Shown: piece by piece, positions 1 to 64,000 of the stretch | Layout of the letters: the number at the start of each line of letters is the position of its first letter | Numbering within the stretch: position 1 is the first letter of the stretch | Assembly (NCBI GenBank): GCA_010645155.1 | Contig: JAAGOF010000329.1 | Location: 202,443 to 266,442 of the forward strand | DNA: 64,000 nt | Origin: Tigriopus japonicus | Lineage: Eukaryota > Arthropoda > Copepoda > Harpacticoida > Harpacticidae | Direction of reading: 5' to 3' | Program-made: the position numbers and the translations under genes | The notes under the pieces: model-generated | Seen by the model: the letters and a program-made list of their open reading frames with translations, nothing else | Database searches by the model: none | Told to the model about the DNA's origin: nothing

Positions 1-3000
1 CCATCACTTTGTGAGACGATCGAGTACGTACCTTTGCAGATCGTACCACAACGACTACAACAGTCTCCGCCAGTGATGAGGACGGTGCATGCTGAGCTAC
101 TACTATTACTATGAGAGCTACTAGTGCTACACAGTAGACAGTCGGCTTGTCGGGAGCAAGACTAGGGGATCAGTTTTGTTGGATTTCACTGCTATTTTCA
201 AGACCAACCGACATTTGTGCTATCCAAAATACCTATGGTCCTGGAACAGGGACTTGCAAGAAAAAAGTGTGCATATTTGCATGGCCAAACGACACACCTC
301 AGTGAATATCTATCAACCTAGTGCCGAGGTTCTTCGAGGTTTGGATGATTCTTGGCATGTTCTGTGATGTGTGACATTGCTTGAATGTGATTTTCTAGAG
401 CAATTCCTCCTTTGTGCGGGTAAATTGTGGGATTCAAAGTGCACAGAATGATGGAACTTGGGAACTAGATAGTTCTTCTCTAGGGTAAGTTTTCCGATTT
501 TTAGTGAGATCTTGGGGAATCTTGCAAACAGCTCGAATAGTGCCCCAATTCTGTAAGAACAGTTCGCAAAAGAGTTTCCCTTCTCTTTGATGAGTGAGCA
601 ATTATGAGGAAATGAGTCGTGGAAATATCCATTTCTTTGAGTGCTCCTAAGCCATTGAAATAATCAAAATGGAACACCATCTTAAATATGCTCGTTTTCG
701 TCACTGTGCCATCAAAATTTCACATTTCTTTGCAATGATTAATTTTGACTATTTGTCTCTGATTTGTCAAGTACCTTCATCCTATCTGCTTCTAATTTTC
801 CAGATCAATCTAAGAATGAGGACCATCTTATCTGAAAACGTATCCGCCTCTACTTAAGATAGTTCCAACAAGATGGTTATCGTTACTAGGGTAAGACAAG
901 AGTCTTGAGCTATCATTTTTGTACAATGAGGCATTTTCAAACATGGGATTATTTCGCGATCATTTTTCTTAAATAAAATGCAAATAGCATAAATTGTGTG
1001 TCAAGGCGTAAAGCCGCATAATGTACCGTTCCATTTGATGCTCATTGGATGTCAAACGTGTTGGCGACTTCTAGCGAGAATTAATGAGATTGCTCCTCAA
1101 ACTTGAGAGGGTGGAAAATGCCCATGAAGGTATTAGTTGTGATGATAAGTTGACTTTGGGCGTAGGATTCAGCTTCTCATTGCCTCTGCAAAACTGAAAT
1201 CCAAGCGTGTTTTTGTGTGGGAGAGGCTATAGTTCTCATCCTTCTTGAAGTTCCTTAAGCCTCCCACTAAGTCCAATTTGGCTGAAATATGTTACATTTG
1301 CCAAACTGAGTTCGAATTGGGTTCATGGCTAAGCGAGACAAATAGACAATTCTCACGCATTGATTTATCTTGGGATGGAATACAAGTCATGGCTTCTGAG
1401 ATCTTGTCGAAACTGTCACATCTTAAGTAAGGGTATATATGTTTGATTGAAGTGGATACTTTCCCCCTACCCTAAAGAAGGCATTCTCTTTGTGTGCATT
1501 GCTCTCATTGTGAAGGGAATTGTTTCCATTTTCCCAAGTCTAAGTCAGCTGTTGAAAAGGGAAGCTAACACAAAAAGATGAATGAAAGACACTTCTCGAG
1601 TTGACAATTGCCAGTACTTTTGAACTGAGCAAAGCTTCGATGTTTAACAAGGCGCCCTAAAGACCAACCATGTCACGAAATGATATTTTCTCTTGTTTCG
1701 AAGAATTTTCCATGACCACCTGGAGGTTTTTCTGAAAGGTACGATGTCCTCTTCAAGATTGGCAGAGGCATCAAAGCATCACCAATCGTTGAGAAATTGG
1801 GAAGCTGCTTTGCATAATTGTGCTGAAATCACCTCGGAATCTTCTCGACAACAAAGGAAAAAGGAACCGTGAAATGAGGGAGAAAAATACATCACCGAGA
1901 AATCAGGCTTGTTCCCCCACTTTCTCCCAAAACCGAGTAATACGCCTCGTGTGGTGATGGATCAAGCCACTTCAAAACAAGCCGCATCATTTCGATATCG
2001 TGATGTCGAATATCCAAAAAGTGCTCTGAATACACTTCGATTCGAGCCTACGTTGATTGACCTTATTCAGACTTCGTAACACATTTTGTTTGAACCACAT
2101 TGCCCGAAGGAAATCCAGATGGGATTCAGATCGGGAATCCTCGTGGCCAAACAGAAAAAAGGAAGCAATGAGTCAGCTGAAAGCAAGGAAAAGCCATTTG
2201 TGTTCACGCATCAGATTTGAATGTCAAACAAGAACAACGCATACTTTTATGCTAGTTGTCTATCCAGACAATTGTTCTTCGTAAATTGGATTGGAAATGG
2301 CACCTCCCGCCAATAGACTTGGGAGGTACTTCTGTATGTTATTGTCGGTATTCTGAACCGCATTTTGAGGCGACTACATAATAATGAATTTGAAGTGCCA
2401 CTACTTGATGGTTGACTGGTTCACGTTGAGCGAGTGGGCCCTTAAATGAAAATACGGATTTAACCGGAAGTCCGGAGTGAGTACTATCAATGGATGGAAT
2501 CTAGCATCCCTCACACGGAATCTTTCTGTTTGACTTTGATTCCACGAGAGGAAATCAATTTGACGATGGCCAAGCACACACCAATACACCAGAAGTGCTC
2601 AAGCCAAATCCTTTTCATTCTTGATTTCTTTCGGAGGAGCTCGGAGGCTTTGAACAGCTTCGTTCGTTCAGCGATAGCAGATGTCAACAATCTAACTGTA
2701 CTAATACTACTTCTACAAGCACATGATTCAATATGGCGAGAAAATCAAGGTATGCACTCAAAGAGATACTAGTTGAGGTCAGCAAGACGAACTCCTTGGC
2801 TTTCATTTGAGGTCAGGGATAAGGGATATATATGTTCATTCTGATACAATAGCTAATGGACTTAATCAGGTGAACATAGAAGCCGTACAAAAGCAATAAA
2901 TAGAGTGGTGGCGATGGAAAGTTTGCTCTTGGGTTGAAAGAACAGTTTCATACATTTGATCAACTTGTGTTGGTGGAAAATGCATTTAGCGGCCTCACAA

Positions 3001-3473
3001 GAAGGATCCTTATCACTGTGTATGGTGATACAATGGTCAGGGCATCTTCATTCCCTAGTTGAGCCACTCAGAACAATTTGTTCAAAAGATATCTTTCAAA
3101 TTGCTTTCATGAAGAACACTCAACTTTACAGCCGCATTCCTTTAAATAATCTGCTTTCCCTAAAGTGAACGGGCATGATCCAAGCTCTCAAGGCTTGCAA
3201 ATTACATTACATTAACATGAACTCGTTATCGGAGTCATCAGTTTGGCCACCTTATCTCCCTTTATCTGAGCCTAGCAAACGTCATTTTTTCTGGCCAAGT
3301 GATTGAAGAATATTATCAGAACGACAAGAGGGATGGAACAGTTTTCCCGTTTCGAACTAGGTTTCTGATTCTCCCACAATCACACACGATCAGTTCAGTG
3401 CACACCACTTGGTTGAGATTGTTGGCTTTGGTCTTCTTCTCACCTTGGGAGACCGTTTAGCCAACCAATCAAG
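1..3473. other. Upstream/intergenic DNA with no recognisable gene
   Basis: About 3.5 kb precede the first coding exon of the myosin VIIa gene. All open frames here are shorter than about 95 codons, and none resembles a family I know or is flanked by convincing splice sites. The last part must contain the myosin promoter and 5' UTR. A separate 5' non-coding exon further upstream cannot be excluded. The sequence looks like ordinary unique DNA without obvious repeats. Confidence 0.6.
3390..3395 (+). promoter_or_regulatory. Candidate initiator (TCAGTT) for the myosin VIIa gene
   Basis: TCAGTT matches the arthropod initiator consensus TCAKTY and sits about 80 bp before the first ATG. A second TCAGTG overlaps it at 3395-3400. 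No matching downstream promoter element is seen at +28 and no TATA box at the right spacing. The motif is short and common, so this is only a candidate start of transcription. Confidence 0.25.
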
Positions 3474-6400
3474 ATGGGCAAAGACAATTCCGAGAAACAA
3501 GTGCTCATTGTCGTAAGTGCAAAAATGGAGGTCGTTTCTCTTGCTTGCAGATAACGGTTTAGGATGTTCATCTTTGACATTGAGTCCATTAAAATAAAAA
3601 TGGATGCCAATTAACCTGCTGATTTTTTTGCTTCAGGGTGACTACATTTGGATCGAGCCAGTGTCCAGGCGAGAGTTCGATGTGGCCATTGGAGCTCGAG
3701 TGATATCAGCGGAAGGCCGAAAAATTCAGGTAACATTGAGATCTTTAGAACTTTCGTTAGCTTCAATAAGTTTCCACGCAAACTAATGGGGGTTTTCAGG
3801 TGGTCGACGACGACGGGAACGAATTATGGCTGACTCCAGAGAGACGAATCAAGGCCATGCACCCAACCTCAGTGCAGGGGGTCGAGGATATGATCAGTTT
3901 GGGCGACCTTCACGAAGCTGGCATCCTGCGAAACTTGCTCATTCGCTACAACGAAAACCTCATCTACGTAAGTCACATCCCATTATTTCTCTTCTTGTTG
4001 AAGATTTCTGGAGCATTGTTCTTTTCTATTTACAGACATACACTGGCTCAATTTTGGTGGCCGTGAATCCTTACCAAATTTTACCTATCTACACCGCTGA
4101 GCAGATCAAATTGTACAAAGAGAAGAAAATTGGAGAGCTTCCTCCTCATATCTTTGCTATTGGGGATAACAGCTATTCATTGATGCGTCGGACGAAGCAA
4201 AACCAATGCATTGTCATTAGTGGCGAATCTGGAGCCGGGAAAACCGAGAGCACTAAGTTGATCCTTCAGTATTTAGCTGCAATTAGCGGGAAACATTCGT
4301 GGATCGAACAGCAGATCCTGGAGGCTAATCCAATTTTGGAGGCCTTTGGTAACGCCAAAACCATTCGCAATGACAATTCGTCTCGATTTGGCAAATATAT
4401 TGACATCATCTTCAATCGGAATGGAGTCATAGAAGGGGCCAAAATAGAGCAATATCTCTTGGAAAAGTCCAGGATTGTCAATCAAATGCCCGAGGAGAGG
4501 AACTACCACATTTTCTATTGCATGTTGGCTGGTCTTTCCAAGGAACACAAGGCCAAACTGGAGCTCAAAGATGCATCTCACTATAAGTATTTGACGGGAG
4601 TGAGTACATAGTTCCAATCAAGGTGACATTAAGTCATTCCTTGCATGACTTGAACACTTACATAACGCCTCTTTTTTCATGAAAAAGATATCATTAGATT
4701 AAACCCCTTCTCATAACTTTGGAGGATTAGCGTTGAAGAGTGGGATATTAAAATTTGTTCCATCTCTAGGGTGGAAGTACCGTGTGCGATGGTCGAGATG
4801 ACGCAGCCGAATTTGCCGACATTCGATCCGCAATGAAGGTTCTGATGATGACCGATCAAGAGATCTGGGACATTCTCAAGATCCTGGCAGCCTTATTGCA
4901 CATGGGCAATATCAAGTACAAGGGCAAAGTCGTGGACAACCTTGACGCTACTGATATTCCGGATCAATCCAATGTGGAACGAGTGGCTGCCATTTTGGGT
5001 CTTGACAAGCAAGCCCTTATTGATGCCTTGACTTCGCGAACCATCTTTGCTCAAGGCGAAACCGTGGTTTCCACCTTGAATATGTATCAATCCAAAGACG
5101 TTCGAGACGCATTTTCCAAGGGGATTTACGGTCGACTCTTTATTCACATCGTGAGAAAAATCAATACTGCAGTGTTCAAGCCAGATTTGAAGGATTCCAA
5201 TGAACGGTGCAGTATTGGGGTGCTCGATATCTTTGGATTCGAAAACTTTGAGTCGAACTCGTTTGAGCAGTTTTGCATCAATTTTGCAAATGAGAACCTC
5301 CAGCAATTCTTTGTTCAACACATTTTCAAGCTAGAGCAAGAAGAATACAACTTGGAGGCCATCAATTGGCATCACATTGAGTTTGTGGATAATCAAGAAG
5401 CCTTGGACTTGATTGCAATTCGACCTTTGAACTTGATGGCTCTCATTGACGAGGAGAGCAAATTTCCTAAGGTATGTCAAATGCGCCCAGATTGCTTTTT
5501 GCTCAAAGGTAGCTTTACGTCTTTTGTTCGTAGGGAAGCGATCAAACTCTTTTGAACAAACTTCATCAACGCCACGGAACAAATCGAAACTACTTGAAGC
5601 CCAAATCCGACATCAACACTTCATTTGGCCTAAACCATTTCGCTGGAGTGGTGTTCTACGATACCAGAAGTTTCCTCGACAAGAACAGAGACACATTCAG
5701 TGCTGATCTCCTCCAATTGATCCATGTGTCCAAAAATCGATTCTTGCAACAAATCTTTGCCGGCGATTTGAGCATGGGATCCGAAACGAGGAAGCGAGCA
5801 CCAACTTTATCGTCACAGTTCAAGAAGAGCTTGGAAATGCTCATGCATACCTTGGGTCAATGTAACCCTTTCTTCGTCCGATGTGTCAAGCCAAACGAAT
5901 TCAAAAAACCTATGGTAGGAGTTTGAACCATGTGAAGTGGAACATCTTTTGGATCATTTGTTCTATTTGTTTTCAGATGTTTGATCGAGAGTTGTGTTGT
6001 CGACAATTGAGATATTCTGGCATGATGGAAACTATTCGCATCCGTCGAGCTGGTTATCCTATTCGACATACCTTCAACGAGTTCGTGGATCGATATCGAT
6101 TCTTGATAACAGGTTGCCCTCCAGCTCATAAATTGGTGAGTTGCCTCTAATCCTTCATAAAATCACGACACGCTTTTTTTGAAAAAAAAGTGTAAATTAA
6201 ACTTACATAACATCACGTAACCGTAATCATGTTGGATTTCCTTTCTCACAGAGAGATTGTCAAGGGGCCACGTCAAAAATTTGCCAGGCCGTTCTGGGAA
6301 AAGCCGATTATCAATTGGGACGGACGAAGGTGTTTCTAAAAGATGCACAAGATCTGTTCCTGGAACAAGAGCGAGATCGCGTGCTCACACGCAAGATCCT

Positions 6401-9400
6401 TGTCCTTCAGCGTTGCATTCGAGGTTGGTATCATCGACGACGATTTTTAAAGATGCGAGCAGCGGCTGTGGTCATTCAAAAGAACTTCCGAGCTTACAAT
6501 GGGAAGAAAAAGTATCATCAAATGAGGACAGGATACATGAGGCTTCAAGCCTTGATCCGATCCAGGGTCTTGTCTCACAAGTTCAAACATCTGCGAGGAC
6601 ATATCGTCCAATTGCAAGCTAGATGTCGTGGGTATGTGGTCCGCAAGAACTTTGAGCGAAAAATGTGGGCTGTGATCAAAATCCAGAGTCATGTGCGCAA
6701 GATGATTGCTCAAAAACAGTTCCGGAAACTTCGGGTAAGGCTTTTTTGTAAATGATCCGTACAATGATATAGACACTGTACAAAGCTTAATTTTTGCTCA
6801 GGTCGAATTTCGAGCACGCAAGGCCAAGGAACAAGAGGCTCGTGAGTTGGAAAAGAAATATGGAAAGAAGAAGGCCATTGAAATTGCCGAAAAGCACTTC
6901 CAAGAAACCATTGATGACATCAATCGACGTGAGCATGAGGAAGAACGCTTCAAAGTGGAGATGATGAGGGTGAACCGCGAGAAAATGAGGTCCGCAGAAA
7001 TGAGAGCGGATCAACCTATTGACGATTCTGCCGTCGTTGATGACATGTTCGGTTTCCTTGAGGATCAAAAGGATTCAGTGAGCGAATCACAAGCTCCAAG
7101 TGCTTTCCGAGATCTACCAGCTCCAAAGGTGAGTTTCCATACTTCAAAAATATCGAGAGTTTCTACTAATGTATAGGATTTATTACAGAGCATCCAGAAC
7201 AGTGATATTATCATGGGTGTGCCAGTCACTCCAGAAGATCATGAGGATCTTTCTGAGTACAAGTTCCAAAAGTTCGCAGCTACCTACTTTCAAGGGGCAT
7301 ACTCGCATCAATATGCCAAAAAGCCGTTGAAACACTCACTCCTTCCACTTCAAACTCAAGGAGATCAATTGGTAAACTCTCATTTTACTTCATCCCAAAC
7401 AAAAACCCAACAACATTCTTTTTCCGTAGGCTGCTTTGGCCCTTTGGATCACGATTTTGAGATTCATGGGCGACCTTCCAGAGCCGAGATATCACACAAT
7501 GGAAAGTGATAACACCTCGGTCATGACCAAAGTCACTGCCACTCTCGGCAGAAACTTCATCAAAAGTAAGGAGTTCCAAGAGGCCCAATTAATGGGTATG
7601 GACCCTCAAAATGGCACCTTGAACGGTGATACCGCTGCCGTGACCAAAGAGAAGCAACGATCCATTCGGTAAACAATCATTAGATTCTCCCACATAATGC
7701 AAGTATAAAAAATGTTTTGAACTGTTTCCAGTCACAAACTTGTGTCCTTGACTCTGAAGAGGAAAAACAAAATGGGCGATGAAATCAAACGGAAGCTCCA
7801 AGAAGAGGAATACACTGCGGATTCGTATAATTCGTGGTTGGACTCCAGACCTACTTCCAATCTGGAGAAGCTTCATTTCATCATTGGCCACGGAATTTTG
7901 CGAGCCGAACTTAGAGATGAGGTCTATTGCCAGATTTGCAAGCAGCTCACGAGCAATCCCTCCAAATCATCCCATGCCCGTGGATGGATCCTATTGTCTC
8001 TTTGTGTGGGATGTTTTGCCCCATCAGACAACTTTGTAAAACATCTCCGATCGTTTATCCGAGATGGACCGCCTGGTTATGCGCCATATTGCGAGGAACG
8101 ACTAAAGCGAACCTTCAATAACGGAACCCGAAATCAACCACCATCTTGGTTGGAGCTCCAGGCACGATTTGAACTGATCTTTGTGTTTGGCAACCTGTTT
8201 TAAACAACTGACTAATTTTTCCACAGGCCACCAAATCCAAGAAACCGCTCATGCTTCCAATCACGTTCATGGACGGAACCACAAAAACTTTGCTAGCAGA
8301 TTCGGCCACAACAGCCAGAGAACTGTGCAATCAATTGAGTGACAAAATCGGACTCAAGGACCAGTTTGGTTTCTCTCTTTACATCGCATTATTCGACAAG
8401 GTACAATTTATCATCAAAAGAGTCACAAATTTTTAGTCAAAAAAAGGCTTATGATAAAAAGGGTGGCAAGCTTAAAAACGTAATTTGCCTATGTTAGTTC
8501 TCTTTTTGTTACGCTTTCGTTTTTATAACACAAATATGAACATCATATCCAACAAAGATCAAATTTCAAACCTGAGAGCGAAAATGAAACAATATTTTCT
8601 CGAAAAAAAACATGACCAAAATTTGTAATCTTAAAACTCCAAGAAAAAATCAACCTTTCAAGCATCTTTATTTGCCATATCTGAGGCAGTTAAAAAAAAC
8701 TTGGCTGGGCCCCTACAAATTAGTCATGATATCCGAAGGGGAGAATTTGCACAAAATAATTTTGTATCTCTATTAGGTGTCCTCTTTGGGAAGTGGAGGC
8801 GACCATGTAATGGATGCCATTTCTCAATGCGAACAATACGCCAAAGAACAGGGAGCTCAAGAGCGAAACGCCCCTTGGCGACTGTTCTTCCGCAAAGAGA
8901 TCTTTTCACCTTGGCATGATCCAACAGAGGACCAAGTGGCCACCAACCTCATTTACCAGCAGAATGTGCGAGGAGTCAAATTTGGGGAATATCGCTGTGA
9001 AAAGGAAGAAGACTTGGCCATGATCGCCGCTCAACAATATTATATCGAATATGGGACAGATTTGAACACGGAGCGTCTTTTTAGCCTTCTTCCCAATTAC
9101 ATTCCCGACTATTGTCTACAAAGGGATAATGCCATGGAAACATGGCACCAACTCATCATTCAAGCTTACAAGAAGGTATGGTTCAACGATGAAATTTACC
9201 TTTCGCCCTTTCCAAATGGGTGTCTAGCCTTCAAATGAACTATTAGAAATTCAGAAATAATGTTACACTGATATATTTCTCTCTATTTTAGAGTTACTAC
9301 ATCAAAGACAAAGTGCCAGTTTTAAAAGTGAAAGAGGATGTGGTCAGCTACGCCAAATATAAGTGGCCTTTGCTATTCTCGAGATTTTATGAGGCCTTCC

Positions 9401-12400
9401 GTTACTCAGGTGAGCTTCCTTACTAAAACAGATCGAACTCGACACAAAGAAAATGACATTCAAATGATGGCTTCAAGCTTAACCAGATAAGGAATAACCA
9501 GAAATGCGTTCCTTTTTGAGTTTCTCGAGACCGCAAAGTGTGACAAATTTTATTATTGGCCATTCATGCAAATCGAAACGAGCTCAGGCGAGTCGATTTG
9601 TTGCCTACAAAGAAGTCGAGTTTCTCGAGCAAAGCTGTGAACTGTCATTGTAAATCAAGCCCTTAACCACTGACCGAGTTTACTTAATCTATGTAGGTTA
9701 GATTTTCATTTTATCACGACAAATGTAGGCTTTGAGAACGTGGAAATGCACGAACAAGAAACTAATCTCAATCGGAAACCGGCTGAGATACTTAAAGACT
9801 TGATTTGTATTTTGGTATGTTTTCTTCTAGGACCGAATTTGCCCAAGAACGACGTGATTATCGCGGTGAATTGGACGGGTGTGTATGTTGTGGATGACCA
9901 AGAGCAAGTTCTACTGGAGCTCTCATTCCCAGAGATCACAAGTGTCTCCAGTCAAAAGTAAGTCGAGTTAAAGCTTCTCAAAGTAAAACCTTAACTAATG
10001 TCACGAAATCACGCATTTCAAATGCATTGGTTAAGACAAGTAATCGCTCAACTCATTACATTTTGATTTGAGATAAACACTAGTTTCCATGTCTTGACCC
10101 TCTAAAATCCGGCGTTACACATTTGTAGCATTGATTTTTAAGGTGTTGGGTCGAAATAAGGTAGCTGAACTTTTTATTGCTGACCAGTTTTGCACACAGA
10201 CCACTTACCTAGAGTCTTATGAACCACCTTGAAAAAAGAATGTAATGTAAAATGACAGGAACTATACACGTATCCTAAACTAAGCCGGTCAAAGAGGGTT
10301 GCCTTAGGTTATCACATTTTGCCACTTCAGGTCTGAATAATTAGTTTTTAAATATATTCATGGTCCTCGGTCCCAGTTTAAAGAGTTCAAGTACAAAATT
10401 GAGACTGAATCATAATGGCATTTAATTGTTAGTGACTCATTGATCAAACTACTAAAATTTCATGGCACAATGAGTTGACCGTCCACAAGATAGGGCTGCT
10501 TCCATGTTTTCTTAACAATTCAAAGGGTCTACAAGACAACCTCGCTACTCATTACATACAGTTATGAAGATTGTGCCCAAATTACCAAGTAGTACGTAAA
10601 TGGCCATCACGTAAATATTTGTAAAAAAAATATGCAAGGAAAAGAAAAGTTCAAGTATCTAAAAACGCAACAGGATTTGATTTTGCTGACCATTTTACGG
10701 CAACAGCAAAGCAAGGTCTACTTGCTCGAACCATAAGTCGAAGTCCCAGTCTGTAGGTAGTTTAATGGACACACTACGGGCCGCTGCGGCTAGAGGAGCC
10801 AAAGTCAAGGCAGCCGTCATTTCCTCCATTGGCAGGGCCGCAATAATTGATTACTGGTCGAACTCAGAATACTGCCATGGGCGGAAGAAGTATGGCCCCT
10901 GAATGTCTTCTGATCTGGGAGATGAGTCATATCGTCATAGATATGGACAAAATATTGACAGGAAAAGCATAGAATATCTGAACTGAACTCAAACTTAACT
11001 TAACCTAACCTAACTTAGCCTAACTTAACCTAAACATACCTAGAAATAAAGAAAAACAACTTGCATTTACTGAAAAAACGTTTGAAACAAAAACCCTCAC
11101 GGAGGCGCGAACCCTAACTCACAGAACGGAGAGCTGGAGTGCTTGTTCTGCGTCACCACCATTCGGCGACAGGGAGAATGGTATTTTCGGCCTATGTAAT
11201 GCTGCAGATGAGTCTTCTCCCAGATCGGAAGATAGTTAGGGCCGATAAGTCCAGGCTTGCCAGGATCTAGGGAAGCCTCTCGGCCACTTATGCTTTGAAA
11301 TTCGGCCACTTTCGGCCATAAAATGAATTCAATTTGTTACTGAAAATGGCGTTTTCGCCTAAAATTAAAATCGATCTGTCAAATTTTGTTTTAGTTATGT
11401 TTCAAATCTAGAGAAATAAGAGGATTTATTTATCAAATTCTTCACTGTGTGCGTTTGATTGGTCCATTTTTGATAAGTTTAGCAATGATTGATGATTTGA
11501 GTCTTCAGAAAGAAGGTCTAAAATAAAAAACGGAAGTCACATCAACCTAAAATTTCTACTAAGGGTGTTTCTTATTCAAAAATTGACCATTTTATCAGGG
11601 TCTGCAAGTGCTCATTTTTTGGACACAAACTAGATGTTTCAAGTCTATGTATACCTAGATGTCTATGCTCTGGTAAGTAAAACATGGCACGTTCAAATAT
11701 AATAAGATTTCAGACCAATGCAGGCTTCATTTTACAAAAATCATAAACATTTCGATTGTGTTTTTGCTATTTTCGGCCACTTTTGGATATGGCCGAGGAA
11801 ATAATTTTTTTCTTGGCCACCAGATCTCAAATTCGGCCACTTTCGGCCACTTCTAAAAGTGGCCGAGAGATTTTTTTATTCTTTCGGCCACCGGGTTTTA
11901 AATTCGGCCACTTTTGGCAAAAGTCCCCGAGGATTCGGCCACCTGGCAACCCTGGTTCAGTCTTGTTCAGCGCTCAGTGTGACCAATAAATACAATAAAT
12001 ACATACATGACTACAACGCCATTAAGGACGATGCCTGCTGCCATTTCTTGTGAAAAGGATTAAGTAGCGGTGAGAGCAGAAAACATTGGAAGTACACACC
12101 AATTACTACTTAAATGTTTTCTTTTTCCATTAATTTTCTCATTGCATTTCAAAATTTGACGAGCGAATTATTTACTCTTGATAAATTGTTGCAAATTCGC
12201 AAATCCAATTTGTCCCTGCCTTTTGGGAAGAAATCCCGTATACACACACTTCTGACGAAAGCTCTGAAATTTAACAGCACTGCTTTCCATGTTAGGATGC
12301 TGTGTTAGGATGCTATCAGTGTGACTATGATTTGTTTTGATTATTCAAAATGTGTCATTTTGCGCATTTTTTTCGAAAATTCAAACGTCCTTCGTCTATG

Positions 12401-15400
12401 TCGCGTTTGAAAGATCATAGTTTCGAATTTGAGCAAATTCGAACATTCCAATGCTATGTACTTGCAATTAAAAAAGAGCTTTCAATGTATTTGCCAAGAA
12501 CATCATATGATTCAAGTTTTCAAGGCAAAGTCGTTGATTATTCCTTCTCAAAGAGTGTTAGGTAAAAACCAATACACTAATAGCTCAACTGATATTTTAA
12601 ATCCAACAACCTAAACTTCCTAAACTTCCAAAATGTTCAAGTGCTTGCCAGGTGATGACTTGATTTACTCAAAACATGAAAGATGATATCTTTTTCGCTT
12701 TGTGACTTATATAGCATATTCAAATTCGGGAAAGGAAATTGTGTTGCGCAAGTTATGAACACTTTTTATTCTTCAAGCGATTTTGTTAGAATTTCCATTT
12801 TTCTTTCGATACCTTTCTAACTTTTGACCCGGTTGTGTCCGTTCTCAATTCCTTGGTTTAGGCTTTTAATTTTAAGAATAACTTGATTTTTTTTCAAATA
12901 GCTAGAGGTAGACCGGTAGAAAATTTCGCTCGTAGTAATTGATGATTGGTAGGAATGAAAAAAACGTAACACCTCTTTGAAGTCTTAATGACTTGCTCCT
13001 GATTTTGTTGTGTTGAGTAAGCTATGGCAGACTTGAAAATTGCACTCATCTCCGCCTGCTAAATGCAGATAACAATCTTGAACCTCTCCCTTGAAATCAT
13101 CAATTTCCGAGTGGGATGTTGAATGTCAGGGCCTTGGGCAGATCGAGTTCAAGTGCTAACTCAACTTATCCTTTTGCGGAAACCATCGGCGTTGCAATCT
13201 AAAGAGCAGCCAGTAATTATTTCGTCCTCATTTCAACGCTCCGCTTATTAGCTCTATGGTTCTCGGAAACGTGGTTTACCTTTTGACAAAGAAACCCCTC
13301 TCTATTGGTCGCACATCTGTGCCTTCACAAGTCCTTCTCGGAGTAAATTGTCCTTTTAAAGGAAATCCTGACCTCCATTCCCCCATGAACAAGCCATAGC
13401 TTTGTCATACACCATTCCGTTTGGATATTTCAATACATGCAATTCAATCATAAATATCATAAATATACATTCATATTTGTTTGATCAGTTCAGTCAAAGG
13501 AAAGATGGGTGAATTGATTTTTGAGGGCTGGATTTTCCCGCCCCAAGGCACTTTGTTGTACGACGTGGTCGTGCAGAGTTTATTCATTCACGATTCTTTT
13601 CTTCTCGCCAAGAGCGATGAGATCGTGATGTGAGACACATTCCAACTGGGTTATCATCGCATATCATGATTTGAAATGAGTTACTGGTCAGAACAAAATG
13701 CTCCAGACCGACCTATCTACAACTAAAGCCAGTGAGTAAACTTCAATTAGTTTGATCACAACCATGAAACAAACTACTTAGGTTGTTTTTTGGCAGCTTG
13801 TTTCTGGTTTTCTCATAGGCCGTCGCGCCTCAATGAATCGGAACTGGATTTTCAAGACTTTAAGTGGATTATTGTTGTGGATCTCGTGCGTCAAAGTCTC
13901 CCGTGAAAGGTTCTAAGCTGACTCTCAATGAACTGTTCAATATTGACACGGGCTCTCAATTGACAACCTCCCATGGAGTCAGAATAAGAAAAAATAACTT
14001 TTGCCAAGACTTTGTAGTGGAGCTCTTGGAATATGGTTACCTTTCATTTCACTCCAGGGAGGATTGAACCCAACTTCACATGCTAATGGAGCAACCTATC
14101 CATCACAGAGTCAATTTTGTGTGAGCTAGCATGAAAAAGGAGAACCAGGGTTCACTATGTTTTTGATGAATCAACTCACTTTCCTCATCATCAGTCACAA
14201 GCTAAAGCTTGGTTCAATGTAATAAGTGTTCATTGTTAACCCAATTTTCATAAGAAGAGCCACTTTAATNNNNNNNNNNNNNNNNNNNNNNNNNNNNNNN
14301 NNNNNNNNNNNNNNNNNNNNNNNNNNNNNNNNNNNNNNNNNNNNNNNNNNNNNNNNNNNNNNNNNNNNNNNNNNNNNNNNNNNNNNNNNNNNNNNNNNNN
14401 NNNNNNNNNNNNNNNNNNNNNNNNNNNNNNNNNNNNNNNNNNNNNNNNNNNNNNNNNNNNNNNNNNNNNNNNNNNNNNNNNNNNNNNNNNNNNNNNNNNN
14501 NNNNNNNNNNNNNNNNNNNNNNNNNNNNNNNNNNNNNNNNNNNNNNNNNNNNNNNNNNNNNNNNNNNNNNNNNNNNNNNNNNNNNNNNNNNNNNNNNNNN
14601 NNNNNNNNNNNNNNNNNNNNNNNNNNNNNNNNNNNNNNNNNNNNNNNNNNNNNNNNNNNNNNNNNNNNNNNNNNNNNNNNNNNNNNNNNNNNNNNNNNNN
14701 NNNNNNNNNNNNNNNNNNNNNNNNNNNNNNNNNNNNNNNNNNNNNNNNNNNNNNNNNNNNNNNNNNNNNNNNNNNNNNNNNNNNNNNNNNAATGAACTGT
14801 TCAATATTGACACGGGCTCTCGATTGACAACCTCCCATGGAGTCAGAATAAGAAAAATAACTTTTGCCAAGACCTTGTAGTGGAGCTCTTGGAATATGGT
14901 TACCTTTCATTTCACTCCAGGGAGGATTGAACCCAACTTCACATGCTAATGGAGCAACCTATCCATCACAGAGTCAATTTTGTGTGAGCTAGCATGAAAA
15001 AGGAGAACCAGGGTTCACTATGTTTTTGATGAATCAACTCACTTTCCTCATCATCAGTCACTAGCTAAAGCTTGGTTCAATGTAATAAGTGTTCATTGTT
15101 AACCCAATTTTCATAAGAAGAGCCACTGTAATGTTCCATAGATGTTCCAAGAGGCGTACATCTGTTTTCTCCGATTCAAAGTACTTCTCTCAGAATCTCA
15201 TCTTTTGGAGTTAATTTGTTTTGTTCTTAAAAGAAAACACGGCTCTAATAGAGAGATATCTTAGTTCAACTGTTGGCAAGTATCTCCATTTTTGAAGAGA
15301 AGAACATATTTTACCTGAATGGTCTTCACATTAAAGAGGATCAATGAGTCTGAAATCTTGAAAGATATCCCCAAAAAACAAGTCTCAATTTCATCAAACC

Positions 15401-18400
15401 AGGCTGTATGCAATTCCTCTAGCACCCTTTCAATTTTCTTGAAGCTTTTTTACGGATTGATCCATGCAAAAGTGGCCTGGACATGGTAAAGTAAATAATA
15501 CACCCCATAAACTCTCCTCACGAAGGACTAACCAGTCTCATAGAGCAAAGGGTGCGAATTGTTATGAGCGTTATGCCGCCCACTAGTTCGTTATTTACAT
15601 GCTAGTGCTAACTGGGCCATCTTGGCATGGGGTAACTTGACGATCTTTGAGGAACTCCATGCAGGAGTTTGCACTTTGAATTTTCAAGCATGCCAACCGA
15701 AGCAGACGAGGTGGAGAAAAATTAATAGCTGGTGCATGTTTCCTCGACTTCCGCCATTGGAGGAGGTTGAATGCAATTTCTCTTATTACGTGCAATTTTA
15801 CACCTGTTCGATTCAAGTTAGTGGTTACTCTTTACGGTTTGACTTGACGCTGATTGACTTGAATCTCTTAAGGGCCCTTCGGAAGTGCATAAAATCTGTG
15901 CTCTAGGCAGACCTGCTTATTCAAATGCTTCAGAATACTCACATTGCTTAATTGCCTTTATAACTTCAATGGCAGAACAACTAAACTACAGAGGAGGGAT
16001 GTGACTGAGGATGACTTCCTCTCACTTGAAATAATTGCCAGTGCGTCTTTCCATCTGTCATGTTTTCCGGACGGGATCCCGCAGCAGGCCCGAGATTATT
16101 TATCATCGTGTATTATGAGTTTATGCATACACCATGTGCATGATGCCAGTAGAGGTGATGGTGGAATCAGTAATAGTAGCCGCAGTAGGCCTCGGGATTT
16201 CCGCTACCCGCTCTACACTCTCCATCCATCCATGATCCGTTCAAGAAAACCTGCGGAGAGCGAGCAACTGACAGACCAACTAACTAACTCGGTTGGTTGA
16301 CTGGCTTGCATGGTTGGATTTAGCGGATCGTCGTTGGTTTGAGAGGTTGGTTGGCTGGTTGGTTGGTCGGTGGAGCTTGCTCATGATACCGGTTGGTTGC
16401 CTTCTCCTCATGGCGAGAAGTGTAGATGTGGGCTAAGTTAGTTGTGTGTACGTCTTAGGCCTGACGAGAGCACCGTTGTGAATGTAGTAGGAGAAAATCC
16501 TCATTCATTGCTCAAGTGTTCCTCTTTCGCAGAGGATTGGCAATACTAGTACATAGTCAACCAGTGTCCAAAGTGCAAATTTGGGTTCACAAATTTGCCA
16601 ACTTATGGAATATTTGCCGGTGTGAAACAAGGGATCTTCGAAGCCAGGTATGAAAGGCATTGTTATTAGTCATATTTCTTGCCTCTCAGGGCTTTTTCCA
16701 CTCTCCCGAGTAGATTTGTCGATTTGCAACGGTACTTGTGCTTACGAATAGCAAAAGCCTGACGCTTCTCGTTTCTTCTTCCTCGACTACTACATATATA
16801 TGTGCTATGTACATTTCGTTGCGAGCTCACTCAGTCGATGTTAGGGAATGCGAGATTTCCAAGTAGCAAAAAATGCAGGTGGTCTTCAAATATCCATGTC
16901 CAACGCCGTTGAGCATGTACTAAAACCAGGTCTCGTTTTCGTCTTTCATTTGGTCCATGATAATAACCTTTTGGCTCATGGAGTTGATGGTCAATGTAAC
17001 TCGAGTCGAGGGGTCTCTTCTATCCCTGTCATGGAAGTGAAATTGGAGGCCGGGCAATGGAAAATTAGCCATTCGAAGTGAGATGACTTGGCATCCCTGA
17101 AAATGAGGAACAGTAATTGGAAATTTGACTTACAATGGTGTGTGTGTGTGTGCGTGAAAAGAGACTTATCATCCTCTGATGGCAGTCATTTGAATGCCAA
17201 TCGCAGACCATATTCCTCATTCATCGAACTCGCCATAGACCACATAATATGGAAAGTGCCGCGAGTTTTAGCTTACATTTAGCTGGGTGAAACCAGTAAA
17301 AATACTGGCCTTCCCAATCTCTATCTGAATCTTATGGTGTCTGAGAGGATTTCGGTTGTGGTTCTCAAGATTCTTCACACTTCCAAGCGAAAAAAAATAC
17401 CGGCTTCTTCGACAACACCAATTTTACAGGTTTTCAAAAAAGGTTTATGGTTCCTTTGCTCTTTGATCCAACTTCATGGGACATCACCTTGAGATAGGTA
17501 ACGAGATCCAAAATGGTCGACAGTAATTGTCCAATAAATTAGGATTTCCTCCCAAGTTTTCTACCACCATCATCATCATCATTATTATGATCATTAAAAC
17601 GCCTTTTTAAGGCAACGCTACGACTTCTCAAAAGAAGGTGTGCTCTACGTTTTTTCATCGATCTAAGTTAGTTTCCCAAGGTACCAATTAATTCGAAATC
17701 GCAATGAAGGCCAATCAAAGAGAAATCCTGGGTTTCACGGCCAAATGAGTGGTGAATTGAATGCGATACGGTGGTTTACTTAGAGCATGGTTTGAATCTC
17801 TAGAATCTATCAAAAGTCACCAAATCCACTTGAGAAGACCGACTGTTCAAGGCAATGGTCAGAGTGATAACTGTTGCCCTTTGTCCTATCAAGGTTCAAC
17901 GTCATTCTCGCTCAAGCACTTCTTTCTTTCTTTCTTTCTTTCTTTCTGTCTGTCTACGAACGTACGTATGTATGTGTCTATCTGCTTTCAATTCAGTTCA
18001 GGGTTCTTTTTTCCCGATTGAACCTTTTCGTCTCAGAAGAGACAAATATCAATGTCATTGTTCGAACGGGAACTTGATTTAGGGTACGGTTCTCATATTG
18101 GGCTTTCAATGGCGTGTCCACGTACTTGAGACATGAAAGAGCTTTGATTGCCAGCTTTGCCAAAAATTTCGAGTTGAAGGTGGGGAAATAGATAGGGAAG
18201 TGAATACCACTATGACGGACAGACAGAGGCCAAAGGTTAATGCTAGGTTCTTCACCCTCCCACATAGTAAGACCGACGTTCTTTTGGAGTTTAGGCTAAC
18301 ATCTGCCAATATTCACTCGATCGGCGTTCATAAACAGCAATGTGAAAAATACCTACCTATCCCTTATCTAAGGTAGGCAGGTTGCCAGAGGGTGTTTCTC

Positions 18401-21400
18401 TTTGGATGATGACCACTTCACTTCCCATAAACGTCTCTCAAAATGGAGATTTTTTTTTCTTCCGAAGGAGCATCATGAATATTTTCACTTTTCATGCTTA
18501 GAGACCCTTAGGAAGGCCATATTTGGGAGACAAACGAACTCGTGTACTGTATCTTGAATACGTCGGCAAACTTGAAACCCTTTCATTGTAAAGTGACGGG
18601 GAAAAATTCATCAACATCCAGGCCTGATCTTCATATTTTGGCTTTGATCATTGTGGCAGTGATTTCGATAGCCCAAGGTGATAATAATCCACGTCATCAT
18701 CGATCCGATCACTCAAAGATCGATGCCACACCCTAATGTAATCTCCTTTCACTTCCTAGAACTCTCGGTCTTTCCGATAACAAAAACTTGCAGGTTTCAA
18801 TAATCGCAATAATCGGAACCTTCGACAACAAAACCTTTTTTTCTCAAGCCGTCATTTTTGAATTGTCCATTATAATCGTCCGTGTTATTGATGGAATCAA
18901 ATCAGACTTGCAAATGGGTTTTGAGAGCCGAGGTTTTGGCTGGCAAGTCGGTAAAATGGCGTGCATTTGGTATAAGTGGCGTGAGATGATGCTGAGCACG
19001 ATCTTATGATGACGAAACGAAGCAGGAGGTCCATGAACAAGGAAGGAATGACCACAGTCTATTATCACAAGGATGAATGGATCATATACAGATCGCATCC
19101 TCAGCTAGAGATTCATTTTTCGAGTGGGGGTTTCCAAATCTCAGATCTGGCCCATGTTTATTTTGCGTTGTCGAGGAATCTATGCCCGAGATGTGTTTTT
19201 CTTCTGTTAGACCGAAATGATTTCGACCTCCGTCAATGACGCGTTTCCAATGGATTTCATTAGCGATCATCATGATCATCACCAAAGATTGAGCGAGTCT
19301 GGATGGGCTTTGGCGTGTTCAATACCGAGAGTGCCTTGGCTCCTTTTATCGTGAACATGACGAGGTCACGAAAACTCCCAATGAAATTCAATCAATCAGG
19401 CAAAGATTTCTCAACTTTCAGATCAGATATCCTCCACCCCAATTGAGCTAGTCTTCATTTAAATACGGTAGATAGGATAGCGACCTTTGCGAACGGAGAA
19501 TATTGAGCAAGACATGGAAGAGAGGTACATACTAATTCTCGTTTGGCATCCACCAATTTTTGGCAAGACGAGCACCAAATTATTAGGCTTGGCTAATGAG
19601 AGGTTTCTCCCCTTGGACTCATCACCATACCTTCCTATTTCGTTTTCAGAAGCAGCAAGGCCTTTGCTCAGACCTTCACTTTGGTGACAGTGAGAAGTGA
19701 GGAGTTCACCTTCCAAAGCCCGAACGCGGAAGACATTCGAGATTTAGTTGTCTACTTCTTGGAGGGACTCAAGAAGCGATCCAAGTTTGTGGTCGCTCTT
19801 CAGGATTACAAAGCACCAGGTAAGAAGACGAAGAAGACTCTTTTGACTGGGTAATTGCGACGTTGTCAACGCTTAAATTTGATTGCTGTATGAATAATGT
19901 CTTCATTCTTGTCATTATCTCCACGACTCTAATGACGGGAATGCTCGGATAACTGCATTCCTCATGAGATCTTTGTTGACGAACGAACGTCCAAAGGCAT
20001 TTTGTCATTCAAGTACTTTGTTATCAAAGAAATCGTGATTGTCAGAAAGCGAGTTCTTCGAGTGTTGAGAGATAAGGATGGAAAGACACTTAATCAAGAG
20101 ATGAACACATTTTGGGGGAGTTGATTCACAACCACAACAGGAATGCCTTCCCATGCCACTTTTGGGCCATGTACAACTATGTGGGAATTTTCGTTTCATC
20201 ATTGAATCAGGCGTAAATGTTTGCGAATTCCTTTTGGAATACCACACCAACAAATAGCAGATGAAGTCTTCGCTCAATTCCAACGTTTAGCCTCGCTTCA
20301 TTAACCCAAACCCAATTTTTCATGGCATCATGTCTGAACCATTTCGAAAATTAGAGCCTGTCCCCTGAGGAAAAACGAAGATGAAGAGAGAGGCCTCGGA
20401 CTTTCATTTCTGCTCTGAATACAAACATTAGCACAATTAGTCCTCACCGATTTACTCCAGCCACTCACTCAAGTCTCCACTGTCCACCAAATAGCGAAAA
20501 CGTATTCTTTTCGAGGCCTTAGGAGATAAGGAAGTGGAAACGGCGAGCACATTTGTTGCCCCTCTAGAAACTCTCGAACAAACTGATTGTCCGTTCAGGG
20601 GGGAAAAAGATCACGAGGAAGTGAACCAACCACTCTGATTACACTTTCATTTTATTCAAAGCAAAAGAGAGAGTTGTTCCGAGGGAAATTGCCAGGTAAC
20701 AAAAGAGTTGCCTCTTCCATAGACAAGAGTGGACATGGACAAGTTGATCAAGTTTCACATGGACTGACTTTAATCCTCGAGCAAGGCGACCAACACTGAT
20801 TTTTCTAATCTGTAATTGAGAGAAAATAGCGCAAGTTTTTCTGCCTCTGGAAACAAGAAAAAAGATCATGCGGAAAACCCACCCAAACAGACCATTTGAG
20901 AACGAAAATCACGGTTTTCACGATCATCCATCAAGGAAAATGGTTTTTAAGTCATGCAGAGATGGAGAGAAAGAGACAGGAAAGAGGGAGGAGGAAGCGA
21001 AGGAAGAATTTGGTGGAAACTTTCACTCAGTCATTGTTTACACGAGCTCAACAACTCTTGCCAAACTCATAGACAAATAAAAATCCTCTTCATTGGCCTC
21101 GGAATGTCTTCGTAAATGACCGCTTATTGGACACGTGGCTTGGGAGTTCCGTTTCGGTGGTAGATGAAGGATGGTCATGTTAATGGCACCTTCTCTAAGT
21201 ACTCGATCGATAGTCGATACCCATCCAATCTTAAAATCCTTTTGTACCGAGGTGAAATCCCCTTCACTTGATGCATGTGCAATAGATCGATTAGATACAA
21301 ACCCTCTTTGGAACATGGTCGTCGACGACATGGACAGCTTTGGGCATGTTTTGCATTGCTGAACCTCTTATCTCAAGTTTCTATCTCACTTGGTCAAGCC

Positions 21401-24400
21401 ATTGTAGGTTCATATAGTAGGGACGGACACTACAGTACACTCACATTTTCACTTCGGTCCATGTCCACGTGTAGTAGATGGATCTGTGTGTGCGAAAGTG
21501 AACTAACCCGTCCATCACCTCCAATGGATGGCATCAACTGAAGAGTTTTTCACTTCTTTGGCGGCTAATGTGTGCCTTGAATATTTCGAAACCCACCAAA
21601 TTCCCAAGCCATCCTCTCAAAAAATGCTACCATACCACATTGTGGGAAAAAGAAGAATCTGCTCAGTACTGAGAGGAAAACTGCGGTTTATACACCTTAT
21701 GGGTTCCTGATTGTCGTTTTTAATCCAAATGGGGTCACAGGGGGCACCTCCAAAAGGCACACCGTCACCGGATGCCCACTCAACTTCCTCATTTTGATGA
21801 GCATCTCCAGAACCATAATTTTCGAAAATACCCACTCTAAACGGCCTGAAATACTCGTATATACGTGTTAGTAATGCTTTCTCAATCTCATTTCCAGCTG
21901 AGGGATCTTCGTTCCTGAATCTGGTTCGAGGTGATCTGATCCTTTTGGACGAGGAGAACTCAGGGGAGACCGTCTTGAACTCGGGTTGGTGCTCAGGCAC
22001 CTGCGAAAGAACCGGCGAACAAGGAGATTTCCCCGTGGAGACCGTGTACGTCCTACCAAGCATGAATCGACCTCCTGACGATATTCTGGTAAGAAATCAG
22101 TGCTTGTCTCTTTGATTGATCTTGAGAGTTGAGATTGGAGATGCGGTGTCTTCGTACTAATGGTTGCGGTTTACTTACTGTTTGACGACGAGGTTTCTGT
22201 GGTGTTAAGTGCGTCTCTTGTATGCTGAGAAGGGGCAAGATCTTGATCGAGGTGGCAGTGGTGAAAATCTGAAAAAACAAAAGAAACTCGACAATTGTTG
22301 GTCGGTGTGTTCATTGATTTCACTTTCCCGAAATTATCCATTGACTTCTTGGCAAGATTTGCTTCACACCATAAAGGAGTTCAATGCTCGGTCTTCTAAT
22401 CTCAGAACAAGGAAAAAGTCTTGGACGAGGAATTGACTAACATAAGTCGGTTGCAACTGCATTGATAGCCACGGAGACCAAGTATGCAAGCATATTTAGT
22501 TGATCCACTTTTTTTGCAAGCATGATTTGGAGTAAATGTCCTCTTGCGAGCGTTTGCCTCTTTTGTTTCAATTTCAAAGGAGATTATTTTTGCACAGTTG
22601 TCTTTTTTTTTTTTGGTTGGTCATGCAATTGTTGGTCAAATCAAATGTCAGCAAACACATTGAATAGCTGGACCCTTGTTAAGTTCCGCTTGACATTTCT
22701 AACCGGAAGTCTTGTCGGAAATGTCGAAAAAAACAGACTTTGATACCCGCGCAATGACAGATAAAAACGATATCGGAACCTCGAATATTTCAGGCTCTCT
22801 TTACAATGGATCCTTCGGAGCACAATCGTCGATTATTCCCTACCCAAATGAATGGCATAGATCCCTTGGAGAAGCCCTATACTCTGGAAGAGTACGCCGT
22901 GGATCATTTCCGGCCTCCACCCAAGCGAACAATCAGCAAGAGTTTGACCATCAGTTCCGCACGGAAAACGCGCGGAGACGAGTTGTGGCGGCACAGTCGG
23001 GAACCCATCAAGCAGCCTTTGCTCAAGAAGCTCATGAACAAGGACGAAATACGAGAAGAAGCCTGCATGATCTTCCACGCAATGCTCAAATACATGGGCG
23101 ATTTGCCGTCTCGACGAACTAGAACCGGAAACGAGCTCACCGATCAAATCTTTGAGGGACCTTTGAAGCACGTAAGTGGCTCTAGTAGGAAATGGAGGGA
23201 GATGGTTGGCTTCATGGTTTAATGAAATTCTTGGTATTGCTTTTTTAGGAGATCCTTCGAGATGAGGTGTACTGCCAGATTATGAAGCAACTCACGGACA
23301 ATCGCAACCGCTTGAGTGAGGAGAGAGGATGGGAATTGATGTGGTTAGCCACGGGCTTATTCGCCTGTTCACAAGCTCTCATGAAAGAGTTGAGTCAGTT
23401 CCAAAGGACCAGAAGGCACCCCATTGCTGTGGACTCGATTCAAAGGCTCCAAAAGACCCTAAGACACGGGCAAAGAAAATATCCTCCCCACCAAGTCGAA
23501 GTGGAAGCCATCCAACACAAGACTACCCAAATCTTCCACAAAGTGTACTTCCCCGACGACACGGACGAGGTATTAATATATTTTTTTGTTATATCAGTTT
23601 TGGAAACTCAAATTGGTCGTATTTGGCAAATTTTTAGGCCTTTGAAGTAGATTCCTCGACCCGTGCCAAAGATTTCTGTCAAAGCATCGCTCAACGCCTA
23701 AATCTGCGCTCGAGTGAAGGCTTCTCACTCTTCGTCAAAATTGCCGACAAAGTGATATCGGTGCCCGAAGGCGACTTCTTCTTCGATTTCGTCCGACATC
23801 TCACGGATTGGATCAAAAAGGCCAGACCCACCCGCGACGGTAATTTACGATAATGACTGATACGAAACTCTTCTTCGCTTCATTGCCGATTAGTTTGATC
23901 GAGTTAGATAAAAAAGGAAGTCACTGTGATATCGCTCCTTAAACAGGCGCCTTTGTGCAGTTATCATTATCCCACCATTAGTATCTGCTCGCTCACGCAC
24001 TATTGGCCTTGATCTTATGAGAGTAATAACAGAACCCTTGGCCATTAACCTTGTGCTAGTAAGGCCAACTCGGTTTGTTTCTGGATTTCCTCACTCAAGT
24101 GTCGGAATTCTCGTCGACTCAAGACAACCATGCTGTTTTGGATGTACTCGAAATTTTGTACTGTCAGTCAGAACGAGAGGCTAAAAGTGAACTTGTGCAT
24201 TGTTTTTCAGGTTCCACCCCACAATTCACATACCAAGTGTTCTTCATGAAGAAACTTTGGACCAACACAGTTCCAGGCAAGGACCGGAACGCAGATGTTA
24301 TTTTCCACTTCCACCAGGAGCTCCCGAAACTATTAAGAGGTAACCTCATCATAACATCTTGTGTACTTAGGGAAAGAGAGAGCTGCGTTGCATTACTGCT

Positions 24401-25203
24401 CCGACTATTAGCCTGGCAAACCAAATGCATCATTGGCTTTGGAAAGTGGGCCACTTTGGTGGTTCAATTTGAAATCCAGGGATATCCCGTATATCTACCA
24501 TATATTCCCTCGTTTCTTTTTCAGGCTACCATAAATGCACAAAAGAGGAGGGTTGTATGTTGGCCGCACACATTTACCGCGTGAAGTTCGGAGAATCAAA
24601 GCAAGAGCTCCAATCGATTCCACAAATGCTCCGGGAGCTCATCCCAACCGATTTGATCAAGCAGATGTCTGCACAAGATTGGAAGCGAGAAATTGTGAAA
24701 TCGTATAACCAAGACTCTGGCATGAGCCCCGAGGACGCCAAGATTGCCTTCTTGAAAATCATTTACCGGTGGCCCACGTTTGGATCGGCCTTCTTCGAGG
24801 TCAAGCAAACCACCGATCCCAACTACCCAGAGCTCCTGCTAGTCGCGATCAATAAGCAGGGTGTGAGCCTGATCCATCCTCAGACCAAGGCAAGTGTTAA
24901 ATTGCATAATAAGTCAAGTTCTATGAAATCCCAAAACTACGGGAGAAAAATTTAAGAATCACGCAACCTTAAACGTTTCCATTTTCCCCCCTACAGGAAG
25001 TTCTGGTAACCCATCCCTTTACACGCATTTCCAATTGGTCGTCGGGCAATACCTATTTCCACATGACGATTGGAAACTTGGTGAGGGGGTCCAAGTTGCT
25101 CTGCGAGACTTCATTGGGCTATAAAATGGATGATTTGCTGACCAGCTACATTTCCCTCATGCTCACCAACATGAACAAGCAAAAGTCCATGAGAGTCAAG
25201 TAA
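3474..25203 (+). CDS. MYO7A: Unconventional myosin VIIa (Drosophila crinkled homologue), complete, 24 coding exons
   Basis: Actin-based motor that, in the family, links membrane and adhesion complexes to actin in protrusions such as stereocilia and insect bristles. Coding exons: 3474-3512, 3637-3729, 3800-3967, 4036-4599, 4770-5471, 5534-5914, 5977-6135, 6252-6734, 6802-7128, 7189-7371, 7430-7668, 7732-8161, 8227-8400, 8777-9175, 9292-9409, 9831-9957, 19650-19819, 21898-22088, 22794-23171, 23249-23569, 23638-23839, 24211-24339, 24525-24889, 24997-25203. Every junction keeps phase and the joined product is about 2182 residues, near the family's usual 2170-2215. Domain order is head, five IQ motifs, charged helix, MyTH4-FERM, SH3, MyTH4-FERM, stop TAA. 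The ATG at 3474 is chosen because its 13 codons splice in phase into the conserved GDYIW start of the head. The true N terminus is the least certain part. Confidence 0.97.
3637..6350 (+). other. MYO7A: Myosin VIIa motor domain exons
   Basis: These exons encode the N-terminal SH3-like subdomain and the ATPase head, roughly residues 14-735. The P-loop GESGAGKT is at residues 163-170 (4222-4245). Switch [10 protein letters not shown] is at 212-220 (4369-4395). Switch II DIFGFE is at about 441-446 (5226-5243). The converter stretch ending GRTKVFLKD lies in the exon that starts at 6252. All nucleotide-binding residues I can see are intact, so this should be an active motor. Introns here are only 62-170 bp. 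Confidence 0.96.
6388..7128 (+). other. MYO7A: Five IQ motifs and charged single-helix region of myosin VIIa
   Basis: Residues of about 749-863 hold five IQ-type light-chain or calmodulin sites, with cores such as LQRCIRG, IQKNFRA, LQALIRS, LQARCRG and IQSHVRK. The following exon (6802-7128) begins with about 70 residues dense in E, K and R, as expected for the single alpha-helix that extends the myosin VII lever. It is followed by a less charged linker containing the FGFLED motif seen in the family just before the first MyTH4. Confidence 0.92.
8162..8226 (+). other. Non-canonical GC-AG intron in myosin VIIa (first MyTH4-FERM junction)
   Basis: The protein homology requires the exon to end at CAG (8159-8161) and resume with GCC ACC at 8227. 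The intron therefore begins GCACGA and ends CACAG. A GT donor further in (8183) would also stay in frame but would insert seven residues absent from relatives. A GC donor is the simpler reading, though its +4 to +6 bases fit the GC-donor consensus less well than the intron at 24890. Confidence 0.65.
8401..8776 (+). other. Myosin VIIa intron, AT-rich, nothing recognised
   Basis: This 376-bp GT-AG intron separates residues DKV from SSLGSGG. It is rich in A and T runs. I see no exon, repeat or RNA gene in it. Confidence 0.8.
9410..9830 (+). other. Myosin VIIa intron, nothing recognised
   Basis: This 421-bp GT-AG intron splits a glycine codon (phase 1) before GPNLPKND. The last 90 bases happen to be open in the exon frame, but relatives have no extra residues here, so I do not call an alternative exon. 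Confidence 0.8.
10765..10902 (+). CDS. Small alanine-rich ORF in intron 16, doubtful
   Basis: A 45-codon frame ([13 protein letters not shown]... to TGA) sits in a locally GC-richer patch unlike its surroundings. The same frame is open upstream for roughly 25 more codons. The product is basic and alanine-rich. I recognise no family. The compositional island suggests a relic of a mobile element or a decayed exon rather than an active gene. Confidence 0.12.
   Translation: MDTLRAAAARGAKVKAAVISSIGRAAIIDYWSNSEYCHGRKKYGP
10994..11033. repeat. Interstitial telomere-like pentanucleotide tract (CCTAA/TTAGG)
   Basis: Eight consecutive 5-bp units keep strict register: CTTAA, CTTAA, CCTAA, CCTAA, CTTAG, CCTAA, CTTAA, CCTAA. 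Four are exact complements of the arthropod telomere repeat TTAGG and the rest differ at one or two bases. The tract is short and degenerate, so it may be an old repair scar or a chance AT-rich microsatellite. Confidence 0.55.
11251..11955. repeat. GGCCAC-rich dispersed repeat bounded by a 14-bp inverted repeat
   Basis: About a dozen copies of TTCGGCCAC or its complement occur in two clusters (11281-11320 and 11771-11946), in both orientations. The segment starts with CCAGGCTTGCCAGG and ends with CCTGGCAACCCTGG, which are inverted copies with one mismatch. No target-site duplication or transposase frame is seen. It could be a non-autonomous DNA element or a fragment of a larger repeat. Confidence 0.4.
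13927..14269. repeat. Left copy of a 343-bp duplication ending at the assembly gap
   Basis: This stretch is nearly identical to 14791-15132. The copies differ by about four substitutions and one single-base indel in an A run. It runs exactly to the first N. Two contig ends that overlap but carry different haplotypes would look like this. Confidence 0.9.
14270..14790. other. Assembly gap (521 N)
   Basis: A run of undetermined bases lies in myosin VIIa intron 16. The flanking sequences are near-identical copies, so the gap is probably a scaffolding artefact and not missing DNA of this length. Confidence 0.99.
14791..15132. repeat. Right copy of the gap-flanking duplication
   Basis: This starts at the first base after the gap and matches 13927-14269 with about 98.5% identity. 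It carries the one-base deletion in the A run. See the left copy for interpretation. Confidence 0.9.
16290..16375. repeat. Imperfect GGTT-rich simple repeat
   Basis: Repeated GGTTGGTT blocks are interspersed with GGCT and GGTC variants. It is a low-complexity stretch in intron 16 with no other function visible. Confidence 0.6.
17138..17152. repeat. (GT)n microsatellite
   Basis: About seven GT units lie in intron 16 of myosin VIIa. Confidence 0.8.
17920..17948. repeat. (TTTC)n microsatellite
   Basis: Seven TTTC units are followed by CTGTCTGT and a short ACGTACGTATGTATG stretch, a typical compound microsatellite. Confidence 0.85.
19820..21897 (+). other. Myosin VIIa intron 17 (2.1 kb), nothing recognised
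   Basis: A phase-1 GT-AG intron joins KAPG to an A codon before EGSSFLNL. The open frames inside are short, and I see no repeat or RNA gene. Confidence 0.75.
21898..22088 (+). other. MYO7A: SH3 domain exon of myosin VIIa
   Basis: One exon encodes about residues 1586-1649, with the SH3-like landmarks [16 protein letters not shown] and [14 protein letters not shown]. This SH3 separates the two MyTH4-FERM units, as in all myosin VIIa proteins. A minus-strand frame of 148 codons over this exon is a shadow. Confidence 0.93.
22089..22793 (+). other. Myosin VIIa intron 18, nothing recognised
   Basis: This 705-bp phase-0 GT-AG intron lies between the SH3 exon and the second MyTH4. A T-rich stretch (22600-22615) is visible and no other feature. 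Confidence 0.8.
23840..24210 (+). other. Myosin VIIa intron, nothing recognised
   Basis: This 371-bp phase-1 GT-AG intron lies between the RDG and STPQF residues of the last FERM domain. No additional feature is seen. Confidence 0.8.
24890..24996 (+). other. GC-AG intron in the last FERM domain of myosin VIIa
   Basis: The exon ends CAG ACC AAG and the intron starts GCAAGT, the textbook strong GC donor (AG then GCAAGT). It ends CCCTACAG before GAA GTT CTG. The joined protein [13 protein letters not shown] aligns with the conserved family sequence. No GT donor gives that join. Confidence 0.88.
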
Positions 25204-25480
25204 ACACGCGTGTTGATCAAGTTTTTTTTTCCTGACAAATATCTGACTAGTTGAGGAGAGACTTGTTTCACCTTAGACACCAAAGGTGCCTTTCCTGGAA
25301 ATTGTGCAATGACATAATATAATAATTGAGGTTGCTTTATGGAACAGAACCAGTCCATTTGTGGACAAAAAATGTTAGTCCACACTTTATCTGGTCCTTC
25401 CACTACCCTCCCTCCCCTAAAATCGATCGAACTGTAAGTTACCGCGTTTCACTTCGAATAAATGAAAGCCTAAAGTATGA
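25204..25480 (+). other. Probable 3' UTR of myosin VIIa
   Basis: Non-coding sequence follows the TAA stop and runs to the first canonical AATAAA. It faces the 3' end of the CSPG4-like gene on the other strand. Confidence 0.5.
25457..25462 (+). terminator. Candidate poly(A) signal AATAAA for myosin VIIa
   Basis: This is the first AATAAA on the plus strand after the stop codon, about 255 bp downstream. Cleavage would be expected near 25475-25490. Confidence 0.5.
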
Positions 25481-25493
25481 TTCCAAAATTGTA

Positions 25494-25499
25494 TTTATT
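25494..25499 (-). terminator. Candidate poly(A) signal AATAAA for the CSPG4-like gene
   Basis: TTTATT on the plus strand reads AATAAA on the minus strand. It is the first such signal after the CSPG4-like reading frame ends at 26119, giving a 3' UTR of about 640 bp. It lies 32 bp from the plus-strand signal of the converging gene. Confidence 0.45.
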
Positions 25500-26118
25500 T
25501 TGGTCCTTGGACCATGTTCGTAAAATCGATATTCTTCAAGAGATGATTTGAAATGTGCTGGAGTATTGTTATTATTGTTGTCGTTGATGTGATCATTATT
25601 ACTATTAGGACAGTTTTAGTAGAATGCCAATATTCCAACAGTTAGCATTGGCCATGAGTATTCTCAGCTACCTCCAAAAATACAAATTTATCACAGCAGT
25701 GGTATTAATTTCGTGGGATGAATGCTTTGGGTACTTTTTACATTCCCAGGGGCATCAAGGTTTGCCAATCGGATTGAATTACATAGTTACTTGGTTTGGC
25801 GATTGGCAAGATCTTTACGAAACAAAGAGATGAAGACTCCAAGGGGCGTTGAAAATGGGCTCTAAGTTATTGGGTTTTTGTGTTTCAGGAGGGGTACGTT
25901 TTACTTGTTCGCGATGATCACAGGTTCTTACCAAAAAGGGGGATTGAACTAACAATAAGAACAGAAACATAAAATAGCAAAAATACGAGAGACACCAAAA
26001 CGAGGCAAGATTCGTCGAAATAAAACCAACACAAGCTAATCTGGAACGGAAACGGAACTCGAAACTCAAATGAACAAAAGACGGAAGCAAATCTGATCTG
26101 AAAATCAAACGGACCACT

Positions 26119-26781
26119 TCACACGCTGCTTTCTACATTCTCTATGACCTCGGGATCGGTCTTCTGAATGAGACTCTCCTGGCTTCCAAGGAATGAGGTC
26201 GAAGCGAAACCATCGACAGAGCTCATCTTCAAGTTATTTCCCATCCGACCTCGACCTTGGGAGGTCAGCGAATGAGTGCTCGTTCCTCTTCTCATGGTTC
26301 CCATGGCACAGTTTTGACTTGAACACTCGCCCGAATATGTACCTTCCAATCGAGCTCGTTCCATGCAATCATCACAGGGTGGAACCGTGTCAAATGGAAC
26401 GACATCCGGCTCAATTGAGTGTTGAGACATGGAGGTGGTGTTCTTTAGTATTCCTTTTAAAGGTGGTTTTGGAAGGGTGTTTGTGGTAAACTGGTAGGCC
26501 TGGTTCAGAAAAGCTGAAGGTCCATTAGAACGCAAAGAGGTTGTCGGGAAGTGCTTCGGTAAAGTGGACATAAAATGATTTTGAGGGCGAAGGTGGACTT
26601 CTTCACAGCCATTGATGTGGGGATGGATGGGCAATATTAGAGGGGTTTGTTGATGATGAGAGATAAGTTCCGTACTATTATTTGTCGCCACTGTTGTTGT
26701 GGCAGCTGCAGTTCCTCCGTTACTTTGACTAACTTGGCGGCCTTGCGACGAATCCCGGGGAAGATTCGCCGGCTCTCTTTG
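26119..26781 (-). CDS. In-frame 220-codon readthrough extension of the CSPG4-like protein (candidate)
   Basis: Immediately after the TGA that follows QYWV, the same frame stays open for 220 codons (26781 down to 26122) to a second TGA at 26119-26121. With equal base use the chance of that is about 3 in 100,000. The predicted peptide is serine- and glutamine-rich with protein-like segments: LPKPPLKGILKN (GILK fits the SILK-type docking motif for protein phosphatase 1), a cysteine cluster C-x2-C-x13-C-x4-C, and a C-terminal ESSV, a class I PDZ ligand. I see no transmembrane segment. The stop is UGA-C and a hairpin follows it, so translational readthrough is the favoured reading. Alternative splicing that skips the stop is the main alternative. 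It matches no protein I recognise. Confidence 0.6.
   Translation of the reverse strand, partial: QREPANLPRDSSQGRQVSQSNGGTAAATTTVATNNSTELISHHQQTPLILPIHPHINGCEEVHLRPQNHFMSTLPKHFPTTSLRSNGPSAFLNQAYQFTTNTLPKPPLKGILKNTTSMSQHSIEPDVVPFDTVPPCDDCMERARLEGTYSGECSSQNCAMGTMRRGTSTHSLTSQGRGRMGNNLKMSSVDGFASTSFLGSQESLIQKTDPEVIENVESSV
26746..26771 (-). promoter_or_regulatory. Hairpin 10 nt after the CSPG4 stop codon, candidate readthrough element
   Basis: On the minus strand the arm CGGCGAATC (26771-26763) pairs with GATTCGTCG (26754-26746). There are nine pairs including one G-U, plus two further U-G wobbles, around a CCCC loop. It begins after exactly 10 bases of spacer from TGA. Stem-loops just 3' of leaky stops are known to stimulate readthrough in viruses and some animal genes. 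The pairing is read directly from the sequence, but the function is inferred. Confidence 0.5.
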
Positions 26782-27723
26782 TCATACCCAGTATTGATTG
26801 CGTCTCAATAAGGTCTGTGGGCCGCCGTTCCCGTTCATGCCATTCCCATTTATGGGTACTCCGTTTGGTCCCGTCCAGGCCTCACTTGGGGCGTTTGATT
26901 CGGCATCTGAGCCTGATCGTGGATACATTGGACCATAGGGTCGATCAGAGCCCAAATCGGAGCCTAAATTGGAAGATGTCCGTGGAAAGGGAGGATTTCC
27001 ATTGGCTCCAAGAGTGGTATATGCCGATGGGTCCGAGAAATGCGTTCCATTGCTTTCTGAGTCACAAAGTGGTATGACTCGAAATGGAGGCATTCCTGGT
27101 GGAATTGAAGACGCTGGCGAAGTCTCTCTTGACCTCGAGCTTTCCATCCATGAGTCCGAGTCGCTTGGGTTGAGTTGGGTGAGTTGGAGGGAGGCAGGAT
27201 TGGGCAAAGTAAGACTATTATTGTGTGAATGATTGCCATTCATCGTTGGTCGCGGAAGTGTTCCGTTGGTGTGAATGTGAGCAAATCTTGGGTCATTATT
27301 GGATCTTTGGTGACTGGAGAGGGCATCATCGGTGGGCATTGGGAGAATTCCATTCTCATAATCTGTGGTTGACTGTCGATCAGGTTCATAAGCATGAGTG
27401 TGTCCATTACTTTTGTTGACGGGGGTTCGCCTTTGGGCTGTCCCAAAGTGGGTGTGGTGAGTTGAAAGAGAATCCGAGTTATACTTGATATCGGCAGACG
27501 ACGCAGTCGTTGATTCCCTTCCGTAGCGTTTTTGCTTCTGATCTCGACGGCACTTGATGAGGAACACAACCAAAATGATGATTAGAAGTATCGTGACCAC
27601 CAGGATCATCACCAGGATCAACGTTCCAGCCATAGGATTCACATGGTTAAGCTCATTTCCGCTTTTCTCCTTGATTCCACGTGGGTACGAATTGGTGTAG
27701 GTCTCTTCAGGAGGAACAATAGG
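26782..27723 (-). other. CSPG4: Last CSPG4 exon: membrane span and cytoplasmic tail ending QYWV
   Basis: This exon encodes 313 residues. A short stalk (PIVPPEETYTNSYPRG...) is followed by a 22-residue hydrophobic span at 27621-27556 and then a basic stop-transfer cluster KCRRDQKQKR. The tail of about 257 residues is rich in serine, asparagine and glycine with histidine/asparagine stretches, much longer than the roughly 75-residue vertebrate tail. It ends RRNQYWV, the conserved class II PDZ ligand of NG2 proteins, followed by TGA at 26784-26782. Confidence 0.93.
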
Positions 27724-30700
27724 CTGAAAACACAAAAGCTGGGAGTACAGGGCACAGTTATGAGGCTGCAAGAACCTTATCAAACCGGAAGGCATCAATC
27801 AATACTAAAAAAGGTCTTAAAGAGCGTTGCCTAGCATTTTTTTTGTCATGGCTTTACTCCCCACACGGTTAATCGCAAATGCTACCATATAAGTCGAATT
27901 CCATTCCCAAGGAACCTACTCTAGAATAGGACGTGCCAAGCACTTTCCCTTGCGAAATAAGAGAATTTCTTGGGGAAATGTCAATTGCTCTAGCTGTGTT
28001 CCAAGATCATCATGATTTCACACTTCATTACCTCTCGCTCAATAGAAAAGCCAAAGACTCCATTGGCTGGTTGAACATTGGGAGCAACGAGTCGATAAAC
28101 AAAACTGTCATTTGCGCCTTGGCCTTGGAGGCTTTCCAAAGCGCCAAGATCCGGCACAAAATGGATAATCCCATTCTTGACATCCTCGTGGGTGAATTGC
28201 CAGATCTCTCGGTCTCGGAGAGACCGCTTTGAACGATTCGTGTTCTTGGACTGTCTTGTTGACCCCGATGAGCGAACGATCCTCATAATACGACCAAATC
28301 GAGGGGCTTCGAGGAGGAAATATACTGGATTACTGTTTGTCAACCCTGACAGTTGAGTGGCATCCAGATGCTTTTGAAGCAACACTGTCTTCTCCTTGTG
28401 TTGAGCGATGAATGGTTGGCTCTGTCGAACCAAAGGCGCAACCGATACGTGGAACAATTGATTGGACAAAGAGGCTCCTTGATTGAATATATAGCATTCG
28501 AAACTGTCGTTGGACAAGGTCATATCGGTTTGCATAAACAAGACCTCTTCGTGATCGATGTTGATTTGGGTGAAGGCAGCTGCTGGTTTGTCATTCATGT
28601 ACAATTGTCCCCCTTTCGGGTTTTTCGTTACCTCGAAGAACGTGTTGACACGTTGGCCATTGGTCATCACTCCCATATTATGGGAGGAGATGTAGGCCAT
28701 TCTCGTGCCTTGTTGGATCTCAATGGCTGTGCGATTCACGAGTCTCACCTCCAAAGGAAGGATATGGATCCTGAAGTGTCGATAGACTGGTTTGTACATG
28801 CCGTCGCTCACTCGGAAGTAAAAATCCACAGGCTTTAAGGTTCCATCGTGAAAGTACAACAATCGCTCCATGTCGATGTCTGCTTGCGTGAATCGAGCCA
28901 CGTCGGTCGTTCGGTTATCTTTGAAGTGGAGCCGACCATTGGATGGAAAGTTGATGACATCATAAACGATTTCTGCTGGGCTATTGTCACCATCCTCTGT
29001 CAGAAGCATCTCTCGGGTTATGGCTCTAGCCTGACTCTGCACAATGGTCATGGACGGGGAGTCTGTTAGAAGTCGGAAGGCTTGGTCGTTAACCGGTAAA
29101 ATGGACACGTTCCACTTGCCATTGTAGAGGAGGACATCACCTTTTGTTCCCTTTCCGTCACCATAGACCTCACTTCGATCGCCTTCCAGGTAAATGGCAA
29201 CGCCGAATGAATCGTGTGTGGTGTCGCTATGATCATGATGATAGGACATGAAGCCACGATCCACATCAGCTTGCGAAAACATCTGTCCAGTTCGAGCTTT
29301 AAGGCCGTTTATTGCGATAAAACCATGATCTGGGAGCTTGGAGATTTGAAGACGGATCATAGGTGGTCTGGGAGAGCTGGCACCCTGACGAGCTTGATGG
29401 CTGTAAATGTATTGCAGCACTCCAGTCGTGTTGAGGTCCCTGGTGAGAATGGCCACATTTTGACCCTCCTCCAGAGTGACAATGTCACTCCCAATGAAGC
29501 GATCGATACCCCCTGGGATCATGGCGGACACCGACACTCGAACATGGAACACTATGTCCAACTTTTGGACGGCAAATTCCGAGAATGCTTCCAGATTAAG
29601 TCCGTCGAAGATGGTGAGATTGGAAAAAGGTCGGTTGTGCTCATAGAACACCAAAGAGCCATTGATATGAGCTTGTGTGAAGTTCCTCACTGGAACCATT
29701 TCATTTGAGCGTGGATCCTTGAAGAGCACACGGCCGTGCTGTGGCTCTCGTTTCACGATGAAGGTGATTTCTCTTTTGGGATTGAAATCCGATGACACCA
29801 CGAGCAAATGATCACTCGTCAACGCGGTCTGCATCATCGGAAACACGTCCAGAGCCTCGTTTTGGGACAACCTTAGGGACACGTCTTTAACTCTTATCCG
29901 AAAATATTCCGTTTTAGCCGTGTTCAAACCATCGCTCAACGTGACCTTCATCATTCCATTTCTTCCACCTGAAAAAAGCGAAAAGGTAGAAAAAGCTTAT
30001 GAGATGAGAAGAATATGCTTCTTTGTCCGATGTGAGTCGAAATTTAAAGGTAAAAGCATCATTACAAGGATAATTTATGAGGTGAACCCCTCGCAATTTG
30101 CAAGAAAATGATAAGTGGGGAGCTTGCCCTGCTGAGTTCGCATTGATCCTTTGAACTTCAAAAACTAGACTTCCCCTGCTGTAGAGGGAAAAGGAAATCT
30201 CTCGTTGGAAAATTGGATTCTCCGGTCACATTCATCTCTTTGTACTAAAGCAGAGAACGGGGTAAAAAGATGAAGAGGAGCCAAGAAAACCGTACACGAT
30301 AATGAGAGCTCGAGTGAATCTCTCATGAGAGGCTCGAACCAATTTTGTCAATCACTCTAAATTCAAGGGCACGTTAGTTGTTCTTGGATTTCCGGATCCT
30401 AAATGAAGGTCTTGGAATGACAATTGTCTCACATTAAGTTTTCAGTCACAAAGTACCATCCAGGTTTCATCACGGTCACAAATGGGACGCACGGGTCCTA
30501 TTTCACAAGACTGTCTAATGTAAGCGTTGTAGTTGTTGTTTTGACCTGACCAAAGTCGAAAAAACTACTGCTACGTGTTTTTTTTTGCACTAACGACCAA
30601 AAAAACAAACTTGCAGGTTGTACTCGTTACCGCTGAGCAATGGTTGTCCATAATTGTCTTTCACACAAAAGTGAGCGTAAAGTTTGGCAGTTTGGCAATA

Positions 30701-33700
30701 CCTCGAGTCAATTCAATTCTCGCTCTATCGTCTAGAATTTCAAATTGAAAAAGTTCCACACAAGGTGGCACACTTGGAACTTTGCTTCTTGGTACTGCTA
30801 CCTTCAACGTACGCCAACTTTACAATCGTACGGAGCTCAAGTGAGATTGAGAAGATGCTTGTTCCATTCGTTCCAAGTTGAATGCACTGGTCTGCGGAAG
30901 AATTTTGCAATATTGGCTTGAGGCCGAAAGGCCCAGAGAGACCCAAACAGAGCTTTGCAAACAAACTTCTAGAGCCCGAGAAAATCCATAATTGAGAATC
31001 ATTTTCAGACATTTCCAATAGTGTTTCGGGAGTCTTGAAGAGTTGGAAAGTATTTAACATTGGGCATCTCGACATTGGATGAAAAGAGACGATTCCAATA
31101 AGATTTAAAGGTGAAATGCCAGATCAAGGATGGAAATTGGAAATGAGACTTTAATAGAATTATGCCACTCAATCTTCATTTCCTTTTCCATCTATGTCCA
31201 GGGCTCTATGGACCACTTAAGTAAAAGGAAATCCATTTGGCTAATGAAAGATTCTCGCGAAATTGTTCCCATTTCGGAAACGATTTGGCCCAATCTCCCA
31301 AGAACCTATCAATCGCTTAAAATTGGATCAAATTAGGTCTCCATGGTAGATGTCTGTCCCTCTTTTATAGATTAAAATAATCACCCCTCTCACCTGTGTG
31401 AGTGAAGAGTAATCGGTTCATCTTCAAATCCGCTTGGGTGAAACGAGTCAAAGGTCGACCAGGAATGGATTCAAGGCTGATTCGTCCACATTCAGGGCCA
31501 GAGACCATAAACACCACATTCACATCATCTGTATCTGCGTCCGTGGCTCCTAAAAAAAGAATAAAGAAGGTGAGCTTTCGGCCGAACTTTGATCCATAAA
31601 TCAAGATGCTCAATTTGCCATGAGGTCGAACCTTTTTGCCCTTCTGAAAACCTTTTGCCAAAAGTCAATCGGCCAGGCCATAACATCATTACGAGAGTCA
31701 TTCCAAACTTCGTTACAACCAAAAGAGCTCAAAGTTCGAGCCTCAATTCTCTAGATTGTACTCAAACATGTCCTTCCTATTTGAGAGCGAAGTGCATTTG
31801 TGAAAATATAATGCTCGACCGAAGAGACTCTCGCGAGATGAAAAATGTGGAGTTCTCTGTCAAATTGAAGACATGGTCTCCAGTTTGATTGATTAGCTCT
31901 CAGTGACTGGTCTGAGCCGTGTAAATACCGAGTTGGATGATGAACTTGGGAACATGGGTGTTCCCTTTTTCTCAGATGGGGATCCTACTGAAATAGAATA
32001 ATGCATGGAACTGTTCCTATTTCCTTGCAATGCGAATGTGTCGAAATGGTTGTAGCAAGCACAACAAAGGAAAATATCCCCAGAGAATGAAGGGGTGAGA
32101 AAGATTTTTTAGAGCGTGACGAAGAGGATGAAAACCGGGATATTTTCAATGATCAAATAATCTTGGCTTTGTGAGAAATATCCTCGCATTCAGCGTGAAA
32201 ACGAAAGAAACATGATTGATCCAGGATCAACCCCGTTTGCCAATAAAGCTGTGCTATTTCCATTTCCCCATGAGGCTTTGCGCCTTGGACTCCTTGAAGT
32301 TTGCAAACGCTCATTCAAATTTCCGAGAGTCAAAGTCAAACAAACGTATTATATGAACAGACAGGAACGAGAATGTTGTGTGAAATTATAAACACATGTC
32401 TGGTCCTCGGAGAAATCTAGAACTTTATCTGACTGACATCTCACCCCAAAGTAGTCCTCTGGGGAAAACATGATTTTTGACAATTCCGAATGGGATTGCA
32501 ACCTAGATCTTTGAGCACAATTCCCACTAACTCAACCAAGGGCACGGAAACCATCTCATCACCAGAGACCATTCGTTCCATCCTTGCTTTCTCTTCAGCT
32601 ATGGAACTGTCATTCATATCTAGGATGTCTTTTCCAAGCGAGACTAGTTCTATTTTCTGTCCAACCTATTTCAAACCAGATTCCAACTAAATATTGGACA
32701 GAAAGTTCGATAACATTCACACGAATTGGACTCCAACTAAAAATATACGTTTCCGTGTTAACCAAAGGTCCTCAAGGTCAAATACATTGAGTTGAGGACC
32801 AAAGATTAAATCTAGTCTCACCTAAATTGCTGGATGATATGGGTACAGTCGCTCCAGCAAAGACTTCCAAACCAGTGTTGTTGACCAAAACGGGAGTTTC
32901 GTCATTGACTGGAATAATTCGAATGTGGACCACAGCTGGAACACTGGTTTTGGAATCCGTCCTTCCCACCAGAGTAAATTCATCCACCAGGGTGTCGTTT
33001 CCATTGTGGACATACTAGAACAGAACAAATTCAGAAAATTAGCTTCGGGCATAGTGCTTTCAACCAAGCTCGGCTTTGGAGGCTGGACGTTTGTTTTGAT
33101 ACCAAAGTCGGCATTCTGGACCCTAATCTGAAGAATGTTGACGCGTTAGAGACTTCATGTGCCTCTTGTCGTTTAGGTGTTTAGGTATTTGAACTGATAT
33201 TTCCATTTTTTTTTTTGCCAACAAAACTTTGTTAAATGCATAATCTTAAAAAACGTTGAATAAACAATGTGACTGTTGCCAGGCTCTAAAAATATGCCCA
33301 CAAACGTCTTTTTGTCTGGCAGAGGGATAACATATCTCTTTTCAGATTTAATTTCGCCCCAACACGCGGATTGCTCGCCTCAAATTCCTCTCGACTTGGT
33401 TTCTTCCAAGTTTGCCTCGCATTTTCTGAAGGAAAGTAAAAAAAGGGAACCAGAACGGGGGAAAAAGAAAAGAAGACCGAAGAGAGGCTTGATGATCAAG
33501 ACACCGCGGAGAATCAAGATCCCAAGAGACACACACACGCACGCAGACGTATACGTACGTATAAAATGGGCCAAGTGGGCCCCATAGCAAAATAAGACTC
33601 CAGGGTGTCTCAACCAAACAAACAGTCCAGTCTAGGCTCCAATCAAGTCAGTTTGGCCAAATCATACCCTTAACGAGACTCCTTGTTCCATTTCTGATAT

Positions 33701-36700
33701 GAAACACCTGCCAATGAAAATGGGACAACTCGGGAACCCTGAGTCAAGATTGGACCCATTGGGGCAGCAAGATCTGGCCGTTGGGCTTAGTCACATGAAA
33801 GAGCTTGAGCGAGCACACTATGGAAATCAATTTGTGGGATTAAGCCGGGCACAGATACCACTACGGACGTACAATTCAGTTGGAGGAAACCTCGGTAAGC
33901 AAGTACGAAAAATGGCTGTGGAATGAGCCAATCCATTTTGTCGTGGGCCACATCCAGACTCGAACTGGATTGACGCACACATATCTGTGCCATGGATCTA
34001 CAGTAGTGTTGGAGGCTATTGATCTCTTAAGATCCCAGGATCGACCGTAAGAGCCTTATTTTATCATGGATGATGGAGAGCAACTTAACGAAGATGAGAC
34101 ACACAATAGCAAGAAACAGCCATGATTTTCTCTATCGTTTATATTAGTTTGATTAATCTAGATTCAATGACCGGGACGTCCCCATATCAACAACACTTCC
34201 CACTCAGGAAAGCTCCCGTACCAATTACAATCCTGGGTGTTCATTAAAGGATTTGGCGAGGACGTTGTTAATGGGACAAACGCAACGACCTCTTTTAGAG
34301 ACCCATTAACACGCGCTTGAGCTTCATTCCAAGAGAAACGAAACGAGCAACGGGGACTCAACGAAAGATTTGGGGCATCAAACTCTCTCTCAAAGCCGAC
34401 TCGACACTGAACATGGCATGTGCATTTCCTAACTAAGTGCATATCGTAATGCACAGATTAATAGCTCGTGGGTGTATGTAGCCACATGGAATATGGAATT
34501 GCCAGTCATGATGTCAACTTGGACTTTGTCGTAAATCGGGGTCTCTTTCTTTGACGAATGATTGTCCACTGATTGCGGTTGGGAGATTATTATTATTATT
34601 ATTTCCACTAGAAATTGTGGTCTGGAGAGTCATAAATGGACTAGGTTGAACAAAGTAAGGGGGAAGCTCCGTTTGGGTCTCTCTGGCTTTCCGAAAGGGA
34701 ACATTTTGTTTGTCACCTTAGGGTCCCCTCAACCAGATGAAAGATTATACCTTGTCGTTCTCTTTGAAACTAGTTTACTTACTTACATACACGAATGGTA
34801 GGTCAATTTCATGGTTTGCATTTCCATTGTGAGACTCTCCCTATTTGCTACTTTCCGCTTTTCGATGGTGAGGAGAAACGAAGAGAGCGAAAGAGTGACT
34901 AATCAAAAGGAAATGCAGACCGCTTTTCCATATCTGAATCAAGTCAGGCCCAAAGTTTTGTAATCTAGTGGAAACCACGAAATTTCTCAAGGGCTACTTT
35001 GACTTTCATAAACAGGCCTCGTCTGAAAGCCCTTGTATATCGGCTTTTAAACCGTAACAAGATAGACGGTCGTTGTTTGCTCAATAATGACTAGAGTAAA
35101 AAAGCGGTATTGATCATTAGGAGCCCATAATGGTCTTCAACCTCTAAGATGTAGGAAAGCATATCAAAGTTGGAAACATGAATCGCTTTGGCTTACTTTA
35201 TCAACGCCATATTTTTGATGACTAATTCGCGGCCAATTTTATACATAAACAAAAGTCTCTGAAATGATAACTGGTGGTCTTTCAGGCCCAATCTTCTGAA
35301 AATGCTGTTCTCGAGTTCACGGAAATGGAACCGAGCAAATACTGCACAGACAAAGTTGCTTGAGCTCAATGCACTTGTGCAATCCCATTCGTCATGTTGT
35401 TCGCGTGGAACCGTTTCTCATTTGTAAAGGCGTGGAAGTGACACGCCTACTTCTCATTTACATAACACTTGCAACTCTCGCCTCCGATTATGTTGAGTAT
35501 GCACATTTTTCATTTTCAAGACCGTTTTGATGAGGCACGAATATTTTCAAAGATTGGATTTGTCCCAAGGACATGGCTGCAGAAGTCCTTGGACAGTTTG
35601 AACACAAGAATAGAGAGAGAGAGAACAAGCGAATGTTTTGTGTCAACTTTTTTCAAAGCAAACTCGTAGTTCGCTCTTCCGCTTCACTTTTTTCGAGCTA
35701 ATGGATCTTTTGTTAAAAGCATCTGCTCAGTAGGGGAGCTTTAGTAGAAGAAGGCGGAGAGAGAGCCCTTCGAAGGAGTCCTTTCACCTAAGATTGGTGT
35801 TAATATTTGCTGAAAAGACACCTCCACTCCCCACTTTCCAGTTCGCCGAGATGTGGACTTTGGACCCCATTTTGGACCGAACAAACGCATCGAACTTTCT
35901 GTTGCTCTGTCAAAGAGCGAACGGCCTTTTGAGACGAGCCAATGATTTTGCGAACCAAAATCAGCCAAGCAAAAATTTCACTCTTGTACTTTCCTTGAAG
36001 ACCGTTGCTTCAGTCTTTTGGAACACTTTGGAACATTTATGTTCTTGTTTGGTCGTAATATGCTAATGAGGACTGTAACGTTTCAAAAACAATGCCATAT
36101 CGACAGTGGACACTTTCCCTTCTTGCATCAATTACGAAAAACTTTCCCCCTATCATCCGGAATGAGGATCGTTGATTCGAGGTTCCCCTCCTTGGAACCG
36201 CAATGACGAGGTTCCACTCCTATGCCACACGAGCTATGAAGCTGTGGCTCTATTTTCAATTCAGAGCATTTTCTCGTTGAATAACTTGGATAATCTAGTG
36301 GAAAGTTGGTTAGTAGTCCTCCTCGTCTCTTTAGCCCTTACTACAGTATGTGGAGTATTACTTTGTTCGTGGGTGTCTGCGTCAAGAGGAACAAGAGCAA
36401 GCATTCCCTTTCCTCGATTGGACCACTGAAGAGCAGTAGATAACTTGGTTCGCGGTCTGTAGGCCATTTGGGACAATGAATGAAACCGTGTGTACATAGT
36501 AGTGGGTACTTTACGTAGGCGAGGAGGTTGTTCCCCATTGTGGCTTCACTGAGGGACAATTATCTACTAGTGGAGCCATAAGTTAGAAAAGATGTCAAAG
36601 CTTACCTCGACCGTTTGCTCTTTTAAGTCCTGGATGGAGAAGATGGTGAGGCTCTCATCGTTGCGATTTTTTCGTCGCCTGGACTTTTCAGAGGACACGA

Positions 36701-39700
36701 GCTTGCCCGAAGTCGGGGGATCCACAATCAAATAGTCTTCAATCTTGTCCTCGTAATACGACGTGATGACATGCATATGGGAAGGCAGGAGGGGTGTCGA
36801 TTTTCCTTCAGTCACTGTCATCTCACGGGTCTCGATGTAGAGTGTCTTGGGGAGGATGGTGAAATGAAAGTGGAGGTCCGTCAATTGACTTATCCCATTG
36901 GTCACATCAAAGACGAACGAATCTGAGCTCTGATTTGAGATGGACTGAATGTAATGGAGGCGACCTTCATTGATGATGCTCTGATCAAACACATTCACTT
37001 CAAATGGGGAAGACGGGGGGAATCCTGAGTTGGGCAAATCTGCACCCGCGAAAAGTTGTGGGCCCCGAATTGACAAAGACGAAGAGGATGAGGAGGAAGA
37101 TGGAGAGAAGGTCATAGGAGTCTTTTGAGAGTCCAGGTCTCTTTGTATTTGTAAGAATTTGCTCTCCTCGGAAGTGATGGGAGGATCAATTTCTAGGTAC
37201 CCGAAACGAGGAGGCACTTTCACCATGTAAATTATGTCTTTGGAGGATATATCATTGGACGTCACGGCCGGAAGAATCTGCAATGCAAAGGAAGTTTTGA
37301 AGAAACTACTTAGGCACACTCATTGCAGTAGTTTCAGTCAGCATAGGAACCTAGTGGCAACTCAAGGAAATGATCTATGTATGGGTGGTCTCTGTGAAGT
37401 GAGATTTGTTCGTGCTTCAATACTGCCACTGAATTAGAATCGAGTTCCATTTGAAAGGAGGGCCTTCAGCCCTTTTGTGTCGGTCTGGAATAGCCCATGG
37501 GATTTGCCCGTCGTTGTCCATTTATGCGGCTGAGCAACTACCTAATGTTCTGAATACATTATCTATTTACCTGCAGGTCCCTTTGTGTGATGGCGATGCT
37601 CGTGCTTTCCTCCACAAGAAGTGAGTTATTGCTAGCGATTTCAAGAGGCTCCCAATAACTTTCTGGAAACACGTGAAAAGTCAGCGTTCCGTGAGCACTT
37701 GGACCTGCTCCACTCTCTACGGCGGCAGAATTTCCATAATTGATAGCTTCAACCGTGAATTGGAGCACGTCCTTGAGGGTCTTGGAACTATCCGTGTCTA
37801 CGCCATTCCTATTGTTCCTGTACTCGATTCGTTGCTCGAGTAGATCCAGTTCCGTAAAGTCCCGAATGGGCACATCATCCCGAAACATTTCCCCGTAGGT
37901 GGGTCCTTGTTGAATGCGATACACAATGTCCTTCCCTTGGTTGTTCAGATTGGTTTCCACGCTCAAATTGTACAAGGTCAGGAAAGCGGACTCGCCTCGT
38001 TGGACTATCAAACCGCTATTGTTTGCCACTTTGATGAATGGGGGCGAAGCTCGGACCTTCAATTCGGTGCTGACGTAGTATTGGCCGTCACTCACCCACA
38101 ACATGAGTCGACCGAAATTGGCACCAAGGTGCTTGAAGAGGATTCGCTCTTCATTCAAATCACGTTGTGTGAACTTGTAGATAGGCTGACTGGGGTTCTC
38201 CACGAGGACCAATTCCCCAATGGGTATTGGAGGGTGATTGTAGTGAATATCCTCTGGCTTTGTATCGATATCCAAGTCAATGAACTTGAGGTCCTTGCTC
38301 GTCAGGAGTCTCTGACCTCCTTCCACTACTTGGAACACTTTATCCACCACTCGGGTTGGGGTCTGATCGTTACGGAGCACAACGAGAATGTGGAACACTG
38401 CCAAATACTGGAAATCATGACGGGACTGCGAACTGGTCACAAAGAAGTGGAACGTGTCTCGACGAGATTCGGAATCGTCATGGATGTACACAACGCGCTC
38501 ATCTTGAATCTCCTCAGATGTGAAGAACGACGTGTTTCGTCGCATCACTTCCACTTTATTGGCAGCTAAGATGTCGATTTGGCCGTGCTGCGGAGGTTTC
38601 GTCACATTGTATACAAAATGGTGGATATCCGACACTTTAATGTTCAAATACTTGGGAGTAATGGCCTTCTTGCCACCCTCATCCACTTCCAGACGTTCCA
38701 AAGTGATTTCCACATCTGCATCTCCTGGAACGTAGTGCAAGTGAAACATCTGAATGGCCGATTTCTGTTCCACGGTTTGCACCACAAAAGAGAAATTATC
38801 ATCCAGGGCCTTCTGGGCCACATGTCGAAAAAGGCGGTATTTCAAGAAACCCGCCAATAAGTCCACTTGTGAGAATGACGAATCTACCCGCAGTTCCCGT
38901 TCTTGTTGAGTGAGACCATCGGTTCCTGCTTGGGTCAAGAGTAAGGCACCATGTTTGGGGGCTGACTGTATGGTATAATACACCTCAGAATCTTCGGACC
39001 TTTGGGGAAAGGTCTGATACATGAGATGCGAATCGGTGATCACAGTTTCCCTCACATTGATCAGCTTGAGGGGGATGTTCCTCAAGGCCTGAACTTGGAG
39101 AGTGATAAAGTTGATGTGGAAGATATGTTGGTCCAATTTGGCATCCTGATCACTCGCTGGTCCATGAACGATCGTGTCACCGCCATCTTTGGGGCCGCCA
39201 CCATTTGACAGGTCCAAAACGACGGCTGTGAAGCGGAAACTATCCTTGGAGGGGTTCCCTTTGGTGTGAACATATCGGACCTTCTCCTTCTCAAGTTGGC
39301 GGGAAAAGAACCTTTTGGTGCTGACCCAGCGGCCGTTGCCTCGAAGGCGCTCAATTCGACCGTAACGAGGGCTCTGAAGCACATCAAACCTGTAAAAAAG
39401 TGACAGATGTCAGACCTACACGCTATGTACAGAGACTGATGCGTAATCCAATCGACCTCGACCTTGATGCCATCGCCGGATTTTACTTCTATATTTAGAT
39501 CTTCTAGACTGACGGGTGACCTTCTTGGGTAAAAAGCAGTGCTCTAGCAATTGGTTCAAGTCATCAGACCACTTTTTGTAAGTACCCGCTGATAAGAGAT
39601 AATTCCTCTTGAAGATAGACCAACAACCCAAAACAGAAATTGAGTTCCTTGGTTCAGATCGTTTTTGTCAAACGTATTGCATGGTAGATCTCCATTTTCT

Positions 39701-42700
39701 TCTTTGTAACAAAAGCCACGCCAACAAAAAGGGCCACGAAACTAGCGAGCCAAAACGAACTGGTTGCTCAAAGGTCTCCAGGAAAAAGGCCAATGGGACA
39801 CATACACTGTTCCAGAAGAAAAAAAAGGAGGACAAAGGCCATCGTGGAATGTCATCAACCTATAGCTGAGGCTGGAGGCTATCGAAGGACGCACAGAAAG
39901 AAGGAAAATGGTTGGCTTGGCACTAGAAGATGTCAATTCAGTTGAGAATAGATGAAACTGTTTTTTTTTTCCTTCCTCCTCTTGTTTTTTTACAAGCAAA
40001 AAAGAGACGTTCATTCAATCAATACGTTTTCCGCTCTGTTTCGCATTTCTCTCAAAGGAAGCCCAATTTAGAAACTGGACAGCGTCATTGAACTTTTGTT
40101 CAATCGACATCGTAGTTACAAGCAAACTTTGACGACTTTAGAAAAATAGTACAGTTTCGATAATCTGTGTCAGGGAGTTGGTTTTAAAATCGGACAACTT
40201 TTTCACATTTGGGAGGGATATTTTCCAAAACCTCTCATGGAACATGGCCGTGATCCGAAATTGAGTTCCAAGCCATTTCAAAACCTTCGCTACCAAAGAT
40301 TCCTATCGGTTTCCCGGGGATAAAAAATGCATTGTGGTCCACTCTGAAACCCAGTGCACATATGCTAAGCCTGTACAATACAGTTCAGGAAACACTTTTG
40401 GGATGGCTTTGGTCATCCACCAATGAGCTGGAATTGACAGTTTTGGAAGCGGGAACAATCACATTTTTCTAAGGGGACCAAAACTCCTTTTTTTCGTATT
40501 TGCAACTCCCAAGAAAAAAATGATAAACTGTACGGATATTGAAACCCGATATTAATTGAACAACAAACTTGTCCGATCGCCTTAAATGGGAGGAAAAAAT
40601 GGAAGAAGGAATGGGTTGTACTTTATTACTATATTGCTGGATCAGTTAGAAATTTTAAAGAAACGTCTTAAAAAACCAAATCTATTCGCGAAAGTAACGT
40701 GTAGACATCTTGAGACATCATGAAATTTAGAAGTTACATTTTGTTGAGGAAATGTTGAAGTTTGTTCTCGTTTGAAACAGCCAAAGTTAAAAGCGCAGAT
40801 AGTGTCAAATCCTCTCTCTCTTTCGTTATTTCTTTGCTGAGATTTGCTGATATTGGAGAAATACTTTTTCATTTTTTCCAACTTTTCCAAAAACAATGTG
40901 CTTTGATAATACTTGAGAAAGTGAACAGGCACAGGAAGTGAACTAGGTTTTACCCTTTCATTTTTGAAGCACCAATGTTGTCTCAAATAACAAGCTAAAG
41001 AAAGTATGCTCTTCATAGTGTACCGTTTTGTCTTGGGCCATTATTCATTCCATCCATTTATTTTTCGGAATACCATTGTCAGAAAATACAGTTATGGTAA
41101 AGCAAGAAGAAAACAGTTTCTTAATTGCAAAAAAGAGTTTAAACCTGAATTGTTAATTTGAAACCCGGATGGTTCAAACTCAAAGCATTCGTGCAAAGAA
41201 GAACAAAAGTAAAATTTTGCCGAGATGGAAGGAAGTCAATCCTTCCAGTCTTTTTCGACAAGTACTCTTGCATTTGGGCAGGACGTTTTTGTTGCTAATC
41301 TCACGAAAAAAGCACCACATCAATTTTCGGGAACAATTTGGAACTTCGCGGTTCTTGCAGGTAAAAAGATTCAATTTCCTTAACCTCGCCCTCCCGAGAC
41401 TTTTTGGCAAACGCATCGTTGCCAAATTTGCAAAAATTGCCCAGACCCCACAATTGGCCATTGAACTCTTTGATATCATTCAACCGGGGATTAGACCACA
41501 AAACGGAACACTCTTCTGAGCTGAAAGGCTAAGTTATTCGTTTTATACCCACACCAGGCCTTTATGTCACAAGAAATTTCTCCTTCTATTCATATTTCTG
41601 ACTAGAAATGAAATATCAGATAAAGCAAAACAAAGTCGGATATTGAACTGAACCAGGGATCGATTACCACTAATCATAAGGAAGAAAGGGTGACATGGTC
41701 TCTGTGAAATTCAGATCCAGTATTTGCCATGCAAACCAAATCCATTTCGATTCTCTTCAATGCATCAATGCCGTCAAACTACCATAAGCATTTCACTCTA
41801 CGAGTTCATCGAGAAGCCAGTCCATTATGGCTGAACACACTTTCTTAAAACCCTGTCACAACATTTCACAACAAAGACAGAGAGGGCTTTCCCCTTCTGG
41901 AAAATTGTGTCAGAGTCTCACGATGACTTTCTCATGCCTCCACCGTCAAACTTTTAGCGATACAACACATCAAAATGATGTCAATGAAACTTGAAGTACA
42001 AGCCCACAAGTTTCGAGATAACATGACAACTTGGGTGGAGCATTGTTTTTTTTTAATTGAATCTTATTCATCGTGCATTAATCGCCTCTGTCGAGCTCAA
42101 GTTGGCTCTAGCTTGAGTAAAAGGTTTTTCTGCAGGAAGAGAGGGTTGAACAAAATGACAAATCACAGAAAAATCGCAAAAAGGTCAGAGACAAAAAACA
42201 CGACTTTGCCTCCCTCCAAAGTTATCGCTCTACCTCCCCTCTTAACTACACGTATACGTTGGACTACATAGCCAACAACGACATCGGCATCATCATCTTC
42301 TTCATTGGCCTGCTGGGCGCTTTTCCCCCTTTTTTCATGTCTCTGCAAGCAATGAGAAACCTGAAGGCCGAGGGAATAACACCGAAAAAATGAGGAAGTG
42401 GTGGATATTTCCATTTGTTATCAGTCCTTTCGAAAGAAACTATCTAGTTGTTCCAACTCAACATTATTGTTGAACAGAGCATATATTGATGTTATGTTGA
42501 ACTAACCTCATTTTTTTCTCAGTGTCTCGTTTACCCTTTTATTGGGACTACCATGAAAGGCGAGAAGGCCAAAGGCCAAATTTTCGGAAAAGACATGGGT
42601 GAGAGAGAACGAAGGAGGAAAAAGTGCCGTTGAGTCGGCGGTTTTGCTTGTGTGTGACTTTCGACTTGGGTTTGATTTAGTTGCACATGGGACACGGAAA

Positions 42701-45700
42701 GTCAGTCTACCCTCTTCAGTGTTTACACAAAAACACTTAATTGCAAAAAGTTAACGCTTCTCGAAGCATTCATCTTGAAGATCCCCAATAACACCACTTG
42801 AGACGTGAGAATCAAGGTCTCAGATGTTGAGTACGAGTACCCTTGAATTTACCGCCTTTCATGGATGTAATTGAATTTCTGGTTTACGAAAAGAATTGGA
42901 TCCACACGAACTAAATTGACTTCAGACCACAGAGAAGCTCCCCAAAGAGAGCACGTTGTTTTTTTTGTGGATAAATAATACATGTGTGTGTATGTGTGGC
43001 TTTTCAGCGAGAAATGCTTCTCTAGCATAACCCTATCTGCAAAAGATCAAAAAGCTCGGATTCTTTTCCCCCGACTAAGTCAAGATTTTCATGGAACAAC
43101 AAATTCCATTTAGATGAACTGATGAAACAACGATGGTTCTCTTTTTCTTCAAAAACAACGTTCAAGAATGTTCTTAGGAAATCCTAATATCAAGTTATTC
43201 TCAAACATCCCTTCCTAGTGAAGACTGAAACTGTCCTTTGGAATTGACTTGAAAAATCTTGCTCGTGTTCCCGGACCCTATTTACATATCTTGAAATGTG
43301 GCATAACATTAGTCAGCTAGAGGAGTCAGAAGATCGAAAGTTGGTTTTATCACTTACCGAATGTTTAAACTTTGTTCAGGCGCATTGGTGGTGAATGTCA
43401 GATTGTAGGAGGTGATTAAGGCACTGGATCCAGTCGGTAAACTTAGACCAGTGTTGTTCACAGCGAAAACCTGGAGTTTAAACGTCTGAATACGAAGGGT
43501 CACGACATTGCCCTCGTGTCGGCCATCCGAGATCCGGAGGCCCAATTGAGAGTCCGAACTATCGCCCTCATCCACGTAATAGATGTGTCCCTCACGCAAA
43601 TCCTGCAGGGTGAAGTCATCTATTCGCTGACTCGGGTATCGGTCATTTCGGAGAAAACCTCCGCTCTTCTTCTCATTTCTATTCACCACACTGAAGACAA
43701 TCTCTGAGGCCAGGCTATCCGTATCTCTGACCTCAAAAAGATCCCCACTCAAGAGCTTCTCAGTGGATTGGGCCAGACGAAGAGGATCCAAGTTGGCCAA
43801 TTTCACTTGGGGGATGTCATTCTTGGGCACGATCACAATTTGGAACAGGAAACGTTGGCGCTTTTGCAAATGCGCCGGCAAATTCCCGGACGAACTGAAT
43901 TCCATTTCAAACACGATTTGGTCGGTGGTGAATTCCGAGCCATCATTCACATAGTGAACCTAGAACGAAATCGACCGGATCCATCAACATCAACACTTTG
44001 AGACTTTGAATGAACACACCCTGTATCGTGTCGGAAGGAAAAACGGAGGGTCTAATTTATGTGTTCAATCTTCGCCTGCATCCTCCAATATCAATCAAAA
44101 CATGAGAGATGGCCCCTCATGTTCCGCCTTATCCGAGGTGACTGATTTCCCCATGATTCCCAAGCTAGGCTAACCTTTACTCGAGAAAGTGCGAGGAATG
44201 CAGTTTGAAAAGCCTTGCCTCGTTCCAACCACCACAACAACCATCTTTACCGATATGAAATGACATTTCTCTTGCCAACATACTTTACTTACATAGGCGG
44301 TATTGGGAAATTGAAAAAAAGTCTTGGTATGTGCACAATGGTTGTCGCGAAACAAACTCAAAAACATGAGGTTTTCCTTCCATGTCAACAGGTAACAGTC
44401 ATATTTCAATGGGCCAAACGAGGTTGTCGTTCCGATTCCGGATTCCGGAAAAGGAAACCTCGTCCATTATACGATGTGGTCGAGGTAAATAACAGGGTTG
44501 CTTTTGTCCTCGTTTAACATCATCTTCGGGAAAAGTCGTTGAAAAACAAAGAAACGAACCTCAGCACTCAACTTAAATAACAATTTGGAACGAGTCAGGC
44601 CCTCTGATTTTGTAGTGTAATTGCGATGGATTGGACGAAATTATACATTGCCAAAGTACTTATTTACCTCATGAAAGATGGATTTGTCTTTAAAAAAGGT
44701 GAGGCGCAAATAAACAAGATCCAGTCAGATTGGTGCCAATGAAGGATATAAATGAAAAATGAGGCTTTTTCTCTCACTGAGAAAATCCAAGGTCTTTTTT
44801 TTGTAACGGGAATGGACCAAAATCGAGATGAAACTTCTTGGGACTAGATTAAAGAGCATGTTTTGATCGGGAAAGAGGCAAGAAAACGGGGAAGCAAGCA
44901 CTAAGTAAACAAATAAAACTGAAGTAAAAAGGAGTTTTCATTGGCAATTACTCGCGCAACGTTTGATCTGCACCTAAGCCATTAACCCAAAATGGAAAGT
45001 GCAAAGCAAGAGGGGAACACATCGACAAGCTCTTTCAAGGCTGACGGCTTTCATAACTTACCTTATCGGTATTGAGATCCAGAAGGGTAAAAATGTTGTC
45101 ATCCACCTTGTTCCAAACGGATACGTCCAATTTGCCATGGGTTGGCATTTCCACCATGTGGAAGAGTACACCGGATTCCTTGACACCGTACTTGGCGAAA
45201 TCCGTAACTACATGAAGGTGATGCGATGTCAGGAGAGCTCGACCGCCTTCCTCAACTTCCAAGGCCTTCAATGCCACCAATTCAAGGTTCTAAAACATAA
45301 ACAAGGTCACGTCAGTAACGCAATGGCTAGCCGAACCTTGTCTAAAGTACAAATTAAGGGCACGTCCAGACAAAAGCTTCACCTCCCATCTCTTTTTGGT
45401 TGTGTTTGCTTTTGTGGATCCTTCTCTTTCTCTGTTCCTCTTCAGGAATTCAATTAGACCCCTTAATGGTTGGTGGTAGTCAGTGATCGAGGCACCGACC
45501 AAGACCATCATGATCTGCTCTTGAAAGGGATCAACTTGACTTAATCCCGGGGATTAGCAGAGAGCGAAGCCATGTCCTCTAGGACCTCGTCGTCGTCTCC
45601 GTCGTCCTTTACAGATTCCCCTATCATTCTGGTGGTTAAACATTTGAAAAGTAGACTCACAGAGAGAGTGCTAAGCGAGACCTTGATATGGATTTGCAAA

Positions 45701-48700
45701 TGGTCACAAATTGAATTGAAGAGAAGGAGAAAGAGTTACTTAGTCTTTTATACTCTTGACAGAACGATGATTCACTTGAAAAGGACTGATTTTTACGGAG
45801 CTGAGGGTTTGTTTGAAAGAGTGTTGACTCATTCGATACTAACATTTACCGATACAGTCAAAGATGGATAAAGAATATTGTCGGTCAACAGAAACAGTAT
45901 TCTTGTATCGAGAGTTCTTTTTTGCCAAGAGACGTTACCTACTGAATGTACAGTATATTTGTTAAGCGACAAAAGTATTTTTTGTTCAAGAGATATTTTT
46001 CTATCGAGTATTCTTATCTCCAACTATGACAGCATTTACTATAGGCAGCTAAAAGTGGCAAGGAACGAGAATTTTCCCTTGTGGAGCATTCAAAATCTGG
46101 GACATAAAATACACGTGGTGTAACTACGATTCACTTATAGCGCGTGTTTTGAAGTTAACAAGAACCAACCATGATCTTTCCTCTACGTCATTGTCAATTC
46201 ATCGTAAGTATAGGCTCCAGTAGCAAAACTTTTAGTAAACAAATTTCTATAGTAGAAGGCAATGAAACAAGTAACCTAGCCAAAAGTCAACTAGAAGTGA
46301 ATGAATTGGCCAAGGCTAGTCGTCGATCCTAATTAGCCTCATTTCATTGAAGTTCATTGTTTCTTCATGGCATTTTCTTAACATTTTGGCCGAGGGCTTA
46401 AATCAAGTGTTTCATGTTCCTTCGCTCTAAAGAGGATCTCGTGCAAAGCCACGATGAGTCAGGAGGATATTACCGGGTTTTTTTCGGACAGAAGTTATTC
46501 CCGTGATTAGGGAGATTAGCTCCACAGAGATTAATGATTGTGAGCCATCAGCTAAAGTGCCGAGAAGCAAATGGGACGGATTTCTGAATTGCAACGGCTC
46601 CAGTTCCTCTTATCAAAAGGGAACACTCGCATTGAAAACCAACCAATCCGCTCTCCCTCTCCCTCTCGCTCTTTCTCTCACTTCCTCTCATCTTAAAAGA
46701 CTTCATTCATTCAATGGGCTTACCTTGGGCTGGGGTGAAGTTCTCGATCCACCCGAGTTGCATTTTCCATCCCGACATGAGCATTCGTAGTCTTGCGTTC
46801 CCTTTTGGGAACATGTTCCAATACCGAGACACAACTTGCCATCTCGAAGACAAGGGAACTCCCACACACAATCGGCCTGAATGCCAGAGGTCTCAAGCAC
46901 ATCGTTCAATCCAATCCGTCGTCCATCTAACTCGAGGTCTTGTAGACATCCTTGGAGATGTCTTTCACTCGAGATGACGCCCTGTTCCACGGCTCTCGAC
47001 CTCTTTGAGCTCTCGATCCCGCCAAAGTAGAGTAGACCACTGAGGTCGATGTGCTTATTCTCACCCTTTGAAGGCCTCAAGGTACGAGTTTCGCCATCTA
47101 CTGTGACCTCAATATAGGATGGATTGAATTGGGCCTTGATGGCGTGCCAAGTTCCGTCGCTAATCGAGATGTCGCTTTTGAGTTGAATAACCCCGTTTCC
47201 CTGTAAAATAATGGGAGGAGAGTTGAGGTGATGAAGATCCTGATTAATGAAGCCGTGTCTCACACCGGGAAGCAAAAAAGTCTAGTCAAAGATAATTGTT
47301 GGGAATTCTCGCCCATCTCGTTACCACTTGTTTTTCTGGCAATTATTCAATTGTCAGGAACTAGCCCAGACAGACTCAAGATCATTCTCGATTGGATGAG
47401 GTCTGTTGATAAAGTCAAGCTGAAAGAAACACCGTTTCAACTTCATTCTCACCTGATCCAAAAGCAGTCGAGGTAGGCCGTTCCAAATCTCTAAAGCGAC
47501 GAAATCTTTGTTCGCTGATGGGCCAGTGTTGTAGAATAACACAGCATTGGTCGAGTGGGTCTTGACCTGGAACAAGGAACAACGAGAGTGGAAATGTAAT
47601 CAGGATGTAAATCAGTAGCGTCATCCTTCCAAAAGATCCCTCTTTTTCCTTCTTCCTTGAGTGATGATGAAGTGGATTTTGGGACAAGTTATTCAGGGTA
47701 ACAAAGAGGGGGTTGCTAAGCTTTTCTTTTGGCCAAAGAGAGTACACCATAAAGCCAATTTGTCATATTGTCAGTTCGGCCAACCATCCATCTAACCAGA
47801 GAACCATTGAGTTTCCTTTGAAAATGACTTTGACATTGAAGAGGGGACCCTTTGCAAATCACGGAAAGTGTGACTCGATACCAAAACTTCGGACAAGATG
47901 TTGAATTTCCCCTACACTCGATGGTTTCCTAGAATCCGTTTACCGTGCCTGTTTGGTCGGGAATGTAAATGTGGCAGAATAGGGCTATAAAACGAGATGT
48001 AATAGGAAATACATGCATGCCTCCTCTGCCCTTCCCTGAATAATATCTTTCGCCTTTGTGTGTCTTTTCAGATTCCTTATCATCTCGGAAAGAGGTAAGA
48101 AGGTGGTCCAAGGACGTTGTGGGCGTGTTTAAAACTTAATCTAAATTACTCACACAACTGAAGTCGATGTGGAACTTGAGTCTACGAATGGATCCAATGT
48201 TTGCAATTTCAGGCTTTTTTTCTCCTTTTGAATGTTGAAATGTTCCACTTGGGAGTCTATTTGTTTAACCTTTTATTGAATATTGTACCGTTGGAAGTTG
48301 GAACCGGTTGCTAGGAAAGCGTTCCAAGTCTAATACTTGTCACGATCAGAACCTCAAACTCCAAGATGGCATCCTCGTTACGACCTTTTAAATGTTGTCC
48401 CCAGAGTGCCTCAAAGTCCAGATCTAGGTCACTTATCCTCGGCGAGGATAGTAGTATTAGTAATGAATGGTTCATTTACTTGAAACACCCGGTGAGGTGC
48501 TTGAGTTGAGAGCCAAAGGAACGTTGAGCAGACGAACATTTTTCTAGTATCTCGCTCGAGCACAGATCTGTGCGCATGACAGTAATGGAAAAGGGTTCAC
48601 AAAAAGCGCCCAGGCTCAGATATTTTTGGGTTCGCAACCTCATAGTACTCTGCCGTACTTGAAGGACGACTACAATATGAGAGAAAGTCAACTTTTGAGT

Positions 48701-51700
48701 TACAAGATAATTTTTAAGGTAAATCTTATGGTTACAAAAGGAAGCTTCAGATTCACTTTCCTTGAATATTCGTTGGTAATGAGTAATGAATAGGTTGGAA
48801 ACATTTGCTAGAAAGTTTGTTTTTCAAGTTGAAGATATGGCCAAAAAAGTTTTTAAAACTTTATGTTCTCGATTTTTTTTTGGTTTAGAAAATGGGAAAA
48901 AAAGCACGAAAGTGTTTTCCTTCTCAATTTGCCCCTAATAGACCTAAAATATTTGACAGTTTTGGTCCCAAAATTTAAATTCCTTTTTTACATCTAAATT
49001 TCGGAAGAATATAACTTTAGGCTTGGAAACCGTGAAAAGTTAACTCTCAAAAAATACAAAAAAAGTTTGCATTCCGTTTGAAACCTCAAAAAGTTGATTT
49101 TCGGGCCAAAACATCAAGAAGAGTTTTTTAGAAGTTTTCAGTAAAGACATTTTAAAGTCTTGTTTTTCTTTTGATAACGGTTCTCTTTCAATATAGGCCT
49201 CTAATGCAGAAGGTCGAGGGGACGTTGTTGCTGGTGATGTTTCTGGAACTTGGCTGGACAAGATAATCTCACTTGGGAAATACGGAGAAGGAAAAGGCAT
49301 GAAGAAGATCAGAACACTAGGAAAGAGGTCTTCTGAGAACGCCCTCTCCACAAAAAGGACCCGGAAAGAGGGTCTGGACCTTTATTCCCAACGATTCTTT
49401 TTTCTCTCTCAAGATTGCACTCATTTGCGTGGAATTTATGAGATACTGCAGAAATCTGAACAAAAGGAATATGGGTCATTCATGTTGCACATAACAGTAC
49501 GCAGAATCCGCACGAAGTACATAGTTTAATTTTACACATCCCCTGTTCCACGTTGCTTCAGAAGGACGAATCTGGCAATAAACCACAGACTGTCACAAGC
49601 CGGAAGTAAAAAGTGGAAATAAATTGTTCGGAAATACCAAAGTACAATTGCTTTATAGGGTTGAGTGTTTTGCGGATAGGAAGGAAAGTGGTATTTCTAT
49701 CCATGAATATGTTAGCGCCATGTTGGAACTTGACGCCTAGAACCGAGTAAATGGCCTCAAATCCCTCTACACTGAATAGAATCAGGGGAAGGCTGAAAAA
49801 AACCTCACTACACCCACTGCAAGATGGGTATCCGTCTGTCTTCGAAGGCCAAAATGGAAGGAAAAGGAAACTGTCCAAGGTTTTTGAAGCCTTTGGGATC
49901 ATCTCGTCATGCTTAGTTCTACACATTTTGTGTTCCAATACTCCCTGTTCCGCCATCATGGGAGGGAAGACCAGCCCTCATTGCTTTTGAGAGGGTCTGT
50001 TCGTCTGAGAATCTGGATCATGCGGAAAGACGCAAGCTTGTCAGCCATAACCAAACACGATTTATGCAAAATGAGCTGAAGCGTGATGGGTTATCATGTA
50101 TGGCCTTCCTTTCAGTGACGTTTGGCACTGGTTAAATAACCAACAAAATTGGAAACATCTTAATTTGAGTCTCGAGAGCCGTTCAAAGTACTGGACCATG
50201 TGGGAGCCCCAGTAAAATTCCCATTATCTGATCAGCCAAATATTACACGCATTTTGTATTTTCATCCAGTGCCTCGCTTCATCTAGTCCAGACTAGATTG
50301 AAAAGCTTTGACTCAGCTCAGTTTTCCCCCATCCAAGCAATGTCGTGGCTTTTGAAAAGTGAAGAAAACAGTCTTGAGCCTGTTAAGCAAGTGGGAAAAT
50401 GACGCTTGTTCAAAAAATGAGGGACGGATGATGAACATAATGTAAGGAACTTTCCCTCCCCCTCAAGCTGACATGCAGTCAATGGAAAGAGGGAATTTTA
50501 ATACAAGAGCCTAGGGTGTTCACTCTTCTTCACACTTCTCGAATAAAGTGTTGCTCATATTGGTATTCGGAATGCTCAAAGTGCGTCTCATATGGCACTG
50601 CGGAACACTCTCAAACGTGCCCCATTGATGATGGCAAGGACGAAGGAAGAGTGGAACAACTAAGATTAGGAGTGCGGATGCCATAGGCATAGGGGAAAAG
50701 GCACAGACGCTCTGTTCTGTGTTGGATTAACCTAATTATTAGCCGCGTCTATCATCAAAGGCTCGTGCAAAATTAGGCGCCCCTTCCACTTCCACCCAAT
50801 GAGTCTTCTCATTCATGTCTCATTCCTTTGTTCTCCAATAAACCCGGGTCAAACACTCGCTCTTAACCTTTCCCACTTTGGCTTCCTCTCCCCACAACTG
50901 ATTACGTAGTATATGTGACCGCATCGAAGCAAGTCTCGAATTCACAGATGTAAAAAAAGAGACCTTATCGCGCATCATCGAATGAAAGTCATGATTAATG
51001 GCCAAACTATATCAAGTGGATAAGCCAATACTGACTTTCCTGAGTTTGCCTTTTCAACATGGCCAACCTAGCCCCATATCGCATATAATGCCTTTCTTTC
51101 TTCGACGTTTTGACCCAGAGACAGAGAAGAGAGACTCGAGAATTGTTCCACTTTCGAGTGCCTTTGTATCTTGCACCTCAGCTTCATTAGCACCCCGGTC
51201 AAGTCGAAGATGGATGTTAGCATCGAAAATAAAGGTACTTACTTTCATAAAATAGAGCAAAATCGGGGGCTCTATTCTCTCAAAGGCGGCCATTTCTTTG
51301 CTTGTCTCAAATTGTTACACATTAAGTAATTCTATCCAATTGTTTAAAAGAAATTTCATAGGATAATTGGATTAAAATGCGCTTAAAATAATTCAAGTTT
51401 TGAAATTGAATCTTTCACAGAAAAAGCTCCCTCAAATACTGAAAAATATTGGGAGACAAGCTGTCTTGGGTGCTAATTCTAAATCCACTTTGATCTGAAA
51501 TTCTCTAGCTCTGGATGAGTGAGTCAGTTGGGCTCTCAAGATCTTAGAAGAGCTTACTTATCTGAGACGATTCGTGATGGATTGCTCATGGGTAGGTGGA
51601 TGACTGACAGAAATGAGCAAATATGTTGTGTTGTGTGAAATTGGAAAAAGTAGCATCACCACTTCTCTCGCGTTGCTGAAGTGCGAAGCTTGGAAATGGG

Positions 51701-54700
51701 GTAAAATACGTTTCACATCAGAGAGCTTCAAGAGAGGTCAAGCAAGGTGGAGCCAATTATCCCCCGTTAGTTTCGCTTAAGACTGAAATGCCAAAGGATG
51801 CACAATCAGTTTTTCGACCGTTGCTGAAGTTTGCAACCTCTTAGCAGCAATTACTGCACCTCCAATTGATTGAGGAGTACGCACGAGGGGACAAAGTGGT
51901 GAACGGCTTCTGAATGGACGAGAAGTGCATGCACGATGGGAACGAACGAACTATTATCAACTTTTTCCCCCTCTCTCTCCCCAATTTCTCGAAACCACTT
52001 CAAACACTTGAGCAGACTTGTTCGCATCCAAGGAGAGTTGAGAAGGACACGGAGGACATATTTGATATTCAAGTCATGAAATCGCTTGCAAGCTCTAGCA
52101 TAAGGGAACAAAAGAACCAAGGTTGTGGCAAAAAGGGAGAAGACTGGGTGAATATAGGTGAAGTGGAGGCCTGTGTGCCTCTGTTCCCTGTGGGAACACG
52201 GTCCACCTACGAACGAACGTACATTTGTAGTGATCTTCACCACAACTAACAACTTCAACGGCCTTGAAATCCAGTCGAAGGAATAAGGCCAAGTTCCTTT
52301 ATTGCATCTCTCCTTCTCTTTTTGGCCTTCCTGTCTTGACGACCGCAAATGCTATGAATGCGTCCTTAGCCACAAAACCGACCTTGCCAAAATGAAGGCG
52401 TGAGGTCTGGTGAGCTGTTTGAGATGACGATGATGATGCCAACGATGGTGGTGACTCTGGAGGCTGACTCTACACAATTCCACTGAATCACACTTATGAA
52501 TCTTTGTCATTTTATGACTACCGAACTTGATTGCCACTCGTCATAATGCATTTCTTTGTCAAGCTTCGCTCATCATCTCTCGGGAACAAATGCACGAATT
52601 AAGCTCGAACGCACACGGTTTAGAATCCAATGACTCGACTCAATCAAATGAACCCCGTTCACAAATCCATCGAGTCTTCTACATCTCTTACCTTAAAGCT
52701 GACCATGGCTCCACTCCTGGATATCCAATTAGGAAATGATATGAAAGCCCTGGGTTGAACAAAGCTGATGGCCTGTTCATTCGTGGCATCGAATTCTCGA
52801 CTACAATCCCACGTCAGATTCTTCACAATCGCAGGATTTGGTCCATTTGGGATGGCTTTGAGCTGAAACGAAAACATGAGCTTCAAATATATTGTCAGAA
52901 ACGAGAAAAAAAGAGAAACTTGGCGTTTGTCCCAGAAAAAAATCCTCAGAATAAATAAACCAGGATTAGACACAAGCGCAAAAAATGCTTGTATTTTCTT
53001 CGACTGTTGCGGACCAAATTTCAAACAATTCATTCATAGTGAAGAGCTAAGGGTCCAACATCATTGGACGACATATGCTTAGTAGATATTCCAGGCACAC
53101 CTGAGCCAAGAGGCCTGGCAGTGATTAACAATGATCCAGAGGCGGGGGTTTAGTTTGGACAGATTTGTAGAGTATGTCCAGCTCATAAATCATTCCCGGT
53201 ACTTGGGTAAAAAAATACGAAGCGAAGACAACAGACCTAAAAGAGAAGCATGCTTGGCACCGCGGGACTCTTAGGGGCATTGGTGAAGCAAAAAGCTCCC
53301 TATTTGCAAGGGACACTTACCCTTCTCAGGGTCTCCGAGAATGATAAATAGAGGAACACAACATCCCTGGGGCCCACCAAGCTCATCCCTCCTAACCTTG
53401 CTGAAGACATGCACATGATGATGGTGGTTGGAACACTTGAGTGGCCCACATTCATTCATCCCGGACGAATGCCTGAGTGACAGGATAAGGCCAAAAGGCC
53501 GTGCAATTTCTTGTCTTTTGTCTGGACAAGTTTGGTCCAAAGACCTTGCTTGGGTTGGGGTTTCTAGCTTTAGTCGGAGGCCAGAGCACGAACTCTGGAA
53601 GCCACACCATATCAAATATCCTTCTTGGGACGGTGAAATTTGTGCAAAGCTCCTGTCCTTGGGATATCCCTTTAGATTGCTGACAGGGACCATGCCCAAG
53701 TATTACAGGGAACGGTACACCAGGGCATTATAACCGGCGTTCCCTGGTTGTCTGGCATTGGAAGTATTTTTGCTCAGTCGCCGGCGAGTGTAATCAACAT
53801 TGTCAAGATGAATCATGTCAGTAGACAACGTGAAACGAGAAGCAGTGCTTTACAACACCTACCTCGATGTGATTTTATCCCTGGCTTAAGGCTAAACCCT
53901 CTACCAGGAAGTTCAAATGGAATCAGATCAAGTCGGCAAAGTTGGTTCAATATTGAATGGGGAACTTATTTTTAAGAGGCGACTTTCCCTCTTGAAACAG
54001 TCTTCTTTTTTACGGATGTAACGAGTAATTGTGTTAAACGACCGGACACTAAGGTCATCACAAAAGCTAATTTGGGGGGTACTTTTGCTCGTTACCTTGG
54101 CCTTTCAAGGAAGTCACACATAAATCTCTCAAGAGACAAATATTGTCTACTGAACGCCTTTGTGGAGCAGGCAGGGAAACATTTCCCCAAGACGTTTTTT
54201 GTCGTACTTCGGAACGAACTCGGGAGTGCGATCCATCCGGTTCCTTCGTCCGGTTCTTTTCACCCTGCGGGAAAGGGCTGATTCATACATCCTTTAGTCC
54301 TTTAGAAGTAGCAGTATGTACATGAACCTCACTTCAAGCCCAAAGTACTTCGTGAACGCTGTCAGAAAGCCTGAACTTTGCTGGCCTGAAATAATTATGT
54401 GAGGCTCACCGCAGAATAGGACAATGTCTTCTCGGTCTTTCGACTCATTTCGTTGTTCCCAGTTTCCCTCGTCTGTCTTACCTTGGCTTCCTCTAGAACC
54501 TGGACACCGTTGAAGTAGACCTCCTCGAGGCAACCTCGAAAGTTTTCCTGGTTTCCCAGAAAAATCTCGCTGAAATCGCCCATTCCCCCAACGAACACCC
54601 CAAAATGCACATTCAGCTCGTAGAATCTTCCGGGCAAATTCACTCTGAAATAAAGAGAAATGATGATGAAAATATGGACCAAGAACGACTCAACAACGTA

Positions 54701-57700
54701 TGCCATTGCGATATGGGCCGCCCACAACCCAAAAGGGAGAAATGGAATAACTTTCTTTCTCATCCCGTGTCCTTTGTCCCATTTGAGGAGTTCCCCGGAG
54801 AAACGGAAAACACACAGCCAGTCTCATTGCCTTTTGGGATCTTATCTGTCGGTTTTGGCACATAAAAATGGTTCCTTTAATTTGGTTTTATCTTGGAACA
54901 CAGATCTGCTACTGGCACACCCAACAGACAGACAACCATTGGCCCAGTTATGTTATGTTCAGATGCACCCATTCATCTGGACAAATGTCAAATTTTCTAA
55001 ATACGTCATCTTCCTCTCTAGAGGCTCTAGTGTTCCACTTTTGATATGAGAAAATGGTGCAGTCACTCTGAAAATATGAGCAAACAAGTCAGCAGAAGTG
55101 CATATTACGCCATTCTGCTTGGTCTTTGTAAGCATAGAGCGATATGTTTGCACGGGATAGACCAAGAGCCTTGTTGCTAGAACTGCAAATTTTAAGGCCA
55201 AATCGACCGGCCTTTAAAGGATGTCGCAGGTCCAATAGTTATCTAGGCCACCACAGCCAGAGGTGGTCTTTTCGTCATTTACGTTTAAGCCCGTTTCTCG
55301 CTGAGAGGACCATTATGGACCCTAAAATGTTGTTGCATTTTCCATTCTTCGAGACGATTGCATTGTGTAGTACATTCTTTGACGATAACGATCAAAATGG
55401 TTGTGTGACAGTTATACACCCCTTCTCTCTGAGGACACACATATGAAAAATGAACTAGTTTACGAGTGGATGAACAGCTTGAACAAGACTGTTTCTCAAC
55501 ATTTCAATCAATTTGCAACGTGGTCACTCCAAAAGCAGGAAAAAAAGTCGAAAAATGTGGCTTATTTTACATCAAAACGTTGTCAAACATTTTGCACGGA
55601 CCAATGTTTGCTTATCTAGATATCCTTGTAGATCATCGATCAATTGTTGTTACAACAACAGTCTTTTCAAGTTGACCTTCCCCTCGTAACGGACAAGACA
55701 ATTGAGCCACTACGACCATTCCAGGTTCATGTCCCTTGTGATATCGAGAAGAGTGCAGTGCAAGAAAAACCAATTCGATATCCGGAGTGACCTCAATGAC
55801 GGAGGTGCACAAAATCTTCAATATCTACCCACTTGATTGTTGATTGGTCCCCAAGGATCTATGTTGTCTTTTTCCAACCACTAGAGGCGCCTTGAAGATT
55901 AATGAGGACCATTTACATTTAACAGGTGCTTCTCTCAGCAAAGATTCACGATAACTTTATATTTGACATTCATTCCAAATAATTTCTATGGAACCACTAG
56001 TCTGTACTTCGAAGTTAATGAATACCGGTGCATCCAATACGTGACATGTCTCTTAAAGTTGGATTCAGGGCAAGAAGAAAAATGTGGTGAAAGGCATTTT
56101 CCATCTTCCCGTTCTCCTTCCTCAAATATAAAAGAGAGAGAAAAAACATTTTTCCCAAATATGGAACAAACGAGGGACCTTATGACATTGTTAACGGGGG
56201 AGGGGAATGCATTTTTGTCAAAAATGTTCCCACAACGGTCCCATTCATCCCATACAAAAATCGACTTCCTGGAATAAAAATACGGAATGAACCACTTTTA
56301 TGGACTTCCATGCAACACGGTTCGTGGGGTGGTGCCATTGGGCATTGAGGATCACCCAAAGTTGGTTGAGAATCGAAACGCCGAAGAGGCGACTTTTCTG
56401 AGGGAAAGGTTTTCTCTCAGGACATCATGGTATATCATTTTTCACGAGGTTCCTTGCCCTATGAAGCAAGTCATTCTTCATCTCAAGTGTCACCGAAAAA
56501 CTTGGAAAACAGAAAAGTGATTGGTATAGAATGAGTTATGACAGGGACCAACGAGGAAACGACCGAAAAGAGGATCAAACCAGGAAGAACGTTTGAAGAG
56601 AACCAGACTTAGTCTTTGCCAAATAGGCAGGAAAACCTGTTCCAAATTGGCAGCCACTTCAGTAGAATGCCATTAAGATCGTACACATTAAACGCATTGC
56701 TTTCTACAACCAGTCGAGTTCAATTCCAAGGCTGAAAAAATCCGCCCATTTTTTGAGCCGCACTTCAGACGTGGGACAAAAGAAAAGCCGAATCATTCCA
56801 TAAAACCCCTTGAATGTCGAGGGTGTAATTCCAATTTTTATGATTCATCGCTCCCACTCCAAGTCTAACAAAAGCGATGGCCTTTTCATATCAATGGCCT
56901 TTCGTATCCGAAGACTTATGCCCCAACTCAAAAAGAGAAGTTGAGCAGCGAAAAGTCCGAATGAAACTAAAACAATCCAGAATTCTCTGCACGCTTACTT
57001 TTGGTCCACCACCCCATTTTCTTGTGTTCCAAAGGAACTCGAAACTAAAAGCGAAATGGAGCCTTGCTAAGAATTCTACAACGCTTCTGGACGAAACACT
57101 AACATATCATGACCCGTTTTAGAGTTCAATCGTATGTTCATTACTTGCTCATTCATCCCAATATGACGAACCCTGTTCCCTTGGGAACCAAAAAAGGCCA
57201 ACGTACTTAACTATACTATTCCGCACACTCTGTGTTGTACGCCATTCATAGTTTGTCTAGAGGCTTATTGTACACATTAATAATGGAGTGCTTATTTGCT
57301 CGGTCAGTTTGCCTTCTGAGTTGCTCCTTCTCAGTTTCTTGCAAAGGGATCTTGTATCCAGTCTACTTACGTACAACTTCGGCTAAGGGAAACTTGGCTT
57401 TCAAGAGGGGGGTTTCCCCAGTCCAGCCAAGCTGTACTCTACTAGTATATGGACGTGACATGATTCTGACCACTTCGAAATCTGCTTTTATGTAGGTCCA
57501 ATCCCTCGACACTCTGGGATTCACTTCAATTTCTACCCTAGTTGGACAATCGCAATGAGAAGGCTACTTCAGAAAGGTGATTGACAAATCATCATCAATT
57601 ATTGGTGAGAAATCAATCTTGGGATGCATTGAAAGTAAATTTGCTAGAGGATTGGTTGGCACGTGATAAAAAACAGGTGACCAAATGATGCAGTAAGATA

Positions 57701-60700
57701 TTAGGTGACAATCTGGTAAATATAAAAAGGACTTTTTGTTTTCTCAGTTTAGGGAGGGAAAATGTCCTTTTCAAGAGATCAAAAATAGATATCTTGTTGC
57801 TTGTTTTTAGGTTTATTTGTGTGATTTGATTGTAAAAGAAAAGGATAAAGAGAAAAAGCACGAAGAAAAGAAACTTTACAAGAAAGTGGTATCTTACCTA
57901 CTATCATTAAAAGTAATGTGAATTTGAGGCGAAAACGTGGACCCAAATTCAAAATGATAACATTACCAATCTTGAGCATATTTGTGAAGAAATCACAAGC
58001 AGCGGTTTATTTCAGCTATAATTGTTTAGCTCTGGGGAATGTAAATTTTTGTCCATATCCTTTGACGATCACAGTAACACTTATAGTATATTAGCCATCA
58101 TGATTTAGGTTCACTATTTCAAAAAAAGCAAAATTGAAAGATCTCACAATTTTAGATGAGAAATTGAAGGACAGTTTAATCAAATCAAATATGAAAAAGA
58201 ACATTACTTGTTCAGTTTAAAAATCCGTTTCCAAAACAATCACAATTTCTGTCCCTGCTTCCCAATGTCAAAATTTATGTTTTCCCCCTCAAAATGGTGC
58301 ATTGTTATTTTTTTAAATGAAAGATCTGAACACTTCAGTATTTCTTGAAAATGAAACCTTGCAGAAGCCCACGAGAATTGACCAAATAGTTCCATGGATT
58401 TACCTTTTTCCATATGCGACAAGCCGAAACGCCAAGGAAAGGAGTCGCAAGTAACAACAAATGTGTCGATAATGTTTGAATTTAAGCAACAGCCCTGTTG
58501 TTGGCCTCTTTGTCGACATATTTTGTTAGTGTATCAAATGCGTTGCCTTTGGAAGCTTATAGTATATGTACTCTTAAGTGAAAAAAAATCCAGACCCTCC
58601 CATTAAGGTCAATTTGGTTGGCCATTGAACTGAGCATTTCCAATCGAAAACGACCAATTTTATTGGCTCGATACTCTGGAAACAAATTTCAATGTCACCA
58701 AATGTGCCACGAATGGAAGCAGTCAGAATTTTTGGATGCTTTCGCATTCACAAATCTCAACGAGAGGGTGCCATAAAATGCAAATATTTAGAAATATGGA
58801 AGATTCACCACATGTCAAAGAAACGAAAGCAAAAACATATTTAAAGATGCTCTCTCGGAAAAAAGCGCAATAAAGCCAAACGAGAGCTGGATATGGATCC
58901 ACCATTACATGTTTTTGGGTAGAACTCTCTGAAATTATTCCGAGAGACAAAAAGAAACGAGTGAGGAAGTGAGTGGAACAGTCGAGGAGGCGCTTTCAAT
59001 TCGTCAAAATCTTCACTCACACCACCATCTTTGAACTGTAAGAATTAGACGTCCTTGGGCGACTTTTCATGGCTTTGAATACACCAAATCCATTTGTAGG
59101 TGTGTTCCTTGGGAGTGCTTCCTTTGAGTGGTAGGATGAAGTTGAAAATGCTTGAAATCTAAAGGGACTTTCATGGTTTGAAGTGATGGAGAAACAGAGC
59201 CACCATCAATTTGCCATTTTTTCAAAGGAGCCAAGTCAAAAAGGAACTCTTGCCATCATTTTCAAAAGAAAGAAGAAGAGGAGGAGGAGAAGGAGGAGGG
59301 AAAATTCGTCGTTCTTTGGCTGAAAGCTCGTCCCAAAACGCCCACAAACCGTAAAAGGGGACTGCGAAATTAAATGGACTAAATATGCAAAGCGGAACCC
59401 ACAGCAAAGCTGGCTGCTTGTTGACGTCTTCTAGTGCGTAATAATGCATATAGGACCCCAAAAATGGAACTCGTCCTCTTCAACTCCTCCAACCCAACTC
59501 AAACAACAGTGAAGATCTGTTTAACTACTACCATCACCTCCTGCCTGACATTTCGACGAAGATGCCTGTTGGGATCTGATAGAGGAGAACCTTGTACAGT
59601 GTTCCACGGCACGTACAAATAGTACGTACTATATTGCATTGATATATGGTTATGATGTAGATGAAGAAAAGAGGAAAAGAGACCGAGCTATTTCCTGTGG
59701 GGAAATTGTTCAATGCTCCTCCTTCTCAGATTCAGTTTGGAACAAAGGCTAAACTAATCTAAATACACCGAGCTAGGTGCCGACAAAGTTCCCCTGAATA
59801 TGAATGCACTGGCTTTTTGAGGACTTTCTACAAAACAGAATCCTTGATTGCGAGACGGAAATCCTGATCAGGGGATGACGATCGTATCAAGAATATTTAT
59901 TATGCAAAACATTGCCACATCTTGGACGGTTTGATTGGCCCTGAAGGCAATGATAAACCCAAATTCAAGGGATGAAATTTATCTTTACGATACATCCTCG
60001 ATTCGCAAGCTCATAAGGAGGTTCAAAACATCCTGCGGATATTTGCCACATGATTGGTCCATAAATATGGCAAAAATCGGGACCGTGGAACAGGCCGTCG
60101 CGGACTGTCAGTATGACACAAATGTATTAACGTCAGAATTCCTTTCCACTTGAAGGCAAATATTCAAATGTCATGCAGTTTCACGAATGATATTCATGGA
60201 GAATCGTGTCAAGTCTAGACCTTGTTACCATTTGAAATACGTATAAGTTGGCGGTCAGTCCGATTCAGCTCAAAATGCAGCCTTTTTTTGCTCCGGCCTT
60301 CTTTCGCTTGGCCAGACATTTCATATTTACCGAATGAAGGAATGATTTCCGTAATGTGAACGAGTCAGAGCCGAGTGAGCGTACTTACCTTTTCGAAGCA
60401 GCCATTAAAGGCCATAAGCCTCGAGACCAACCAACCAAGGCCGATATACCGAGACGACGGCCACATTTCCCGGAACTAACTTGGGTGAAATTATTATCCA
60501 AACGTGCTTGGACTTGCCAGACACACCACTCAAGTTCCTTCTTTTGAAGGCCAGTATGTGATTAGGATTTCTGCCCATTTTACCCCATGGGATTCTTTTT
60601 ATCCGGTCTATGCCACCGCATTGGATTGGTCAAATCTCGTGTCTAGGATTGGTTCAAGCGAGATTCCAGATTTTGCCCTTATTTTGTACTGTTCTGTGCT

Positions 60701-63700
60701 GGAAATAAGGCTGCATGCTCACATCAAATGTCATAGAAGGTCACCAAGGTCACCAAGGTCCATTTGATACCTTGGTAGCAGGCGCTGTCACTTGGTTATT
60801 TTTTTACCCACTTTGCCAGCGTCATCTTGCCTATTTGGGCCAACTTTAGCCTCCTCCCCCACCATGTGTATAGTAAATGGTATACCATACCAGAGTCGTA
60901 ATCTACTTGCACGGGCGAAAAAGCAATATCGAAAATATCACTCTGCACGGGATGTGACTGACTGTTTTGTACGTACAGGTCCTCGTGAAATGTGTGGGGA
61001 TGGTGTCGCATGGAACAACACATTCTGGATTCTCTTTCCCGTAATCATATTGGAATCAGACATTCCTCCAAGTGGAGAGGACGCAAACCGCCGAATCATC
61101 ATTAAGCATGGCATCCCAACTATCCTTTTTTCCTCGTATGAGATTCCCTGATCATCCAAGTTAGTTTCTGTGAGGCTCAAAAAGCGCAAGTAGCAATAAC
61201 TGTGAGCACTTAGGCAACTTTGACGAGTGCAAATACAATTTGGGCGAGAAGAAGTGAGTCAAGGAGCAGTCAAACGTTACTCTTGGAATGAAACCAAGGC
61301 CAATGAACAAAAAGGGGCGCAATCTCCACGAGTCAACATTCATTTGATATTGGGCGAGTGACTCAATGGTGGCCAGATCTTGGAAACGATGCGGGCTGAT
61401 GTCAATATTGGGTGGGAAAAGGCATCCAAATACCGGAGGTGCAGTAAGTACCGGGATTGCACAAGTACGTGTACATACGTACATAGGGAAGCACGGAGAT
61501 CGTCCAATAGTGCGAGCAAGCAATGGAATGGAGAAGCAGCCTAATGAATGGTACCAGAAGTAAAATGAATCCGGCAAAGGCACACTTTCGATTCGGCCAA
61601 TCCATGCTTGCTCCCTTAGCTAATGATCTTTTCCAATCGAACACTCAGGCAATGAATGACCTTGCTTCATGCGGGAGAAAACGAAGAGAATATAACCTCA
61701 AAGCCAAAATCTACTAACAAGGATAAAAAGGCCTTTTTAGACCTTCGCATGTTGCTTCCTTTTTCCTCTTTGAGGAGGGTGAAGAAAAAATGGAGAGGTT
61801 TCATCTTCTTTAGAGCACTGCGACAGCTGCCAATCAAACAATCAACAAATCCGTTGTTGCGATAAACAATTTCCTTGAACAGTAGAGAGTCAATCGGAGA
61901 ATTGAGGTACAAACAACGATATAAAATAAAATGTATACACATTTTAAAAACAAGTCTATTTAACCAATACTGAAGAACTGGGCAGATGGTCTGGCCTTTA
62001 AAAGAGACTTCACATCTCCCAGAGTTCCTCCTTTGGCTCATTTCCTTAGCAATTAAATTTCTTCGTTTCCTTAGCCACATGTTCGAGTCTGCAAAGTAAT
62101 GGCATAACACCATTGGGAGTTACGATGCTAGGATGCTCCAAAAAGTGAGGTGCTTTTAAGTGGGTTCCTCTAGCAGACGAGGTTCCTCAAGGATTCAGGC
62201 CAGAAAGTGGATGGAGTAAGAGCAAGAAGACGAACGAACTGAACTGAACAAGGGAGACAAGCAAGTAATCGTAAAGACAGAGCGAACAAACGAAACGAAA
62301 GGAAGAAAAAGGAGAAAGAAAGACAGCCCATTGTGGGTATTGAAAGCCACATTGGCCATCAAAGATGTCTAAGGATAAAGAAGAGCCTACATAATAGAGT
62401 AGGAAATGGAGCCTTGCGGTTTTTTGTTGCCGCACTCGTCTAGCCTTTTGAACCAGGCTTTGTTAAACCTAAAGCCACCAGATTTCAATTCCAGCCAGAA
62501 AGAGCCAGCGAGAAGGTGCTATACATAGTATACTACTACATGCTTGAAATTGTGAACAGGCCGAGGAGTAGGGAGGGACTGTTGAAATGCCTTGAAATTG
62601 GTTGGGAATACCAAGTACAGACCCATTGATAAATGATCCTTCCCAGGGTTTCAAGAGCAGTTGTTCCATCCATCCAAAACCTCAACTCCTTGACATGCGA
62701 ACCTCAGCCACAACCAAAGCTCCAACAAAGTAGGTACTACACTCCGTGTACGTACAACACACTAAGTAAGTGAGTAATGTCCGAAGAGTGGGCGAGAGTA
62801 AGATATTTGGATTCCTCTCTTGGCTACGGGATTATTTAGAGATACACAGAAGAAACTATTTTCCAAGTGCAAGTGATCTATTGGCAGCAAACGAATTTAC
62901 CAGACCTGATTCTTCAACCCTTCCACCACCCTTCACACTCTACTAAGAATACCCTACACACAGTACTCCACTTTCGCACACCAGAAATGGAGGCTGAGGC
63001 TACGTAGTTCCTTTAAAGTCAGCAGTGAAACCCGAGAATCATGGGGATTGATAAAAAGTCTGGAGAGAGAGATTAGAGAACACTCTTGGCCACCAAGGAG
63101 CAGCAACATGAATCTCACACCCTTTCAAGATGCTTGAACGTCAAGTGTTCTGTGAATCGTACGAGTACCGAGCTCCGAGGAGACAGTCGATAGATAGATA
63201 TTCTTGGCAAAGATTCCGTCCCTCAGAGAGGGAGGCCACAACTCTTCAAGATACAAACGAGAGTTCAGCCAGGGCTAAATTCACGACGAGCAAATTGCGT
63301 TCCGGGATGCATCCATTCAGGTAAGGCCCACCAGTGGGAATCGCCATGATGAAGGCGACCTTTTTCATTCTCCAGACGAGCTTGACATGTTGCTTGCGTC
63401 AGGGAGCAAGTTTTGGGGTCCAGATTACAATCTCACTAGGATGCCAGTGTCAACCGTCTCATCTCATGAATGTTTTCGAGCATCTAGAGCGTGTCAGCAA
63501 ACTGGATACACGGGTAGAAAATCTGCGGGTAAATCTGGGCGGCCTCGATTGAGGCCTGAATAGACCTCTGATTAGAGGTTCCTCATCATTGGACTTCACT
63601 TCAAACAAACGCACGATGAAGTCAGAAATGGAAAGAGGCCTTTGCAATTCAATTTGAAAACTTACTTCATATTGCTCACATCGAACTTTCCGGCGGAATG

Positions 63701-63728
63701 TTTTTTTACGAGTGTTCCATCCGGAACC
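26782..63728 (-). CDS. CSPG4: Chondroitin sulfate proteoglycan 4 / NG2 / Kon-tiki homologue, 5' end missing
   Basis: Single-pass cell-surface proteoglycan. Family members bind matrix and growth factors, guide cell contacts (Drosophila Kon-tiki/Perdido acts in muscle attachment) and recruit PDZ scaffolds such as Grip. Coding exons, 5' to 3': 63666-63728 (tentative), 54482-54644, 52692-52862, 47453-47566, 46724-47200, 45062-45289, 43358-43959, 37571-39389, 36606-37277, 32822-33014, 31394-31549, 28032-29968, 26782-27723. All joins are GT-AG and keep phase. Exons from 54644 downward give about 2490 residues: end of laminin-G 1, laminin-G 2 plus EGF-like, about 15 CSPG repeats, one membrane span, a 257-residue tail ending QYWV and TGA. 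Human CSPG4 has 2322 residues and also ends in QYWV. The signal peptide and first part of laminin-G 1 are not found here. Confidence 0.94.
27724..28031 (-). other. CSPG4 intron, nothing recognised
   Basis: This 308-bp GT-AG intron separates the last CSPG repeat from the membrane-span exon. No additional feature is seen. Confidence 0.8.
28032..29968 (-). other. CSPG4: CSPG repeats 11-15 in one large exon
   Basis: This 645-codon exon carries the membrane-proximal five CSPG repeats. Each shows the family signature of a hydrophobic start (for example SMTIVQSQARAITREML), a G-R/Q-L stretch (FPSNGRLHF, NPKGGQLYM), then FTQADID or similar and a YxHDG turn. Near its end, at 28235-28224, is RSKR before S, a furin-type site. 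A 161-codon frame on the plus strand here is a shadow. Confidence 0.93.
29969..31393 (-). other. CSPG4 intron, nothing recognised
   Basis: A 1.4-kb phase-1 intron between THTG and GRNG. Short open frames only, with no repeat recognised. Confidence 0.75.
31394..33014 (-). other. CSPG4: Two small CSPG4 exons encoding repeat 10
   Basis: Exon 32822-33014 ends repeat 9 with YVHNGNDTLVDEFTL and starts repeat 10 at IPVNDETPVLVNNTGLEV. Exon 31394-31549 completes repeat 10 with ATDADTDDVNVVFMV, GRISLES and RFTQADLKMNRLLFTHTG. The phases are 0 to 1 and 1 to 1, each splitting glycine codons. Repeat 10 is the most conserved repeat against vertebrate CSPG4 (LRSTDGDSG region). Confidence 0.9.
31550..32821 (-). 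other. CSPG4 intron, nothing recognised
   Basis: A 1.3-kb phase-1 intron splitting repeat 10. It contains no coding segment I can support. Confidence 0.75.
33015..36605 (-). other. CSPG4 intron, 3.6 kb
   Basis: A phase-0 intron between repeat 9 residues QTVE and YVHNG. It contains an ATT microsatellite at 34586-34603 and purine-rich low complexity around 33430-33480. No exon or RNA gene is recognised. Confidence 0.7.
34586..34603. repeat. (ATT)n microsatellite
   Basis: Six ATT units in a CSPG4 intron. Confidence 0.8.
36606..39389 (-). other. CSPG4: CSPG repeats 3-9 in two exons (37571-39389 and 36606-37277)
   Basis: The 606-codon exon finishes repeat 3, holds repeats 4-7 and starts repeat 8. 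The 224-codon exon finishes repeat 8 and holds most of repeat 9. Signatures include PPQHGQIDI, VVYIHDDSES, VEGGQRLLTSKDLKFIDLDID and GRLMLWVSDGQYYVST. The smaller exon contains a serine run (about eight) that looks like a disordered loop. At 37714-37703 is SGAG, which fits the SGxG pattern for glycosaminoglycan attachment. Confidence 0.92.
39390..43357 (-). other. CSPG4 intron, 4.0 kb, nothing recognised
   Basis: The intron splits an arginine codon (CG|G) between NI and FDVLQS. Open frames of 116-124 codons inside (40642-41016 minus, 41169-41519 plus) show no family features and no splice context. Confidence 0.7.
43358..45289 (-). other. CSPG4: CSPG repeats 1-3 start (exons 45062-45289 and 43358-43959)
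   Basis: The first exon begins NLELVALKALEVEEGGRALL, the entry to repeat 1, and ends TLLDLNTDK. The second continues VHYVNDGSEFTTDQIVFE, then repeat 2 (VPKNDIPQVKLANLDPLRLAQ, FTLQDLREGHIYYVDEGD) and the start of repeat 3. The join matches the human TLLDVVNRKARFIHDGSED stretch. Confidence 0.92.
43960..45061 (-). other. CSPG4 intron, nothing recognised
   Basis: A 1.1-kb phase-0 intron inside repeat 1. Confidence 0.75.
45290..46723 (-). other. CSPG4 intron, nothing recognised
   Basis: A 1.4-kb phase-0 intron between the EGF-like linker and CSPG repeat 1. A small extra linker exon could be hidden here, since this join is the least constrained by homology. Confidence 0.7.
46724..47566 (-). other. 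CSPG4: Laminin-G 2 and EGF-like tail exons of CSPG4
   Basis: Exons 47453-47566 and 46724-47200 encode most of the second laminin-G domain, with VLFYNTGPSANKDFVALEI, DGTWHAIKAQ, VDGE, LLYFGGI and LQGCLQDLELDGRRIGL. This is followed by a six-cysteine segment starting DCVWEFPC and ending CSCRDGKC that fits an EGF-like fold. The exon ends with a serine/glycine-rich linker into CSPG repeat 1. Vertebrate CSPG4 has no obvious EGF unit at this place. Confidence 0.88.
47567..52691 (-). other. CSPG4 intron, 5.1 kb, nothing recognised
   Basis: A phase-0 intron inside laminin-G 2. The longest frame inside (51851-52348 minus, 165 codons) has no recognisable domain and no splice signals fitting the gene. 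A T/A-rich stretch lies at 48830-49080. Confidence 0.7.
52692..54644 (-). other. CSPG4: End of laminin-G 1 and linker to laminin-G 2 (two exons)
   Basis: Exon 54482-54644 encodes VNLPGRFYELN, then HFGVFVGGMG and FRGCLEEVYFNGVQVL, the closing strands and cysteine of laminin-G 1. Exon 52692-52862 encodes a linker with a WDCSREF cysteine and the opening strands of laminin-G 2 (AISFVQPRAFISFPNW). The phases are 2-0 and 0-0. Confidence 0.9.
52863..54481 (-). other. CSPG4 intron, nothing recognised
   Basis: A 1.6-kb phase-0 intron between laminin-G 1 and the linker exon. Open frames on both strands near 53270-53730 overlap each other and lack domain features. Confidence 0.7.
54645..63665 (-). other. 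Large CSPG4 intron, 9.0 kb
   Basis: The intron lies between the tentative upstream laminin-G exon and exon 54482-54644. I found no laminin-G-like exon here on the minus strand. Small strong-looking donors (for example at about 60388 and 57900) are present, but their exons do not resemble the family. The rest seems to be unique non-coding DNA. Confidence 0.55.
63130..63320 (+). CDS. Possible first exon of an unknown plus-strand gene, doubtful
   Basis: A 63-codon open frame from ATG 63130 runs into CAG followed by GTAAGG, a good splice donor. The predicted peptide is arginine- and serine-rich and matches no family I know. It lies inside a CSPG4 intron on the opposite strand. Further downstream, TTTCAG at 63895 could be an acceptor, but the open frame after it does not match in phase. 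Chance is a likely explanation. Confidence 0.15.
63666..63728 (-). other. CSPG4: Probable upstream exon of laminin-G 1 in CSPG4
   Basis: A 63-nt minus-strand exon reads (x)VPDGTLVKKHSAGKFDVSNM plus two bases and has a strong GTAAGT donor at 63665-63660. Its two leftover bases join the single base at the start of the 54644 exon to give a lysine codon, producing DGTLV...NMKVNLPGRFYELN, the order expected before FGVFVGG in laminin-G 1. The acceptor follows a long pyrimidine tract. It could be CAG before 63728 or AG six bases earlier. Confidence 0.6.
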
Positions 63729-63870
63729 CTGACTCTCATAGCAACGAAATGGAAAAAACGTGGGGGAAGCATTAAACTAAATTGCTGTAGCTTGAAGTCA
63801 AATCGAGACAGAAATCAATTTGATCGCCACGATATTTTCACAGTTCGACAAAAACTCTTGTACGAGACTA

Positions 63871-63891
63871 TTCTTCTTCTTCTTCTTCTTT
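63871..63891. repeat. (TTC)n microsatellite
   Basis: About seven TTC units precede a TTTCAG. It could serve as a pyrimidine tract on the plus strand or simply be a microsatellite. Confidence 0.8.
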
Positions 63892-64000
63892 CAGACACGT
63901 CTTTTTCCCAAACGTCGAGAATGAATAATTCCCCGCTGAAGAGCCTTGAGGACATTTTGCATAGACATAAAATGAATCGCTTTGTGTCTTTCCACGGCCA

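Follow-up and report, generated by a model that had tools for sequence, protein, structure and literature searches.

The CSPG4-type gene of the copepod Tigriopus japonicus raises the question of whether this membrane protein has a second C terminus. Its coding sequence reaches a stop codon directly behind the expected terminal motif, and the same frame then stays open for a long distance. We asked whether the sequence behind the stop (the extension) is protein and, if so, by which route ribosomes might come to translate it. The analysis concerns a stretch of 64,000 nucleotides, hereafter the window.

Gene structure and reading frame

We identified the gene on the minus strand of the window. 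Its exons encode a Laminin G match (Pfam Laminin_G_1/2, 46706-47281) and Cadherin_3 repeats (Pfam matches at 43357-43959, 37559-39409, 36570-37319 and 27990-29996), all on the minus strand, and thus belong to a gene of the CSPG4/NG2 type. The last canonical coding exon (26785..27723, minus strand, 313 codons) was delimited from its translation and from an acceptor, tttcag, read in the sequence. From 27723 down to 26785 it encodes the juxtamembrane part, a hydrophobic transmembrane stretch and a cytoplasmic tail that closes with LLRRNQYWV. One transmembrane stretch followed by a tail with the C-terminal PDZ ligand QYWV (26785..26796, minus strand) is the arrangement of the family, and a passage of PMC4560422 names this motif as the one by which NG2 binds PDZ domains. 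We place the gene, as a homologue of CSPG4/NG2, in the kon-tiki/perdido family, and the CSPG4/NG2 assignment made in the original prediction is borne out by the Pfam matches to Cadherin_3 and Laminin G in its exons.

The neighbouring gene on the plus strand (3787-24952), convergent to the CSPG4-type gene, encodes a MyTH4-FERM myosin with matches to Myosin-head, IQ, MyTH4 and FERM. Several hundred N in a row, a gap or a withheld stretch, lie at about 14200-14880 of the window and create spurious open frames on both strands.

At the end of the last exon the minus strand reads CGC AAT CAA TAC TGG GTA TGA CAA AGA GAG, that is, R N Q Y W V stop Q R E. The first stop, TGA (26782-26784, minus strand), is followed by CAA and thus stands in the UGA-C context of leaky stops. 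Behind it the same frame is open for 220 codons (26122..26781, minus strand, read from 26781 down to 26122) and ends at a second TGA (26119-26121, minus strand). QYWV, the TGA, the C behind it and the 220 open codons are all as originally described. The segment first given for the feature, 26119..26790, covers the same feature; its proper extent is 26119-26784 on the minus strand. The sole AATAAA of the minus strand within 24900-27723 (25494..25499) is located past the second stop, and the mRNA can therefore carry the extension.

A chance open frame was considered for the extension and set aside. The probability of 220 open codons is 1.4e-5 under a Markov model of the window stretches taken as noncoding and 2.7e-5 under the segment's own composition, which matches the value of about 3e-5 estimated earlier. 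Among 2065 stop-to-stop runs from the stretches taken as noncoding, the maximum is 143 codons. The other two minus-strand frames across the extension contain 10 and 11 stops, and the reverse-strand frames contain 8, 11 and 8. When the genome holding the window (194.85 Mb, 158 contigs) was searched with the extension, we found one full match, plus one weak match (E 0.10) on another contig.

A 10-bp stem with a 4-nt loop is predicted from nt 12 after the UGA (26747..26770, minus strand), and is marginal. Among shuffled sequences 3.6% fold as well at 40 nt and 22% at 45 nt, and 1.3% of 3427 windows of 45 nt across the 64 kb do so. Because 22% of the 45-nt shuffles are as good and longer folds downstream of the UGA are ordinary (z 0.34, -1.38 and -1.47), the stem is only a lead.

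Conservation of the extension

The extension alone, used as a query, matched 18 proteins among 144 candidates, with E values from 7e-122 to 5.3e-5. One of them (P0002) is 99% identical across 86% of the query, with two mismatches, one of which is its start Met against the Val of the window; the other 17 are 30-53% identical to the extension. VESSV is the C-terminal end of all 18. PLKGILKN is present in 15, and P0019 starts with MKGILKN. An extension-only ORF found later, P0066, contains PLKGILKK, PPCDDC and EAVESSV. The extension of the window includes the stretch FDTVPPCDDCMER.

We aligned the extension of the window with the 17 matches of 30-53% identity. The 18 sequences share 21 invariant columns, including D126 V127, P129 F130 D131, P134 P135 C136 D137, C139, C153, C158 and the terminal VESSV. 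The cysteine cluster noted in the original prediction is thus real, as C136, C139, C153 and C158 are invariant in all 18. Such conservation would not be kept by untranslated sequence; therefore, the extension is protein. Conservation of the frame behind the TGA in relatives, which had been proposed as the check on the prediction, is positive at the protein level.

The conserved part reaches upstream of the first ATG, which is codon 71. Codons 58-70 (GCEEVHLRPQNHF; 26572..26610, minus strand) are conserved in relatives, and in the match to P0003 none of 300 shuffles of P0003 was as good. Codons 43-68 match P0014 (p 0.01). Residues 1-70 match at p <=0.05 in eight of the 14 relatives tested and residues 1-45 in five of the 14, both counts being uncorrected and partly due to low-complexity T/N runs.

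We also scored codon usage, with training on 2899 codons from the Pfam-supported ORFs of the window and 4000 noncoding windows as the null. For codons 116-220 (the last 105), no noncoding window of the 4000 scores as high, and one reverse-strand frame scores slightly higher (0.085 vs 0.069). For codons 1-57, 10.6% of the null windows reach the same score, and one other frame exceeds it. In codons 58-115 the score resembles that of noncoding sequence, though they are conserved as protein, and the measure is therefore weak here. It does not tell the strands apart in the last 105 codons, is uninformative over codons 1-115, and is given no weight for the first part. Taken together, the extension is conserved as protein, firmly from about codon 58 and weakly before it.

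The extension has no convincing match in Pfam (one at E 0.27), and none in the PDB at E up to 1. Full-length proteins with the extension as a region were not found at E up to 10 among 1472 candidates. Profile scans of viral_contigs and genome_contigs with the extension alignment and the tail alignment yielded no confirmed DNA of a relative.

C termini of related proteins

We then used the tail exon plus the extension, with X at the TGA, as a query, which returned 45 proteins. These are not independent species, because some are near-duplicates. The tail matches end in QYWV (34 proteins), MYWV (two), ESSV (two: the fused P0028 and the extension-only P0066) or otherwise (seven, P0038 among them). 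QYWV is the normal stopping place of the family, with 36 of the 45 ending in [QM]YWV. The first stop of the relatives is placed here by the ends of their ORFs, and is to that extent putative.

In two cases a QYWV-ending and a VESSV-ending ORF can be paired. The tail P0023 and the extension P0008 have the same source label and the same longest listed contig (3464 bases), as do the tail P0026 and the extension P0015 (157179 bases). Each pair thus appears to lie on one contig with the stop between the two ORFs. A partner tail was not found for the other 16 extension matches in a search that covered tails of about 294 residues and more. P0002, which is 99% identical and comes from another source, has its start at GTG codon 31, where an ORF behind the TGA could first begin; the stop thus appears to be present in that source as well.

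Two proteins are exceptions at the stop site, where P0028 has W and P0038 has N. P0038 reads on past QYWV into NFNLVLAHEVQVNTG, with no intervening stop and 15 more residues in all, and there are intron-like inserts in its tail. Its lineage may have lost the stop or may have an intron there, and the stop is not universal.

P0028 (571 aa) reads QPLLRRNQYWV-W-QRPPTDF ... KPLKGILKNN ... VLDTVESSV. Its near-twin P0041 is the same over 272 residues except for one substitution and one gap, stops at QYWV, and diverges from P0028 upstream, at an apparent exon edge. For this reason P0028 has the look of a spliced cDNA, and P0041 resembles genomic DNA from that species or from a sister species. Tail and extension are contiguous and in one frame in the P0028 lineage, whatever the origin of the W, which may go back to a TGG allele, to an edited UGA or to a gene caller that reads TGA as Trp. 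No other protein with both tail and extension was matched in either search, among lengths outside 935-1154 aa.

Directly behind the stop site, P0028 and the window share QR. The P0028 extension is without the PPCDDC four-cysteine block and keeps GILKN and VESSV; the module thus seems separable. An hhalign comparison of the P0028 extension with the extension alignment covers 13 columns around GILKN (probability 28.5). Because the block is missing and the alignment spans these 13 columns only, homology of the P0028 extension rests on QR, GILKN, VESSV and position. A tree built from 42 tails separates the window from P0028 by a long, fully supported split. The tree has long branches that meet and was used for this deep split only, and its rows without a known extension mean only that none was seen. 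Since the window and P0028 are separated by the split, the extension probably predates it.

Alternative explanations

Alternative splicing could deliver the extension if an intron removed QYWV and/or the TGA and joined the tail to the extension, with the unspliced form ending in QYWV. The stop lies in TGG/GTATGA, which resembles a 5' splice site; P0038 has sense codons after QYWV, as might be seen with the start of an intron at this point in its lineage; and the coding evidence for codons 1-57 is weak. However, a phase-0 donor at this site needs an in-frame xAG acceptor, and these are found at codon 3 (too close) and at codons 76, 94, 97 and later. Codon 76 already lies inside the conserved block, and an acceptor there or later deletes the conserved codons 58-70, and a donor at the stop is therefore contradicted. 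Another upstream donor may be joined to a weak acceptor in codons 1-57, but all CAG and TAG sites in these codons have a pyrimidine fraction of <=0.47, and the best AG among them is an AAG at codon 13 (0.68). Tail and extension are, moreover, contiguous in the apparently spliced cDNA P0028. We consider splicing an unlikely source of the extension. Initiation at its own AUG, which would make the extension a separate small protein, is suggested by the first residue of the extension ORFs (M in 17 of 18, L in one) and by the first ATG of the window's extension, which begins MSTLPKHF, present also in P0003 and P0009. Database starts are choices of ORF callers, however, the starting Met is without a common position in the alignment, and placement in frame right behind QYWV-TGA would be a one-in-three chance. 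As the first ATG is codon 71 and codons 58-70 are conserved, a separate start is contradicted, and we regard it as extremely improbable.

The W of P0028 (TGG, or TGA read as W) could also mean that the long protein is the normal one and that the TGA of the window reflects either an error of assembly or a nonsense allele of recent origin. Against this, YWV ends 36 of the 45 tail matches, and in P0002, from another source, the ORF likewise opens only at the earliest start available behind the TGA; we give this explanation next to no weight. Both the splice explanation and that of a TGG codon are weakened. The same W bears on A-to-I editing. Two isoforms, QYWV and GILK/ESSV, in two deep CSPG4/NG2-type branches might be chosen in some lineages by editing of UGA to UIG (Trp), and the transcript-like P0028 carries W at the very point where the near-identical P0041 comes to an end. 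A gene caller that reads TGA as Trp, or a TGG allele, gives the same picture, however, and an A with a G before it is a poor substrate for editing enzymes, which counts against editing of UGA. Editing on these grounds seems very unlikely. Selenocysteine is compatible with the codon, which is UGA, but the fused relative P0028 has W rather than C at this position. It was set aside as barely conceivable, since no SECIS family is among the four matches that Rfam gives for 24900-27300 (E up to 5).

Features of the extension

We identified three features that may give the extension a function. GILK, within PPLKGILKN (codons 110-113; 26443..26454, minus strand), is conserved and is found also in P0028 and P0066. 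It resembles the SILK-type PP1-docking motif. SILK-type PP1 regulators combine [GS]IL[KR] with an RVxF-type motif, and none of the latter type was noticed by eye in the extension.

The four invariant cysteines form a module of the pattern CX2C-X13-CX4C (codons 136-158; 26308..26376, minus strand). An AlphaFold model of the extension is mostly of low confidence (mean pLDDT 53.4). Its best-folded stretch is residues 131-160 (block pLDDT 76-86), with a helix at 137-146. The module might be a metal-binding knuckle.

The new C terminus is ESSV (26122..26133, minus strand), preceded by V in all 18 matches and also in P0028 and P0066. ESSV fits the class I PDZ-ligand pattern (S/T-x-hydrophobic), and QYWV a pattern of class II. 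Readthrough would bury one PDZ ligand, QYWV, and expose another, ESSV.

Proposed mechanism

Functional readthrough of the UGA is the best explanation of the conserved extension, and a very probable one. The original prediction of readthrough is supported by the conservation as protein, by the paired ORFs and by the P0028 fusion, as well as by the evidence that contradicts a separate AUG start and a splice donor at the stop. Under readthrough, a fraction of ribosomes would decode the UGA-C after NQYWV, probably via a near-cognate tRNA, and would translate 220 further codons before the next UGA. QYWV would be the end of the short form. The long form would lose the free QYWV and gain a mostly disordered tail with GILK, the compact four-cysteine module and the ESSV end. 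With different C termini, the two forms should thus bind different PDZ scaffolds. We infer this route, the PDZ switch and the roles of GILK and the cysteines from comparisons of sequence.

Comparison with known systems

Research on CSPG4/NG2 and on the fly homologue deals with muscle and with glial repair, and the portions of this literature that bear on the C terminus discuss one PDZ motif there. If a second conserved C terminus with another PDZ ligand is real, studies based on the short form overlook the long one, and a membrane receptor could be moved from one scaffold to another by stop-codon readthrough. With its long and well-conserved extension, the locus could also serve to test why such stops are leaky.

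Sections of PMC4560422 give QYWV as the PDZ-binding motif of NG2, with GRIP1, syntenin, MUPP1 and OMI/HtrA2 as partners, and a passage of PMC4095857 describes a C-terminal PDZ-binding sequence in the fly kon-tiki/perdido protein. The gene of the window resembles CSPG4/NG2 and kon-tiki/perdido in its Laminin G, Cadherin_3 repeats, one transmembrane stretch and C-terminal PDZ ligand. The relevant portions of the papers on these proteins make no mention of a long form with a second C-terminal module. We found no report of readthrough of CSPG4/kon-tiki/CG10275, or in copepods, in the open literature searched; the fly gene may be listed in supplements or in FlyBase. Readthrough itself is already known, and this long, deeply conserved case with a swap of PDZ ligands is unreported in the literature searched.

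According to sections of PMC5100048, most of the insects tested, and Daphnia pulex as well, have abundant readthrough, and ancient readthrough candidates have TGA with a 3' C more often. The window is like the Anopheles and Drosophila cases treated there in having a conserved in-frame extension after a UGA-C stop, and differs in the length of its extension, which at 220 codons is very long. Fly extensions are disordered and motif-rich in the account given in part of PMC4999894, and that of the window is alike. A precedent is AQP4ex, the readthrough isoform of aquaporin-4, as described in portions of PMC6444679; aquaporin-4 is a membrane protein with a canonical PDZ-ligand C terminus (SSV) that has another C terminus after readthrough. 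The genes are unrelated, and the extension of the window, unlike that of AQP4ex, has a new and conserved PDZ-type ligand at its end, so that one ligand would be swapped for another.
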